Assembly (NCBI GenBank): GCA_947449535.1
Contig: CANFRP010000008.1
Span: forward strand, 1-51,674
Direction: 5' to 3'
Origin: Actinomycetota bacterium
Lineage (GTDB): Bacteria > Actinomycetota > Actinomycetes > Nanopelagicales > Nanopelagicaceae
Length of the DNA stretch: 51,674 nucleotides
How positions within the stretch are numbered: position 1 is the stretch's first letter; every line of letters begins with the position of its first letter. Below the pieces are notes generated by a model. It was not told the origin of the DNA. It made no database searches and saw nothing but the letters and a program-made list of their open reading frames with translations. Below, piece after piece: positions 1 through 51,674 of the stretch. The translations under genes and the position numbers were made by a program.

Positions 1-450
1 GGTAACCGCGATGTACTTCGTGATGAGCACTTCCAAGTAATGAAGGATGGCGCAATTCTCTCTAACGCTGGCCACTTCGATATTGAAATCGATGTTGCTT
101 GGCTCGAGCAGAATTCGAAAACTAAGAATTCCAAAATTCGTCATCAGACTGATGAGTACGTACTTAAGTCAGGTGCGCGTATCTTGCTTCTTGCAGAAGG
201 TCGCCTAGTAAACCTTGGTGCTGCAGAAGGTCACCCAGCTTCAGTCATGGATATGTCATTCTCCGATCAGGCTCTCACTGCTGAGTGGCTTTTGAAGGCC
301 GCCGCATCACTGTCAGCAGGTTTGCATGATGTTCCGACAACTATCGATAAAGAAGTTGCTCGCCTCAAGCTTGAGAGCATGGGAGCAACCGTAGATGTGC
401 TCACACCTGCGCAAGAGTTGTACCTCAACTCATGGGAGCACGGTTCCTAA
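1..450 (+). CDS. sahH: S-adenosylhomocysteine hydrolase, C-terminal part
   Basis: Adenosylhomocysteinase cleaves S-adenosylhomocysteine to adenosine and homocysteine in the activated methyl cycle. The window opens inside the gene, and frame 1 is open from base 1. The NAD-binding-domain signature GNRDV...MKDGAILSNAGHFDIEID is visible in the first 35 codons, so about the last 149 residues are present. The protein ends at YLNSWEHGS. Many SahH proteins instead end in a KPxxYRY tail that contacts NAD of the neighbouring subunit; the short ending resembles the archaeal/thermophile-type enzyme. mtrA starts 21 bases after the stop, as in other actinobacteria, where sahH precedes mtrAB. Confidence 0.93.
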   Translation, partial: GNRDVLRDEHFQVMKDGAILSNAGHFDIEIDVAWLEQNSKTKNSKIRHQTDEYVLKSGARILLLAEGRLVNLGAAEGHPASVMDMSFSDQALTAEWLLKAAASLSAGLHDVPTTIDKEVARLKLESMGATVDVLTPAQELYLNSWEHGS

Positions 451-471
451 TTAATAAGTAGGATCACTCTT

Positions 472-1152
472 ATGACTCTCATCATGGTTGTAGACGATGA
501 CCAAGATCTCTCTGAGATGTTGGGAATTGTTCTCAATGGTGCGGGCTATGAAGTGGATTTGGTGGGGCGCGGGGATGAGGTCATGGACCTACTTCGCGCC
601 CAAAAACCAGATTTAGTACTCCTCGATGTGATGTTACCGGGCATGGATGGCATCGAAGTTGCAAAATTAATTCGAGCAGAATCCATGGTCCCGATCGTTA
701 TGTTGACCGCTAAAGGTGACACTCACGATGTTGTTCGTGGCCTGGAAGCTGGCGCCGATGATTACATGGTGAAGCCTTTCAATCCTTCCGAGTTAGTTGC
801 TCGACTAAAAGTTCGTCTACGCCGATCACATACAGAGACTGATACCTCACTTCGTATTGGAAATATTGAGATTGACCAGATTGCCCATTCCATTATTCGC
901 GCGGGCCAATCAATTCCACTAACTCGCTTAGAGTTTGATTTGCTTGTTGCACTTGCGAAAGAGCCCGGTCGAGTATTTACTCGCGAAGCACTTCTCAGTG
1001 AAGTCTGGGGCTATCAGCACGCTACTGATACCCGTCTGGTAAATGTTCACATTCAGCGCCTTCGTTCTAAAGTCGAATACGACCCGGAAAATCCTGAGCT
1101 AATCGTGACGGTTCGCGGCATTGGTTACAAAGCCGGTACCGGCGAGAAGTGA
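472..1152 (+). CDS. mtrA: MtrA, OmpR-family response regulator
   Basis: DNA-binding response regulator of the actinobacterial MtrAB system, which controls cell-wall turnover and division genes. The receiver domain (about residues 1-115) carries acidic residues Asp8/Asp9, phosphoacceptor Asp52 in LLDVMLPGMDG, Thr79 and Lys101. The winged-helix domain (about 130-225) ends with the usual VRGIGYK motif. Length (226 aa) is normal. A Shine-Dalgarno AGGA lies 8 bases before the ATG. The gene follows sahH closely and its stop overlaps the GTG start of mtrB, so the two are probably translationally coupled. Confidence 0.95.
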   Translation: MTLIMVVDDDQDLSEMLGIVLNGAGYEVDLVGRGDEVMDLLRAQKPDLVLLDVMLPGMDGIEVAKLIRAESMVPIVMLTAKGDTHDVVRGLEAGADDYMVKPFNPSELVARLKVRLRRSHTETDTSLRIGNIEIDQIAHSIIRAGQSIPLTRLEFDLLVALAKEPGRVFTREALLSEVWGYQHATDTRLVNVHIQRLRSKVEYDPENPELIVTVRGIGYKAGTGEK

Positions 1153-2723
1153 GAATTTTTGGCGGGCGGTGGAGAACCTCCCTCGCATGGCGGGTGACAA
1201 GCACCATTGTTTTTCTCTCATTAGCAATCATTTACATAGTTGGATCGGCACTTTTTACTCAGCTCTCACATGGCATTTCGCAGGAGAAGACAAATGTCTC
1301 GCTAGCTGATGCGCAATCCACTACTCGTTCGGTTGAACTTCAATTGGCGATCGCGAGATACCAAACTTCAACGACGGTAAAGAAAATTGTCAGCGATGTT
1401 CTCACTATTCCATCTCTTACCGGCGCAACTTCGGGTCGAGAAGTTGCTCTAGTTGCGATGCCAAAGAATAAGCAAGCAGTTGCTTCTTATCAGGGCACAT
1501 CCAATTTGCTCTCACTTGATTCGATCCCAGAAGAATTGCGGCTCCAAGTTCAAAAGAGTAAATCAAATGTTTACGCCGAGAGCACAATGATTTATCTCAG
1601 TGGCAAGAGCGAGCGTGCCCTAGTTGTAGGTAATCCATTAGATATCCCCGGAGCTGGAAAATATGAGTTCTATACCCTCTTTAGTTTGGCTCAACAAGAT
1701 TCCACATTAAGTCTCATAGGTGGCGCCCTCTGGTTAACCGGAGCAGTTCTTATTCTCCTGATCGGACTTGTCACCTGGCTAGTTATTCGCCAAGTTATTT
1801 CACCTGTGCGCGAAGCTGCTCGAATTGCTACGCAATTAACTGCGGGGGATCTCGAACAAAGAATGAGCGTTGTGGGGGAGAATGAAATTGCCATTCTGGG
1901 AATTGCATTTAATGAAATGGCAGTGTCCCTCAAACAACAGATCTCTCGCCTAGAAAATCTCTCCCGACTTCAGCAGCGCTTTGTCGCCGATGTCTCCCAC
2001 GAGTTGCGTACGCCATTGACCACAATGAGAATGGCAGCCCAAGTCATCTTTACCGCTCGTGATGGATTCGATCCAGTAGTAGCCCGAAGTGCAGAGTTAT
2101 TGATTGCACAAATCGAACGCTTTGAAGGTCTTCTCTCCGATCTGCTCGAGGTAAGCCGATTTGATGCCGAGGCAGCAGTCGTTGATATTCAAAAGATTGA
2201 TATCACCACGATTGTTAAACAGACCATTGACTATGTGCACCCAAGCCGAGAGCAATTTATCAATTTGCATGCGCCCGAAGAGCCAGTATTTGTCGATGCG
2301 GATTCCCGACGCATTGAGCGAATTATGCGCAATCTAGTGACTAATGCCATCGACCATTGTGATGGTCAAAATATTGATGTTTATATTGCCGAGAGCGAAG
2401 GAGAGGTTGCAGTTGCCGTCAGAGATTACGGAATTGGGTTCTCCGACAAAGATAATAAATTCCTCTTTGATCGTTTTTGGCGAGCCGATCCTTCTCGTGC
2501 GCGGATTCGAGGCGGCACAGGTCTTGGACTTTCGATTGCGTTAGAAGATGCAAAATTGCATCAAGGGACTCTTCAAGCCTGGGGACGTCCTCGCCGCGGA
2601 GCTAATTTTGTTCTGACGCTCCCCAAGACTTTTGGAAATTCCATCAAAAGTTTTCCGATCGCAGTTGTCCCACCATCAGAGTTATCAACAATTATTGAAA
2701 GTACAGTCGACGAAGATCTCTAG
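1149..2723 (+). CDS. mtrB: MtrB, sensor histidine kinase
   Basis: Membrane histidine kinase partner of MtrA. Order: short cytoplasmic N terminus; TM1 about residues 18-38; extracytoplasmic sensor region of about 150 residues; TM2 about 190-212; HAMP; dimerisation domain with phospho-acceptor His284 in FVADVSHELRTPL; ATPase domain with N-box NLVTNAIDHC and G-boxes RDYGIGF and GGTGLGLSI. The GTG start overlaps the mtrA stop (GTGA). In most actinobacteria the lipoprotein gene lpqB, an accessory of this kinase, comes next; here the next gene is comF-like and no lpqB lies in the window. Confidence 0.93.
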   Translation: MRIFGGRWRTSLAWRVTSTIVFLSLAIIYIVGSALFTQLSHGISQEKTNVSLADAQSTTRSVELQLAIARYQTSTTVKKIVSDVLTIPSLTGATSGREVALVAMPKNKQAVASYQGTSNLLSLDSIPEELRLQVQKSKSNVYAESTMIYLSGKSERALVVGNPLDIPGAGKYEFYTLFSLAQQDSTLSLIGGALWLTGAVLILLIGLVTWLVIRQVISPVREAARIATQLTAGDLEQRMSVVGENEIAILGIAFNEMAVSLKQQISRLENLSRLQQRFVADVSHELRTPLTTMRMAAQVIFTARDGFDPVVARSAELLIAQIERFEGLLSDLLEVSRFDAEAAVVDIQKIDITTIVKQTIDYVHPSREQFINLHAPEEPVFVDADSRRIERIMRNLVTNAIDHCDGQNIDVYIAESEGEVAVAVRDYGIGFSDKDNKFLFDRFWRADPSRARIRGGTGLGLSIALEDAKLHQGTLQAWGRPRRGANFVLTLPKTFGNSIKSFPIAVVPPSELSTIIESTVDEDL

Positions 2724-2741
2724 AGATTAGATAGTGGGGAG

Positions 2742-3410
2742 GTGTTTGACTCCCTTCGCTCACTCCTCGAACTCGTTTATCCACCCCAATGCATTAATTG
2801 CAATGCACTGGGTGAGGATTTTTGCGAAGTATGTAAACAAGAGTGGATAGCTCCCACTCGTTGCATCTCCGTGTCTCCTATTCCGATGTGGAGTTCTGCC
2901 CACTATTCTCGCGTTGCTACTCGAATAATTTTGCTGGCGAAAGAAAACAATAACCTCGCCGCCCGCAAAGTTCTGGCCCAAGCTATCGCTCAATCAATTG
3001 AGCACATATCAGCCAATGCCGGAGCAAGAAGATTAGTTCTGATTCCTATTCCTTCTTCGAAGAAAATGAATCGAAAGCGTGGATTCACTCATGGGCAATC
3101 ACTTGCTCAAGAAGTGGGCAGACATTTCAATAATCGACCTGTGGTGCTCAGCGCTCTCGTTCACAATCGCTCCGTGCGAGATCAGAGTGAGATCGCGATG
3201 TCGGCGAGAGAGCTCAATCTGCATGGGGCGTATTCGGTGAACGCTAGGAAAGGAGCGATCTCGCCGTCAGATCTGGTCTTGCTCATCGATGATCTGATTA
3301 CATCTGGAAGTAGCGTGAGAGAGGCTGTGAGAGCCCTTAAAAGTGCCAATATCTTCCCTGAAGCGGCTATATCTGCATGTGCGGTGGGCGCTGCTTTCAG
3401 ATTACGATAA
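2742..3410 (+). CDS. ComF-family phosphoribosyltransferase-like protein
   Basis: ComF/GntX family protein of 222 aa. Paired cysteines near the N terminus (CINCNALGEDFCEVC) form the usual double-zinc motif, and the PRPP-binding loop of type I phosphoribosyltransferases appears as LLIDDLITSGSS near residue 185. Family members are linked to DNA uptake in competent bacteria, but the reaction is unknown. The GTG start follows mtrB by 18 bases. This position between mtrB and secA is conserved in Actinobacteria, which supports the call. Confidence 0.85.
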   Translation: MFDSLRSLLELVYPPQCINCNALGEDFCEVCKQEWIAPTRCISVSPIPMWSSAHYSRVATRIILLAKENNNLAARKVLAQAIAQSIEHISANAGARRLVLIPIPSSKKMNRKRGFTHGQSLAQEVGRHFNNRPVVLSALVHNRSVRDQSEIAMSARELNLHGAYSVNARKGAISPSDLVLLIDDLITSGSSVREAVRALKSANIFPEAAISACAVGAAFRLR

Positions 3411-3471
3411 GGCCATGACCCGGTTGGGTCGCTCATTGAGGCAAGAGTTTTACACCTGAGAAAGAGGCGTT

Positions 3472-6162
3472 GTGGTCGCGATATTAGACAAGATTTTGCG
3501 TGCAGGCGAAGGCCGAGCAGTTAAGGCGCTCGAGAAAATCGCTCAAGAGGTCAATACATTCGAACCTCAAGTTTCAGCGCTCTCCGACACTGAACTTCGT
3601 GAGCAGACCGTAAAGTTTCGTGCCCGCCTTGCTGCTGGTGAATCACTGGATGATCTGCTCCCTGAAGCTTTCGCAACTGTTCGCGAAGCAGCTAAGCGAA
3701 CATTGGGACAGCGCCACTATGACGTCCAGCTCATGGGTGGAGCAGCGCTTCACCAAGGAAATATCGCTGAAATGCGTACGGGTGAAGGTAAGACTCTGGT
3801 TGCAACTCTGCCTTCCTATCTCAATGCGCTCTCCGGTAATGGCGTCCACGTTGTTACTGTCAATGATTACTTAGCTGAGCGCGATAGTGAATGGATGGGT
3901 CGCATCCATCGATTCCTTGGCCTCAAAGTGGGCGTCATTCTCTCCAACATGACACCAGCTGAACGACGCGAGGCATATAACGCTGATATTACTTACGGCA
4001 CAAATAATGAATTTGGATTCGATTACCTTCGCGACAACATGGCGTGGTCACTCGAGGATTGTGTTCAACGCGTCCACAACTTCGCCGTGGTCGATGAAGT
4101 GGACTCGATTCTCATTGATGAAGCAAGAACTCCGCTCATCATTTCCGGACCGGCCGATAAAGCCACTAAATGGTACGTCGAATTTGCCACCATCGCGGGC
4201 AAGTTAGAAATTGGACTTCATTACGAAGTAGACGAGAAGAAGCGCACCATTGGAATCCTTGAAGAGGGTGTCACCAAAGTAGAAGAGCTTCTTGGTATCG
4301 AAAATCTTTATGAATCAGTAAATACTCCGATGATTGGGTACCTCAATAACGCTGTGAAAGCGAAGGAAATTTTCAAGCGCGATCGTGATTATGTTGTAAT
4401 GAATGGCGAGCTCCTCATCGTGGATGAGCACACCGGGCGCATGATGGTTGGCCGTCGCTATAGCGAAGGACTTCACCAAGCCCTGGAAGCGAAAGAGCGG
4501 ATTGAGATTCAAGATGAGAATCAGACTCTCGCCACCATTACGCTTCAGAATTACTTCCGCCTCTACAAAAAGCTCTCTGGAATGACTGGTACAGCAACTA
4601 CTGAAGCTGCAGAATTCCACCAGATCTATAAATTGGGAGTTATTCCAATCCCTACAAATCGCGAACCGCAGCGTGCCGATCAACCCGATCTTATTTATAA
4701 GACAGAGAAGGCAAAGTTCAATGCGTGCGCAGATGACATTGCTGAACGCCACAAGAAGGGCCAGCCAGTATTGGTGGGTACGGTCTCTGTGGAGAAGTCA
4801 GAAGAACTTGCGCACCTCTTGAAAATTCGTGGAATTGCCCACGAAGTTCTCAATGCCAAGCAGCACGAACGGGAAGCGGCAATCATTGCTCGCGCAGGCG
4901 CAGTTGGCGCAGTAACTGTTGCGACAAATATGGCCGGTCGCGGTACCGACATTATGCTCGGTGGCAATCCAGAATTTATGGCTGATTTCGAATTACAACG
5001 TCGCGGTCTCTCACCAGTAGATACACCGGAGGAGTATGAAGCTGCTTGGGCGAGCGAACTTGCAAAGCAGAAGGAAGCAGTCAAGAAAGAGCATGAAATT
5101 GTCGTTGAACTTGGTGGACTTTATGTTTTGGGCACTGAGCGTCACGAATCTCGTCGTATAGATAATCAGCTCCGTGGTCGTTCTGGTCGCCAAGGCGATC
5201 CCGGCGAATCTCGTTTCTACCTCTCACTTCAAGATGAGCTCATGCGCCGCTTTAACTCAGGACTTGTCGAGCGCTTCTTAGGGGCTGCAGGTATTGCAGA
5301 AGAAGTCCCACTTGAATCCAAGATGGTCTCCAATGCGATTCGTTCAGCTCAAACTCAAGTGGAATCTTTGAACTTTGAAATGCGTAAGAATGTTTTGAAA
5401 TATGACGATGTCATGAATCGCCAACGCGAAGTTGTTTATAGCGAACGCCGCGAAGTTCTTGAAGGTGCAGATATTTCTCTTCAGGTACAGAAATTTGTTG
5501 GAGATACTGTCACGGCTTATGTCACTTCAGCGACAGGTGAGGGATATCCAGAAGATTGGGATCTCGACACTCTATTCACAGCCCTCCAGACCCTTTATCC
5601 GATCTCCTTTACCCAAGAGCAGCTGATTGCTGAAGTCGGTAGCAAAGATGCGCTTGATGCCGAACTCTTACTTAATAAAGTATTAGATGATGTAAATAAG
5701 GCCTATGCAGCGCGCGAAGAATCTTTGCGTCCTGAGGTAATGCGCGAACTAGAGCGAAAGATTCTGCTCTCTGTTCTTGATCGCAAATGGCGCGAGCACC
5801 TCTATGAGATGGATTATCTGCAAGAGGGAATTGGTCTCCGTGCGATGGCCCAACGTGATCCACTTGTGGAATACCAGCGTGAGGGCTTCGATCTATTTGC
5901 AGCAATGATGGACTCCATTAAGGAAGAGATGGTCGGCTTCTTGTTCCACGTTGAAGTTGATGTGGTTACCGATGATGGTTCAACTCAAGTTGCAGCCAAG
6001 GGCCTTACCCCAGAGATCAAACCAGCGAATGAACTTCGTTATTCAGCATCTGATGTAGATGGAGCCGTCGTTAACTCTGGTTCTTCCCAAACTCCGCGTA
6101 ACGCACCATGTCCATGCGGTAGTGGCAAGAAATACAAGCGTTGCCATGGCGGAGCCAACTAA
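3472..6162 (+). CDS. secA: SecA preprotein translocase ATPase
   Basis: ATP-driven motor of the SecYEG translocon, acting at the cytoplasmic membrane. At 896 aa it is full length. Motifs: Walker A MRTGEGKT at about residues 101-108; DEAD-type box [18 protein letters not shown]; preprotein crosslinking domain; TGTA and [13 protein letters not shown] in the second nucleotide-binding fold; and a C-terminal zinc SEC-C motif [14 protein letters not shown]. The GTG start has AAAGAGG 4 bases upstream. In relatives the HPF gene lies just upstream; here the 61-base gap after comF holds no gene. Confidence 0.97.
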
Positions 6163-6168
6163 CTTCTT

Positions 6169-6762
6169 TTAAAGAATCACCATCTCTGTGCAGAGCCATC
6201 TCTTATCTACGCCCTCAAAGCGCAAGATGAGGGATCGGACTCGCTCGCCAATTCGAATCGTCACTGTAGCTTCAGCGATACTTTCCAGCGGTTGGCTGAT
6301 GTAAATCTTTCTAATCTTTGGGCTTTCGGTAATGATCGGTGACTTTCGCAGTAACTGCTGATGGACCCGACGGTGTGACCAACGCGCCAGCTGCATTGCA
6401 GTTCTGCGACCAGCCCAGATTTCAATGCATCCCACCACATATTGTCGAACCCACTGTTCGATTTCGGGAAGTTCGGATTGGTAAGTAGGTTTTGGTGAAA
6501 ATTCATTATCTAGCCCATTATCAAGATCAGATCGCCAATCTTGGGTAGGAACGAGATAGAGCTTGGCCGGAATCACCGTGGCTTCAAGATGCGATCCAAT
6601 TTCGGAATCGCCCTCATAAAGTTCAAGCATCGGATGGTGCCAATTCGCCTTATCAATGCGTTGAGATGATCCCGAACGCTCTCTTCTTCGGACAGTGATC
6701 TCTAGTGCGCTACTGCTCTCTTGGGTGTTTTCCGGTTGGCTCTGTGCAATATGTAGATTCAT
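6169..6762 (-). CDS. Rv3235-family protein
   Basis: Small actinobacterial protein of unknown function, convergent with secA (6 bases apart). The C-terminal part shows the family pattern: EIWAGRRTAMQLARW, then a strand-rich segment with EATVTIRIGERVRSLILRFEG and a closing RWLCTEM. Two starts are possible. The ATG at 6762 has GAGAGG 8 bases upstream and gives 197 aa. An ATG at 6882 would add 40 low-complexity residues and place the start 5 bases from the divergent gene; I prefer 6762. No membrane segment or signal peptide is visible. Confidence 0.75.
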   Translation of the reverse strand: MNLHIAQSQPENTQESSSALEITVRRRERSGSSQRIDKANWHHPMLELYEGDSEIGSHLEATVIPAKLYLVPTQDWRSDLDNGLDNEFSPKPTYQSELPEIEQWVRQYVVGCIEIWAGRRTAMQLARWSHRRVHQQLLRKSPIITESPKIRKIYISQPLESIAEATVTIRIGERVRSLILRFEGVDKRWLCTEMVIL

Positions 6763-6887
6763 GGGCCGAGCCTCTCGATGACGCTGGCATAGAACATCAT
6801 CCTTAAGGATGAAATCTGGCTGTGGAGATTGAGAGCAGGTGTGGATAGATAGATTCACACTTCTGGTAATTGCGTTATTCATCTCCC
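6763..6887. promoter_or_regulatory. Divergent intergenic region
   Basis: With the preferred starts, this space separates the Rv3235-family gene and the SAF-domain gene and must hold both promoters. On the plus strand TATTCA ends 6 bases before the ATG at 6888, a weak match to a leaderless -10. On the minus strand GAGAGG precedes the ATG at 6762. No -35 element stands out. Confidence 0.35.
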
Positions 6888-7493
6888 ATGATTGATATCA
6901 AGAGAGAGATCTCCAAACGCCCCCGCTCCTATCTCGCAGGTCTACTAATCGCTATCTCCTTTGTTGCTGCGTTATTGATTACTAGCGCTGCCAACCACAC
7001 GGTCCTTGTCTGGGCTTCGACTAATCACATCTCTGCCGGCGATACATTGGATTCCACTAATCTTCGTGAAATTCGAGTATTGCTTCCAGAGAACTCCAAT
7101 AAATATATAACTACGCGGAGCTCGATCGCGGGCTACACCTCAACGCGCTCTGTTGAAGCCGGTGAGCTCATTGCGGTCTCGGGAGTGACCCGAGCGCCAG
7201 CAGGAAGTGACGCGAGATATCTTCCGATTCGAGTAGCAAGGAATGATTTACCGATCGATGTTCTTCGTGGATCATATGTGGATATTTACGCACTTCCCAT
7301 CCGCGACTCCTCGGGAAATTTTGCCCCGGTAAGGCAGGTCGCGCATTCAGTTCTTGTCGATAACGTGGATGGAAAATCCCGTGATTTGGGGGGTGAAATT
7401 GGAGTAGTGGTTTTGATTGGCAAGAGCTCTGTACTCGCCGTAATGGAGTCATTAGTAAATTCACGGATCGTGATGGTGCGTAGTGCTCTCTGA
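6888..7493 (+). CDS. SAF-domain (RcpC/CpaB-like) membrane protein
   Basis: Protein of 201 aa with one N-terminal membrane helix (about residues 16-35) followed by a SAF domain starting around NHISAGDTLDSTNLREIRV and continuing with the typical VEAGELIAVSGV. SAF domains of this type occur in CpaB/RcpC, the outer component of Flp/Tad pili, and in antifreeze-like proteins. The next gene is CpaE-like and overlaps by 11 bases, which favours a Tad-type relationship. No CpaF, TadB/C or pilin gene is nearby, so a pilus role is not shown. The start at 6888 is preferred over an upstream TTG at 6870. Confidence 0.7.
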   Translation: MIDIKREISKRPRSYLAGLLIAISFVAALLITSAANHTVLVWASTNHISAGDTLDSTNLREIRVLLPENSNKYITTRSSIAGYTSTRSVEAGELIAVSGVTRAPAGSDARYLPIRVARNDLPIDVLRGSYVDIYALPIRDSSGNFAPVRQVAHSVLVDNVDGKSRDLGGEIGVVVLIGKSSVLAVMESLVNSRIVMVRSAL

Positions 7494-8502
7494 AATTCCG
7501 CAACTTCAAGTAGTAACTGCAATTTTGGATTCCGATGAAGAAGATTTCATCTCCCAACTACTTTTCAATCAAGGTTGGTCAATTATCTACCGTGCGATAG
7601 ATGCAGAAACACTCACGAATTTTCTCGATAGCCGAAACGCGCTCGATCGAACTGTTCTGGTATATAAATCTGATCTCCCTGGGTGGAATGCCGAACTCAT
7701 AGAGCCGCATAAAGGATCAAATTTTACTGAGATCAATCTCGACCAGGTATCGACTACCAGCAACGAAATTATGGGATATATCCGATCTCATGTGAGGACT
7801 CCGCTTGTGCACGAGGGAAGCACGTCGGAGAGTGGAAGCGATCGTGCTGCTAACGGTGAGGGAACTCGACGTCGTGTTTATACGATCACGGGAACTAGTG
7901 GGGCCCCCGGACGCAGCACTCTCGCCATAAATCTTGCCGAAGAACTTTCGCTTAAAATGTCGGTTGATTTGTTAGATGCCGATGTGAAGGCACCCTCACT
8001 TCCATATCTCTTACGACAACATTTAGCTACGCATCCACATCGCGAGGGCCATCACCCCATTGAGATAATGGATAGTGCCTTAAAGGACCGTAATTCTGGA
8101 GTTGAATTTACAAAAACCCAAGGCGCGGTAATCGTCGATATCGGAGTTCTACCGCCACTAGATGAACTCCTCACCGATCGACGGTGGCAGGCAATATTGC
8201 TCAATCAAATAATGAATGAGAGCACGGCATTGATATACCTGGCATCTTCGACCGGAATCTCACTCATTCGTCTTGAAGAATTTATGCGTAAGTTTCCTTT
8301 GATGCTGAGAAAAGTTCCGATCATCTACCTTCTCAATCAATCAGGGGTTGGGCGAATCGATCGGGCGGTAGAAGAGCGATTCCTTGCTCTGGTGGAGGGG
8401 GAGAAGCATCTGATCATGCCTACCAATTCGCTGCTCAATAAAAGGCAGGAGCGAGATGCCATGAACTCATTGCTACGATTGCTGCATGAGAGCGATAGAT
8501 GA
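7483..8502 (+). CDS. CpaE/MinD-like P-loop protein
   Basis: Protein of 339 aa. The N-terminal ~110 residues look like a receiver-like fold as in CpaE/TadZ, followed by a Ser/Gly-rich linker (about 110-130) and a SIMIBI ATPase domain. The P-loop reads TSGAPGRSTLAINLA (about 138-152): the usual deviant Walker A KGGxGKT is changed, with Arg144 where the lysine normally stands. LLDADVKAPSLPYLLRQ follows, as in MinD-like proteins. Such proteins place pili or other complexes at a cell pole. GTG start, overlapping the SAF gene before it and the PdtaS gene after it (17 bases), so all three are probably one operon. Confidence 0.7.
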   Translation: MLSEIPQLQVVTAILDSDEEDFISQLLFNQGWSIIYRAIDAETLTNFLDSRNALDRTVLVYKSDLPGWNAELIEPHKGSNFTEINLDQVSTTSNEIMGYIRSHVRTPLVHEGSTSESGSDRAANGEGTRRRVYTITGTSGAPGRSTLAINLAEELSLKMSVDLLDADVKAPSLPYLLRQHLATHPHREGHHPIEIMDSALKDRNSGVEFTKTQGAVIVDIGVLPPLDELLTDRRWQAILLNQIMNESTALIYLASSTGISLIRLEEFMRKFPLMLRKVPIIYLLNQSGVGRIDRAVEERFLALVEGEKHLIMPTNSLLNKRQERDAMNSLLRLLHESDR

Positions 8503-9937
8503 ACAGACTGCGCTCACAGACGCGGATCGAGATCGAATCGCTGAATTGCTGGCAGAGTGGCAGCTCCTCTCCGATCTCTCCTTCGCTGATTTAATTCTCT
8601 GGATTCCTAAACGTCGCGATTATCAGAACTGGCCTGATGGCCATATTGCCATGGCACATATTCGGCCCACTACTGCTGCAACAGTTTTTACACATGATGT
8701 TATTGGGGAAGAGCTCTCGTGGGGCGAAAATCCACGGATTGATCAAGCGCTCTCTACCGGAGAAATTGTTCGTGACACCGAGCCCGAACTCATCGGTGAA
8801 ATTATGGTTAAAGAGGAGACCGTGCCCGTTCTCTTTGATGGCCGTGTCATTGCAGTGATCTCACGGCATCGAAATGCAGAATTGATGCGTTCACCATCGC
8901 GCTTAGAGTTAAATTATCGAGAGATCGCCCACAAAATCTATCGAATGATTTCCGAGGGAACATTTCCTATTCAGAACTCGATCTATCGAGCAGAATCTGC
9001 GCCACGCGCTGGAGATGGATTAATTCGCCTTGATGGCAATGGAGTTATGACATTTGCAAGTCCTAATGCACGATCAGCTTTTAACCGCGCAGGTTGGGAG
9101 TCAGAGCTTGAGAATAATCGCCTCGGAGATGTCATTAGCCATGTGGTGCGCGGTGCTGCAGAGCCGACAGATGAGTCGTGGTCAACAAAGATGTCTGGTA
9201 AGTCTTTGCGCCGAGAGGAGTTTGAAAATGGCAATGGAATTTTTGACTTATTAGTGATTCCATTAATAGAAGGATCTGACAATATCGGCGCAATCGTTCT
9301 TGTTCACAATGTGACAGAGCTGCGACGCCGCGATCGTGCTTTGGTGACAAAAGATGCCACGATTCGAGAGATTCACCACCGAGTAAAGAATAATCTTCAG
9401 ACAGTCTCAGCTTTGTTACGACTTCAATCTCGTCGCGTGGAAGATCCGATCGCTAGCGCTGCACTTGCAGAAGCCGTGCGCCGGGTAGCTTCAATCGCAA
9501 TCGTTCACGAAACCCTTTCTGCGAGTTCCACCGAGAGCGTGGCCTTTGATGAGGTTTATGACCGCATTGTTCATAATGCGATCGAACTCAGCACTCACCC
9601 AATCAAAATCTCTAAAGTTGGGACTTTTGGAACATTTGAATCGGTTACTGCGACACCACTTGCTTTAGTAGTTACCGAACTCATCCATAATGCGCTGGAG
9701 CATGGCCTGGAGAATGAGGGAGATTCGTTGCGAGTGGAGATCGAGCACGAAAATGGAAATTGCCATATTTCGGTGGTCGACAATGGGGTAGGACTACCTG
9801 CCGGATTCTCGTGGGATCAATCTTCAAATCTAGGACTTCAAATTGTGAAGACTCTGACGGAGAACGAACTTAAAGGTTCGATAAATCTCACTCGTGAAAA
9901 TAACGAGACTCGGGCGAAGCTAACTTTTAAAAATTAA
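8486..9937 (+). CDS. pdtaS: PdtaS-like sensor histidine kinase
   Basis: Soluble HisKA_2/HWE-type histidine kinase of 483 aa. An N-terminal GAF-like region (about 1-160) is followed by a PAS-like region (about 165-280), the H-box EIHHRVKNNLQTVSALLRLQ with His297/His298, and an ATPase domain with ELIHNALEHG and DNGVGL. No membrane segment. In Mycobacterium, PdtaS signals to the RNA-binding antiterminator PdtaR and its gene lies beside whiB1; the same neighbour is found here, which is strong support. The pdtaR gene is not in the window. Its stop shares TTAA with the convergent whiB1 stop. Confidence 0.88.
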   Translation: MRAIDEQTALTDADRDRIAELLAEWQLLSDLSFADLILWIPKRRDYQNWPDGHIAMAHIRPTTAATVFTHDVIGEELSWGENPRIDQALSTGEIVRDTEPELIGEIMVKEETVPVLFDGRVIAVISRHRNAELMRSPSRLELNYREIAHKIYRMISEGTFPIQNSIYRAESAPRAGDGLIRLDGNGVMTFASPNARSAFNRAGWESELENNRLGDVISHVVRGAAEPTDESWSTKMSGKSLRREEFENGNGIFDLLVIPLIEGSDNIGAIVLVHNVTELRRRDRALVTKDATIREIHHRVKNNLQTVSALLRLQSRRVEDPIASAALAEAVRRVASIAIVHETLSASSTESVAFDEVYDRIVHNAIELSTHPIKISKVGTFGTFESVTATPLALVVTELIHNALEHGLENEGDSLRVEIEHENGNCHISVVDNGVGLPAGFSWDQSSNLGLQIVKTLTENELKGSINLTRENNETRAKLTFKN

Positions 9938-10203
9938 AAGGAGTTCTGGTTCTCCATCATGCGAGCGCGATTACGTGCTGCCCGGCGCTTGAGAGCGCGA
10001 CGCTCATCTTCTGATAGGCCGCCCCAGACACCAGCATCTTGACCGCTCTCCAAAGCCCAGGCCAAACAAGGGTCTTTTACGAGACAGCGATTGCAGACCT
10101 TCTTCGCCTCTTCGATTTGTGCGAGAGCAGGGCCGGTATTTCCGATCGGGAAGAAGAGCTCAGGGTCTTCGTCACGACAGGCAGATTGATGTCGCCAGTC
10201 CAT
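9934..10203 (-). CDS. whiB1: WhiB1-type iron-sulfur transcription factor
   Basis: Actinobacteria-specific Wbl protein of 89 aa. The four cluster cysteines are Cys9, Cys37, Cys40 and Cys46 (C..CxxC..C spacing), followed by GVWGG (58-62) and a basic tail rich in Arg (KRRAARNRAR). WhiB1 binds a nitric-oxide-sensitive [4Fe-4S] cluster and partners the principal sigma factor. AGGAG lies 10 bases before the ATG. Its position next to pdtaS matches mycobacteria. I could not assign its promoter with confidence. Confidence 0.92.
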   Translation of the reverse strand: MDWRHQSACRDEDPELFFPIGNTGPALAQIEEAKKVCNRCLVKDPCLAWALESGQDAGVWGGLSEDERRALKRRAARNRARMMENQNSF

Positions 10204-10397
10204 ATTGCGCGTGCTCCTCTTGTGTAAATCTCGGGGAAATCAGGGAACCTTTTCACGAGTGAGCCCTAAATCGGCTCTCTCACGGGGTTAAGTGTCCCGT
10301 GCTTTGCCTGACTTAACAAGGACATTTAGAAGAAGATTTTAAAAATTAGCAAAATTGGATGCGTTGCTGATCACATCATTGCGATCCACATGAAGTG
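10204..10397. promoter_or_regulatory. whiB1 upstream region with interlocked inverted repeats
   Basis: This gene-free stretch lies upstream of whiB1 and downstream of tRNA-Arg. It holds two overlapping dyads: CACGGG (10281-10286) with CCCGTG (10296-10301), and GTTAAGT (10287-10293) with ACTTAAC (10311-10317). Reading toward whiB1, TTGTTA followed 17 bases later by GACACT is a possible promoter inside the dyads. A further short pair GAGCC/GGCTC lies at 10261-10277. No T-run follows either hairpin, so a terminator is unlikely. Confidence 0.4.
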
Positions 10398-10469
10398 TGC
10401 CCCCGACAGGAATCGAACCTGTGCCCCCGCCTCCGGAGGGCGGTGCTCTATCCCCTGAGCTACGGGGGC
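10398..10469 (-). tRNA. tRNA-Arg (anticodon CCG)
   Basis: The minus strand folds as a 72-base cloverleaf: acceptor 5' GCCCCCG pairs fully with CGGGGGC, discriminator A. The anticodon stem CCGCC/GGCGG encloses loop CTCCGGA with anticodon CCG, reading CGG. The T arm contains GGTTCGAATCC. CCA is not encoded. Confidence 0.95.
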
Positions 10470-10483
10470 GGATAGATAAGCGA

Positions 10484-10489
10484 AGGTTA
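10484..10489 (-). promoter_or_regulatory. -10 element of tRNA-Arg
   Basis: TAACCT on the minus strand, 14 bases before the mature tRNA 5' end. The same hexamer at the same distance precedes tRNA-Leu at 48877-48882. No good -35 was found for this copy. Confidence 0.45.
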
Positions 10490-10532
10490 TCTGAGTTATT
10501 GGTTTTCTCACCATCAATGCGAGAATCACACT

Positions 10533-11048
10533 ATGAATTCAACGGCATATTTTGCAACTGGGTGTTTCTGGGGAGCCGAGCGCCGGTACTGGCAACTCGA
10601 TGGAGTAATTTCAACTTCCGTTGGTTATATGGGCGGAAGCTCAGCGCAGCCCACATATGAAGAGGTGTGCACAGGAAGAACGGGCCATGCAGAGATGGTG
10701 GAAGTTGTATTCGATCCTTCGCTCGTCAGTTATGAACGCCTACTTCAAGAGTTCTGGGTGATGCACGATCCCACCTCCCTGAATAAGCAAGGTGGTGATA
10801 TTGGAACTCAATATCGCAGCGCGATCTATTGCACTTCAGATGCCCAACTTTCAAGTGCGCTCGCAACTAAAGATATTTATCAGAGCGTCTTGGTTGCACA
10901 AGGTCTGGATGAGATTTGCACTGAAATATTGCCTGCTGAGGGAGTGACCTATTGGCTCGCCGAGGAGTATCACCAGAAATATTTGGCTAAGAATCCCCAT
11001 GGATATGACTGTCACTCCAGCACGGGCGTTGCTTATCCCGTCAGTTAA
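10533..11048 (+). CDS. msrA: Peptide-methionine (S)-S-oxide reductase MsrA
   Basis: Repairs the S form of oxidised methionine in proteins, and free methionine sulfoxide. 171 aa, one domain. Catalytic Cys11 lies in GCFWG; other family signatures are GYMGG, TGRTGHAE, GGDIGTQYRS and YHQKYLAKNP, with a resolving-type Cys in the tail GYDCHSSTGVAYP. There is no fused MsrB. The extended -10-like TGCGAGAAT ends 6 bases before the ATG, consistent with a leaderless message. Its stop shares TTAA with the convergent glycosylase gene. Confidence 0.95.
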   Translation: MNSTAYFATGCFWGAERRYWQLDGVISTSVGYMGGSSAQPTYEEVCTGRTGHAEMVEVVFDPSLVSYERLLQEFWVMHDPTSLNKQGGDIGTQYRSAIYCTSDAQLSSALATKDIYQSVLVAQGLDEICTEILPAEGVTYWLAEEYHQKYLAKNPHGYDCHSSTGVAYPVS

Positions 11049-11683
11049 TTTCGCTCCCGCGAGAGATCTATCGCCCTCCAGCAATACCAAGCAACCACAC
11101 TTTGATATCCATCAAATTTCTTACCCAGCGGATCCAAATCCTTTGGATCTATCTCCTCCGGTAATTTGTGAATTAATTCCCAACCCCGACGAACACCGAG
11201 ATCACCAACTGGCCAGACATCTAAACGCCCCATGTGGGAGATCAGAAACATTTCAACGGTCCAGCGGCCAATTCCCCATTGCTTAGTGAGTTCATCAGTA
11301 ATTTCCTGGTTACTCATTTTTCCAAATTTATGAAAATGAATATCACCGGCAAGTGTTGAACCTGTTAATTCGAGAATCGCCCGCGCTTTGGCGCCAGATG
11401 CCCCAGCCCCGCGCAGTAATCCTGGATCTAATTCGCTCATTGACTCGGGGGAGATTTTTCCACCTGCAAGTTCGGTAACGCGATTACGAATAGTAGCGGC
11501 GGCTTTTGTCGCTAATTGTTGCGAAAGGATTGAGTGCACAAGAACTTGATAGTGAGTCCGATTACTTTTTTTCTGGCCAATGGGGCAGAGATCAGATTGT
11601 GCAATCACGGGGGCGAATTTCCGATCTTTTTTTGCGAGCGCTTCAGTAATGCCGCGCATATCCTTCGCCGTAATCAGTGCCAT
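11045..11683 (-). CDS. DNA-3-methyladenine glycosylase II-like (HhH-GPD)
   Basis: Base-excision repair enzyme of the AlkA-like HhH-GPD superfamily, 212 aa. Visible features are the alpha-helical N-terminal part with ILSQQLATKAAATIRNRV, the helix-hairpin-helix around LTKQWGIGRWTVEMFLI, and the catalytic aspartate segment VWPVGDLGVRRG. It lacks the N-terminal domain of E. coli AlkA, as is common in this subgroup. It probably removes alkylated purines; the exact substrate range cannot be told. TACAGT lies 8 bases before the start and overlaps a plus-strand -10 for terC. Confidence 0.85.
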   Translation of the reverse strand: MALITAKDMRGITEALAKKDRKFAPVIAQSDLCPIGQKKSNRTHYQVLVHSILSQQLATKAAATIRNRVTELAGGKISPESMSELDPGLLRGAGASGAKARAILELTGSTLAGDIHFHKFGKMSNQEITDELTKQWGIGRWTVEMFLISHMGRLDVWPVGDLGVRRGWELIHKLPEEIDPKDLDPLGKKFDGYQSVVAWYCWRAIDLSRERN

Positions 11684-11690
11684 GAGGCAT

Positions 11691-11697
11691 TACTGTA
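11691..11697. promoter_or_regulatory. Symmetrical -10 between glycosylase and terC
   Basis: TACTGTA reads as TACTGT on the plus strand (11691-11696) and TACAGT on the minus strand (11697-11692). On the minus side it ends 8 bases from the glycosylase ATG. On the plus side it would start a message with a short leader containing the terC ribosome-binding site GAAGGA. Confidence 0.4.
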
Positions 11698-11714
11698 GAC
11701 CAGTGAAGGAATAT

Positions 11715-12605
11715 ATGAATGTGGGCGTATGGCTCTGGACCTTAGGCTTGCTTGGCGTGGTCTTGATTTTTGATTTCTCGATGGCCTTTCGCCACCGCAA
11801 CAAGATCACCACTCTCAAAGCCGCAACCGCATGGACCATTTTCTATGTATCTCTGGCCATAGCATTTGGATTTTCACTCGGTATCTGGGCCGACCATCGA
11901 GCTCGCAGTGAATTCTTTGCTGGCTGGCTTACCGAATATTCGCTCTCCTTTGATAATTTATTTATTTTTATTTTGATTTTGGCCCGCTTAAAGGTAGAGA
12001 AAGAACGGGAAGAGATAGTCCTCTTTGGTGGAATCTTCTTCTCATTAATTTTGCGAGGAGCATTTATTGCTGCTGGCGCCGCCATCATTCATCATTTCTC
12101 AGCGATTTTCTTCCTTTTCGGTGGATTTTTGATCTACACCGCGATTCAACTATTCCGTGAAACCGAGGAGCAGGAATGGAAAGAGGGGAGGGCAATCTCC
12201 TTTTTCCGCAAGAAAGGGGCTTCAACTCCCGTCATTGCCTTTGTTGCGCTAGCGACGACAGATCTTCTCTTCGCCTTGGATTCCATCCCAGCCATCTTTG
12301 GTCTTACCACTAACGCCTACATCGTTGTCACCGCAAATATTTTTGCCTTGATGGGCTTACGTCAACTTTATTTCCTCATCGGGGGAATGATGAAAAAGTT
12401 AATCTTCTTAACTGAAGGATTGTCAGCCATCCTGGCTTTTATTGGAATCAAGCTCCTCTTTCAGGCCATGCATGATCAGGGTTGGCATAAAGTTTGGGGA
12501 ATTAAAGTTCCAGAGATTGGGTTGAGCGTAAGTCTGGGATTTATTGTTACGACCCTTGCAATTACCACATCGGTGAGCCTTTGGTCGACCCGCGGCAGTA
12601 AGTAG
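11715..12605 (+). CDS. TerC/Alx-family integral membrane protein
   Basis: Polytopic membrane protein of 296 aa with about eight hydrophobic helices. The family signatures with membrane-embedded acids are WLTEYSLSFDNLFIF and TTDLLFALDSIPAIFGL. TerC/Alx proteins are implicated in manganese export and metal loading of secreted proteins, and in tellurite resistance in some strains. The ATG at 11715 is preceded by GAAGGA; an upstream extension would run into the divergent gene. The next gene starts 9 bases later, probably in the same transcript. Confidence 0.9.
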   Translation: MNVGVWLWTLGLLGVVLIFDFSMAFRHRNKITTLKAATAWTIFYVSLAIAFGFSLGIWADHRARSEFFAGWLTEYSLSFDNLFIFILILARLKVEKEREEIVLFGGIFFSLILRGAFIAAGAAIIHHFSAIFFLFGGFLIYTAIQLFRETEEQEWKEGRAISFFRKKGASTPVIAFVALATTDLLFALDSIPAIFGLTTNAYIVVTANIFALMGLRQLYFLIGGMMKKLIFLTEGLSAILAFIGIKLLFQAMHDQGWHKVWGIKVPEIGLSVSLGFIVTTLAITTSVSLWSTRGSK

Positions 12606-12614
12606 GATTTAGCC

Positions 12615-13760
12615 ATGAACCAGATCAAAGTATTTCCGCTTGCCGAATTGCAGAAGCGCAAGAGCGACAAATGGCGCGGATATGGCGAAGGCGTCCTTCC
12701 CCTTCCTGTGATGGAGATGGACTTTGAAATCGCCAAGCCAATTCGCGATTTACTTATCGAGATGATCAACAATTCGGATACCGGATATCTCGGACCAGTG
12801 GATGAATATGGCAAAAACTTCGCCGTATTTGCCAAATCCCGTTGGAATTGGGATGTCGATCCGACCCAAGTATTTACTTGCACAGATGTTGCTGTGGGAA
12901 TGATTGAGATGGCTCGCATGATTATCAAACCGGGCGAGAAGATTATGATCAATACTCCCGTGTATCACAATTTTGCTAATTGGATCAACGAACTTCATTG
13001 CACGCAAGTTGATACTCCACTCAAGCGAGATGGTCTGCACTACACATTTGATTTCGATCTAATAGAACGTGACTATGCAGCAGGCGTAAAAATTCACTTC
13101 CTCTGTAATCCACATAATCCAGTGGGAACTGTATTCACGCGGGATGAACTCTCGCATTTGGCTGATTTGGCGAAGAAATATGGCGTAACAATATTTAGCG
13201 ATGAAATTCACTCACCACTTACCTATCGCAAAGAGGAGTTCACTCCATTCTTGGCGGTAAGTGAGACGGCGCGAGAAGTCGGAATTTGTGTGACATCTCC
13301 TAGCAAGAGCTTTAACTTGGCTGGCCTTAAGTGCGCAGCGATTGTGACGGCAAGTGAGAAGCAGAAGAATCTCGCGCTCTCGATGCCCAAAGCCGTGCAT
13401 TACCGCGCATCGCTCTTTGGAGCATTTGCTGGAGCACAAGCTTTTCTCTGTGAAGATTGGCTCGATGATGCGTTAGTGCAATTGCGCACTAATCGTGATT
13501 ACCTGAAAGAACTTCTTGATGAGCGCCTACCTACGGTCGGATATCGAGTTCCTGATTGCAGTTATGTTGCTTGGCTCGACCTAACATCGCTTAATCTAGG
13601 AGAAAATCCCGCCGCTAGATTGCATGAAGAAGCCAAAGTTGCCTTTAATCATGGCGTGACATTTAGTCCAACCCATACCCAATTTATTCGCTTTAACTTT
13701 GGAACAAGTCCAGAGATTATTGCGGAAGCGGTAAATCGCATCACAACAATAGTTAAGTAG
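12615..13760 (+). CDS. PatB/MalY-type PLP-dependent C-S lyase (aminotransferase fold)
   Basis: Fold-type I PLP enzyme of 381 aa, PatB/MalY subgroup, whose members usually act as cystathionine beta-lyases or cysteine-S-conjugate beta-lyases. The N terminus KWRGYGEGVLPLPVMEMDF is typical. NPHNPVG, SDEIHSPL and the PLP-lysine segment SPSKSFNLAGLKC (Lys about residue 233) are present. AGGA lies before the ATG. It sits in a run with an FAD oxidoreductase and a second, Cys/Met-metabolism PLP enzyme, so a role in methionine/cysteine exchange is likely. Plain aminotransferase activity cannot be excluded. Confidence 0.85.
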   Translation: MNQIKVFPLAELQKRKSDKWRGYGEGVLPLPVMEMDFEIAKPIRDLLIEMINNSDTGYLGPVDEYGKNFAVFAKSRWNWDVDPTQVFTCTDVAVGMIEMARMIIKPGEKIMINTPVYHNFANWINELHCTQVDTPLKRDGLHYTFDFDLIERDYAAGVKIHFLCNPHNPVGTVFTRDELSHLADLAKKYGVTIFSDEIHSPLTYRKEEFTPFLAVSETAREVGICVTSPSKSFNLAGLKCAAIVTASEKQKNLALSMPKAVHYRASLFGAFAGAQAFLCEDWLDDALVQLRTNRDYLKELLDERLPTVGYRVPDCSYVAWLDLTSLNLGENPAARLHEEAKVAFNHGVTFSPTHTQFIRFNFGTSPEIIAEAVNRITTIVK

Positions 13761-13767
13761 GAATTTG

Positions 13768-15294
13768 ATGCCAGATGTATTAATTATTGGTGGCGGACAT
13801 AATGGTTTGGTCGCTGCATGCTACTTAGCAAAAGCTGGAAAGAGCGTAACTATTCTTGAGGCAGCTCCAGAAGTGGGCGGCGCAACCGTTAGTCAACGAG
13901 TTTTTAAAGATTACGATGCACGGCTTTCCCGTTATTCATATCTCGTCTCTTTATTACCTGATCAAATTGTGCAAGATCTGGGCCTCTCATTTACAACCAT
14001 TGGTCGTTCGGTAGCCTCCTTCACACCCGTCCAAGTAGATGGCGCCGTGAAAGGTCTACTTATTTACTCCGACTGGCGGGATAAAACTGCGGATGATTTT
14101 AGGAACTTGACCGGCGGCGATAGTGAATTTGAAAACTGGAAATCTTTTTATAGCGATGTACAGAAAATTGCAGATGCCATCGCTCCCACGATGTTGCAGA
14201 AATTGCCGACTCGTTCAGAATTGAAAAATGCCGTCAATCATCAGATCTGGGATGAGATCGTTGAACGCCCATTAGGAGAAGTCTTAGAAGAGCGTTTCTC
14301 CGATGATCGCGTTCGCGGAATAGTTCTTACCGATGGCCTCATAGGAACTTTTGCAGATGCCCATAACCTGGCCGCAAATCGCTGTTTTATTTACCACCTG
14401 ATTGGCAATGGCACGGGTGAATGGAGAGTTCCGCGCGGTGGAATGGGTGGACTTGTTAAAGAACTTACTGATTTGGCTACCTCGCTCGGAGTGGTAATTA
14501 CTACTAATGCCAGAGTCGTTAGCGCCGTTCGCGATCAAGAACTCTGGACTCTGACAACATCACAAGGCGAGCGCTATTCCTCGACCTATGTCTTAGCAAA
14601 CTGCGCACCACAAATTCTGGCTTCAATCACGGGAGCTACCCCTCCGGAAAGTCTTGATGGTTCTCAGATAAAGATCAATATGTTGTTAAAGAAGTTACCT
14701 CGCCTCAAGAGCGGGGAAGAGCCGGCGCTTGCTTTCGCTGGGACGTTCCACTTTGATGAGAATTACAGTGATTTTCAGAGAGCTTACGAATCGGCAGCCG
14801 CAGGCGTGATTCCAGAAATAATTCCAGCTGAAATGTATTGCCACACATTGAGTGATACTTCGATTCTCAGCGATGAACTCACCGCTCAGGGGTTCCACAC
14901 TCTGACGCTCTTTGCGATACACACGCCAGCCACTCTCTTTGAAAAAGATAACGAAGGCGCCAAGAGTGAGATCACCAAGAAGTTGCTGGCCCAACTCAAC
15001 AAATACCTACTTGATCCAATTGAAGAGTGTCTTGCTGTTGCCAGCGATGGTTCGCTCTGTATCGAAACCAAATCTCCGTTAGACCTCCAGGCCGATGTCT
15101 CACTGCCCCGTGGCAATATCTTTCATAAAGATCTCTCCATGCCCTTCCGGGAAGATGGCACTCCAGCGTCATGGGGAGTCGAGACAGAATTTACCAACCT
15201 CTTTATTTGTGGAGCGGGAGCAATACGAGGTGGCGGCGTGAGTGGAATTCCTGGCCACAATGCGGCAGCTGCAATTCTCGAACGCTCTTCGTAA
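13768..15294 (+). CDS. CrtI/PYROXD2-like FAD-dependent oxidoreductase
   Basis: Protein of 508 aa with an N-terminal Rossmann FAD site (VLIIGGGHNGLVAACYLAKAG...ILEAAPEVGGA) and a C-terminal FAD closing segment ending GGGVSGIPGHNAAAAIL. This matches the phytoene-desaturase-like family. No carotenoid gene is nearby, and the closest relatives by pattern are the uncharacterised PYROXD2-type proteins, so I do not call it a desaturase. It begins 7 bases after the PatB-type gene and precedes a MetB-type gene. Confidence 0.75.
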   Translation: MPDVLIIGGGHNGLVAACYLAKAGKSVTILEAAPEVGGATVSQRVFKDYDARLSRYSYLVSLLPDQIVQDLGLSFTTIGRSVASFTPVQVDGAVKGLLIYSDWRDKTADDFRNLTGGDSEFENWKSFYSDVQKIADAIAPTMLQKLPTRSELKNAVNHQIWDEIVERPLGEVLEERFSDDRVRGIVLTDGLIGTFADAHNLAANRCFIYHLIGNGTGEWRVPRGGMGGLVKELTDLATSLGVVITTNARVVSAVRDQELWTLTTSQGERYSSTYVLANCAPQILASITGATPPESLDGSQIKINMLLKKLPRLKSGEEPALAFAGTFHFDENYSDFQRAYESAAAGVIPEIIPAEMYCHTLSDTSILSDELTAQGFHTLTLFAIHTPATLFEKDNEGAKSEITKKLLAQLNKYLLDPIEECLAVASDGSLCIETKSPLDLQADVSLPRGNIFHKDLSMPFREDGTPASWGVETEFTNLFICGAGAIRGGGVSGIPGHNAAAAILERSS

Positions 15295-15303
15295 ATGCTT
15301 GTG

Positions 15304-15309
15304 TAGGCT
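15304..15309 (+). promoter_or_regulatory. Leaderless -10 of the MetB-type gene
   Basis: TAGGCT ends 6 bases before the ATG at 15316. Confidence 0.45.
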
Positions 15310-15315
15310 TCGGGC

Positions 15316-16458
15316 ATGAATGATGAGCTCTCTGGTTTGCATCCGGATTCACTGGTCGTGGCTGCTGGTCGCCCACCACGCGATGTCGATGCCCAATTAA
15401 ATCCACCGATTTCATTAACGTCGACATTTCATGCTGCGGCGCCTGGCGAAGTCGAAAACCCTCGCGGATATGCTCGTTATGGAAATGAATCGTGGAGCGC
15501 TCTAGAAAGTGCTATCAGCGATCTTGAAGGCGGTCAGACACTTATTTTTGCATCAGGAATGAATGCGATCACAACCATCTTCTCACTGCTTCCTCATGGC
15601 GCAGTGGTGACGACTTCCCACAATGGATATACCGGAGTTCAAGTATTTCTCAGTCGCATGGTGGAAGAAGGACGATTAGAAGTTCGCTACGTTGATGTTG
15701 CCGACACTGATGCAGTTCTAGCAGCACTTCCAGGCACCGCACTCTTGTGGTTGGAATCTCCTACGAATCCAGGACTCGATGTGGCGGATATGCCAACAAT
15801 TATTAAAGCCGCGAAGGCGATTAATTGCGGAGTTGCGGTCGACAATACTTTTGCGACACCACTCAACCAAAAGCCCTTGGATATGGGCGCAGATATGGTG
15901 GTGCATTCTGTAACAAAATATATTTCTGGCCATAGCGATATTTTGATGGGTTCGATTTCTACGAATGATGCGGCGCTCTATAAGCGGCTACATGATCTGC
16001 GAAATATTGTTGGTGGAATCCCAGGACCCTTTGAAGCGTGGCTTGCCCTTCGCGGAATGCGCACCCTCTCCGTTCGTCTAGAACGCTCTCAAGCCAACGC
16101 CCTAGAGTTGGCAACGAGATTGCAGAGCCATCCAGCAGTAGAACGTGTTCGCTACCCAGGTCTTGCCTCCGATCCTGCACACAAACGCGCCGCATCATTT
16201 ATGAAGGGCTTTGGCGCAGTTCTCTCCATTGATGTTAAGGGAGGGGCAGATGCAGCCGATAAGGCTTGCAATGCATCCCGCTTGGTAACCCACGCAACAT
16301 CACTTGGTGGAGTCGAATCCTTGTGGGAGCGACGCCATCGTTGGAGTTGGGAGAGCCCAAGTATTCCCAAGAACCTAGTTCGCCTTTCGGTGGGAATTGA
16401 AAATGTGGAAGATTTATGGGCAGACATTGACCAAGCCCTGCAGGCAAGTCAAAGATAG
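15316..16458 (+). CDS. Cys/Met-metabolism PLP enzyme (cystathionine gamma-synthase/lyase-like)
   Basis: Trans-sulfuration PLP enzyme of 380 aa. Signatures: N-terminal YARYGNESWSALE, LWLESPTNPGLDVADM, AVDNTFATP and the PLP-lysine segment VHSVTKYISGHSD (Lys about residue 202), with SLGGVESLWERR toward the C terminus. Cystathionine gamma-synthase, gamma-lyase and related sulfhydrylases cannot be told apart from motifs alone. A leaderless -10 at 15304 suggests its own promoter although it follows the FAD gene by only 21 bases. Confidence 0.85.
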   Translation: MNDELSGLHPDSLVVAAGRPPRDVDAQLNPPISLTSTFHAAAPGEVENPRGYARYGNESWSALESAISDLEGGQTLIFASGMNAITTIFSLLPHGAVVTTSHNGYTGVQVFLSRMVEEGRLEVRYVDVADTDAVLAALPGTALLWLESPTNPGLDVADMPTIIKAAKAINCGVAVDNTFATPLNQKPLDMGADMVVHSVTKYISGHSDILMGSISTNDAALYKRLHDLRNIVGGIPGPFEAWLALRGMRTLSVRLERSQANALELATRLQSHPAVERVRYPGLASDPAHKRAASFMKGFGAVLSIDVKGGADAADKACNASRLVTHATSLGGVESLWERRHRWSWESPSIPKNLVRLSVGIENVEDLWADIDQALQASQR

Positions 16459-16464
16459 TCAGGT

Positions 16465-16470
16465 TATTCT
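16465..16470 (+). promoter_or_regulatory. Leaderless -10 of the 54-aa protein gene
   Basis: TATTCT ends 6 bases before the ATG at 16477. Confidence 0.5.
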
Positions 16471-16476
16471 TTACCC

Positions 16477-16641
16477 ATGTTGAAATTCCTTCGTCGCCTC
16501 CTAGCTGTCGTAGCTGCTGTTGCGCTACTAGTAGCAGCATTTAAGAGCGCGCTGAACTGGATGGCTCGTAACGAAGATGATGATTACGAAGTCTTTGAAG
16601 ATGACGAGCACGATTTTTCCCGTCACGCTTCGGAGAAGTAA
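16477..16641 (+). CDS. Small membrane protein with acidic tail (54 aa)
   Basis: Short gene translating from ATG to TAA. It has a basic start (MLKFLRRLL), one hydrophobic helix (about residues 7-27) and a very acidic tail (NEDDDYEVFEDDEHDF). By the positive-inside pattern the N terminus would be cytoplasmic and the acidic tail outside. A good TATTCT stands at the leaderless position, and the next gene begins with GTG immediately after the TAA. Function unknown; no family recognised. Confidence 0.6.
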   Translation: MLKFLRRLLAVVAAVALLVAAFKSALNWMARNEDDDYEVFEDDEHDFSRHASEK

Positions 16642-17019
16642 GTGAGTGAATATATTCCCGGAACATGCAATATCGGGAAGGGCGAAATTCGCCGCCGCCA
16701 ATTTGTTGCACTAATCGGATTTGTTCTTATCATCGTCTCTGCTTACGGCTTGATCTCTCAAAAATCTCCGCAATCTGCTCGCTTGGGAATATTTGCGCCT
16801 GCAATGATCTTTGCGGTGGGATGGATTCAATCTCGCAGAAAGTTCTGTCTCGCCTTTGGATTGATGGGAACCTTCAATTTTGGAAAACTTGGCCAACTCT
16901 CCAAAGTTGCTGATAGCGATGCAAAGCTTGCCGATCGCAAGACCGCACTATCAATTCTTGGACAATCAGTAGTACTAGCACTCGCCATTACAGGCTTGAT
17001 CTACTTTATTCCTGCCTAA
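16642..17019 (+). CDS. Hypothetical membrane protein with CNIG motif (125 aa)
   Basis: GTG start directly after the previous stop codon (TAAGTG), with no space for its own ribosome-binding site, so coupled translation is likely. The N terminus TCNIGKGEIRRR is followed by two hydrophobic helices (about 21-39 and 48-63) and a third near the C terminus (about 103-122). The stretch between them, GTFNFGKLGQLSKVADSDAK, is polar. Function unknown. Confidence 0.65.
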   Translation: MSEYIPGTCNIGKGEIRRRQFVALIGFVLIIVSAYGLISQKSPQSARLGIFAPAMIFAVGWIQSRRKFCLAFGLMGTFNFGKLGQLSKVADSDAKLADRKTALSILGQSVVLALAITGLIYFIPA

Positions 17020-17038
17020 TTTTCTCACCTTCCCTCGC

Positions 17039-17044
17039 TATTAT
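17039..17044 (+). promoter_or_regulatory. Leaderless -10 of a glycosyltransferase gene
   Basis: TATTAT ends 6 bases before the ATG at 17051. Confidence 0.5.
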
Positions 17045-17050
17045 CGCCAC

Positions 17051-18343
17051 ATGACCTCCGCTCCTAAGACGCTACATATCGTCCTCAATGGAGTGAGCGA
17101 AGATTCCCGAGTCCTCAAATGTGTTTGGTCGCTAGGTAATGCCGGCTGGGATGTGGTTGTTGCAGGAGCGACACCCTTCACCCACGCAGATGAGTTCACG
17201 ATTGGTTACGCCACAATCATTCGTTTGCCACTCAAACCAGTTATTACACAAGATCTCATTGCAAAAGTCCTGCGGCGTTTGCGTTATTACAAGAGGCGAT
17301 TGGAAGCGAGATTTGCGGCCGAACGATTACCTGGGATTCCTAATTTTGGGCGCGCTCTTAAATACTTGACCCCATTTGCCCTTAAATTCAAACCTGATGT
17401 GATTCATGCCCACGATTACACAGCGCTTCCTATTGCTGGCGCTTTAGTTGATTCCTTAAAACGCGAGGGTCATGATTGCAAATTAATTTATGACGCGCAT
17501 GAATATGTTCCAGGTGTTTCGCACCTTAGCGTCCCGCTTGCAAAAATTTATTCGCACGAGGAGCGCAGACTCGCTCGATCAGCGGCAAGTATTCTTTCTG
17601 TCAGCGAGGGAATGTCAGACCTCCTCATGCCGCATCTGGAAATCACCAAGCGGCCAGAGCTCATCGCCAATGATCCAATGATTGAAGGAGCAAAGCCAAG
17701 TCTTCGTAACTTGCGAGAAGATTGCGGAATTAGCACCGATGTACCTTTGATGGTTTATTCCGGCGCAGTCGCTCCACAGCGTGGAGTTCATACCGCAGCC
17801 GCCGCGCTACGTCAGATGCCGGATCTACATTTGGTGGTTGTCGCTAATCCAGAGAATGCGACAGTTCGCGCTTTGCAAGAAGAATTTCGAGATGTTGCCG
17901 ATCGCTTCCATGTTGTGCCCTATGTTCCCAATTCAGAGTTAGTTTCCTATCTTTCAGGTGCCACTCTTGGTCTAATTCCAATTCTGCATCGACTCAATCA
18001 TGAGATCTCTTTAATCACTAAATTTGGTGAATATATGCAGGCAAAATTGCCAATTTTGGTGAGTGATGTAAAGACCATGTCGGAGGAAGTTCGTAGACTC
18101 GGTAATGGTGAAGTTCATATTGCAGATGATGTCTCAGATTTCGTAAGGGCTGCGCGGCTAATCGTTGATAACCCAAGTAAATATTCAGGGGTATACACAG
18201 CGGCGATTTTGGCTGAGCGCAGCTGGGAGAAGCAGGCCGAACACTTAGTGGAGATCTACAACCGAATTGCTCATGCTGCGCCAGTAGTGCGCCAACACCG
18301 AGCTTTTGAGCTAACTACACCTGTTGCGCGGGAGCGCCAATAA
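17051..18343 (+). CDS. GT4-like glycosyltransferase
   Basis: GT-B fold glycosyltransferase of 430 aa. The N-terminal domain opens with LHIVLNGVSEDSRVLKCVWSLGNAGWDVVV and contains PDVIHAHDYTALPIAGAL. The donor-side domain has MVYSGAVAPQRGVHTAAAAL and ends with the FGEYMQAKLPILVSDV segment typical of family 4. It lies next to genes for a diacetamido uronic acid sugar and a polysaccharide exporter and probably extends that glycan. Its last 29 bases overlap the convergent UDP-sugar dehydrogenase gene. Confidence 0.85.
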   Translation: MTSAPKTLHIVLNGVSEDSRVLKCVWSLGNAGWDVVVAGATPFTHADEFTIGYATIIRLPLKPVITQDLIAKVLRRLRYYKRRLEARFAAERLPGIPNFGRALKYLTPFALKFKPDVIHAHDYTALPIAGALVDSLKREGHDCKLIYDAHEYVPGVSHLSVPLAKIYSHEERRLARSAASILSVSEGMSDLLMPHLEITKRPELIANDPMIEGAKPSLRNLREDCGISTDVPLMVYSGAVAPQRGVHTAAAALRQMPDLHLVVVANPENATVRALQEEFRDVADRFHVVPYVPNSELVSYLSGATLGLIPILHRLNHEISLITKFGEYMQAKLPILVSDVKTMSEEVRRLGNGEVHIADDVSDFVRAARLIVDNPSKYSGVYTAAILAERSWEKQAEHLVEIYNRIAHAAPVVRQHRAFELTTPVARERQ

Positions 18344-19616
18344 CACGTACTGGAATTCCAGGGAAGTTCTTGGCGGCAAGCGAGCGTCGACCATCGACAA
18401 CAGCCTTCACTCCAGGGAAATCTTCGGCGGTGAGCATTTTATATTCAGCATGATCTGCCTGAAGGATTACCCCATCGACCGGTGTTCCCAGTAATAAAGG
18501 CGTGAAGCCAAGTCCAATAATCTCTTGATCGGTATACATCGGATCATGCACGAGAACAGTTGCACCGGCGGCTTTAAGTGCGGTCACAGTGGGGAAAATT
18601 CCAGAGAATGCGGATTCCTTAACGCCACCACGGTATGAAATACCGAGCGCTGCAATGTTCTTGCCGGAAAGATCTCCCAACTCTTGCTTGAGAAGCTCGA
18701 CTGCATGCGCTGGCATGGCGGCATTGGCTGCACGCGCGGATCGCACAACAGTGGCTTGCGGATCGTTCCACAAGTAGAAACGTGGATAGATCGGAATGCA
18801 GTGTCCGCCGACAGCGATACCTGGCTGGTGGATATGGCTAAAAGGCTGGGAGTTAGAGGCCGCAATCACCTTAGCAATATCAATGTTGGCTCCTTCAGCA
18901 AAGATCGCAAATTGATTAGCCAATGCGATATTTACATCGCGGTAAGTTGTTTCAGCAAGCTTTGCCATTTCCGATGCCTCGCATGTTCCCAAATCCCAGA
19001 CGCCATTTTTGGTGGTGAGATCTGGGCGATCATCGAAATCTAAAACTGCCTCGTAAAACTTGATGCCGGCATCGGTAGATTGCTTATTGAAGCCACCCAC
19101 GAGTTTTGGATATTTACGTAGATCTGCAAAGACGCGGCCAGTAAGAACGCGCTCAGGGGAGAAGACGAGATCGAAATCCTTACCTGCGGTAAGTCCGGAG
19201 ATTTTCTCAAGTGCTGGCGCAAAACGGGTGCGAGTGGTGCCGACAGGAAGCGTTGTTTCATAGGAAACGAGAGTGCCTGGCTTTAACCCAGCCGCAATCT
19301 TCTCGGTGGCTGCATCCATCCACCCAAAGTCTGGAACGCCCTCTTCATCGACAAAGAGTGGAACTACAACAACAACGGCATCGCACTCTGCAACAGCAGC
19401 AGTTGTATCAGTGGTCGCGCGCAGATGACCTGAGGCGACGACCTCCTTCATATATTCATCAAGAAAAGCTTCACCCGGAAATGGCTCGGTAGCAGCATTG
19501 ACCATATCGACAGTGCGCTGATTTACATCACAACCAATGACATGGTGGCCCTTCTTTGCAAATTGAACTGCAAGCGGGAGCCCAATTTTGCCGAGGGCAA
19601 CTAGTGCGATTTTCAT
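18315..19616 (-). CDS. UDP-sugar 6-dehydrogenase (WbpA/WecC type)
   Basis: NAD-dependent nucleotide-sugar dehydrogenase, 433 aa, oxidising a UDP-HexNAc to its uronic acid. N-terminal Rossmann ALVALGKIGLPLAVQFAKKGHHVIGCDV; central SPERVLTGRVFADLRKYPKLVGG; catalytic cysteine in VGGHCIPIYPRFY. The IPIYP form of this motif fits UDP-GlcNAc/ManNAc rather than UDP-glucose dehydrogenases. It is the last of a run D-E-B-A on the minus strand; its ATG overlaps the stop of the oxidoreductase gene by 4 bases. Expected product here is UDP-GlcNAc-uronate. Confidence 0.88.
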   Translation of the reverse strand: MKIALVALGKIGLPLAVQFAKKGHHVIGCDVNQRTVDMVNAATEPFPGEAFLDEYMKEVVASGHLRATTDTTAAVAECDAVVVVVPLFVDEEGVPDFGWMDAATEKIAAGLKPGTLVSYETTLPVGTTRTRFAPALEKISGLTAGKDFDLVFSPERVLTGRVFADLRKYPKLVGGFNKQSTDAGIKFYEAVLDFDDRPDLTTKNGVWDLGTCEASEMAKLAETTYRDVNIALANQFAIFAEGANIDIAKVIAASNSQPFSHIHQPGIAVGGHCIPIYPRFYLWNDPQATVVRSARAANAAMPAHAVELLKQELGDLSGKNIAALGISYRGGVKESAFSGIFPTVTALKAAGATVLVHDPMYTDQEIIGLGFTPLLLGTPVDGVILQADHAEYKMLTAEDFPGVKAVVDGRRSLAAKNFPGIPVRVIGAPAQQV

Positions 19617-20611
19617 AGCGAGATTGTTACTTTCTGATTAGCGCTATCGAGCATTGCACTGGCAACAGCCACGGTAGCTAGACCTTGTTCCATGGTGACG
19701 ATGCGCTCAGTTGCACCAGGCAATCCGAGAACTGCATCTCTAAATGCTTCATGCTCCACCCGAAGTGGCTCTGGCTTGGCAAAGGCGTAACGAATCACAT
19801 CGCCCTCCGAGACGCCACGAAATGCTGCAACAGAATCCCATTGGGTGGCAACAGATGCGTTGGCATAATAAATCAGATCCGCAGTCAAAGTATCGGCGAC
19901 AAGCGCGCCACGCTCTCCAGTAACAATAGTTAATCGCTCCTTAAAGGGAGTCAACCAGTTAACGAGGTGATTTGTGATAATTCCATTCTCTAAATCACAG
20001 ACGGCAGCGACCATATCTTCATGTGGTCGGCCAGATTTATGTGCGGTGCGTGCACTGACAGAAACATAACGAGAACGCGCAATCCAGGCAGTCGCATCGA
20101 TATCGTGGGTCGCAAGGTCCTTAATGACACCTACATCGGCGATCCGCGCAGGAAATGGTCCTTGGCGACGAGTGCTGATCTGATAAACCTCACCGAGATC
20201 TCCAGCGTCTAGGCGTAGACGCAATTGCTGATTTGCTGGGTTGTAACGCTCAATATGTCCGACTGCGCCCACCAAACCCTTAGCAGCAAATGCAGATTGG
20301 ATCCGCATTGCAGCGGGAGTATCGACTGCCAATGGTTTTTCGATGAGGGCGTGAATTCCAGCATCAGCGAGTTTTAGTGCAAGCTCTTCATGAAATGCGG
20401 TGGGCGCTGCAACCATTGCATAATCAATTCCGACTTTTATTAAATCATCTACTGATTTCAAAACCTCGCGTCCGCCTGCGACTCCATGCGGATCACCCAT
20501 TGGGTCAGAGACTGCAACAAGATCTACTCCGTCTAGTGATCCAAGCACTCGTGCATGGTGTCGACCCATCATGCCAAGGCCGACTAAGCCAGCGCGTAAA
20601 TTCTTACTCAT
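19613..20611 (-). CDS. Gfo/Idh/MocA oxidoreductase (WbpB/WlbA type)
   Basis: NAD-dependent sugar dehydrogenase of 332 aa. N-terminal Rossmann GLVGLGMMGRHHARVLGSL, the catalytic EKP motif (ALIEKPLAV) and the C-terminal segment GVIKDLATHDIDATAWI with its conserved Asp and His residues. WbpB/WlbA oxidises C3 of UDP-GlcNAc-uronate to the 3-keto sugar. The adjoining aminotransferase, acetyltransferase and dehydrogenase genes make this the best reading. Confidence 0.85.
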   Translation of the reverse strand: MSKNLRAGLVGLGMMGRHHARVLGSLDGVDLVAVSDPMGDPHGVAGGREVLKSVDDLIKVGIDYAMVAAPTAFHEELALKLADAGIHALIEKPLAVDTPAAMRIQSAFAAKGLVGAVGHIERYNPANQQLRLRLDAGDLGEVYQISTRRQGPFPARIADVGVIKDLATHDIDATAWIARSRYVSVSARTAHKSGRPHEDMVAAVCDLENGIITNHLVNWLTPFKERLTIVTGERGALVADTLTADLIYYANASVATQWDSVAAFRGVSEGDVIRYAFAKPEPLRVEHEAFRDAVLGLPGATERIVTMEQGLATVAVASAMLDSANQKVTISL

Positions 20612-20612
20612 A

Positions 20613-21695
20613 TTAAAGGCTTGCTGCCACTTCGTTTACAACCGAGACGATGGTCTCGAGTTCGCTCTGGGTGAGTGAAGGATGAACCGGAAGTGATACA
20701 CACTCTTTAATAACAAGCTCGGTCTGTGGCAGATCGACAACAAGATTAAATGATGGAAGGCGATGGATTGGAGTTGGGTAATAGACACCTGAACCCACGC
20801 CCTTCTCGCCGATCTTTGTCATAAAGGCATCGCGCTTTGCAGCATCTCCACCTGGAATACGGATGGTGTACTGGTGATACGAGTGAGTGGTACCTGGTGC
20901 AACGAAAGGTGTAACAACGCCCTGGAGGTTGGCATCGAGGTATGCAGCGTTGGCTTGGCGGGTAGCAGTCCAGCCCGGAAGCTTCTTCAGTTGGACGCGA
21001 CCGATGGCGGCATGAATATCTGTCATACGCGTGTTAAATCCGATGACTTCATTCTTATAGCGAATCTCTTGACCTTGATTACGAAGCAGGCGCAACATAC
21101 GTGCGACATCGGCATCGTCAGTAACAACCATTCCACCTTCGCCGGCAGTCATATTCTTTGTTGGGTAGAAGGAGAATGAAGCTACAACGCCAAATTCACC
21201 GGAGTTGCGGCCATTCATAGACGCTAAGTGTCCTTGCGCAGCATCTTCAATAATCTTTACCCCATGCTTGGATGAGATCTCTTCATAACGATCCATCGCC
21301 GCAATGTGACCATATAGGTGCACTGGCATGATCGCCTTTGTCTTCTTGGTGATAAGTGATTCCACATGATCAGGATCCATATTGAAAGTCTTCGGATCGA
21401 TATCGGCAAAGACAGGGACTCCGCCAGCTAGTACAACAGAATTAGCAGTTGCTGCGAAAGAAAATGACGGAACGATCACTTCATCGCCGCGCTCAATACC
21501 AGCCGCAATAAATCCAAGATGAAGCGCCGATGTTCCAGAGTTCATGGCGACGCAATGGCGGCCACCGACATGTGCTGAAAATTCTTCTTCGAATGCTGCA
21601 ACTTCTGGGCCTTGTGCCAACATTCCTGAACGAAGAACGCGATCTACCGCTTCACGCTCGTCATCACCGATGATGGGTTTGGCTGCTGGAATCAT
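20613..21695 (-). CDS. DegT/DnrJ-family aminotransferase (WbpE/WlbC type)
   Basis: PLP-dependent sugar aminotransferase, 360 aa. Signatures: SGTSALHLGFIAAGI, VIVPSFSFAATANSVVLAGG, IIEDAAQGHLA and the PLP-lysine motif FSFYPTKNMTAGEGGMV. WbpE-type enzymes add an amino group to the 3-keto UDP-uronate. The ATG at 21695 overlaps the acetyltransferase stop (ATGA). An upstream start at 21761 would add 22 residues lying inside the acetyltransferase gene and is unlikely. Confidence 0.88.
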   Translation of the reverse strand: MIPAAKPIIGDDEREAVDRVLRSGMLAQGPEVAAFEEEFSAHVGGRHCVAMNSGTSALHLGFIAAGIERGDEVIVPSFSFAATANSVVLAGGVPVFADIDPKTFNMDPDHVESLITKKTKAIMPVHLYGHIAAMDRYEEISSKHGVKIIEDAAQGHLASMNGRNSGEFGVVASFSFYPTKNMTAGEGGMVVTDDADVARMLRLLRNQGQEIRYKNEVIGFNTRMTDIHAAIGRVQLKKLPGWTATRQANAAYLDANLQGVVTPFVAPGTTHSYHQYTIRIPGGDAAKRDAFMTKIGEKGVGSGVYYPTPIHRLPSFNLVVDLPQTELVIKECVSLPVHPSLTQSELETIVSVVNEVAASL

Positions 21696-22300
21696 GAAGC
21701 ACTCTCTTCTGTTAATTGATCGGGGGCAACCTCGCGATAGGTGGCACCGGTTATTGGGCAACGAAAACGATTATCCCCAACACTATCGAGGGGATGGCCT
21801 GCACGACCCACCCAACGGATTCGTTTTGCTGGGACTCCCGCCACAAGGGCGAAATTAGGGACATCTTTAGTGACAACTGCGCCGGCTGCGACCAGCGCCC
21901 ATGCTCCGATGGTGACTGGTGCAATACATACAGCACGTGCGCCGATACTCGATCCTTCTCCAATCGTGACCCCAACAGCGTGCCAATCGGCTCCTGATTT
22001 CAAGGTGCCATCGGGATTTACTGCGCGAGGGAATTCATCATTGGTGAGTACAGCTGCTGGTCCGATAAAAACTCCATCAGCGATGACCGCTGGCTCATAG
22101 ACCAAAGCATAATTTTGAACTTTGCAATTCTTTCCCATGGTTACACCGGAGCCGATGTAAGCACCACGACCGATAATGCAATTTTCGCCGAGTGTTACAC
22201 CATCGCGGATTTGAGAGAGATGCCAAATCGATGAGCCTTCACCGATTATTGCGGTGGGATCTACATCGGCGCCTGGTGCGATACGAATGGACACGGCCAT
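21692..22300 (-). CDS. Left-handed beta-helix N-acetyltransferase (WbpD/WlbB type)
   Basis: Protein of 202 aa made of hexapeptide repeats (IIGEGSSIWHLSQIRDGVTLGENCIIGRGAYIGSG and onward), the acetyl-CoA-binding left-handed beta-helix. NDEFPRAVNPDG and the closing VVTKDVPNFALVAGVPAKRIRWVGRAG match WbpD/WlbB, which acetylates the 3-amino group to give UDP-2,3-diacetamido-uronate. After the helix comes a short tail, FRCPITGATYREVAPDQL. First gene of the D-E-B-A run. Confidence 0.88.
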   Translation of the reverse strand: MAVSIRIAPGADVDPTAIIGEGSSIWHLSQIRDGVTLGENCIIGRGAYIGSGVTMGKNCKVQNYALVYEPAVIADGVFIGPAAVLTNDEFPRAVNPDGTLKSGADWHAVGVTIGEGSSIGARAVCIAPVTIGAWALVAAGAVVTKDVPNFALVAGVPAKRIRWVGRAGHPLDSVGDNRFRCPITGATYREVAPDQLTEESAS

Positions 22301-22327
22301 ACCTTACTAGTCGAGCCCTAAAGGGAG

Positions 22328-23425
22328 TTAAAAAAGCGCCTTCACCGCTGCTGCAAATGTCCCATATTCGCGCTCGCTATCGAGATTTTCGGTGGCCCAT
22401 CTCAATGCATTTCCACGAATTTCGCGCAAGTCCGATGGGTTGGTACTCCAAGAATTTAACTGGGATGCAATTTGCGCTGATGAATCTGCAACAAATCCAC
22501 CCCGTGATTGCGAAATGAGGGCTACGCATCGTGGAAGTGATGTTGAAATTGTTGCGAGTCCACATGCCATGTATTCATATAACTTACTAGGAATGGCAGC
22601 TAAGAAAGCAGGCGTTGGTTGGAGGAGAGTAAGACCAACCCAAGCGCCTTCTGCGAATTTCCAAGACTCTTGTGGTGATAGTTTGCCGTGGAATGTGACT
22701 CGATCTGCAGCTTCACTCTTAGTTTTCCAAGTATTTACATAATCAAGATCAGTGCCTGCAAGATTTCCCACAATATCAAATTTCCAAGTGGGAGATTGCT
22801 CTGCTACCTCTAACATTAAATGCAAGCCACGTGATTGGCGAACATCGCCGATATAAATCGCCCGCGGAGCTGCATCCATTTCACCGCTCATCGTCAACAA
22901 ATTTCGATCTGGCATATTCCGTACCACTAAGCGATTGCGCGCATCGAAAGGTGGAACTTGAACATCTGCCACAGTGGTGAGATCAGATTTTCGAGCAAAT
23001 GATGTTGCGCTGCGTGCCACAATTTTTGCTGCAGCTCCGATAAAGCCCTTCGCCCAACTGCGATCACGAAGTAGCTGGGAGTAATCCTCGTGAACATCAG
23101 CGACGAGTTTTTGGCCACGCGCTCGAGTAACAATCCATGAGATCGGCAATAAATCAGGCGCTACGGCAATTACTACCTGTCCAGATGTGCGAAGTGGGAG
23201 CACTAAATCACGCCAGATTCGAGAAGTGAATTTCTTTCCACCTGGTGCTTGGTGAAAAGTTGCACCAGCAGGCGCTCCTTGCGAAGAACCCAGTGCCCAG
23301 ATATCAACGCTTACGCCCGCGCGAATGAGTGATCCAGTTAAGCGATGTAGTCGCGCGTCAGTGGATTGATCGGTGGAAGAGATTATCGTGACGTGATTAG
23401 CCAGCAAACGCTTATTGGTGCGCAT
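22328..23425 (-). CDS. GT4-like glycosyltransferase
   Basis: Glycosyltransferase of 365 aa with GT-B pattern: N-terminal VTIISSTDQSTDARLHRLTGSLIRAGVSVDIWALG, then KLVADVHEDY, and a C-terminal domain with AIYIGDVRQSRGLHLMLEVAE and IPSKLYEYMACGLATISTSLP. It begins directly after the ABC ATPase gene and sits between exporter and sugar-synthesis genes, so it most likely builds the exported glycan. Donor and acceptor unknown. Confidence 0.82.
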   Translation of the reverse strand: MRTNKRLLANHVTIISSTDQSTDARLHRLTGSLIRAGVSVDIWALGSSQGAPAGATFHQAPGGKKFTSRIWRDLVLPLRTSGQVVIAVAPDLLPISWIVTRARGQKLVADVHEDYSQLLRDRSWAKGFIGAAAKIVARSATSFARKSDLTTVADVQVPPFDARNRLVVRNMPDRNLLTMSGEMDAAPRAIYIGDVRQSRGLHLMLEVAEQSPTWKFDIVGNLAGTDLDYVNTWKTKSEAADRVTFHGKLSPQESWKFAEGAWVGLTLLQPTPAFLAAIPSKLYEYMACGLATISTSLPRCVALISQSRGGFVADSSAQIASQLNSWSTNPSDLREIRGNALRWATENLDSEREYGTFAAAVKALF

Positions 23426-24205
23426 TTACATATCCTCAAAGTTAGAGGGAAGCGCACCAACGTCAAGGAACTTGAGGTATTGGTCCACGATCTCCTGCGG
23501 CTTTCCTTTCGCCAACATCTGCCCTTTATGCATCCAAATCGCTACGTCGCAGAGCTCAGTAACGGTAGCTAGCGCGTGAGAAACAATAAGAATTGTGCGA
23601 GCTTCGGCGCAGAGTTCTCGCATACGGCCAAAGGATTTCTCTTTGAAGGACGCATCGCCAGCAGAGAGCGCCTCGTCGAGTAGCAAAATATCTGGCGTCA
23701 TGTTGACGGCAACGCTAAATGCAACGCGGCCATACATTCCGCTGGAATAGGTACGCACTGGCATATCGATGAAGCCATCAGGAAGCGCAGCAAACTCAGC
23801 GATCTCATCAGTTTTTGCTTCAATTTCTTCACGTGAAAGACCGGATGCAAGACCGCCCAAAATAATATTGTCGCGACCAGAGAGAGCTGGGTTAAAGCCA
23901 ACTCCAAGCGCGAGAAGTGTCGAAATCTTTCCGTTCACAATAATGCGACCCTCAGATGGAGGAAGGATTCCGGCAATAGAGCGCATCAACGTGGATTTAC
24001 CAGCTCCATTGGCGCCAACAATTCCCACAACTGATCCATGCGGAATATCGAGCGTGAGGTGTTTAACTGCTTCTACTTTGCGCATGCGAACTTTTTCGCC
24101 CTTTGATGCACGCATCACGGCATTCTTCAGAGTGCGCTTTGTGTCGACATTAATTTTGTAAGTGATCGAAAGATCTTCGATGCGAATAGCCAGATCATCT
24201 GGCAT
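23426..24205 (-). CDS. Polysaccharide ABC exporter ATP-binding protein (Wzt/TagH-like)
   Basis: ATPase of 259 aa. Walker A GANGAGKST; ABC signature YSSGMYGRVAFSVA, the divergent form usual for polysaccharide and teichoic-acid exporters; Walker B PDILLLDEALSAGD; and His switch IVSHALA. No C-terminal glycan-binding domain, so it is the short type. The start at 24205 avoids overlap with the permease gene; an ATG at 24277 would overlap it by 59 bases. GTG codons just upstream are also possible starts. Confidence 0.9.
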   Translation of the reverse strand: MPDDLAIRIEDLSITYKINVDTKRTLKNAVMRASKGEKVRMRKVEAVKHLTLDIPHGSVVGIVGANGAGKSTLMRSIAGILPPSEGRIIVNGKISTLLALGVGFNPALSGRDNIILGGLASGLSREEIEAKTDEIAEFAALPDGFIDMPVRTYSSGMYGRVAFSVAVNMTPDILLLDEALSAGDASFKEKSFGRMRELCAEARTILIVSHALATVTELCDVAIWMHKGQMLAKGKPQEIVDQYLKFLDVGALPSNFEDM

Positions 24206-24218
24206 CACCACTGGGCGC

Positions 24219-25148
24219 TTAGATTCTGACGGCAAAGTCGCGCTCCCTTGAAGTGAAGAAATATCCACCGAACACAAGTGCGATGACCGCCCAGACTAAG
24301 CAGCCAATGAGTTCGGAAGTAGTCGGTGATTTGCCTTCGATCCAAATAGATGAATTAGCGGCCAGCGCAGGTCCGAGGGGATTGACATAAAGGAATGCAC
24401 GATGCCAGCCATGCAACATTTCCGGTAGCCACAAAACAGGGGAGGCGTAAAGCCAAATACGAGTGATGTAACTCAAGAGCTTGTTGGTATCTCGGAAATA
24501 AACATTCATTGTTGCAAATATGAGAGCTAATCCAAATGCAGTAACGGCAAGTAAGGCCACGATGACGGGCACCCAGAGAAATGCCCAGCTGAGAGTAGGG
24601 ATTTGCGTCTTAGGATAAAAAATCTTGCCAATAATTATGACTGCCAGATACACCGGAATTGTTGGGAGATATTGGTAGAAGGCGCTGATAGATGATGAGA
24701 AAGGAAGGAGCGCTCTCGGGAATGCCTGGTTGAGGATAAGTCGACCACCAGTAGTAATTGAGGTTGCGCCAGCCGAAATGCAAGAAGATGCGAAAGAGAA
24801 TGTGAAGAGGCCAATCAAAATATGAGCCAACGTGGTGAGACCATTTTTAGAGGTACCACCCCCACGAATCACAGTAACCAGCATGAAGTAGACGAATGCA
24901 AGCAATAACGGATTGAGTACGAGCCAGACTTTTCCTAATTTGGAGCCTAAGTACTCCGCTTTGTCGGTGAAGCGAGCGAGTTCAATCGCAAATGTTCGAC
25001 GGCGCCAGAATTCTTTTACATATGGAATGAGCGGCGGCAGTGATGCACGATGAGGTTCGAAAACCTGAATGAGAGGTATAAAACTCTCATCTTGCTTCTG
25101 CGTATTGGCCACTGCGGCATTCTGCCATCTTTCCGGGGTGAGATTCAT
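24219..25148 (-). CDS. Polysaccharide ABC exporter permease (Wzm/TagG-like)
   Basis: ABC-2 type membrane protein of 309 aa. A cytoplasmic N terminus of about 60 residues is followed by about six helices. FTDKAEYLGSKLGKVWLVLNPLLLAFVYFMLV and MNVYFRDTNKLLSYITRIWLYASPVLW are typical of Wzm/TagG permeases. It pairs with the ATPase gene 13 bases downstream. It is divergent from the HPF gene, 57 bases away. Confidence 0.9.
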   Translation of the reverse strand: MNLTPERWQNAAVANTQKQDESFIPLIQVFEPHRASLPPLIPYVKEFWRRRTFAIELARFTDKAEYLGSKLGKVWLVLNPLLLAFVYFMLVTVIRGGGTSKNGLTTLAHILIGLFTFSFASSCISAGATSITTGGRLILNQAFPRALLPFSSSISAFYQYLPTIPVYLAVIIIGKIFYPKTQIPTLSWAFLWVPVIVALLAVTAFGLALIFATMNVYFRDTNKLLSYITRIWLYASPVLWLPEMLHGWHRAFLYVNPLGPALAANSSIWIEGKSPTTSELIGCLVWAVIALVFGGYFFTSRERDFAVRI

Positions 25149-25150
25149 CC

Positions 25151-25178
25151 TTGACTCTCACCCGAACGGGAGTAGATT
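25151..25178 (+). promoter_or_regulatory. Candidate sigma70-type promoter of hpf
   Basis: TTGACT (25151-25156) and TAGATT (25173-25178) are 16 bases apart, giving a start site near 25185 and a leader of about 20 bases before the ATG at 25206. Confidence 0.45.
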
Positions 25179-25205
25179 TTCATTAAGTACAGATTGGAGC
25201 ACAAA

Positions 25206-25547
25206 ATGAAGATTCTTATCCATTCTCGTAACGGCGCCCTTGCAGAGGATTTCCGTGTGATCTCAAAGGAAAAGCTGGAAACTCTGGTTCGATTCAGTAT
25301 TCCGATAGATGAGATCAAAGTTGAAATTAAACATGAGGCCAATCCACGATTTGGAAAATCTTCACATGAAGTCTCCCTCACAACTCATGGCTCTGGGCCA
25401 TTTATGAGAGCAGAAGGCAAGGGGAAGAATGATTTAGCGGCATTTGATATGGCTGTTGAGGCGCTCGAACTTCAACTTCGCAAAGCTCATGAACGCGCAA
25501 AAGATGTCGGACACGACACTTTGCGAAACAAAGCTGTGAACGACTAA
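25206..25547 (+). CDS. hpf: Short ribosome hibernation factor, HPF/RaiA family
   Basis: Protein of 113 aa matching the N-terminal ribosome-binding domain of HPF/RaiA: beta strands MKILIHSRNGALAEDFRVI, an alternating VEIKHEAN...HEVSLTTHG core, then the helix DLAAFDMAVEALELQLRKAHERAK. Family members bind the 30S decoding region in stationary phase. Mycobacterial HPF has an extra C-terminal dimerisation domain that is missing here. In most actinobacteria the gene lies just upstream of secA; here it is about 19 kb away. Its stop shares CTAA with the convergent nnrD. Confidence 0.78.
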   Translation: MKILIHSRNGALAEDFRVISKEKLETLVRFSIPIDEIKVEIKHEANPRFGKSSHEVSLTTHGSGPFMRAEGKGKNDLAAFDMAVEALELQLRKAHERAKDVGHDTLRNKAVND

Positions 25548-26308
25548 TTATTTTTTAGGACGTAAGGCAGGTAATCCAAAATATCTGTTGCCACAACTGG
25601 AGCAAGTTCTTCGGCAGCTGCGCGACCGGCAAGCCCATGCGCTTTAACTGCGTAGGAGATTACTTCTAATACTTCGGTGCGATTGGATGGTTGCCAAGAA
25701 GCGAGCATTGAACCGATCAATCCCGCCAAAATATCTCCGCTACCTGCGGTCGAAAGTTCTGCTCCGCCCGCATCATCAATAATGACGGTGCCATCTGGCG
25801 CCGCAATGATTGTGCCAGGACCTTTTAATACGCAAAATGCATGTAGTTCATAGGCCAACGTCTTTGCATTTTCTACTCGATCGCGAAGGGCGAATCCCAA
25901 TGCAACCGCTTCACCTTCGTGTGGCGTAATTACTGTGAAAGTTGAGTGACTCTGGGTTGCTAAAGACATGGCGTCACTGTCGAGCACCAGGTATCTCGAT
26001 TCCGGAAGTTTCTTTACCTGCGGCTTGCCCGATCCAATGACCCAGGTGTTAATGCGTTCATCATCAAAGTTCTTGACCGGTGCAACATCGGGATATGCCG
26101 ACAAGACTAAATTTGTCGCGCGATCGGATTGATCAAAATATTTCACATAGCCCGCGCCACCACGACGAGCTCCGCCACAGACCATGACAGCTGCGCCAGG
26201 GAATTCTGCTGATCCAGCCATGACACCGACTAATCCGCGGGTGTATTTGTGTGAGCTTTCAGCAACCGGCGCAAGGAGTTGCGAATCACTGATTTTCTTC
26301 TTGGCCAT
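25544..26308 (-). CDS. nnrD: ADP-dependent NAD(P)H-hydrate dehydratase
   Basis: Repairs damaged NADHX/NADPHX. The 254-aa protein has the ribokinase-like signatures GLVGVMAGSAEFPGAAVM, VITPHEGEAVALG, VLKGPGTII and the active-site STAGSGDILAGLIGSML. In many bacteria this domain is fused to the NnrE epimerase; here it stands alone. The ATG at 26308 is supported by a leaderless TATTGT; an ATG at 26353 would add 15 residues and run into the divergent gene. Confidence 0.88.
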   Translation of the reverse strand: MAKKKISDSQLLAPVAESSHKYTRGLVGVMAGSAEFPGAAVMVCGGARRGGAGYVKYFDQSDRATNLVLSAYPDVAPVKNFDDERINTWVIGSGKPQVKKLPESRYLVLDSDAMSLATQSHSTFTVITPHEGEAVALGFALRDRVENAKTLAYELHAFCVLKGPGTIIAAPDGTVIIDDAGGAELSTAGSGDILAGLIGSMLASWQPSNRTEVLEVISYAVKAHGLAGRAAAEELAPVVATDILDYLPYVLKNN

Positions 26309-26314
26309 GAGGTA

Positions 26315-26320
26315 ACAATA
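26315..26320 (-). promoter_or_regulatory. Leaderless -10 of nnrD
   Basis: TATTGT on the minus strand ends 6 bases before the ATG at 26308. Confidence 0.45.
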
Positions 26321-26332
26321 GCGGGGGAGTTC

Positions 26333-26338
26333 TAGACT
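26333..26338 (+). promoter_or_regulatory. Leaderless -10 of the permease-YHS gene
   Basis: TAGACT ends 7 bases before the ATG at 26346. Confidence 0.4.
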
Positions 26339-26345
26339 CTGGAAC

Positions 26346-27584
26346 ATGAGCACGGTCGAGAAAGTGTCATCAGGTCTCTCCCAAGGCTGGTGGATGTTCT
26401 TTGAAACCTTCTGGGCACTCGTTTTCGGATTTGTTCTCTCCGGTGCAGTGCAAGCTTTTGTTACTCGTAGCCAAATGAAACGAGTGCTTGGAGATCACAA
26501 ACCAGCCACGATCGCCAAGGCATCATTCTTTGGCGCAGTTAGCTCTTCGTGCTCTTATGCCGCAAGCGCTCTTGCAAAGAGCATCTTTACCAAAGGTGCC
26601 GATTTCACGGCATCGATGGTGTTCATGTTTGCAAGCACTAACTTAGTAATAGAACTTGGCTTGGTGCTTTGGATTCTCATTGGTTGGCAGTTCGCTTTGG
26701 CAGAATTCATCGGTGGATCGATCATGATCACACTCCTTACTATTTTGATTCCACGCGTGATACCTCGCGCAATGATCTCGCAAGCTCGTGGTCCGATGAA
26801 TCTGATGGCGAGCGCCACTGAAATGAAGGAGGAGAAGATTTCCTTCTCCAAGAAAATTACTTCACTCTCACATTGGCGCGATGCAGCCGGTTACACCATC
26901 GGTGATTTCACGATGTTGCGCGTGGAATTAATAGTGGGATTCATAGTCGCCGGACTGGCTGCGGCAATTGTTCCCAATTCTTTCTGGAACTCGCTCTTTA
27001 TTACTGGGCATGGATTTCTATCCTCGCTTGAGAATGTGGTTATCGCTCCTTTCATTGCCTTTATAAGTTTTGTCTGTTCGGTAGGAAATGTTCCGCTAGC
27101 GGCAGCGCTCTGGCATGGCGGCATCTCTTTTGGGGGAACCGTAGCTTTTATTTTTGCCGATCTCCTATCGCTTCCTTTAGTCCTTATTTATCGAAAGTAC
27201 TACGGCCTTAAATTATCGATTCGCTTAGCACTGCTCTTCTGGTTGGTGATGAGCGCCAGTGGCTTGCTCACCGAAGGAATTTTCAATCTTTTCGGTATCA
27301 CTCCCGCTCGCCACATGATGGCGATGGAGATGCGCCGATGGGGAGCCAATTACACGACCTATCTCAATATTGTTGCCTTGGTCGCTTTTGCCATAATTTA
27401 TTGGCTCTATAAGAGTAAGAGCGATGTAAATAGTGAATTTGCCAAGGACCATGTCTGCGGCATGCAGGTCCGTATTTCAGATGCGCCAGCGGAGTTTGAA
27501 TTCGAAGGAAAGAATTATTACTTCTGTATGCCAGGATGCAAAGAGAGTTTTGCCCAAGATCCTAAGAGTTATATTCCCGCTTAA
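26346..27584 (+). CDS. UPF0718-type permease fused to a YHS domain
   Basis: Protein of 412 aa. The first ~350 residues form a polytopic membrane domain of the ArsP/UPF0718 permease type, with the hallmark AVSSSCSYAASALAKSIFTKGA in the first half and a second-half repeat around CSVGNVPLAAALWHGGISFGG. The C terminus (about 368-410) is a YHS domain with CGMQV, YYFCMPGCKESFAQDPKSY, a metal-binding module often attached to heavy-metal transporters. The pairing suggests metal or metalloid export, with the YHS domain as a cytoplasmic metal chaperone; the substrate is not known. Stop shares TTAA with the lipoprotein gene. Confidence 0.82.
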   Translation: MSTVEKVSSGLSQGWWMFFETFWALVFGFVLSGAVQAFVTRSQMKRVLGDHKPATIAKASFFGAVSSSCSYAASALAKSIFTKGADFTASMVFMFASTNLVIELGLVLWILIGWQFALAEFIGGSIMITLLTILIPRVIPRAMISQARGPMNLMASATEMKEEKISFSKKITSLSHWRDAAGYTIGDFTMLRVELIVGFIVAGLAAAIVPNSFWNSLFITGHGFLSSLENVVIAPFIAFISFVCSVGNVPLAAALWHGGISFGGTVAFIFADLLSLPLVLIYRKYYGLKLSIRLALLFWLVMSASGLLTEGIFNLFGITPARHMMAMEMRRWGANYTTYLNIVALVAFAIIYWLYKSKSDVNSEFAKDHVCGMQVRISDAPAEFEFEGKNYYFCMPGCKESFAQDPKSYIPA

Positions 27585-28207
27585 GGGCAGCTAAAACCAA
27601 ATTCTTTTTCCACCGCTTCGGGGACACGGCCACACCCCACAGTTGCGGTGCCAAAATCTGTAATAGCTGTCTTTCCATTGACTTTATGTGCAAAACCATA
27701 AGCGTTATCAGTCACTGGCAGGTAAGGAATTGATTCGAAGATATACCAAGTGGGATCCATTGTGGATTGGCGAATGTGAACCACAGCTGCAAAATAACTA
27801 TCGCCCTTTTGTTGTAGTGCGCGGATATTTGTCTCTTGCGAATAGGTAATTGTCTTGCCGCCGGTATATGCATGTGTGTCAGATGCAAAATTATCGGGAA
27901 GCTGTCCTAACACAAGCCAAGGGACGACGACTCGAGAGAATTGACCGTTAGTGGCCTGCTTCCACACAATCGTCCAGCCGGCTTCAGTGGCATATCCATC
28001 AGGCATGGTCGAGGAGATCTGAGTCTCCACCGCAGATTTCTTCCAATTGATGAGATCTGGATGCTTTTCTTCAAATTGCGTAATCAATAATTTAATTCCG
28101 TCGCGCAACTTCGCATCCTCGGGGCGCTTATTTCCGGCAGTGACCGAACAACCAGCCAGAACAATTAGTGATGTGGCTAGCGCCGCGATGCGTAAGGGGA
28201 GTTTCAT
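27581..28207 (-). CDS. Predicted lipoprotein
   Basis: Protein of 208 aa with a lipoprotein signal peptide: basic MKLPLR, hydrophobic AALATSLIVLAGC, lipobox LAGC with Cys20. The mature part contains no family I recognise; an IVWKQATNGQFSRVVVPWLVLGQLP segment and three Cys in all are visible. The ATG at 28207 has GAGAGG 7 bases upstream. A longer reading from 28360 would lack a proper signal peptide and is rejected. Function unknown. Confidence 0.75.
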   Translation of the reverse strand: MKLPLRIAALATSLIVLAGCSVTAGNKRPEDAKLRDGIKLLITQFEEKHPDLINWKKSAVETQISSTMPDGYATEAGWTIVWKQATNGQFSRVVVPWLVLGQLPDNFASDTHAYTGGKTITYSQETNIRALQQKGDSYFAAVVHIRQSTMDPTWYIFESIPYLPVTDNAYGFAHKVNGKTAITDFGTATVGCGRVPEAVEKEFGFSCP

Positions 28208-28331
28208 GTGGCTAGCCTCTCGCTTATTTCGAGCCATGTCCACGATGGGGAATAGGTTGTGGATTGAATTTGTTCTATTATTCATACTAGTTGAAAGTTC
28301 AACATCGTGAGAATTGACCAGGAGATTATCA

Positions 28332-29324
28332 ATGCCAGCAGTTACCGTCGCCGATATCACCGTGCTACCACGCGTTGTTGTACAACCAGGAGATCAAGCA
28401 CGAAGAGTGAGCTCCGTGACGACTGCTCCCAGTGGATTTGAAGGCGAAGGTTTTCCGGTTCGTCGGGCATTTGCAGGGGCGAATCTTCGCGAAATCGATC
28501 CCTTCATCATGATGGATCAGATGGGCGAAGTGGATTACGCACCGGGCGAGCCCAAGGGAACTCCATGGCACCCACATCGCGGATTTGAAACTGTTACTTA
28601 CATTATTGATGGCATCTTTGATCACCGCGACAATCATGGTGGTGGCGGAACAATTTCTGATGGCGATACCCAATGGATGACCGCTGGTGCTGGAATTTTG
28701 CATATCGAAACTCCACCTGAGCATTTAGTTATGAGTGGTGGGCTATTTCATGGCTTTCAGTTATGGGTGAACTTGCCAGCTTCCAAGAAGTGGTCGACCC
28801 CTGCTTATCAAGATGTGCGTGCTAAAGATGTTTCACTCCTTGCATCATCAGATGGTGGCGCGCTGATGCGCGTTATCGCCGGTGAAATTGACGGACATCA
28901 TGGCCCGGGAATTACGCAGACTCCGATCACTGTTGTCCATGCAACCATCACGGCTGGCGCCGAACTTCGATTGCCATGGCAGAAGAACTACAACGCACTT
29001 GTCTATGCAATGTCTGGGGCGGGAAGCGTAGGCGAGGATCGTCAACCACTTCATAGCGGCCAGCTCGCTGTAATGAGTGATGGAGATTTCTTAGTTATTC
29101 GCGCTGATCAATTGCAGGAATCTCGACTCAGTGGACTTGATGTAATTATTTTAGGCGGCGAACCTATTAAAGAGCCGATTGCTTGGATGGGTCCATTTGT
29201 CATGAATACCAAGCCAGAAGTTCTTCAAGCGTTCGAAGATTTCCAAAAGGGAGTTATGGGTACTATCCCTATGGATGTTCGTGGCGCACACACGAGTGCA
29301 CCACGAGAAGTTACCGAGGATTAA
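28332..29324 (+). CDS. Pirin-family protein
   Basis: Bicupin of 330 aa. The N-terminal cupin carries the metal-site pattern PWHPHRGFETVTYIIDG and later GAGILHIETPPE (three His and one Glu, as in pirin and bacterial quercetinases). VRRAFAG...REIDPFIMMDQMGEV is the family N terminus. Bacterial pirins vary in role (quercetin oxidation, pyruvate dehydrogenase modulation). AGGAG precedes the ATG at 28332. Its stop shares TTAA with pntB. Confidence 0.9.
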   Translation: MPAVTVADITVLPRVVVQPGDQARRVSSVTTAPSGFEGEGFPVRRAFAGANLREIDPFIMMDQMGEVDYAPGEPKGTPWHPHRGFETVTYIIDGIFDHRDNHGGGGTISDGDTQWMTAGAGILHIETPPEHLVMSGGLFHGFQLWVNLPASKKWSTPAYQDVRAKDVSLLASSDGGALMRVIAGEIDGHHGPGITQTPITVVHATITAGAELRLPWQKNYNALVYAMSGAGSVGEDRQPLHSGQLAVMSDGDFLVIRADQLQESRLSGLDVIILGGEPIKEPIAWMGPFVMNTKPEVLQAFEDFQKGVMGTIPMDVRGAHTSAPREVTED

Positions 29325-30709
29325 AGGTTCTTTAGCGCGTTCACAACTTTGGTGAGAGATTCTTTTGCATCACCAAAGAGCAGAGATGTCTTTGCATCAT
29401 AGAGAAGTTCATTCTCGATACCGGCAAAGCCAGGGCGCATCGAACGCTTTAAGAAGATCACATTGCCTGCTTGAGCAACATCTAGAATTGGCATTCCATA
29501 GATGGGACATCCAGGAGTTGTCTTCGCAGCAGGGTTAACAACGTCATTTGCACCAACCACCAATACAACATCGGTTTGCGGGAATGTGGGATTGACTTCA
29601 TCCATCTCCACGAGTTGTTCGTAGGGAACATTTGCTTCGGCAAGTAGAACGTTCATATGGCCCGGCATACGACCGGCGACTGGGTGAATTCCATACGCAA
29701 CATCCACACCCTTGGCAGCGAGCAGATCAGCAAGTTCGCGCACCGTGTGCTGAGCTTGCGCAACAGCAAGTCCGAAACCAGGAACAATGACAACGCGCTG
29801 GGCATAATTAAGCAGAATTGCCACGTCATCAGGTGATGCTGATTTCACTGGACGTGCCTCTGCGGCTCCAGTTGCTGCTTGTGGTTTGGCAGTGAATGCA
29901 CCAAAGAGAGTTCCAAAGAGTGAACGTCCCATGGCAGCCGCCATTAAGCGCGTCAGAATTGTTCCGGATGCGCCTACCAAAGTTCCGGCAACGATGAGCA
30001 ATGTGGAGTCCAAAACATACCCACCTGCCGCAACTGTTAGACCTGTAAAGGCATTGAGCAGTGAGATAACAATAGGAACATCTGCTCCACCGACAGGTAA
30101 TACAAAGAGAATACCGAAAGCAAGCGAGAGGAATCCGAGGACGAGCAAAGCAGTGGTCTTCTCATAGTGACCGACGAGATAGACCGCTGTTCCTAAGGTT
30201 CCAGCCAAAGTAGCGGCAATTACGAATCGTCCACCTGGGAAAACTACTGGGCGGGTAGTCATGATCTCTTGGAGTTTGAGGAAAGTAATTACAGATCCAG
30301 AGAAAGAGATCGAGCCGACGACAACAGTGAAGACGGTAGCGATCTTGGCAGCGACGCCCACGCTGCTTCCTTCGGCATGTAAATACTCAACGATGGAGAC
30401 GAGCGCAGCTGCGCCACCGCCAACACCATTAAAGAGTGCAACAAGTTGTGGCATCTGAGTCATTTGTACTTTACGAGCAGCGGGAACGCCCACGATTACA
30501 CCAAATGCAATAGCACCAATGATGAGAGCAGTGTTGTGATGAGCTTCCTTTGAAGGAGCAAAGAAGACCATTACGGTGGCAACCGTTGCACCTACAGCGC
30601 CGATGAGATTTCCACGACGAGCAGTCTTAGGTGCGGATAGGCCCTTGAGAGCCATGATGAATGAAACGGCGACAGCAAGGCCTAGTAGTGAATAGAGAGT
30701 TGAGTTCAC
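29321..30709 (-). CDS. pntB: NAD(P) transhydrogenase beta subunit
   Basis: Membrane subunit plus NADP(H)-binding domain III of the proton-translocating transhydrogenase, 462 aa. About nine hydrophobic helices in the first ~270 residues, a flexible linker rich in Ala/Pro (TAKPQAATGAAEARPVKS), and the domain III signature VVIVPGFGLAVAQAQHTVREL with VGANDVVNPAA. It makes NADPH from NADH using the proton gradient. Its ATG overlaps the stop of the preceding subunit gene. Confidence 0.95.
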   Translation of the reverse strand: MNSTLYSLLGLAVAVSFIMALKGLSAPKTARRGNLIGAVGATVATVMVFFAPSKEAHHNTALIIGAIAFGVIVGVPAARKVQMTQMPQLVALFNGVGGGAAALVSIVEYLHAEGSSVGVAAKIATVFTVVVGSISFSGSVITFLKLQEIMTTRPVVFPGGRFVIAATLAGTLGTAVYLVGHYEKTTALLVLGFLSLAFGILFVLPVGGADVPIVISLLNAFTGLTVAAGGYVLDSTLLIVAGTLVGASGTILTRLMAAAMGRSLFGTLFGAFTAKPQAATGAAEARPVKSASPDDVAILLNYAQRVVIVPGFGLAVAQAQHTVRELADLLAAKGVDVAYGIHPVAGRMPGHMNVLLAEANVPYEQLVEMDEVNPTFPQTDVVLVVGANDVVNPAAKTTPGCPIYGMPILDVAQAGNVIFLKRSMRPGFAGIENELLYDAKTSLLFGDAKESLTKVVNALKNL

Positions 30710-30993
30710 TTCTTTCCTCCTTTGCCCTTAAACATTTCCAGCATTCGATCAGTCACAACAAAGCCGCCCACCATATTTATGGTTGCAAGAACGATGGCGG
30801 CAACCGAAAGAGATGTGGCCAGAGTAGTTGTGCTCTTATCGGCAACCATGATTGCACCGAAGAGAATGATTCCGTGAATGGCATTTGCACCAGACATGAG
30901 TGGTGTGTGAAGAGTTGTGGAGACTTTAGAGACAACTTCAAATCCCACGAAAATAGAGAGAGTGAAGATTGTCAGAACGACGATGGGATCCAT
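30706..30993 (-). CDS. pntAB: NAD(P) transhydrogenase alpha subunit, membrane part (PntAB)
   Basis: Protein of 95 aa with three hydrophobic helices: LTIFTLSIFVGFEVVS, the HTPLMSGANAIHGIILFGAI segment that is the family hallmark, and VAAIVLATINMVGGFVVTDRML. It corresponds to the membrane tail of single-chain PntA, encoded separately as in many bacteria. Overlaps pntB by 4 bases and touches pntAA by 1 base, so the three subunits are coupled. Confidence 0.95.
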   Translation of the reverse strand: MDPIVVLTIFTLSIFVGFEVVSKVSTTLHTPLMSGANAIHGIILFGAIMVADKSTTTLATSLSVAAIVLATINMVGGFVVTDRMLEMFKGKGGKK

Positions 30994-32129
30994 TACTTCT
31001 TAGCTCCTAACTCAGGGGTGCGACGAGCGCCATTAAAGGTGAGTGTTGCGGCATCGATAATTTCATCAGAGAAATCAGGAGCGATGACGCCGGTTGGCTT
31101 TCCATCCTCAGATTTAGCCATCAACATTAATAAATTTACGATGTTACGAGAGAAGAGCATGGAGGCGTGGAAAGGAAGCTGTGATGGAACATCTTTTCCG
31201 CCCCACATCTTCACTCCATTTGGAGTCACGATAATTTCACCAGGCTTAGTTCCTTCAACATTGCCACCAGTTTCTGATGCAAGATCCACAATCACAGAAC
31301 CGGCTTTCATTGCTGCCATCATTTCTGCAGTAACGAGTCGTGGAGCAGGGCGACCAGGAACAGCAGCGGTAGTAATGAGAACATCTGCATTTGTGATGTA
31401 AGGAGTGAGAAGCTCACGTTGTTTTGCTGCGCGCTCCTCAGTCATCTCGCGGGCATAACCGCCAGTGCCTTCAAGTGCCTCGAGTTCAAGGGTGATGAAT
31501 TTTGCGCCCATTGATTTCACTTCATCAGCTGAAGATGGACGAACGTCGTACGCGCTCACGACCGCGCCAAGGCGCTTTGCGGTAGCGATTGCTTGCAATC
31601 CTGCAACGCCGGCACCTAGTACAAGTACTTGTGCGGGAGTGACAGTGCCAGCAGCGGTCATAAGAAGCGGAAAGAATTTTGGAGAAAGTTCTGCGCCAAT
31701 AAGTGCGCTTCGATATCCCGCACAGAGCGCTTGCGATGTCAGCGCATCCATTGATTGAGCGCGAGAGATTCGAGGAACTAACTCGAGGGAGATCGCAGTT
31801 ACACCCGCCGCCGCCGACGCTTCGATCGACTCCACTGCAGTTGTAGGGGAGAGGAAGGAGAGAGTGATTGCACCCTTCTTGAGAGTTTTAATCTGTGCTG
31901 GTGTGAGGGGCGATACTGCTGCTACAACATCCGCATCACTAAGTACATCTCCGCTCCTGACGCTTGCACCAGCAGCAGTAAATTCTGCATCGCTAAATTG
32001 GGCATGCAATCCGGCGCCAGACTCGATAACTACTTCGAGTCCTGCTTTGGTGAGTTTGGAAATAATGTCAGGGACGAGCGCTACGCGTTTCTCGCCATCT
32101 CTAATTTCTTTAGCTACTGCGATCTTCAT
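30993..32129 (-). CDS. pntAA: NAD(P) transhydrogenase alpha subunit, NAD-binding part (PntAA)
   Basis: Soluble domain I, 378 aa, related to alanine dehydrogenase. N terminus MKIAVAKEIRDGEKRVALVPD; Rossmann VLVLGAGVAGLQAIATAKRLGAVVSAYDVR; ALEGTGGYAREMTEE; and TAAVPGRPAPRLVTAEMM. It binds NAD(H) and exchanges hydride with PntB. A leaderless -10 precedes the ATG, so it probably starts the pnt operon. Confidence 0.96.
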   Translation of the reverse strand: MKIAVAKEIRDGEKRVALVPDIISKLTKAGLEVVIESGAGLHAQFSDAEFTAAGASVRSGDVLSDADVVAAVSPLTPAQIKTLKKGAITLSFLSPTTAVESIEASAAAGVTAISLELVPRISRAQSMDALTSQALCAGYRSALIGAELSPKFFPLLMTAAGTVTPAQVLVLGAGVAGLQAIATAKRLGAVVSAYDVRPSSADEVKSMGAKFITLELEALEGTGGYAREMTEERAAKQRELLTPYITNADVLITTAAVPGRPAPRLVTAEMMAAMKAGSVIVDLASETGGNVEGTKPGEIIVTPNGVKMWGGKDVPSQLPFHASMLFSRNIVNLLMLMAKSEDGKPTGVIAPDFSDEIIDAATLTFNGARRTPELGAKK

Positions 32130-32135
32130 GCGGGT

Positions 32136-32141
32136 ACGTTA
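32136..32141 (-). promoter_or_regulatory. Leaderless -10 of the pnt operon
   Basis: TAACGT on the minus strand ends 6 bases before the ATG at 32129. Confidence 0.45.
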
Positions 32142-32202
32142 GTAGTGAATGGGCCTACCTGTCAGTTACCTGCTCAAATATTGGACACTTTGAGCGAGCA
32201 CC

Positions 32203-33141
32203 TTAATTTCCTGAGAGCTCTCCCCGTACGAGGTGATACAAAATCGCCTGAATTGTTGTGCGGCGATGAAATGCCTCGCGCCAGATGACCGACTTCGCTC
32301 CATCGATCACGCTTGCTTCAACCTCTTCACCTCGGTGAGCTGGAAGGCAGTGCATGAAAATGGAGTCCTTTTCAGTAAGCGCCATTAATTTTTCGGTAAC
32401 CGCAAAAGGTGAGAGGGCTTTTAATTTCTCTGAGCGCTCTGATTCCGGATCACCCATCGACATCCACACATCGGTGTAGAGAACGCTGGCGCCTTGTGCT
32501 GCAGCTTCTGGATCGTGGAGAACTTCAATTTTTCCACCTGTTGTAGATGCAATCTTTGTAGCAATAGCAACTGCTTGAGAATCCGGAGCAAATTTTCCTG
32601 TGGGAGTAGCGACAACAACATGGGCTCCCATAATTGCACCCATCGTCAACCAGGCATGCGCCATATTATTTCCATCACCAATATAAGTGAATTTACGTCC
32701 GGCAATATCTTTTCCAAAAACTTCTCGGATGGTGATCCAATCGGCAAGAAGTTGAGTGGGATGATCATCATCAGTTAGTGCGTTGATGACGGGAATAGAT
32801 GCATACTCACCAAGTTCGTTGACATCGGCTTGAGCAAATGTGCGAACGATAAGTGCGGAGGCAAATCCCGAGATAATTCGAGCGGTATCTGCAATTGTTT
32901 CGCCACGACCAAGTTGGAGATCATCGCCGCGCAAGAAGATAGGTGTTCCGCCTAAATGTGCGACTGCAGTCTCTGAAGCCAAGCGTGTACGAGTCGAGGG
33001 CTTGGTCATATAAATCGCTACCGAACGATGTGCAAGGGCATCAGTTGCGCGAAGTGGGTTCTTGGCAAAGTCAGCTGCGGTATCGAGCAGCAGGTCTACA
33101 TCTGCGCGAGACAAATCTGCGGTGCGAAGAAGATCTTTCAT
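32203..33141 (-). CDS. argF: Ornithine carbamoyltransferase
   Basis: Makes citrulline from ornithine and carbamoyl phosphate in arginine synthesis. 312 aa, full length. Carbamoyl-phosphate site KPSTRTR, DDHPTQLLADW, the ornithine-side VWMSMGDPES loop and catalytic HCLPAHRGEEV are all present. No other arginine biosynthesis gene is beside it. Divergent from the DUF3039 gene with separate candidate promoters in the 65-base gap. Confidence 0.96.
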   Translation of the reverse strand: MKDLLRTADLSRADVDLLLDTAADFAKNPLRATDALAHRSVAIYMTKPSTRTRLASETAVAHLGGTPIFLRGDDLQLGRGETIADTARIISGFASALIVRTFAQADVNELGEYASIPVINALTDDDHPTQLLADWITIREVFGKDIAGRKFTYIGDGNNMAHAWLTMGAIMGAHVVVATPTGKFAPDSQAVAIATKIASTTGGKIEVLHDPEAAAQGASVLYTDVWMSMGDPESERSEKLKALSPFAVTEKLMALTEKDSIFMHCLPAHRGEEVEASVIDGAKSVIWREAFHRRTTIQAILYHLVRGELSGN

Positions 33142-33147
33142 TGGCTA

Positions 33148-33153
33148 AGCGTA
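33148..33153 (-). promoter_or_regulatory. Leaderless -10 of argF
   Basis: TACGCT on the minus strand ends 6 bases before the ATG at 33141. Confidence 0.45.
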
Positions 33154-33194
33154 CGGGATAGCCGTGCGGGTTAAGCACAGAAGTTTGATCCGAT

Positions 33195-33200
33195 TACTAT
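33195..33200 (+). promoter_or_regulatory. Leaderless -10 of the DUF3039 gene
   Basis: TACTAT ends 6 bases before the ATG at 33207. Confidence 0.5.
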
Positions 33201-33206
33201 TGAGAC

Positions 33207-33482
33207 ATGGGAATCTTCACGCGAAAGACGAGCGATTCGGGCATTGGGTTTGAGCCATTCTCGGATGTACTTGAAGAGGAAGAAGTTCGCCATTCTCATG
33301 AAGATGGCGATCATGAGCGTTTTGCTCACTATGTCCGGAAAGAGAAGATCGTCGAATCAGCTGTCACGGGTAAAGCCGTTCGCGCGCTCTGTGGCAAAAA
33401 ATGGATCCCTTCCCGCGATCCTGAAAAATTTCCGATCTGCCCGATGTGTAAGAAGATTTACGACGGATTAAAGAAGGAATAA
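33207..33482 (+). CDS. DUF3039 family protein
   Basis: Actinobacterial protein of 91 aa. The conserved domain fills the C-terminal half: HYVRKEKIVESAVTGKAVRALCGKKWIPSRDPEKFPICPMCKKIY. The single Cys in ALCGK and the CPMC pair could bind a metal with one of the nearby His residues. The N-terminal half is acidic. Function unknown. Confidence 0.88.
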   Translation: MGIFTRKTSDSGIGFEPFSDVLEEEEVRHSHEDGDHERFAHYVRKEKIVESAVTGKAVRALCGKKWIPSRDPEKFPICPMCKKIYDGLKKE

Positions 33483-33506
33483 CCGAAGAATCAAGGTTTC
33501 ACTCAC

Positions 33507-33512
33507 TACCCT
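33507..33512 (+). promoter_or_regulatory. Leaderless -10 of the GH18 gene
   Basis: TACCCT ends 7 bases before the ATG at 33520. Confidence 0.4.
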
Positions 33513-33519
33513 TGAAATC

Positions 33520-35238
33520 ATGAAATCCTGGAGAGTTGTCGCACTTTTATCGTGCGCGCTTGTGCTTTCTGGGTTGCCTTCGCAAGCCCAAGCAGATAAT
33601 CCACCCCGCAAGATATTGACGGGTTGGTTGCCGTATTACAGCATGAAAACATCACTTCCTTCGACAATTGTAAATGCTGATCTCATCCAAGAAATTTCTC
33701 CCTTCTGGTACACCGTCAAGGATCAGAATTTGATTACCGATCTATACACTCCGGCAAATCCATCTATTCCCATTGATCAACCACTTTCAGCTCTTCGTTC
33801 ATTAAACATTGCGATTATTCCTACCATCACTGATGGAACTACCAAAGGGGTTATGGCGGGGTGGTTAGCTAAAGATGATTCTCGGCAACGGCTTGTTACC
33901 ACTATTACTAACTTTGTGGTTACCAACAACTATCAGGGAATAGATCTTGATTTTGAAAACTTCGCATTTGTCGATGGAAATGCTTCCTGGCCCACGACCC
34001 TTCCCAATTGGGTGAAATTTAATCAAGAACTTTCCACCGCTTTACATGCACAAGGGAAATTACTCTCGATCACATCACCAGTCCTCTTCAATCCGATTTC
34101 CGGAAAGAAGGGATATTTCGTTTATGGGTGGGCTCAAATCGCTCCCTATATCGATCGCCTTCGCATCATGACTTACGACTATTCCGTTGCAACGCCAGGA
34201 CCGATTGGTCCAATTACCTGGGTGGAACAATCCTTGCAATTTGCAGTGTCCGTGATTCCCGCTTCCAAAATTTATGTTGGCGTCGCTGGTTATGGACGTG
34301 ACTGGATTACCAAGGTGGATGGCACTTGTCCTGCATCGGTAGCGAGCACAGTTGTGGCGGGAGCTAAAGCGGCAACATTCGTGATGCGCAATGCATCAAC
34401 TCTTGCTAGTGATTACGGTGAAACTTCCACATACGTTGCCAAATATGGAGAGAGCACATTCACATATAAGAAGAGTTACCCAGGAACAACTAAAGCCGGA
34501 CTTGCCACTACATGTACTGCAACACGAACAGTTTGGTATCAAGATCAACAAGGATATGCACTTCGCGCAAATTTGGTATCTAAGTATCACATTGGTGGAA
34601 TTGCGGCGTGGACAATGGGAATGGAAGATCCACTTGCAACCGATGCAATTCGCACTTTTGCGAAGTCGATTGCACCTGATCCAGTTGTCGCGACTCTTAC
34701 GACTGATAAAGCGAGCGTTAAATATGGAGATGCCGTAAATATCACCGCACTATTTACGCTCAAAGATAATCGACCACTTCCTGGACTTCCTGTTCGCATT
34801 GAAGCGAAAAGTGCGAGTGCGGATTGGCACTCAATATTTACCGGAGTTTCCGGCGCTGATGGGAAGGTAAGTACTCGAGTTTTGTTGGGGAAGAACACAA
34901 CACTTCGCGCAATTTCAGATGGAAGTTGGATGGTTTTAGAAGGTAGGACTGAGGAGAAAAATATCGGTGTTTCGCCTGTGATCACTTGGAAAGCCCCCGC
35001 CTCCATGAAGCATGGTGTGAGCTATCAAATAAGTGGCGAGATTGCGCCAAAGGTAAGTGGAAAACTCATTCACCTCAACTTTGGAGGAGACCTAACTGCG
35101 ATTACCGATAGCGATGGCAAATTTGTATTTACTCTCACTGCGCGCCAAGTCGGATTTATCGCAGCGCAACTCTCGATTACTCCAGATGCCCAGTTCGGCC
35201 CCACCGCTTCTGATTTATTCACAATCTTGGTACGGTAA
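33520..35238 (+). CDS. Secreted glycoside hydrolase family 18 protein
   Basis: Protein of 572 aa with a cleavable signal peptide (about 1-26, ending QAQA). The GH18 TIM barrel spans about 30-385; the catalytic DxDxE is Asp142, Asp144, Glu146 in [11 protein letters not shown], and MTYDYS and GVAGYGRDW follow as expected. The barrel most resembles the YaaH/SpoVR-associated spore-type peptidoglycan glucosaminidases rather than chitinases, but that is inference. About 390-572 forms two Ig-like beta repeats. It may cleave chitin, peptidoglycan or another beta-1,4-HexNAc glycan outside the cell. Confidence 0.85.
35231..35236 (+). promoter_or_regulatory. Leaderless -10 of clpS
   Basis: TACGGT ends 7 bases before the ATG at 35244; it runs into the stop codon of the GH18 gene. 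Confidence 0.4.
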
Positions 35239-35243
35239 TTGCG

Positions 35244-35531
35244 ATGGGCGACACAATAACTAAAACAGATCTCAGCATCGATCAACTTTTTGATCGGCCA
35301 TGGACAACTATTGTCTGGGACGATCCCGTGAATCTCATGTCATATGTCTCCTATGTTTTTATTAAACTTTTTAATTTCTCTGCCCAACGCGCACACGAGC
35401 TAATGATGCAAGTGCATAACGAGGGTCGCGCGGTAGTTTCGACCGGCAGCCGTGAGGAGATGGAGCGCGATGTCCAACGTCTCCATGAGCACGGTCTCTG
35501 GGCAACACTTCAACGTGATGACAAGATTTAA
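35244..35531 (+). CDS. clpS: ClpS, adaptor for ClpAP/ClpCP protease
   Basis: N-degron adaptor of 95 aa. The core is [24 protein letters not shown], with the conserved DDPVN segment, followed by [25 protein letters not shown]. It hands substrates with bulky N-terminal residues to the Clp ATPase. Next to DUF2017, as in other actinobacteria. Confidence 0.93.
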
Positions 35532-35536
35532 TAGCC

Positions 35537-36091
35537 ATGTCCAATTTTGAAAAAGTTAGCGGGGGATTTTCACTCGACCTAACGATTGATGAAGCGCATA
35601 TTCTTATCAATCTGGTTGAACAACTACTCGAACTTTTGGGTGAAGGTGATTTCTTCCATCACTATGACTCCAGTGATCCCTTCGCGCAATTAATGGCGAT
35701 GCCAGATGAAATCGTGGCGCCAGAAGATCCCGTCCTCATGCGATTGCTCCCTAATGCTTATAGCGATCCGGAAGCTGCCTCTGATTTCCGCAGATATACC
35801 GAGCCTGCCTTGCGCGGCAATAAGCAGCGAACCCTTCGGCACATGAGAGAAGAACTTACTGTTTTGGTTGATGAAGATCGTGACGGAGTTATTGAAGAAT
35901 TGGATGCGCAGATCTGGTTGCTTGGAATAAATGATTTGCGATTGGCCCTCTCGGTACGCCTTGAGATTGATGCATCGAGCTTTGAAAAGTTTGAACTTTT
36001 GCCAGATACCGATCACCAAAAGCCCGTTTATGCGGTCTATTTCTGGCTGGGATGGCTGCAAGAGAACTTGTTGAGCGCTCTCGCAAGTTAA
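35537..36091 (+). CDS. DUF2017 family protein
   Basis: Mostly helical protein of 184 aa, 5 bases after clpS. DUF2017 proteins follow clpS in many actinobacteria. Visible conserved segments are PEDPVLMRLLPNAYSDPEAASDFRRYTE and a closing FWLGWLQENLLSAL. Its constant place beside clpS suggests a link to regulated proteolysis, but the role is unknown. Confidence 0.87.
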   Translation: MSNFEKVSGGFSLDLTIDEAHILINLVEQLLELLGEGDFFHHYDSSDPFAQLMAMPDEIVAPEDPVLMRLLPNAYSDPEAASDFRRYTEPALRGNKQRTLRHMREELTVLVDEDRDGVIEELDAQIWLLGINDLRLALSVRLEIDASSFEKFELLPDTDHQKPVYAVYFWLGWLQENLLSALAS

Positions 36092-36094
36092 GAT
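36089..36094 (+). promoter_or_regulatory. Leaderless -10 of murI
   Basis: TAAGAT ends 6 bases before the GTG at 36101; its first three bases are the DUF2017 stop codon. Confidence 0.4.
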
Positions 36095-36100
36095 TGGCTA

Positions 36101-36907
36101 GTGAGCACATCAGCGATTAATCCCAATTCACCCATTGGAGTGTTTGACTCAGGTGTTGGTGGGCTAACTGTTGCTCGAGCAATCATTGATCAGCTACCTC
36201 ATGAATCCATTCTTTATGTGGGAGACACTGCACATGGTCCCTACGGTCCACGTCCACTCGCAGAAGTTCGTACCTTTGCAATCGAAATACTGGATCAATT
36301 AGTTGCTGCTGGCGCAAAGGCCATTGTTATTGCCTGCAACACTGCAAGCGCTGCCATGTTGCGTGATGCACGAGAGCGTTATGACATTCCTATTGTTGAA
36401 GTAATCCAACCAGCGGCTCGTCGCGCAGTATCTGCAACTCGTACAGGGCGCGTGGGAGTTATAGGTACAACTGCCACAATCGAATCTGGAGCATATCTCG
36501 ATGCTTTTGCAGCAGCTCCGCAATTAGAAATTACCTCAGTTGCTTGCCCACTCTTTGTTGAATATGTGGAACGTGGTGAGACTTCCGGCAAGGAGATCAC
36601 TCAAATTGCTCAGGATTATCTGCAGCCCCTCATTGATCAGAAGATAGATACTTTGGTTCTTGGCTGCACCCACTATCCATTGCTGACCGGCGTCATCTCT
36701 TATGTAATGGGAAATGATGTGACACTTGTTTCGAGCGCAGAAGAGACTGCGAAAGATTTATATCGAGTATTGGTTGAGAATGACCTTCTCTCACATCAGA
36801 TCTCGCCAAAACATAAATTTGTCGCCACTGGCAATACCGATGGATTTACTCAACTAGCTCGTCGATTCCTTGGGCCGGAAGTGGCTCAAGTGGATTCTGC
36901 GATTTAA
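36101..36907 (+). CDS. murI: Glutamate racemase
   Basis: Makes D-glutamate for peptidoglycan. 268 aa. Signatures: [30 protein letters not shown], catalytic Cys in VIACNTASA and second catalytic Cys in [14 protein letters not shown] start at 36101, supported by the leaderless TAAGAT. Lies in the conserved clpS-DUF2017-murI-rph-rdgB block. Confidence 0.96.
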
Positions 36908-36924
36908 TCAGAAACGAGAGATAG

Positions 36925-37656
36925 ATGTCCCAAGCACGTATTGCTAATCGCGCAGCCGATCAGTTACGAGAAATTAAATTCACTCGCAACTGGCTCAACA
37001 ACGCGGAAGGTTCTGTCATCGTTGAGTTCGGCAATACTCGAGTTCTCTGTGTTGCATCCTTCACTCCCGGCGTCCCTCGTTGGCTAACCGGAAAGGGAAG
37101 TGGCTGGGTCACCGCAGAATATTCAATGCTTCCTCGCGCCACACATACTCGTTCTGATCGCGAAAGCGTGAAAGGTAAGTTAGGTGGACGTACCCAAGAG
37201 ATATCCCGACTTATTGGCCGCTCGCTTCGATCTATCGTAGATACAAAAGCACTTGGTGAGAACACGATAGTTTTAGATTGCGATGTATTACAGGCCGATG
37301 GCGGCACCCGTACAGCTGCAATTACTGGTGCATATATCGCACTTGCTGATGCAATTACTTGGGCGAAAAAAGAAGGCCACATCATTGCCGACCGAAGGCC
37401 ATTAATTCAGGGAGTATCTGCAGTATCTGTGGGAATCATAAATGGCGTACCAATGCTCGATTTGTGCTACGAAGAGGATGTCACTGCAGAGACTGATATG
37501 AATATTGTCTGCACCGCTGATGGCAATTTTGTGGAAGTACAAGGCACAGCAGAAGGAAAGCCTTTTGATCGCACCTTGCTTGACTCGCTTCTTGATTTGG
37601 GAACCGCAGGATGCGCAGAGCTCTCGGCTCTTCAAAAGAAAGTTCTCGCCGAGTAA
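36925..37656 (+). CDS. rph: RNase PH
   Basis: Phosphate-dependent 3'-5' exoribonuclease that trims tRNA 3' ends. 243 aa, full length. [40 protein letters not shown] and [14 protein letters not shown] are characteristic. Follows murI by 17 bases, with rdgB 3 bases after it. Confidence 0.96.
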
Positions 37657-37659
37657 TTC

Positions 37660-38274
37660 ATGCGCCAGATTGTTTTAGCGACCCGTAATAAAGGAAAGAT
37701 CGCCGAATTCGAAAGATTACTCGCCGAATTCGCAACCGACATTCACGTTCTGGGACTTGCTGATTTTCCTGATCTCCCCGATGTGGATGAGACCGGAAGT
37801 ACTTTTGAAGAAAATGCACTTCTTAAATCCCGCGAAGTCGCTGAATACACTGGCCTGCCAGCAATCTCTGATGACAGCGGTTTATGCATTGATTACCTCA
37901 ACGGTGACCCAGGAATTTATTCTGCGCGTTGGGCGGGTGGGCACGGAAATGATTTAGCCAATATTGAGAAAGTGTTGACTCAGCTCGATGGCGTTTTTGA
38001 GCCCGACCGAGGCGCACATTTCACATGCGTTGTTGCGCTCTCTTTTCCTGCCAACCATTCTCACTTTCCAGAGGAAGTAATTCGCATGGGCCAGCTCGAT
38101 GGTTCAATCGTTCTCACCCCTAGAGGAACAGCGGGTTTTGGGTATGACCCCATCTTCCAACCCCTGGGCTATGACCTGACTTTGGGTGAATTTGGATTCG
38201 GAGAGAAGGATCGAATTAGTCACCGCGGCAAGGCAATGCGTGAGATTGCCCCCGAAATTACTCGCTTGATCTGA
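37660..38274 (+). CDS. rdgB: dITP/XTP pyrophosphatase (RdgB/HAM1)
   Basis: House-cleaning enzyme that hydrolyses dITP, ITP and XTP. 204 aa. N-terminal VLATRNKGKIAEF, ETGSTFEENALLKS, SDDSGLCIDYLNGDPGIYSARWAG and GTAGFGYDPIF are all family signatures. It closes the murI-rph-rdgB run. Confidence 0.96.
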   Translation: MRQIVLATRNKGKIAEFERLLAEFATDIHVLGLADFPDLPDVDETGSTFEENALLKSREVAEYTGLPAISDDSGLCIDYLNGDPGIYSARWAGGHGNDLANIEKVLTQLDGVFEPDRGAHFTCVVALSFPANHSHFPEEVIRMGQLDGSIVLTPRGTAGFGYDPIFQPLGYDLTLGEFGFGEKDRISHRGKAMREIAPEITRLI

Positions 38275-38358
38275 GTTCTGGAATATGGGCTGAGGTAGGA
38301 TTGACCTATTAAGGCAATGCATAAGCGCCCATTTTAATTATTTCTAAAGGAGTTAGAC

Positions 38359-39201
38359 GTGGCAGTTAAGAAAGCAGCTAAGAAGTCAGCAGCGAAGAAG
38401 TCGACTACAAAGAAATCAACAGCAAAGAAATCAGCAGCAAAGAAATCAGCAGCAAAGAAGTCGACTGCAAAGAGAGCTGTGAAAAAGTCCGCAGCTAAGA
38501 AATCAGCTAAGAAAGCTCCTGCAAGAAAAGTTGCCAAAAAATCAGCAGTGAAGAAAGTTGCGAAGAAATCTGCAGCTAAGAAATCTGCCTCCCAAATTGT
38601 TATTCCGCCAGTTCCAGGCACTTCTGCAATTCCTGCTCGCAAAGTAGTGGGAACTCCTCCAACCACTTCACTGGCTAAGAATTTGTCATCTTCTGGCACT
38701 GCCAAGAAGAGCAACTCATCGAACCGAGTTGTGTTTGCAGTAATTGTTGGAATTGTTCTACTTGCACTAGTTGTAGTGGCTCGTAATTCATCTACTACTT
38801 CTAAGTCATCTACTGTGACTCCTGCCCCAGCAGCTTCAACATCTGCTGAAGCAACTCCGGCACAGACAGAGGCGGCACCTGCTGCAACATCATCTGCTGT
38901 ATCAGAGCCATCTGCAGGTCACGATGCCCCAACAAATATCGTTGCTCACTACACCGCATCTGGCGTCACCGTATTCTGGAACACCCCAGCAGCTGCAACA
39001 GATATCACGGGCTATAACGTGGAAATTCGCGTTAACTCTGGGGAATGGATGTTGGTCTCCACAACTCCTGCTTCTCAGCTTTCATTAGATGTTGCAAAGA
39101 GTGATTCTGCTTCCTGGACTCAGTTCCGGGTCTCAACAGTTTACAAAGATGGAACTGTTGTCGGCGGTAAAGTTTTTGGAATTCCAGGAACTTACAAGTA
39201 A
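38359..39201 (+). CDS. Membrane protein with histone-H1-like tail and FN3 domain
   Basis: Protein of 280 aa with an unusual order. Residues 1-78 are tandem KKSAAKKST-type repeats (30 Lys, 2 Arg), like the C-terminal tails of actinobacterial HU and of histone H1. Residues 79-123 form a linker, 124-141 a single membrane helix with AR after it, 142-188 a Ser/Thr/Ala/Pro-rich stretch, and 190-280 a fibronectin-III-like domain. With so many positive charges before the helix, the tail should be cytoplasmic and the FN3 domain outside. A DNA-binding tether at the membrane is a reasonable inference. GTG start with a perfect AAAGGAG 6 bases upstream; a strong terminator follows. Confidence 0.8.
   Translation: MAVKKAAKKSAAKKSTTKKSTAKKSAAKKSAAKKSTAKRAVKKSAAKKSAKKAPARKVAKKSAVKKVAKKSAAKKSASQIVIPPVPGTSAIPARKVVGTPPTTSLAKNLSSSGTAKKSNSSNRVVFAVIVGIVLLALVVVARNSSTTSKSSTVTPAPAASTSAEATPAQTEAAPAATSSAVSEPSAGHDAPTNIVAHYTASGVTVFWNTPAAATDITGYNVEIRVNSGEWMLVSTTPASQLSLDVAKSDSASWTQFRVSTVYKDGTVVGGKVFGIPGTYK
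38362..38592 (+). repeat. Imperfect tandem repeats encoding KKSA units
   Basis: Short repeats of the type AAGAAATCAGCAGC and AAGAAGTCGACTGC run through the first part of the gene and encode the lysine/alanine/serine tail. Copy number may vary between strains by slippage. Confidence 0.7.
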
Positions 39202-39213
39202 AAAGTAATTATA

Positions 39214-39249
39214 AAAACTCCTCACCGATTGTCGGTGGGGAGTTTTTTT
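39214..39249. terminator. Strong intrinsic terminator, likely bidirectional
   Basis: A 15-base stem (39214-39228 with 39232-39246, one G-U pair) has a 3-base loop, with A-run on the 5' side and T-run on the 3' side. It ends the plus-strand gene for the H1-tailed protein and overlaps the end of the convergent acyltransferase gene. Confidence 0.9.
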
Positions 39250-41002
39250 ATTGAGGAAGTATTCCGTTGAGTGCATCCACAATGGCTGCGGTGTAAACAT
39301 CGCCACCTTGTGCAACTAAGTGAACTCCATCTGGCGCAAAGAATTCAGGGTGATTGTTGGAAATCGTTGCCCAATCAACAAGAAGTACATTCGAATACGT
39401 GGGAGCTATCCGAGCCACTAACTCATTATTAGGAATTTTCCACGGCCGCGGAACCGAAGTATTGATCAAAATAACTTGAGGTTGCTCTTTGAGTAGATCA
39501 AGTAACTCAATGAGCTGACTCTCGGTAATGCGATTGTTATTGCCGACATCGATCACCACAGGTGACCCTTTGGCATCGAGCCGATCCTGTTTCACCACAG
39601 TGATGAGTTCATCAATTTGTCGCCCTACCCGCGCATTGATCAGAGCGATGGGGTACTTCTTTGCAAGTCGATCTTTGACTCCCAAGATGATGGAGTCGCC
39701 CGTGACCCACAACCCAGTCGCTAACTTTTCTGTTGGGCGCTGGATAAGTGTCATCTCTTGTCGATTTACTTTGATGAAGTGATTTGCGCGGTAGACAGCG
39801 ACACTTGTTGCAGTTGAGGTAGTGACAATCAAGAAGGCGAGAAAGGAGGCGAGATAGATTCGTTGACGCTTGCGAACTGAGCGAGCACGGTATTTCATGC
39901 CACGTAGCCAATGATTAACTTCACCAGTGCGAATCGGCACTTCAACAAATCGAAGTGAAATATCGGCCAGCGCAACCACAAGGAGAATGCGGAATATATC
40001 TAGCGCCCACGCTTCACCGGCTAAATCGATGGATGGACGAGTGAATTGAAAAATAACCCAGTGCCAGAGATAGATTCCATAGGATCTTTGTCCGATCCAT
40101 AAAAGAACTTTCTGCCCCATGATTGGCGCAAAGCGGGAAGCCGGATGAACAATTGAGGCTATTGCAGCGCAGCCAAAGAGCGCGCTCAACGGAAATGCGA
40201 TTTTATAAAGCGCTGAATTACTTTCAGAAATAAATAAGAATGAAGCGAGCAATCCAAAGAGACCAAAAATTCCAATTCCATCCACGACATCTTGTGCCCG
40301 CTCGGTAATTCGCGCACTGAGATTTTGTGGAATCCAGAATACTGCGAGCGCAGATCCCAAAAAGAGGCCGATGCTGTGCGTATCTGTTCCAAAGTAGACG
40401 TGACTGATGGAGGAAGCACTCTGTGCATCCATGCGAAGCGAGAAGAGAAATAGTGCAACGCCAGAGCCTGCCGCAATGATGAGAGCAATACGCGCAACGC
40501 TTGCTTTGCCTAAATACTTCCAAATTGCCAGAAGAATCATTGGCCAAATGAGATAGAACTGAGATTCAACTCCAAGTGACCAGGTGTGCTGAAGCAATGG
40601 GGGACGGCCCGAGGATTGAAAGTAATCCTGATGAACCGCAACCAATCGCCAGTTATTTGTACCAGTCAGAACGTAGGGAAGATCAGAGAGAAATCGCTTG
40701 ATTGCATCTGGTGCAAAAATTGAGATGAGGACGGTTGAACATGAGATCAAAAAAAGTAGCCCAGGAAGCAATCTGCGAGCTCTGGCCATGTAGAAGCCTC
40801 GAAGATTGAGGCCATTGGAGGTTTCGATATTGTCCAAAATAAGTCGTGTGATGACATAACCAGATATAACGAAGAAGAGATCGACGCCGAGGAATCCACC
40901 TGGTATCCACTTAAGACCTAAGTGGTAGAGAAGTACTGCTGCGACTGCAAGTGCGCGCAATCCATCAATTGATTGGATATGGCGCGTAGGGCGCTGCGAC
41001 AT
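39248..41002 (-). CDS. OatA-like membrane acyltransferase with SGNH domain
   Basis: Protein of 584 aa. The N-terminal acyltransferase-3 domain (about 1-350, ten or so helices) opens with IQSIDGLRALAVAAVLLYHL and FFVISGYVITRLI, and has QHTWSLGVESQFYLIWP. A further helix (about 385-405) leads to an external SGNH esterase-like domain with Ser437 (GDS), Asp558 and His561 (DGVH). Such proteins O-acetylate peptidoglycan, teichoic acid or other glycans. Its ATG overlaps the stop of the coiled-coil gene by one base (TAATG), so the two are translationally coupled. Confidence 0.92.
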   Translation of the reverse strand: MSQRPTRHIQSIDGLRALAVAAVLLYHLGLKWIPGGFLGVDLFFVISGYVITRLILDNIETSNGLNLRGFYMARARRLLPGLLFLISCSTVLISIFAPDAIKRFLSDLPYVLTGTNNWRLVAVHQDYFQSSGRPPLLQHTWSLGVESQFYLIWPMILLAIWKYLGKASVARIALIIAAGSGVALFLFSLRMDAQSASSISHVYFGTDTHSIGLFLGSALAVFWIPQNLSARITERAQDVVDGIGIFGLFGLLASFLFISESNSALYKIAFPLSALFGCAAIASIVHPASRFAPIMGQKVLLWIGQRSYGIYLWHWVIFQFTRPSIDLAGEAWALDIFRILLVVALADISLRFVEVPIRTGEVNHWLRGMKYRARSVRKRQRIYLASFLAFLIVTTSTATSVAVYRANHFIKVNRQEMTLIQRPTEKLATGLWVTGDSIILGVKDRLAKKYPIALINARVGRQIDELITVVKQDRLDAKGSPVVIDVGNNNRITESQLIELLDLLKEQPQVILINTSVPRPWKIPNNELVARIAPTYSNVLLVDWATISNNHPEFFAPDGVHLVAQGGDVYTAAIVDALNGILPQ

Positions 41003-41850
41003 TACTTTCGCTTAGTAGCAGGGCGCTTCTTTGCAGATTTTTTAGCTGCTGGCTTCTTTACTGCACGCTTTGGTGCCACGCGACGGGTAGGAACTTCAGG
41101 GACATCCTCCCCATCCACTTGTGACACTTCAGCGATATTCTCGCGAGTAAATGCCTTTGCACGAGGACGATTATCTTCGGTTAAGTTATTTTCAATAGCG
41201 TTCTGAAGATTATTGAGTTTGGAGAAAGCGCTCTGTAGTCGTTCGCGGGATTGACCAATTGCTTGCTCGGCTGCACTGAGTGATTGAGCTTGGATGCGAT
41301 AAAGACGATCTGCTTCAGAAATCGCAGTAGTCAACCAGTTACGGTAATTCGCGATGTCCCCTGTGGCTTCAACAATGATTCGCTCTGCTTCACGCTTTGC
41401 TGAGGAGAGCAGCGCACCAGCTTCGCGCTTCTTAGATTCGAGGAGCGCACCAGCATTTCGCTCTGCCTCACTGATCATTTCTGAAGCTTCAGACTCTGCA
41501 GCTTCCAGATATTTACGCCCACGTGATTCAGCGCCAGAAAGTACTGACTTAGCCTTTGCTTCAGCGCCTTCGAGAAGAGCCCTTGCTGAAGAAGTGCTCT
41601 CATCCATTGCGCGTTTTGCGGTAGCAAGTGCACGAGATTCACGTTGCTGAGCAGTTTTGATAATTGACATCGCAGTTTCAGTTGCGAGAATTTCAAACTC
41701 TTCTTTAGATAATCCGGTGATATCGCGACGTGATCGAAGCTCGGTGAGTTGAGCTTCTAATTGGCGAATGCGTTCAACCGCGTTCTCACTTGGCGCGACA
41801 GTCTCATCGCCCTTATAACCAACCCATGAGAGAAAATTCTTCTCGCTCAT
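41002..41850 (-). CDS. Coiled-coil protein with histone-H1-like C-terminal tail
   Basis: Protein of 282 aa. After a short head (FLSWVGYKGDE), residues ~20-230 are charged heptad-rich helix with repeating AESEASEMISEAERNAGALLE-type units, a long coiled coil like DivIVA/Wag31 or other polar scaffold proteins, though I see no certain DivIVA domain. Residues ~255-282 form the basic tail KRAVKKPAAKKSAKKRP. AAAGGAG lies 8 bases before the ATG, the second of only two such perfect sites seen. Coupled to the acyltransferase downstream. A scaffold linking DNA and envelope growth is an inference. Confidence 0.72.
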   Translation of the reverse strand: MSEKNFLSWVGYKGDETVAPSENAVERIRQLEAQLTELRSRRDITGLSKEEFEILATETAMSIIKTAQQRESRALATAKRAMDESTSSARALLEGAEAKAKSVLSGAESRGRKYLEAAESEASEMISEAERNAGALLESKKREAGALLSSAKREAERIIVEATGDIANYRNWLTTAISEADRLYRIQAQSLSAAEQAIGQSRERLQSAFSKLNNLQNAIENNLTEDNRPRAKAFTRENIAEVSQVDGEDVPEVPTRRVAPKRAVKKPAAKKSAKKRPATKRK

Positions 41851-41962
41851 CGCATTACTCCTTTATATCTACCTAAGTTTTAAGCCATTGTGACTGCTAG
41901 GTCGGCAATTCTATGGGCGTAATCGAAGAATCGAAAATGGTGATGTGCGGGGAGGGTGAGCC

Positions 41963-43462
41963 TTATTCGACCCAATTGAGCGTACGGGTGAGCGCCTTCT
42001 TCCACTGCTCATAACCCGAGGTACGAAGTTGATCATTGACCGAGGGCTTCCAATGGAGGGATTCCATCCATTGCGTTGTGAGTTCGGCAATGTCAGCCCA
42101 AAAGCCGACAGCGAGTCCGGCAGCATATGCAGCTCCCAGCGCAGTGGTCTCTTTGATTACTGGGCGAGAAATATCGATTCCTAGAATATCTGCCTGCATC
42201 TGCATGCAGAGATTATTTTCGGTGATGCCACCATCAACGCGCATGGTTTTTACGGCGACACCTGTCTCGGCCGACATGGCATCGATGACATCACGGGTTT
42301 GATAACAGATAGCTTCAAGTGCAGCGCGCGCTAAATGAGATTTGGTGGCGGCGCGAGTTAAGCCAACGATTGCACCTCGGGCATCACTTCGCCAGTGAGG
42401 CGCAAAGAGACCAGAAAATGCGGGAACGAAGTAGACACCGCCATTATCTTCAACGCTTGAAGCCAATATTTCTATATCTGAGGCTTGCGAAATAATTCCG
42501 AGTTGATCACGTAACCATTGAATGGCCGATCCTGTTACCGCCACAGATCCTTCGAGGGCGTAATGCGCAGGTTGATCTCCCAATTTGAAACAGACAGTAG
42601 TGAGAAGTCCCTTGGTGGATCTGGCAATCGAGGTTCCAGTGTTAATGAGCGCAAAATTTCCAGTGCCATAAGTGGTCTTGGAGTCGCCCCGTTGGAAGCA
42701 GACTTGACCGACCATCGCAGCTTGCTGATCTCCCAAAATTGAGGCGATCGGCACTTTGCTCCCGATCGGACCGGCTGGATCGGTCTGGGTGTAGACCTGC
42801 GAAGAGCTCTCAATTGTGGCAAGTGCGCTCCTTGGAATCTGCAGAATCTCCAGGAGTTCGGTATCCCAATCAAGCGTCTCCAAATTCATTAAGAGGGTAC
42901 GGCTCGCATTGGTTACATCCGTGACATGAATGCCTCCGCGAACCCCACCAGAGAGGTTCCACACGAGCCACGAATCCATGGTGCCCAGCATCAATGTTCC
43001 GGCATCACGCGCTGCGCGAACTTCGGCGGAGTTTTCCAAGAGCCATCGCATCTTGCTACCAGAAAAATATGGAGCGATGGTCAGACCAGTTTTGTATGTC
43101 ATGGACTTCTTCTGATCCTCCGAGAGAGTGTCCAGAATGCTTTGAGTGCGGGTGTCCTGCCAGACAATGGCATTGTGTAGCGGAAGACCGGTCTTGGAAT
43201 CCCAAGCCAGAGTGGTCTCGCGTTGATTGGTGATTCCGATGGCCGATAAATCCGAGCCAATAATTCCGGCTTGCTGTAGCGCCCCGGTAATTGCTTCTTG
43301 AGTGCGACGCCAAATTTCCATTGCATCATGTTCGACCCAACCAGGTGCGGGAAGAATCTGTCGATGTTCTAATTGATGTTGACCAATGACCCGGCCCTTA
43401 TGATCAAAGATCATGAAACGGGTACTTGTAGTTCCTTGGTCAAGGGAGCCGATGTAACTCAT
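41963..43462 (-). CDS. glpK: Glycerol kinase
   Basis: FGGY kinase of 499 aa converting glycerol to glycerol 3-phosphate. N-terminal [51 protein letters not shown] and C-terminal [21 protein letters not shown] are all present. Divergent from glpD with 18 bases between preferred starts; the two probably share one -10 region. Confidence 0.97.
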
Positions 43463-43468
43463 AACCCG

Positions 43469-43475
43469 TATCCTA
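43469..43475. promoter_or_regulatory. Shared symmetrical -10 of glpK and glpD
   Basis: TATCCTA reads TATCCT on the plus strand (43469-43474), ending 6 bases before the glpD ATG at 43481, and TAGGAT on the minus strand (43475-43470), ending 7 bases before the glpK ATG at 43462. One 7-base element may therefore start leaderless messages in both directions. Confidence 0.5.
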
Positions 43476-43480
43476 TGAGC

Positions 43481-45151
43481 ATGTCCGCCGATAAGTCAGC
43501 ACTCAACCCTGGCCAACGAACGGCTGCCCTGAAGGAACTCGCCTCACAAGAATTCGACATCCTCGTTATTGGTGGGGGAGTAACGGGATCGGGAATTGCT
43601 CTTGATGCCATTAGTCGGGGCCTGACTGTCGCAATGGTGGAAGCAAAGGATCTTGCATCAGGAACTTCTTCTCGCTCCAGCAAATTAATTCACGGCGGAC
43701 TTCGATATCTCGAACAATACGATTTCAAATTAGTGCGAGAGGCGCTCCAAGAACGTGAATTAATGGTGACGACGCAAGCACCTCATTTAGTAAAACCAGT
43801 TCCATTTATTTATCCCCTTACTGAAAAAGTTCGGGAACGTACATATGTAGGCGCAGGAATGGCACTTTATGATGTTCTTCGTGGTCTCAAGCGCGCGCTT
43901 CCCAATCACAAACATTTAAGTCAGAAGCGACTTCATGAGATCGCGCCATCTCTTCGCGTAGATATTGTTACGGGTGGATTCCAGTATTTCGACGCACAAG
44001 TAGATGATGCTCGCCATACGATGATGATTGCCAGAACTGCTGCGCATTATGGAGCAGTAATTGCGACAAATGTTTCCTATGTCGAAGCAATCCGCACCGG
44101 ACGTCGTGTCACTGGCGCCAAAGTGCGCGATGAGCTCAGCGGAAAGACGATTACTGTTTTGGCGAAATCCACCATCCTGGCTGGCGGAGTGTGGACGGAT
44201 TCGATCCATGATCAGTTGAATATCAAACCTTCATACAGCGTGACCATGTCCAAAGGGGTACATATTGTTTTACCTAAATCTGCAATCACCTCCGAATCTG
44301 GCGTAATCCTTAAAACTCCAGTCTCGGTTCTCTTCATCATTCCGTGGGCAGATAAATGGATCGTTGGCACAACCGACACTCCATACATCGGTGATCCACG
44401 TGAGCCACTAGCCGATCATGATGATGTGCAATACATTTTAGATCAAGCAAATAAGGTATTGACTCCAAAAATTTCGGAAGCTCAGATTCTTGGTGTTTAC
44501 GCTGGACTTCGCCCACTGGTCACTCGCAAAACAAATTCACCCACCACAAAACTTTCCCGAGAACATATCGTTGATCACCCACTTCAAGGTTTTGTTTCTA
44601 TTGCTGGTGGCAAATACACCACCTATCGCGTGATGGCTGAAGATGCAGTTGATGTTGCAGCGCACGACTTGCGTCGCAAAACTGTTGAGTCGCCCACCAA
44701 AGAGATTCCTATATTGGGGGCAGAAGGTTACAAAGCTCTCATCAATCGATCGCATCTACTTGCGCAAGAAGTTGACCTCCATCAAACACAAGTGATTCAT
44801 CTGCTAAATCGATATGGCAGCAAAATCAGCGACATTCTTGATCTCATTAAAGAGAACAAGTCTTTTGCAAAGCCGCTTCGGGCCGATCTTCCTTATCTCA
44901 TTGCAGAGATTCACTATGCCGCAAGTCACGAGGGTGCGATGTCTGTTGATGATGTCTTGGCTCGTCGTACCCGCCTCTCCTTCGAGACCGATGATCACGC
45001 AATGTCATTAGCCGAAGATGTCGCAAAGATTATTTCACCTGTTTTAGGGTGGAGCGCGGCGGCAAGAAAGAAATCAATTGAAAGTTATATTGCGAAAGCG
45101 CAGACTGAGATACGTGCATCTGAGAGAGCTATGAGTGCTACCACTCGGTAA
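43481..45151 (+). CDS. glpD: Glycerol-3-phosphate dehydrogenase (FAD, quinone-linked)
   Basis: Oxidises glycerol 3-phosphate to dihydroxyacetone phosphate and reduces the quinone pool at the membrane. 556 aa. FAD site [77 protein letters not shown]. The C-terminal helical cap is present. ATG at 43481 fits the leaderless -10; an ATG two codons earlier and longer readings into glpK are less likely. The cytochrome b operon follows 79 bases later. Confidence 0.96.
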
Positions 45152-45182
45152 CTAGCTCGTAATTTCGCTCCAGCTGAGTACG

Positions 45183-45216
45183 GTTTAACAAAAGTTCAAA
45201 GAACTTTTATTTAAAC
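45183..45216. promoter_or_regulatory. Large A/T-rich dyad before the cytochrome b operon
   Basis: GTTTAACAAAAGTTC, AAA, GAACTTTTATTTAAAC: perfect 8-base arms AAAAGTTC/GAACTTTT extended by GTTTAA/TTAAAC with one indel and one mismatch. Position fits an operator for the operon or a weak terminator for glpD. No long T-run follows. Confidence 0.4.
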
Positions 45217-45230
45217 AATTGGAGCGGCAT

Positions 45231-45401
45231 ATGCATCACGCCATCATTAATCTCAATCACCCGGCTCATTACATAGGACTGGGGCCATTTTCGATTTCGC
45301 TAGGAAATCTCCTCATCATTCTCGCCATGTGCATTGTTTTCTTGGCGGCACTCTTTATTCCCTTTCCCCATTCCGACAAGGAAGGGGAGGATCAGAAATG
45401 A
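45231..45401 (+). CDS. Small membrane subunit of a cytochrome b operon (56 aa)
   Basis: Protein of 56 aa: His-rich start (MHHAIINLNHPAHYIG), one hydrophobic helix (about 22-47) and a charged end (HSDKEGEDQK). ATG at 45231 preceded by GGAG 6 bases upstream. Its stop overlaps the cytochrome b ATG (ATGA), so it is co-translated and likely a small subunit of the same complex. No family recognised. Confidence 0.65.
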   Translation: MHHAIINLNHPAHYIGLGPFSISLGNLLIILAMCIVFLAALFIPFPHSDKEGEDQK

Positions 45402-46024
45402 GTACATCCTCATGGACAGGTCGCGTTCGAGCAGCCACGCTGGAGAAGATGAAGCCAGAAGATTTACTTCCTGAAGAGCAACCCGCTTACGTTGCATCAT
45501 GGATCTACATTTTCGGAGTTCTCACTCTCGCCGCACTATTTATGCTTATTTTCTCTGGCTTGGTATTAACAGTTGAAGGTCCAGCCTGGTGGCATACCTC
45601 CACTATTGGCCATTATTGGAACTCGGTACATCTGTGGAGCGTTGAACTCTTCTTCATCTTCATGGTCGTCCACCTTTGGGGAAAGTTCTGGATGGCAGCA
45701 TGGCGCGGCAAGCGCACTGCTACTTGGATTACTGGCGTCTTAGCTTTTGGTACATCGATCATTACGGCTTTTACTGGCTATGTAATCCAAACAAACTTTG
45801 ATTCCCAGTGGATCTCCACCCAAGCTAAAGATGGATTTAACGCTATGGGAATCGGCGCATATTTCAATGCACTCAACACCGGGCAAGCTATTTTGATTCA
45901 CGTGGCACTTTTGCCACTTGTTGTCGGCGTGATTGTGCTCTGGCACGTATTGCTTGTTCGCCGCAAGGGAGTTGTTCCACCAATAGATAACGATGGAACT
46001 ATTGCGAGAGGAGCGAAAAAATGA
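45398..46024 (+). CDS. b6-type cytochrome b (N-terminal domain)
   Basis: Four-helix cytochrome b of 208 aa. Likely axial haem ligands are His78 and His92 in helix B (NSVHLWSVELFFIFMVVHLWGKFW) and His168 and His183 in helix D. The second pair is 15 residues apart, as in cytochrome b6, not 14 as in mitochondrial b. It therefore resembles the split b6/subunit IV form. No Rieske protein, cytochrome c or subunit IV gene with a PEWY motif is beside it. The third gene of the operon overlaps its stop by 4 bases. Confidence 0.85.
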   Translation: MSTSSWTGRVRAATLEKMKPEDLLPEEQPAYVASWIYIFGVLTLAALFMLIFSGLVLTVEGPAWWHTSTIGHYWNSVHLWSVELFFIFMVVHLWGKFWMAAWRGKRTATWITGVLAFGTSIITAFTGYVIQTNFDSQWISTQAKDGFNAMGIGAYFNALNTGQAILIHVALLPLVVGVIVLWHVLLVRRKGVVPPIDNDGTIARGAKK

Positions 46025-46962
46025 GTCCAAAGCTAATGGTCGATCCAAGCAAGAAATGGAGCGGGCCAACTCGTCCCTATGATTTAGTAAAAGAGATAGT
46101 GGTTGCATTCGTTGCGGTCGCACTCTTAGCCGGTGGACTGGCATTTCTCTTTAGTTCACCTGATGACCCTGCGGTAACCCTGAAATCCTGGGCGCTTACA
46201 AATTCGGCAGATTTTGCAGTCACTGCCACAGGTGAATTGGCTGGCACAACGACTTCAGCTGGTTATGGCGCTCCCTATAACACTGCAGCTAAAGGTCAGC
46301 ATTTCGGATTTATTAAATTACAGGATTGGGCAGGAGTGCGTATCCCGATTGATCCTGCTAATGATTTTGTGGTGAAGCCATTGCTTATGATGAATGATTC
46401 AGCTGCATCTAGCGCGGTAGCCGAATGGAGTTCTGCCAATGCAGATCAACAAAGCACATGGGCCACTGCTTATGCCGATGCACTCAGTAAAGCTGAAGGT
46501 AAAGATTCAGTTGCTGATCCCAGTGGCACATTTGGACCAGTTCCACAGATGGTTGCATCTCTCTTAACGATGGCTAAATCAGGTGCGCTTGATGGTGCGC
46601 TCATAACAAGTGACACACCACTACCTACCGATTTCACCAAGTCACTTCTCTTCCTTGGTGATAGCGAAGGGTATTTTGCAGATCTTGCAAGCAAGCAACA
46701 TCTCTCTGGCGATCAATGGGGCGTAATGAATGAGACGGGTTCATGGCCGGGTCAATCCTGGTTATGGCTCTTCTCGTTCTGGTATCAGATCGATCCATTT
46801 AAATCCTCGGATAACGCCGACACTATCGTCATGCTCCTCATGGGAGTTCTGACGCTAGGTCTCATGCTCTTGCCTTTCATTCCACTTCTGCGTCGGATTC
46901 CCTATGCAATTCCGGTGCATCGTTTGATCTGGCGCGATTGGTATCGAAAGCAAGATAAGTAA
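46021..46962 (+). CDS. Membrane-anchored protein of the cytochrome b operon
   Basis: Protein of 313 aa with TM1 (about 26-46), a ~220-residue outside domain with no recognised family, and TM2 (about 268-288), then basic LLRRIPYAIPVHRLIWRDWYRKQ. No CxxCH haem motif, no Rieske cysteines. FWYQIDPF before TM2 and GLMLLPFIPLL after it are loosely like the PEWY-to-helix-F part of subunit IV; that comparison is speculative. Co-translated with cytochrome b and so probably part of the complex. Confidence 0.7.
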   Translation: MSPKLMVDPSKKWSGPTRPYDLVKEIVVAFVAVALLAGGLAFLFSSPDDPAVTLKSWALTNSADFAVTATGELAGTTTSAGYGAPYNTAAKGQHFGFIKLQDWAGVRIPIDPANDFVVKPLLMMNDSAASSAVAEWSSANADQQSTWATAYADALSKAEGKDSVADPSGTFGPVPQMVASLLTMAKSGALDGALITSDTPLPTDFTKSLLFLGDSEGYFADLASKQHLSGDQWGVMNETGSWPGQSWLWLFSFWYQIDPFKSSDNADTIVMLLMGVLTLGLMLLPFIPLLRRIPYAIPVHRLIWRDWYRKQDK

Positions 46963-46992
46963 ACATAAGAAGAGCTAGTAATAAAGTCCATA

Positions 46993-46998
46993 TAAAGT
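46993..46998 (+). promoter_or_regulatory. Leaderless -10 of the GNAT gene
   Basis: TAAAGT ends 7 bases before the ATG at 47006; an overlapping TATAAA lies at 46991. Confidence 0.45.
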
Positions 46999-47005
46999 AC
47001 TCGGC

Positions 47006-47695
47006 ATGAGACGAACGACCTCACATGCCGAGGCTTTATTATGGGCGCAAGAGATCGCTGGGCCGATCAATGTGGCAAAGTATTGGATTCCAGAAATTGG
47101 ATTTCGAGATGCAGTTCGAGGCGATCATTGGGTGGGACTTTCTCGAGAAGGTAAAGAGATCTACGCGCTTGCAATTGGTGATAACCCAGAAATAGACCCG
47201 GCATGGCAAACATTCTCTCTTCCTAAATCGACTCCCCGGGAGAAGAGCGCACAATTGCAGATCACCGGTCAATGGGCTGCTTATTACATTGAGAGTATTA
47301 AGTGCGCTCAAGCCGATGTGATAGAAATAATTACCGATGGCGATGAAATAGAAACTTTGCTCACTACAAGCGCACCTGATTCGTCGGTGCATCCAGGTAA
47401 TCCCGAAGTAATTTTCTGGGGCGGAATTCGAAGCGCTGATGGCACTTTAATTGCAGTTGGCGCTCTGACGAGATGGCAATCTGGAGGAATTATCATCTCC
47501 TCTATCGCAACACATAAGGATTATCGTCGCCAAGGTTTTGGTCGAGCAGTTACTGCCGGAATTGTGCGAATGGCTCATGATCAGGGGATCGAGCATGTTG
47601 TGTTAGCGGTCTTCGCCAAGAATTCATCTGCGCGAGCGCTATATGAATCCCTCGGCTTTGCCTTAATGGGGGAGTTCAACCATTTTTCCCGCTAA
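47006..47695 (+). CDS. GNAT-family acetyltransferase
   Basis: Protein of 229 aa. The GNAT fold is in the C-terminal half: IISSIATHKDYRRQGFGRAVTAGIVRMA is the acetyl-CoA loop (RRQGFG), followed by VVLAVFAKNSSARALYESLGF. The N-terminal ~110 residues are a less conserved extension. Substrate unknown. The aquaporin gene follows by 9 bases with its own -10 candidate. Confidence 0.85.
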   Translation: MRRTTSHAEALLWAQEIAGPINVAKYWIPEIGFRDAVRGDHWVGLSREGKEIYALAIGDNPEIDPAWQTFSLPKSTPREKSAQLQITGQWAAYYIESIKCAQADVIEIITDGDEIETLLTTSAPDSSVHPGNPEVIFWGGIRSADGTLIAVGALTRWQSGGIIISSIATHKDYRRQGFGRAVTAGIVRMAHDQGIEHVVLAVFAKNSSARALYESLGFALMGEFNHFSR

Positions 47696-47698
47696 ATT
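47693..47698 (+). promoter_or_regulatory. Leaderless -10 of the aquaporin gene
   Basis: TAAATT ends 6 bases before the ATG at 47705; its first three bases are the GNAT stop codon. Confidence 0.4.
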
Positions 47699-47704
47699 TC
47701 GCTT

Positions 47705-48364
47705 ATGAGAAGAGCGCTTGCTGAATTCATCGGAACACTTATTTTGGTAACAACAGTTGTGGGTTCAGGAATTATGGCCACCAACCTCAGCAAAGATGTG
47801 GGGGTCCAACTCCTCATCAATACCGTTTCGACTATCTGCGTCTTAGCTTTCATCATCGCCATCTTTGGATCAACGAGCGGTGCTCATTTCAACCCACTCG
47901 TATCAATCTGGTCGCGGATACATGGCGAGCTATCTACCAAAGATCTCCTTCGATATGTAATTGCGCAATTTGCGGGCGGATACTTTGGTGCGCTTTTGGC
48001 AAATGCCATGTTTAGCCACCCACTGATTGAACGCTCCCACCACGAACGCGCTGGCGCACCGCTCTACTTGGGAGAGATAGTTGCCACTGCTGGATTAATG
48101 TTGGCGATCGGCGCACTCTCACGCAAAGCCACCACCAAGAGCCCATCAGTATTAATCCCACTCTGGATTGGCGCTGCCTATTTCTTTACTTCATCCACCT
48201 CGTTTGCAAACCCTGCGGTGACATTTGCTCGTGGGTGGAGCAACAGTTTTGCAGGCATTGCACCACGATCGATTATTTTCTTTGTGATCGCGCAGTGCAT
48301 TGGCGCAGTTTTAGGAATTTTTATCGCCGGGCTTTCCACGAGTAATCAGGAGAACATCAAATGA
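47705..48364 (+). CDS. MIP-family channel (AqpS-like, arsenic-linked)
   Basis: Aquaporin-family channel of 219 aa with about six helices. The first half-helix motif is Asn63-Pro64-Leu65 (GAHFNPLVSI), not the usual NPA; the second is NPA at 169-171 (SFANPAVTFAR). Its stop overlaps the arsenate reductase ATG (ATGA). Aquaporins paired with or fused to ArsC are known to let arsenite leave the cell, so that is the favoured role rather than water or glycerol flow. Confidence 0.88.
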   Translation: MRRALAEFIGTLILVTTVVGSGIMATNLSKDVGVQLLINTVSTICVLAFIIAIFGSTSGAHFNPLVSIWSRIHGELSTKDLLRYVIAQFAGGYFGALLANAMFSHPLIERSHHERAGAPLYLGEIVATAGLMLAIGALSRKATTKSPSVLIPLWIGAAYFFTSSTSFANPAVTFARGWSNSFAGIAPRSIIFFVIAQCIGAVLGIFIAGLSTSNQENIK

Positions 48365-48762
48365 GCAAGAAACCAACCGTACTTTTCGTCTGCGTCCATA
48401 ATGCCGGCCGTTCGCAAATGGCTGCCGGATTTATGCGCGAACTCGGCGGCGATCGAGTTGAAGTTTTATCCGCCGGCTCGGCTCCTAAGGATTCCATCAA
48501 TCCGATTGCAGTTGCGGCGATGGCCGAACTGGGAATTGATATCACCGGTCAGCAACCAAAAATATTGACGACCGAAGCGGTTCAAGAATCCGATGCAGTT
48601 ATCACCATGGGATGCGGAGATGCGTGCCCGTTCTATCCCGGTAAAAGGTATGAAGATTGGGTATTGGATGATCCGGCCGGACAAGGCATCGAATCGGTCC
48701 GGGTAATTAGAGATGAAATTAAGGGACGAGTAGAAGCTCTGCTTAGCGAACTTCTCTCGTAA
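48361..48762 (+). CDS. arsC: Arsenate reductase, low-molecular-weight phosphatase type
   Basis: Reduces arsenate to arsenite. 133 aa. P-loop CX5R: Cys11 to Arg17 in VCVHNAGRSQMAAGF; acid loop LDDPAGQ near residue 102. The fold is LMW-PTP/ArsC (not the glutaredoxin type); in actinobacteria such enzymes often use mycothiol, which is inference here. Coupled to the AqpS-like channel, giving a two-gene arsenate-to-arsenite-export unit. No arsR is beside it. Confidence 0.9.
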   Translation: MSKKPTVLFVCVHNAGRSQMAAGFMRELGGDRVEVLSAGSAPKDSINPIAVAAMAELGIDITGQQPKILTTEAVQESDAVITMGCGDACPFYPGKRYEDWVLDDPAGQGIESVRVIRDEIKGRVEALLSELLS

Positions 48763-48781
48763 GGATTCATCAGTATCTGAG

Positions 48782-48862
48782 TGCGGAAGGTGGGACTTGA
48801 ACCCACACGCCGTAAAGCACAGGTTCCTAAGACCTGCGTGTCTGCCATTTCACCACTCCCGC
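48782..48862 (-). tRNA. tRNA-Leu (anticodon TAG)
   Basis: The minus strand gives an 81-base class II tRNA with a long variable arm. Acceptor GCGGGAG pairs with CTTCCGC (one G-U), discriminator A. Anticodon stem CAGGT/ACCTG encloses CTTAGGA, anticodon TAG, reading CUA. T arm GGGTTCAAGTCCC. CCA is not encoded. Confidence 0.95.
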
Positions 48863-48876
48863 GAGGAGATGAGCCA

Positions 48877-48905
48877 AGGTTAAGGCAATCACCTCGCGTG
48901 GGCAA
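48877..48905 (-). promoter_or_regulatory. tRNA-Leu promoter
   Basis: On the minus strand TTGCCC (48905-48900), a 17-base spacer and TAACCT (48882-48877), 14 bases before the mature 5' end. The same TAACCT at the same distance precedes tRNA-Arg. Confidence 0.55.
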
Positions 48906-48911
48906 AACGGG

Positions 48912-48917
48912 TAATCT
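48912..48917 (+). promoter_or_regulatory. Leaderless -10 of argS
   Basis: TAATCT ends 7 bases before the ATG at 48925. Confidence 0.5.
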
Positions 48918-48924
48918 TTGCGCA

Positions 48925-50577
48925 ATGAGCGCGATTCAAGATCTGCTTGCCGAAGCAGTATTAGAGGTATTGCGCGCTGGTGACCTCGAATGCGAGATTC
49001 CATCCACTCTTAGCCTTGAGCGTCCCAAGAATCGTGATCATGGCGATTACGCGACATCTATTGCCCTCGCATTGGCGAAGCCTTCCGGCAGAGCCCCTCG
49101 TGACATCGCTGAGATTATTAAGAAGGGCCTAGAAGGTCGGCAAGATATTGCATCAGTAGATATTGCTGGACCTGGATTTCTCAACATCACTTTGGCTAAA
49201 TCCAGCCAAGGGGGAGTGATCTCATCAATTCTTTCGCAAGGTAAAACTTTTGGTCACGGCGCTGTAATGACGGGCGTCAACGTGAACTTGGAATTTATCT
49301 CTGCCAATCCCACCGGGCCACTTCACTTAGGGCATACCCGTTGGGCCGCAGTCGGAGATGCGCTTGGTCGAGTCCTCGCAGCAGCTGGAGCAAAAGTCAC
49401 ACGCGAGTTCTATATCAACGATCGAGGAAATCAGATGGAACTCTTCGGTGCCTCGATTCGATCCTCAGCGCTCGGTCTTCCACGCCCCACAGAAGGTTAT
49501 ATGGGCGGATATATCGATGAGCTAGCAAAAGAGATCACCGCTGCACATCCACAATTTGGTGCACTACCTGAAGAAGAGTCAATCGCTGCATTTCGCGATG
49601 CTGGCTATGCGCTTCAATTAGCTCAGCAACAAAAAGTGCTCAATACTTTTGGTACTCATTTTGATATCTGGTTCTCTGAGCGAACGCTCTATGACAACGA
49701 CTTCTTTGCGCACAGCCTCGATCGTCTGCGCTCGCAAGGTCATGTCTATGAGAAAGATGGCGCAACCTGGATGCGCACCACAGATTTCGGTGATGATAAA
49801 GATCGCGTGATGATTAAATCCGATGGCGCCTTTGCTTATTTCGCATCTGATTCTGCTTATTACATCTCCAAGCGCGAACGCGGCGCAGACATTCTCATCT
49901 ATATGTTGGGCGCAGATCACCATGGTTATGTTCACCGCCTCAAGGCACTTGCTGCTTGTGCGGGCGATGATCCGGAATACAACATTCATGTGCTGATCGG
50001 ACAACTCGTCAAGATTATGGAGGGCGGCGAGGAGGTAAAGCTTTCCAAGCGCGCCGGCACGATTATTACTTTGGAAGAGCTCGTTGAAAAAGTGGGTGTT
50101 GATGCTGCGCGATATACCCTTATTCGCTATCCAGTGGATACACCGATGGTGATGGATGTTGATGTTCTGCGTAGCCGCACCAATGAGAACCCGGTGTATT
50201 ACGTGCAATATGCCCATGCTCGCGTGTGCGCAGTACTTCGTAACGCAGCAGATTTGAAGATTGAGTTCGGTGCCGCCCATGTTCATCCAGAACTCCTGGA
50301 GCACGAACGCGAACGTGAATTAATTGGATTGCTAGGAGAATTCCCGCGCGTAGTTGCCGGCGCCGCAGAGCTTCGCGAACCGCATCGAGTTGCTCGCTAT
50401 ATCGAAGAGCTTGCTGGTGTCTATCACCGCTTCTACGCAGATTGCCGCGTCTTACCCATGGGTGATGAGCCTGTCTCTGACCTACATCGCGCACGCGCCA
50501 CGCTATGTTCTGCAACTGCACAAGTTATTGCCAATGCCCTCGAACTTCTCGGCGTCAGTGCGCCAGAAAAGATGTAG
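48925..50577 (+). CDS. argS: Arginyl-tRNA synthetase
   Basis: Class I synthetase of 550 aa. N-terminal Add1-type domain (about 1-90); HIGH-type signature FISANPTGPLHLGHTR; KMSKS-type VKLSKRAGT; and C-terminal anticodon-binding helices (DALR-type) ending NALELLGV. The ATG at 48925 fits the leaderless TAATCT; reading further upstream would enter the tRNA-Leu gene. lysA follows 2 bases after its stop, an order common in actinobacteria. Confidence 0.97.
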   Translation: MSAIQDLLAEAVLEVLRAGDLECEIPSTLSLERPKNRDHGDYATSIALALAKPSGRAPRDIAEIIKKGLEGRQDIASVDIAGPGFLNITLAKSSQGGVISSILSQGKTFGHGAVMTGVNVNLEFISANPTGPLHLGHTRWAAVGDALGRVLAAAGAKVTREFYINDRGNQMELFGASIRSSALGLPRPTEGYMGGYIDELAKEITAAHPQFGALPEEESIAAFRDAGYALQLAQQQKVLNTFGTHFDIWFSERTLYDNDFFAHSLDRLRSQGHVYEKDGATWMRTTDFGDDKDRVMIKSDGAFAYFASDSAYYISKRERGADILIYMLGADHHGYVHRLKALAACAGDDPEYNIHVLIGQLVKIMEGGEEVKLSKRAGTIITLEELVEKVGVDAARYTLIRYPVDTPMVMDVDVLRSRTNENPVYYVQYAHARVCAVLRNAADLKIEFGAAHVHPELLEHERERELIGLLGEFPRVVAGAAELREPHRVARYIEELAGVYHRFYADCRVLPMGDEPVSDLHRARATLCSATAQVIANALELLGVSAPEKM

Positions 50578-50579
50578 CC

Positions 50580-51674
50580 ATGAGCCACCAATTCCTACCG
50601 GAAGTCTTCTCCAGCAATTCTTCATTCACCGATGGTGAATTATCAATCGCTGGCATCAAGACCGAGCGCTTGGCGCAAGAGTTTGGCACACCACTTTTTG
50701 TTATCGACGAGCAAGATTTTATGGATCGTGCCCGCGCTTGGAAATCATCATTAGATCGCCACTTTGGTGCACAAGCAGGAAATGTTTATTACGCCTCGAA
50801 ATCATTTATATCGATTGAAGTAGCTAAGTGGGTAAAAGCTGCGGGAATCGGTATTGATGTTTGCACAGGTGGCGAGATGGCTGTCGCACTTGCCGCCGAT
50901 TTCGATCCGGCCCTGATTGAAGTGCATGGAAATAATAAATCGGAGGAAGAGATTTCACGGGCGATTGAAGTTGGCGCCGCAATCATCGTGATCGATTCTC
51001 ATTTTGAAATTGAACGGGTAAATCGCTTGGCTGCTCTGGCTGGGAAAATTCAAAAAGTTTATATTCGACTTACACCTGGCGTGGAAGCGCATACTCACGA
51101 ATTTATCTCCACAGCACATGAAGATGTGAAATTTGGATTCTCGATCGCATCCGGAGCGGCGTGGAAGGCAGTAGAAGAGATTTCCGAGCAGAAGAATCTG
51201 GCGCTTGCTGGAGTTCATATGCATGTGGGATCACAGATCTTTGTAGTCGATGGATTTAAATTAGGCGCAGAGCGTTTGATCGGATTTCTAGCAAAGTATC
51301 GTGATCACTTCGATGCGCAATTGCCAGATCTAGATCTGGGTGGGGGATTTGGCATCGCATACCTGCCTGGTGAATCATCCGTTGATCCCGACACCATGAT
51401 GGCGACGCTTGCAACAATCGTGAAGGCAGAATGCGCAGCCCATAATTTGGAGGTGCCACGTATTTCGATCGAGCCAGGGCGCGCAATCGTTGGACCCACA
51501 ACTACAACTTTGTATCGCGTCGGTACTACCAAGAGCGTTGAACTCGATGAAGGTGCTTCGCGCCGTTATGTTGCAGTAGATGGTGGAATGAGCGACAACA
51601 TTCGTCCCGCTCTCTACGACGCAGAATATTGCGCACTTCTTGCAAATCGCGCATCAACATCTTCGCTGACCTCA
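50580..51674 (+). CDS. lysA: Diaminopimelate decarboxylase, 5' part
   Basis: Last step of lysine synthesis, decarboxylating meso-diaminopimelate. The frame stays open to the window end (365 codons), so the C terminus is missing. PLP lysine Lys74 in VYYASKSF; IDVCTGGEM; VHGNNKSEEE; GVHMHVGSQIF; DLGGGFGIAYLPGE; SIEPGRAIVG. ATG at 50580, 2 bases after the argS stop, so co-transcribed. Confidence 0.96.
   Translation, partial: MSHQFLPEVFSSNSSFTDGELSIAGIKTERLAQEFGTPLFVIDEQDFMDRARAWKSSLDRHFGAQAGNVYYASKSFISIEVAKWVKAAGIGIDVCTGGEMAVALAADFDPALIEVHGNNKSEEEISRAIEVGAAIIVIDSHFEIERVNRLAALAGKIQKVYIRLTPGVEAHTHEFISTAHEDVKFGFSIASGAAWKAVEEISEQKNLALAGVHMHVGSQIFVVDGFKLGAERLIGFLAKYRDHFDAQLPDLDLGGGFGIAYLPGESSVDPDTMMATLATIVKAECAAHNLEVPRISIEPGRAIVGPTTTTLYRVGTTKSVELDEGASRRYVAVDGGMSDNIRPALYDAEYCALLANRASTSSLTS

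Follow-up and report, generated by a model that had tools for sequence, protein, structure and literature searches.

A gene of the actinobacterial family Nanopelagicaceae (38359..39201, + strand) encodes a protein of 280 residues in which a lysine-rich N-terminal tail, a single membrane helix and a C-terminal domain with a predicted FN3 fold follow one another; the parts of this protein and the order of the surrounding genes are conserved. The window, i.e., the whole stretch of DNA that was analysed, comprises 51,674 nucleotides. We propose, at a probability that we judge to be about even, that the product is a membrane-anchored nucleoid-binding protein, which would tether the nucleoid to the membrane in the manner of Rv3852 of Mycobacterium tuberculosis and carry an added FN3 module on the wall side; the tether function and the partner named below are offered as hypotheses. 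To our knowledge, few membrane-anchored nucleoid proteins have been described.

According to this model, the lysine tail would be disordered, lie in the cytoplasm and bind DNA by charge, without sequence preference, and the single helix would serve as the membrane anchor. An IVIPPVP-like motif would dock a cytoplasmic partner, perhaps a part of a cell-shape or division scaffold, and a flexible S/T/P linker would extend the FN3 domain to the wall side of the membrane, there to hold or sense the wall. Overall, chromosome loops would thereby be kept at the membrane, next to sites of wall construction. The coordination of the bacterial chromosome with the growth of the wall is still poorly explained; the main argument for its importance is that parts and place are kept across most of a small-genome family, together with the co-occurrence of a second lysine-tailed protein. 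An earlier note on this DNA suggested that the tail could tie the nucleoid to the cell surface, an interpretation that is partly supported as a whole.

The gene and its lysine-rich tail

Coordinates, reading frame and length agree with the earlier note, and the start codon is GTG. The Shine-Dalgarno site AAAGGAG (38346..38352, + strand) places AAGGAG 6 nt upstream of the start, as had been claimed, and a core of 5-6 bases precedes the start in 51 of 53 homologues, whose starts were themselves picked partly by this signal. The strong terminator mentioned in the note is backed by a hairpin with T-runs on both strands, situated between two convergent genes (39213..39247, + strand; -23.9 kcal/mol, z -6.8), which suits the convergent acyltransferase gene as well; against it, a simple terminator scan lists the hairpin on the - strand only. 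The description of a stand-alone gene was not borne out: the start is only 84 nt downstream of rdgB on the same strand, and a promoter scan revealed no sigma-70-type promoter on the + strand.

The tail (residues 1-78; 38359..38592, + strand) is of the H1/HU type in its composition. It contains 30 lysines, the number originally counted, together with two arginines, 23 alanines, 12 serines and no acidic residue; in the whole protein, AKK occurs 11 times and KKSA eight times. Among the 45 ORFs of the window, the runner-up stretch of 78 residues has 11 lysines and belongs to the neighbouring gene at 41002-41850. Given a lysine content of 4.1% elsewhere, the binomial probability of the observed number is approximately 1e-21. 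The tail is kept in all 53 full-length homologues, and a search for members devoid of it returned none: 20-45 lysines precede the helix, the net charge of this region is +26 to +50, and only one of the 53 has D or E within the first 60 residues.

We also compared codons in 43 pairs of homologues with 80-99% identity. In these pairs, which are related and thus non-independent and in which the alignment of repeats is uncertain, residues 2-60 of the tail have 633 synonymous versus 434 non-synonymous differences, compared to 1033 versus 402 in the ectodomain, and silent differences are found at 240 of the 967 aligned K-K positions of the tail. The relatively larger amount of amino acid change in the tail suggests that only its composition and charge are held. 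The binomial probability and the codon-level comparison led us to reject a chance or low-complexity artefact.

Membership in the known Hc2/H1-like families was rejected as well: the Pfam model HC2 (PF07382) gives 13.2 bits for a cut-off of 40, and the NCBIfam models of H1-like proteins and Hc2 (NF038053, NF038052) stay at 13.2 and 8 bits, with cut-offs of 80 and 135, respectively. The lysine/alanine-rich composition is common to the window protein, Hc2 and the Burkholderia H1-like proteins; however, the profile scores lie far below the cut-offs. A census of lysine tails in the genome of the window was incomplete, in that it missed HU (above the Pfam cut-off), which bears a similar tail and was recovered by a family search. 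By sequence reading, lysine-rich N-terminal tails similar to that of the window protein were also observed on a putative principal sigma factor (L002, contig C20) and on a DksA/TraR-like zinc-finger protein (L004, contig C1).

The earlier note took such tails to be DNA binders. This holds for the lysine repeats of HupB, HbhA and Rv3852 (PMC10665949, PMC4433263) and fails for the ribosomal protein RplV, an rRNA binder with AKKA repeats for which DNA binding was absent (PMC10665949). Since RplV has the repeats without the binding, the tail alone is no proof; by analogy with the three other proteins, DNA binding by the tail appears to be a good inference. HupB-type HU and HbhA have lysine-repeat tails like the one described here, with published DNA binding (PMC10665949); the architecture differs, HU being a soluble DNA-binding protein and HbhA containing a coiled coil, each with its tail at the C-terminus and neither with an FN3 domain.

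The same evidence bears on another reading, in which the tail would have RNA, ribosomes or RNA polymerase as its target, not DNA as such, and would retain complexes engaged in transcription or translation at the membrane in a transertion-like fashion. RplV speaks for it, and the best other matches to the tail in the same genome are on the putative principal sigma factor and the DksA/TraR-like protein. We nevertheless consider it unlikely, albeit by no means negligible, in view of the similar tail on HU in this genome and of the three lysine-repeat proteins with published DNA binding (PMC10665949).

The closest described system for the proposed nucleoid-membrane tether is Rv3852. According to two reports, this protein carries KAAK/PAAK repeats and is tethered to the membrane by a C-terminal helix while bound to DNA, and it condenses the nucleoid when the helix is removed (PMC8233713, PMC4433263); it is also reported to bind the polar scaffold Wag31 and to aid its placement, and its reported occurrence is limited to M. 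tuberculosis and its close relatives (PMC8233713). The likeness, as judged from the described features, consists of N-terminal lysine-rich repeats (PAKK/KAAK-type in Rv3852, AKK-type in the window protein) and one membrane helix. The helix of Rv3852 is C-terminal, whereas that of the window protein is internal (124-141 of 280) and is followed by FN3, a domain that is not described for Rv3852; moreover, the window gene is common throughout a different family of actinobacteria, beyond the reported range of Rv3852. In a later report, Rv3852 is said to be dispensable for nucleoid compaction. The claim that no such system is described was therefore too strong for a tail joined to a membrane helix; it stood for the combination of tail, helix and FN3, of which we found no report among the papers listed for the open-licence PMC literature.

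Membrane anchor, topology and FN3 domain

Directly after the tail, there is a conserved linear motif that the earlier note did not mention, IVIPPVP (residues 80-86; 38596..38616, + strand); a VPxVP-type pattern (IVIPPVP/FVVPAVP type) is found at this place in 48 of the 53 homologues. The single transmembrane helix (residues 124-141; 38728..38781, + strand), VVFAVIVGIVLLALVVVA, was confirmed, with AlphaFold placing a helix at 121-142. Its mean Kyte-Doolittle hydropathy is 3.02, within a range of 2.19-3.18 for the 53 homologues. It should be noted that the full-length AlphaFold model has a pLDDT of 57.6 and contributes this helix only. The helix is followed by a variable S/T/P/A-rich linker (residues 143-184; 38785..38910, + strand), which is modelled without structure (residues 144-182, pLDDT <50).

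Polybasic segments of membrane proteins can bind anionic lipids. The tail might accordingly bind the inner membrane surface, or polyphosphate, and tune nothing except the placement of the protein itself. This is very improbable in our estimation, as approximately 45 less-charged residues separate the tail from the helix, an aromatic residue occurs within the first 60 positions in only three of the 53 homologues, and the tail resembles those of H1 and HU.

In all 53 sequences, the 25 residues before the helix have a charge of +2 to +5 and the 25 residues after it a charge of -7 to +1. Judged purely by charge rules, a topology with the tail outside found no support, and the arrangement with the tail in the cytoplasm and FN3 outside, which the tether requires, is predicted with good support from charge. 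The inverted arrangement, with the lysine tail outside on anionic polymers or surfaces and FN3 inside, would have a parallel in the lysine-rich C-terminal domain of HbhA, which is reported to bind sulfated glycoconjugates as well as DNA (PMC10665949). The positive-inside asymmetry, uniform across the homologues, makes this reading improbable in the extreme. FN3 domains of bacteria are also usually extracellular.

A related question is whether the protein stays intact. If the protein were a secreted FN3 with a long basic n-region, signal peptidase would cut after the helix, FN3 would be released or wall-bound, and the tail would stay on a stub. In many homologues, the helix does end, as seen by eye, in small residues with V or I at -3 (e.g., VVVA|RN, VVVS|RN). 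The hydrophobic stretch of approximately 18-22 residues is long for a signal peptide, however, and a tail without use would hardly be retained in every one of the 53 sequences; we regard cleavage as quite improbable.

The C-terminal domain (residues 185-280; 38911..39198, + strand) is the putative ectodomain, and its FN3-like character, proposed from the sequence, is upheld by several lines of evidence. The single sequence scores 17 bits with Pfam fn3, below the cut-off of 25; at E 0.1, 14 of 24 family members match this model, the best at 1.9e-4. A profile of 24 family sequences matches FN3con in the PDB at 1e-7. An AlphaFold model of the domain, based on three sequences in the alignment, has a pLDDT of 88.3, and the best 50 Foldseek matches to it are mostly FN3 structures (query TM 0.62-0.82). 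Thus, the model and the profile matches together identify the domain as a predicted FN3 beta-sandwich. The fold is shared with bacterial extracellular FN3 modules such as that of Clostridium perfringens GH84C (PDB 2w1n; Foldseek 9.4e-05, query TM 0.77), which is accessory to a large enzyme that is secreted, whereas FN3 is the sole folded domain of the window protein.

Distribution in the family and beyond

The post-tail profile matched 172 of 201 Nanopelagicaceae genomes, drawn evenly from a larger group, at E 1e-15 or better. The gene is present in 12 of the 17 genera of the family and in 92 of the 99 genomes of good quality (completeness of 90% or more, contamination of no more than 5%); most genomes of the family are 1.2-1.5 Mb in size. 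With residues 79-280 as the query, 32 of 37 family genomes, including that of the window, gave a strong match. The order of tail, helix and FN3, which the note had proposed to look for in related genomes, is common there: a basic tail, one strong helix and an FN3-like region are retained in 53 of 53 full-length sequences. These were obtained from 55 loci by leaving out L032 (contig end) and L021 (5' part N); two further homologues (L035 and L036) come from GTDB records of uncultivated Actinomycetota MAGs. The tail counts omit the homologues of G010, G030 and others from the profile survey, and the duplicates L037, L038 and L040 are uncounted. This broad presence, together with an unchanged arrangement of parts and identical neighbours at every locus read, suggests that a tether of this kind may be more widespread among Actinomycetota.

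Absence from 29 of the 201 genomes indicates that the gene is dispensable in some lineages. The misses are clustered: the 20 that are listed include all listed genomes of the genera g6 (four), g10 (five) and g123 (four). Of the five genomes without a strong match among the 37, three are uninformative, since rdgB was itself unmatched in G005 and G023 and is at a contig end in G028; in G031 and G035, rdgB is followed by other genes, and these absences are real.

We also applied the profile to a draw of 296 genomes from the class, in which 188 genomes gave no match and 28 family members are among the matches listed. Outside the family, 61 genomes matched at E 0.001 or better, and none of the extra-family matches listed spans the whole profile. 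The best of them (3.5e-9) is to the FN3 domain of a protease-like protein (L063). A wider spread in the class was rejected on reading such matches, L063 being a trypsin-like protease with FN3 and L065 a protein beside kinase genes. A further 20 weaker matches, chosen by ORF size, have no lysine-rich tail: the stretch of at most 100 residues that leads up to the helix contains 0-5 lysines. At least seven of these 20 have an arginine-rich basic stretch before the helix, with a net charge of +10 to +22, some of it perhaps preceding the true start, which speaks against uniqueness. No protein of the same architecture was found among the extra-family matches read, and the combination of tail, helix and FN3 looks confined to one family within this sample. 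L113-L116, L118 and L127 of other families share a recurrent arginine-rich N-terminus (RERELARxxxER type), followed by a membrane helix and an S/T/P linker; they may be membrane-anchored cyclophilins.

Gene neighbourhood and a candidate partner

Upstream of the gene, on the same strand, is rdgB (37660..38274, + strand), a Ham1-type pyrophosphatase gene named by sequence reading; it has this position in 54 of 55 homologous loci, the remaining locus being cut by a contig end. Convergent with the gene is that of an AT3-type membrane acyltransferase (39248..41002, - strand; Pfam Acyl_transf_3, 2.9e-26), present in 55 of 55 loci; our impression is that its C-terminus is SGNH-like. The gene beyond it (41002..41850, - strand) codes for a coiled-coil protein that ends in a lysine-rich tail and that we consider the candidate partner in view of the conserved tail and of co-occurrence. 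The last 30 residues have a charge of +7 to +15 in 32 of 32 homologues. Towards the N-terminus, the sequences around LRSRRDIT and EEFEIL show strong conservation. A VPxVP motif common to the two proteins was considered and dropped, as it was seen by eye in only seven of 32 C-termini of the neighbour.

Among the 37 family genomes, the coiled-coil gene has the same distribution as a strong match to the FN3 gene: 32 genomes have it, and the five without it are those that gave no such match. A second set of 23 genomes was picked by hand, 16 of them listed without the FN3 gene and seven with it; the coiled-coil gene is absent from 14 of the former and present in all seven of the latter. The discordant cases are G345, which has the coiled-coil gene, and G344, which matches its first 97 residues in a frame of 110 codons. 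Over 58 distinct family genomes, there are thus 39 with both genes, 17 with neither and two discordant ones (56 of 58 concordant), some of the absences being assembly gaps. Adjoining genes can also go in one deletion, and the joint absence is therefore weaker than it appears. The listed genomes of g6, g10 and g123, all of which have no FN3 gene, also nearly all have no coiled-coil neighbour. The lysine-tailed FN3 protein and its co-occurring lysine-tailed neighbour make up a testable pair.

In an extended form of the model, one small protein would join nucleoid, membrane and wall across the envelope, and the lysine-tailed coiled-coil protein would be a scaffold that replaces DivIVA; we consider this doubtful, if somewhat less so than the reading based on RNA or polymerase. 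Membership of the neighbour in the DivIVA/Wag31 family itself was rejected, with 8.5 of 28 bits in Pfam and 18.9 of 260 bits (E 0.0011) in NCBIfam, in which V-ATPase subunit E (1.3e-4) and FliH (2e-4) rank ahead of DivIVA/Wag31. Judging from these scores, the protein is hardly DivIVA-like, and what likeness there is is that of a generic coiled coil. The best Pfam DivIVA match in the genome of the window is this same neighbour (E 0.125). With the Wag31 model, eight of eight family genomes contained nothing better than E 3e-4, a match to a homologue of the neighbour, and two genomes of other families gave 1e-20 and 3e-28; none of the 10 genomes reached the cut-off. The polar or division scaffold of Nanopelagicaceae may be a different protein. 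Elsewhere in the window (33520-35238, + strand), there is a gene for a secreted-looking protein of glycoside hydrolase family 18 (Pfam 2.7e-23).
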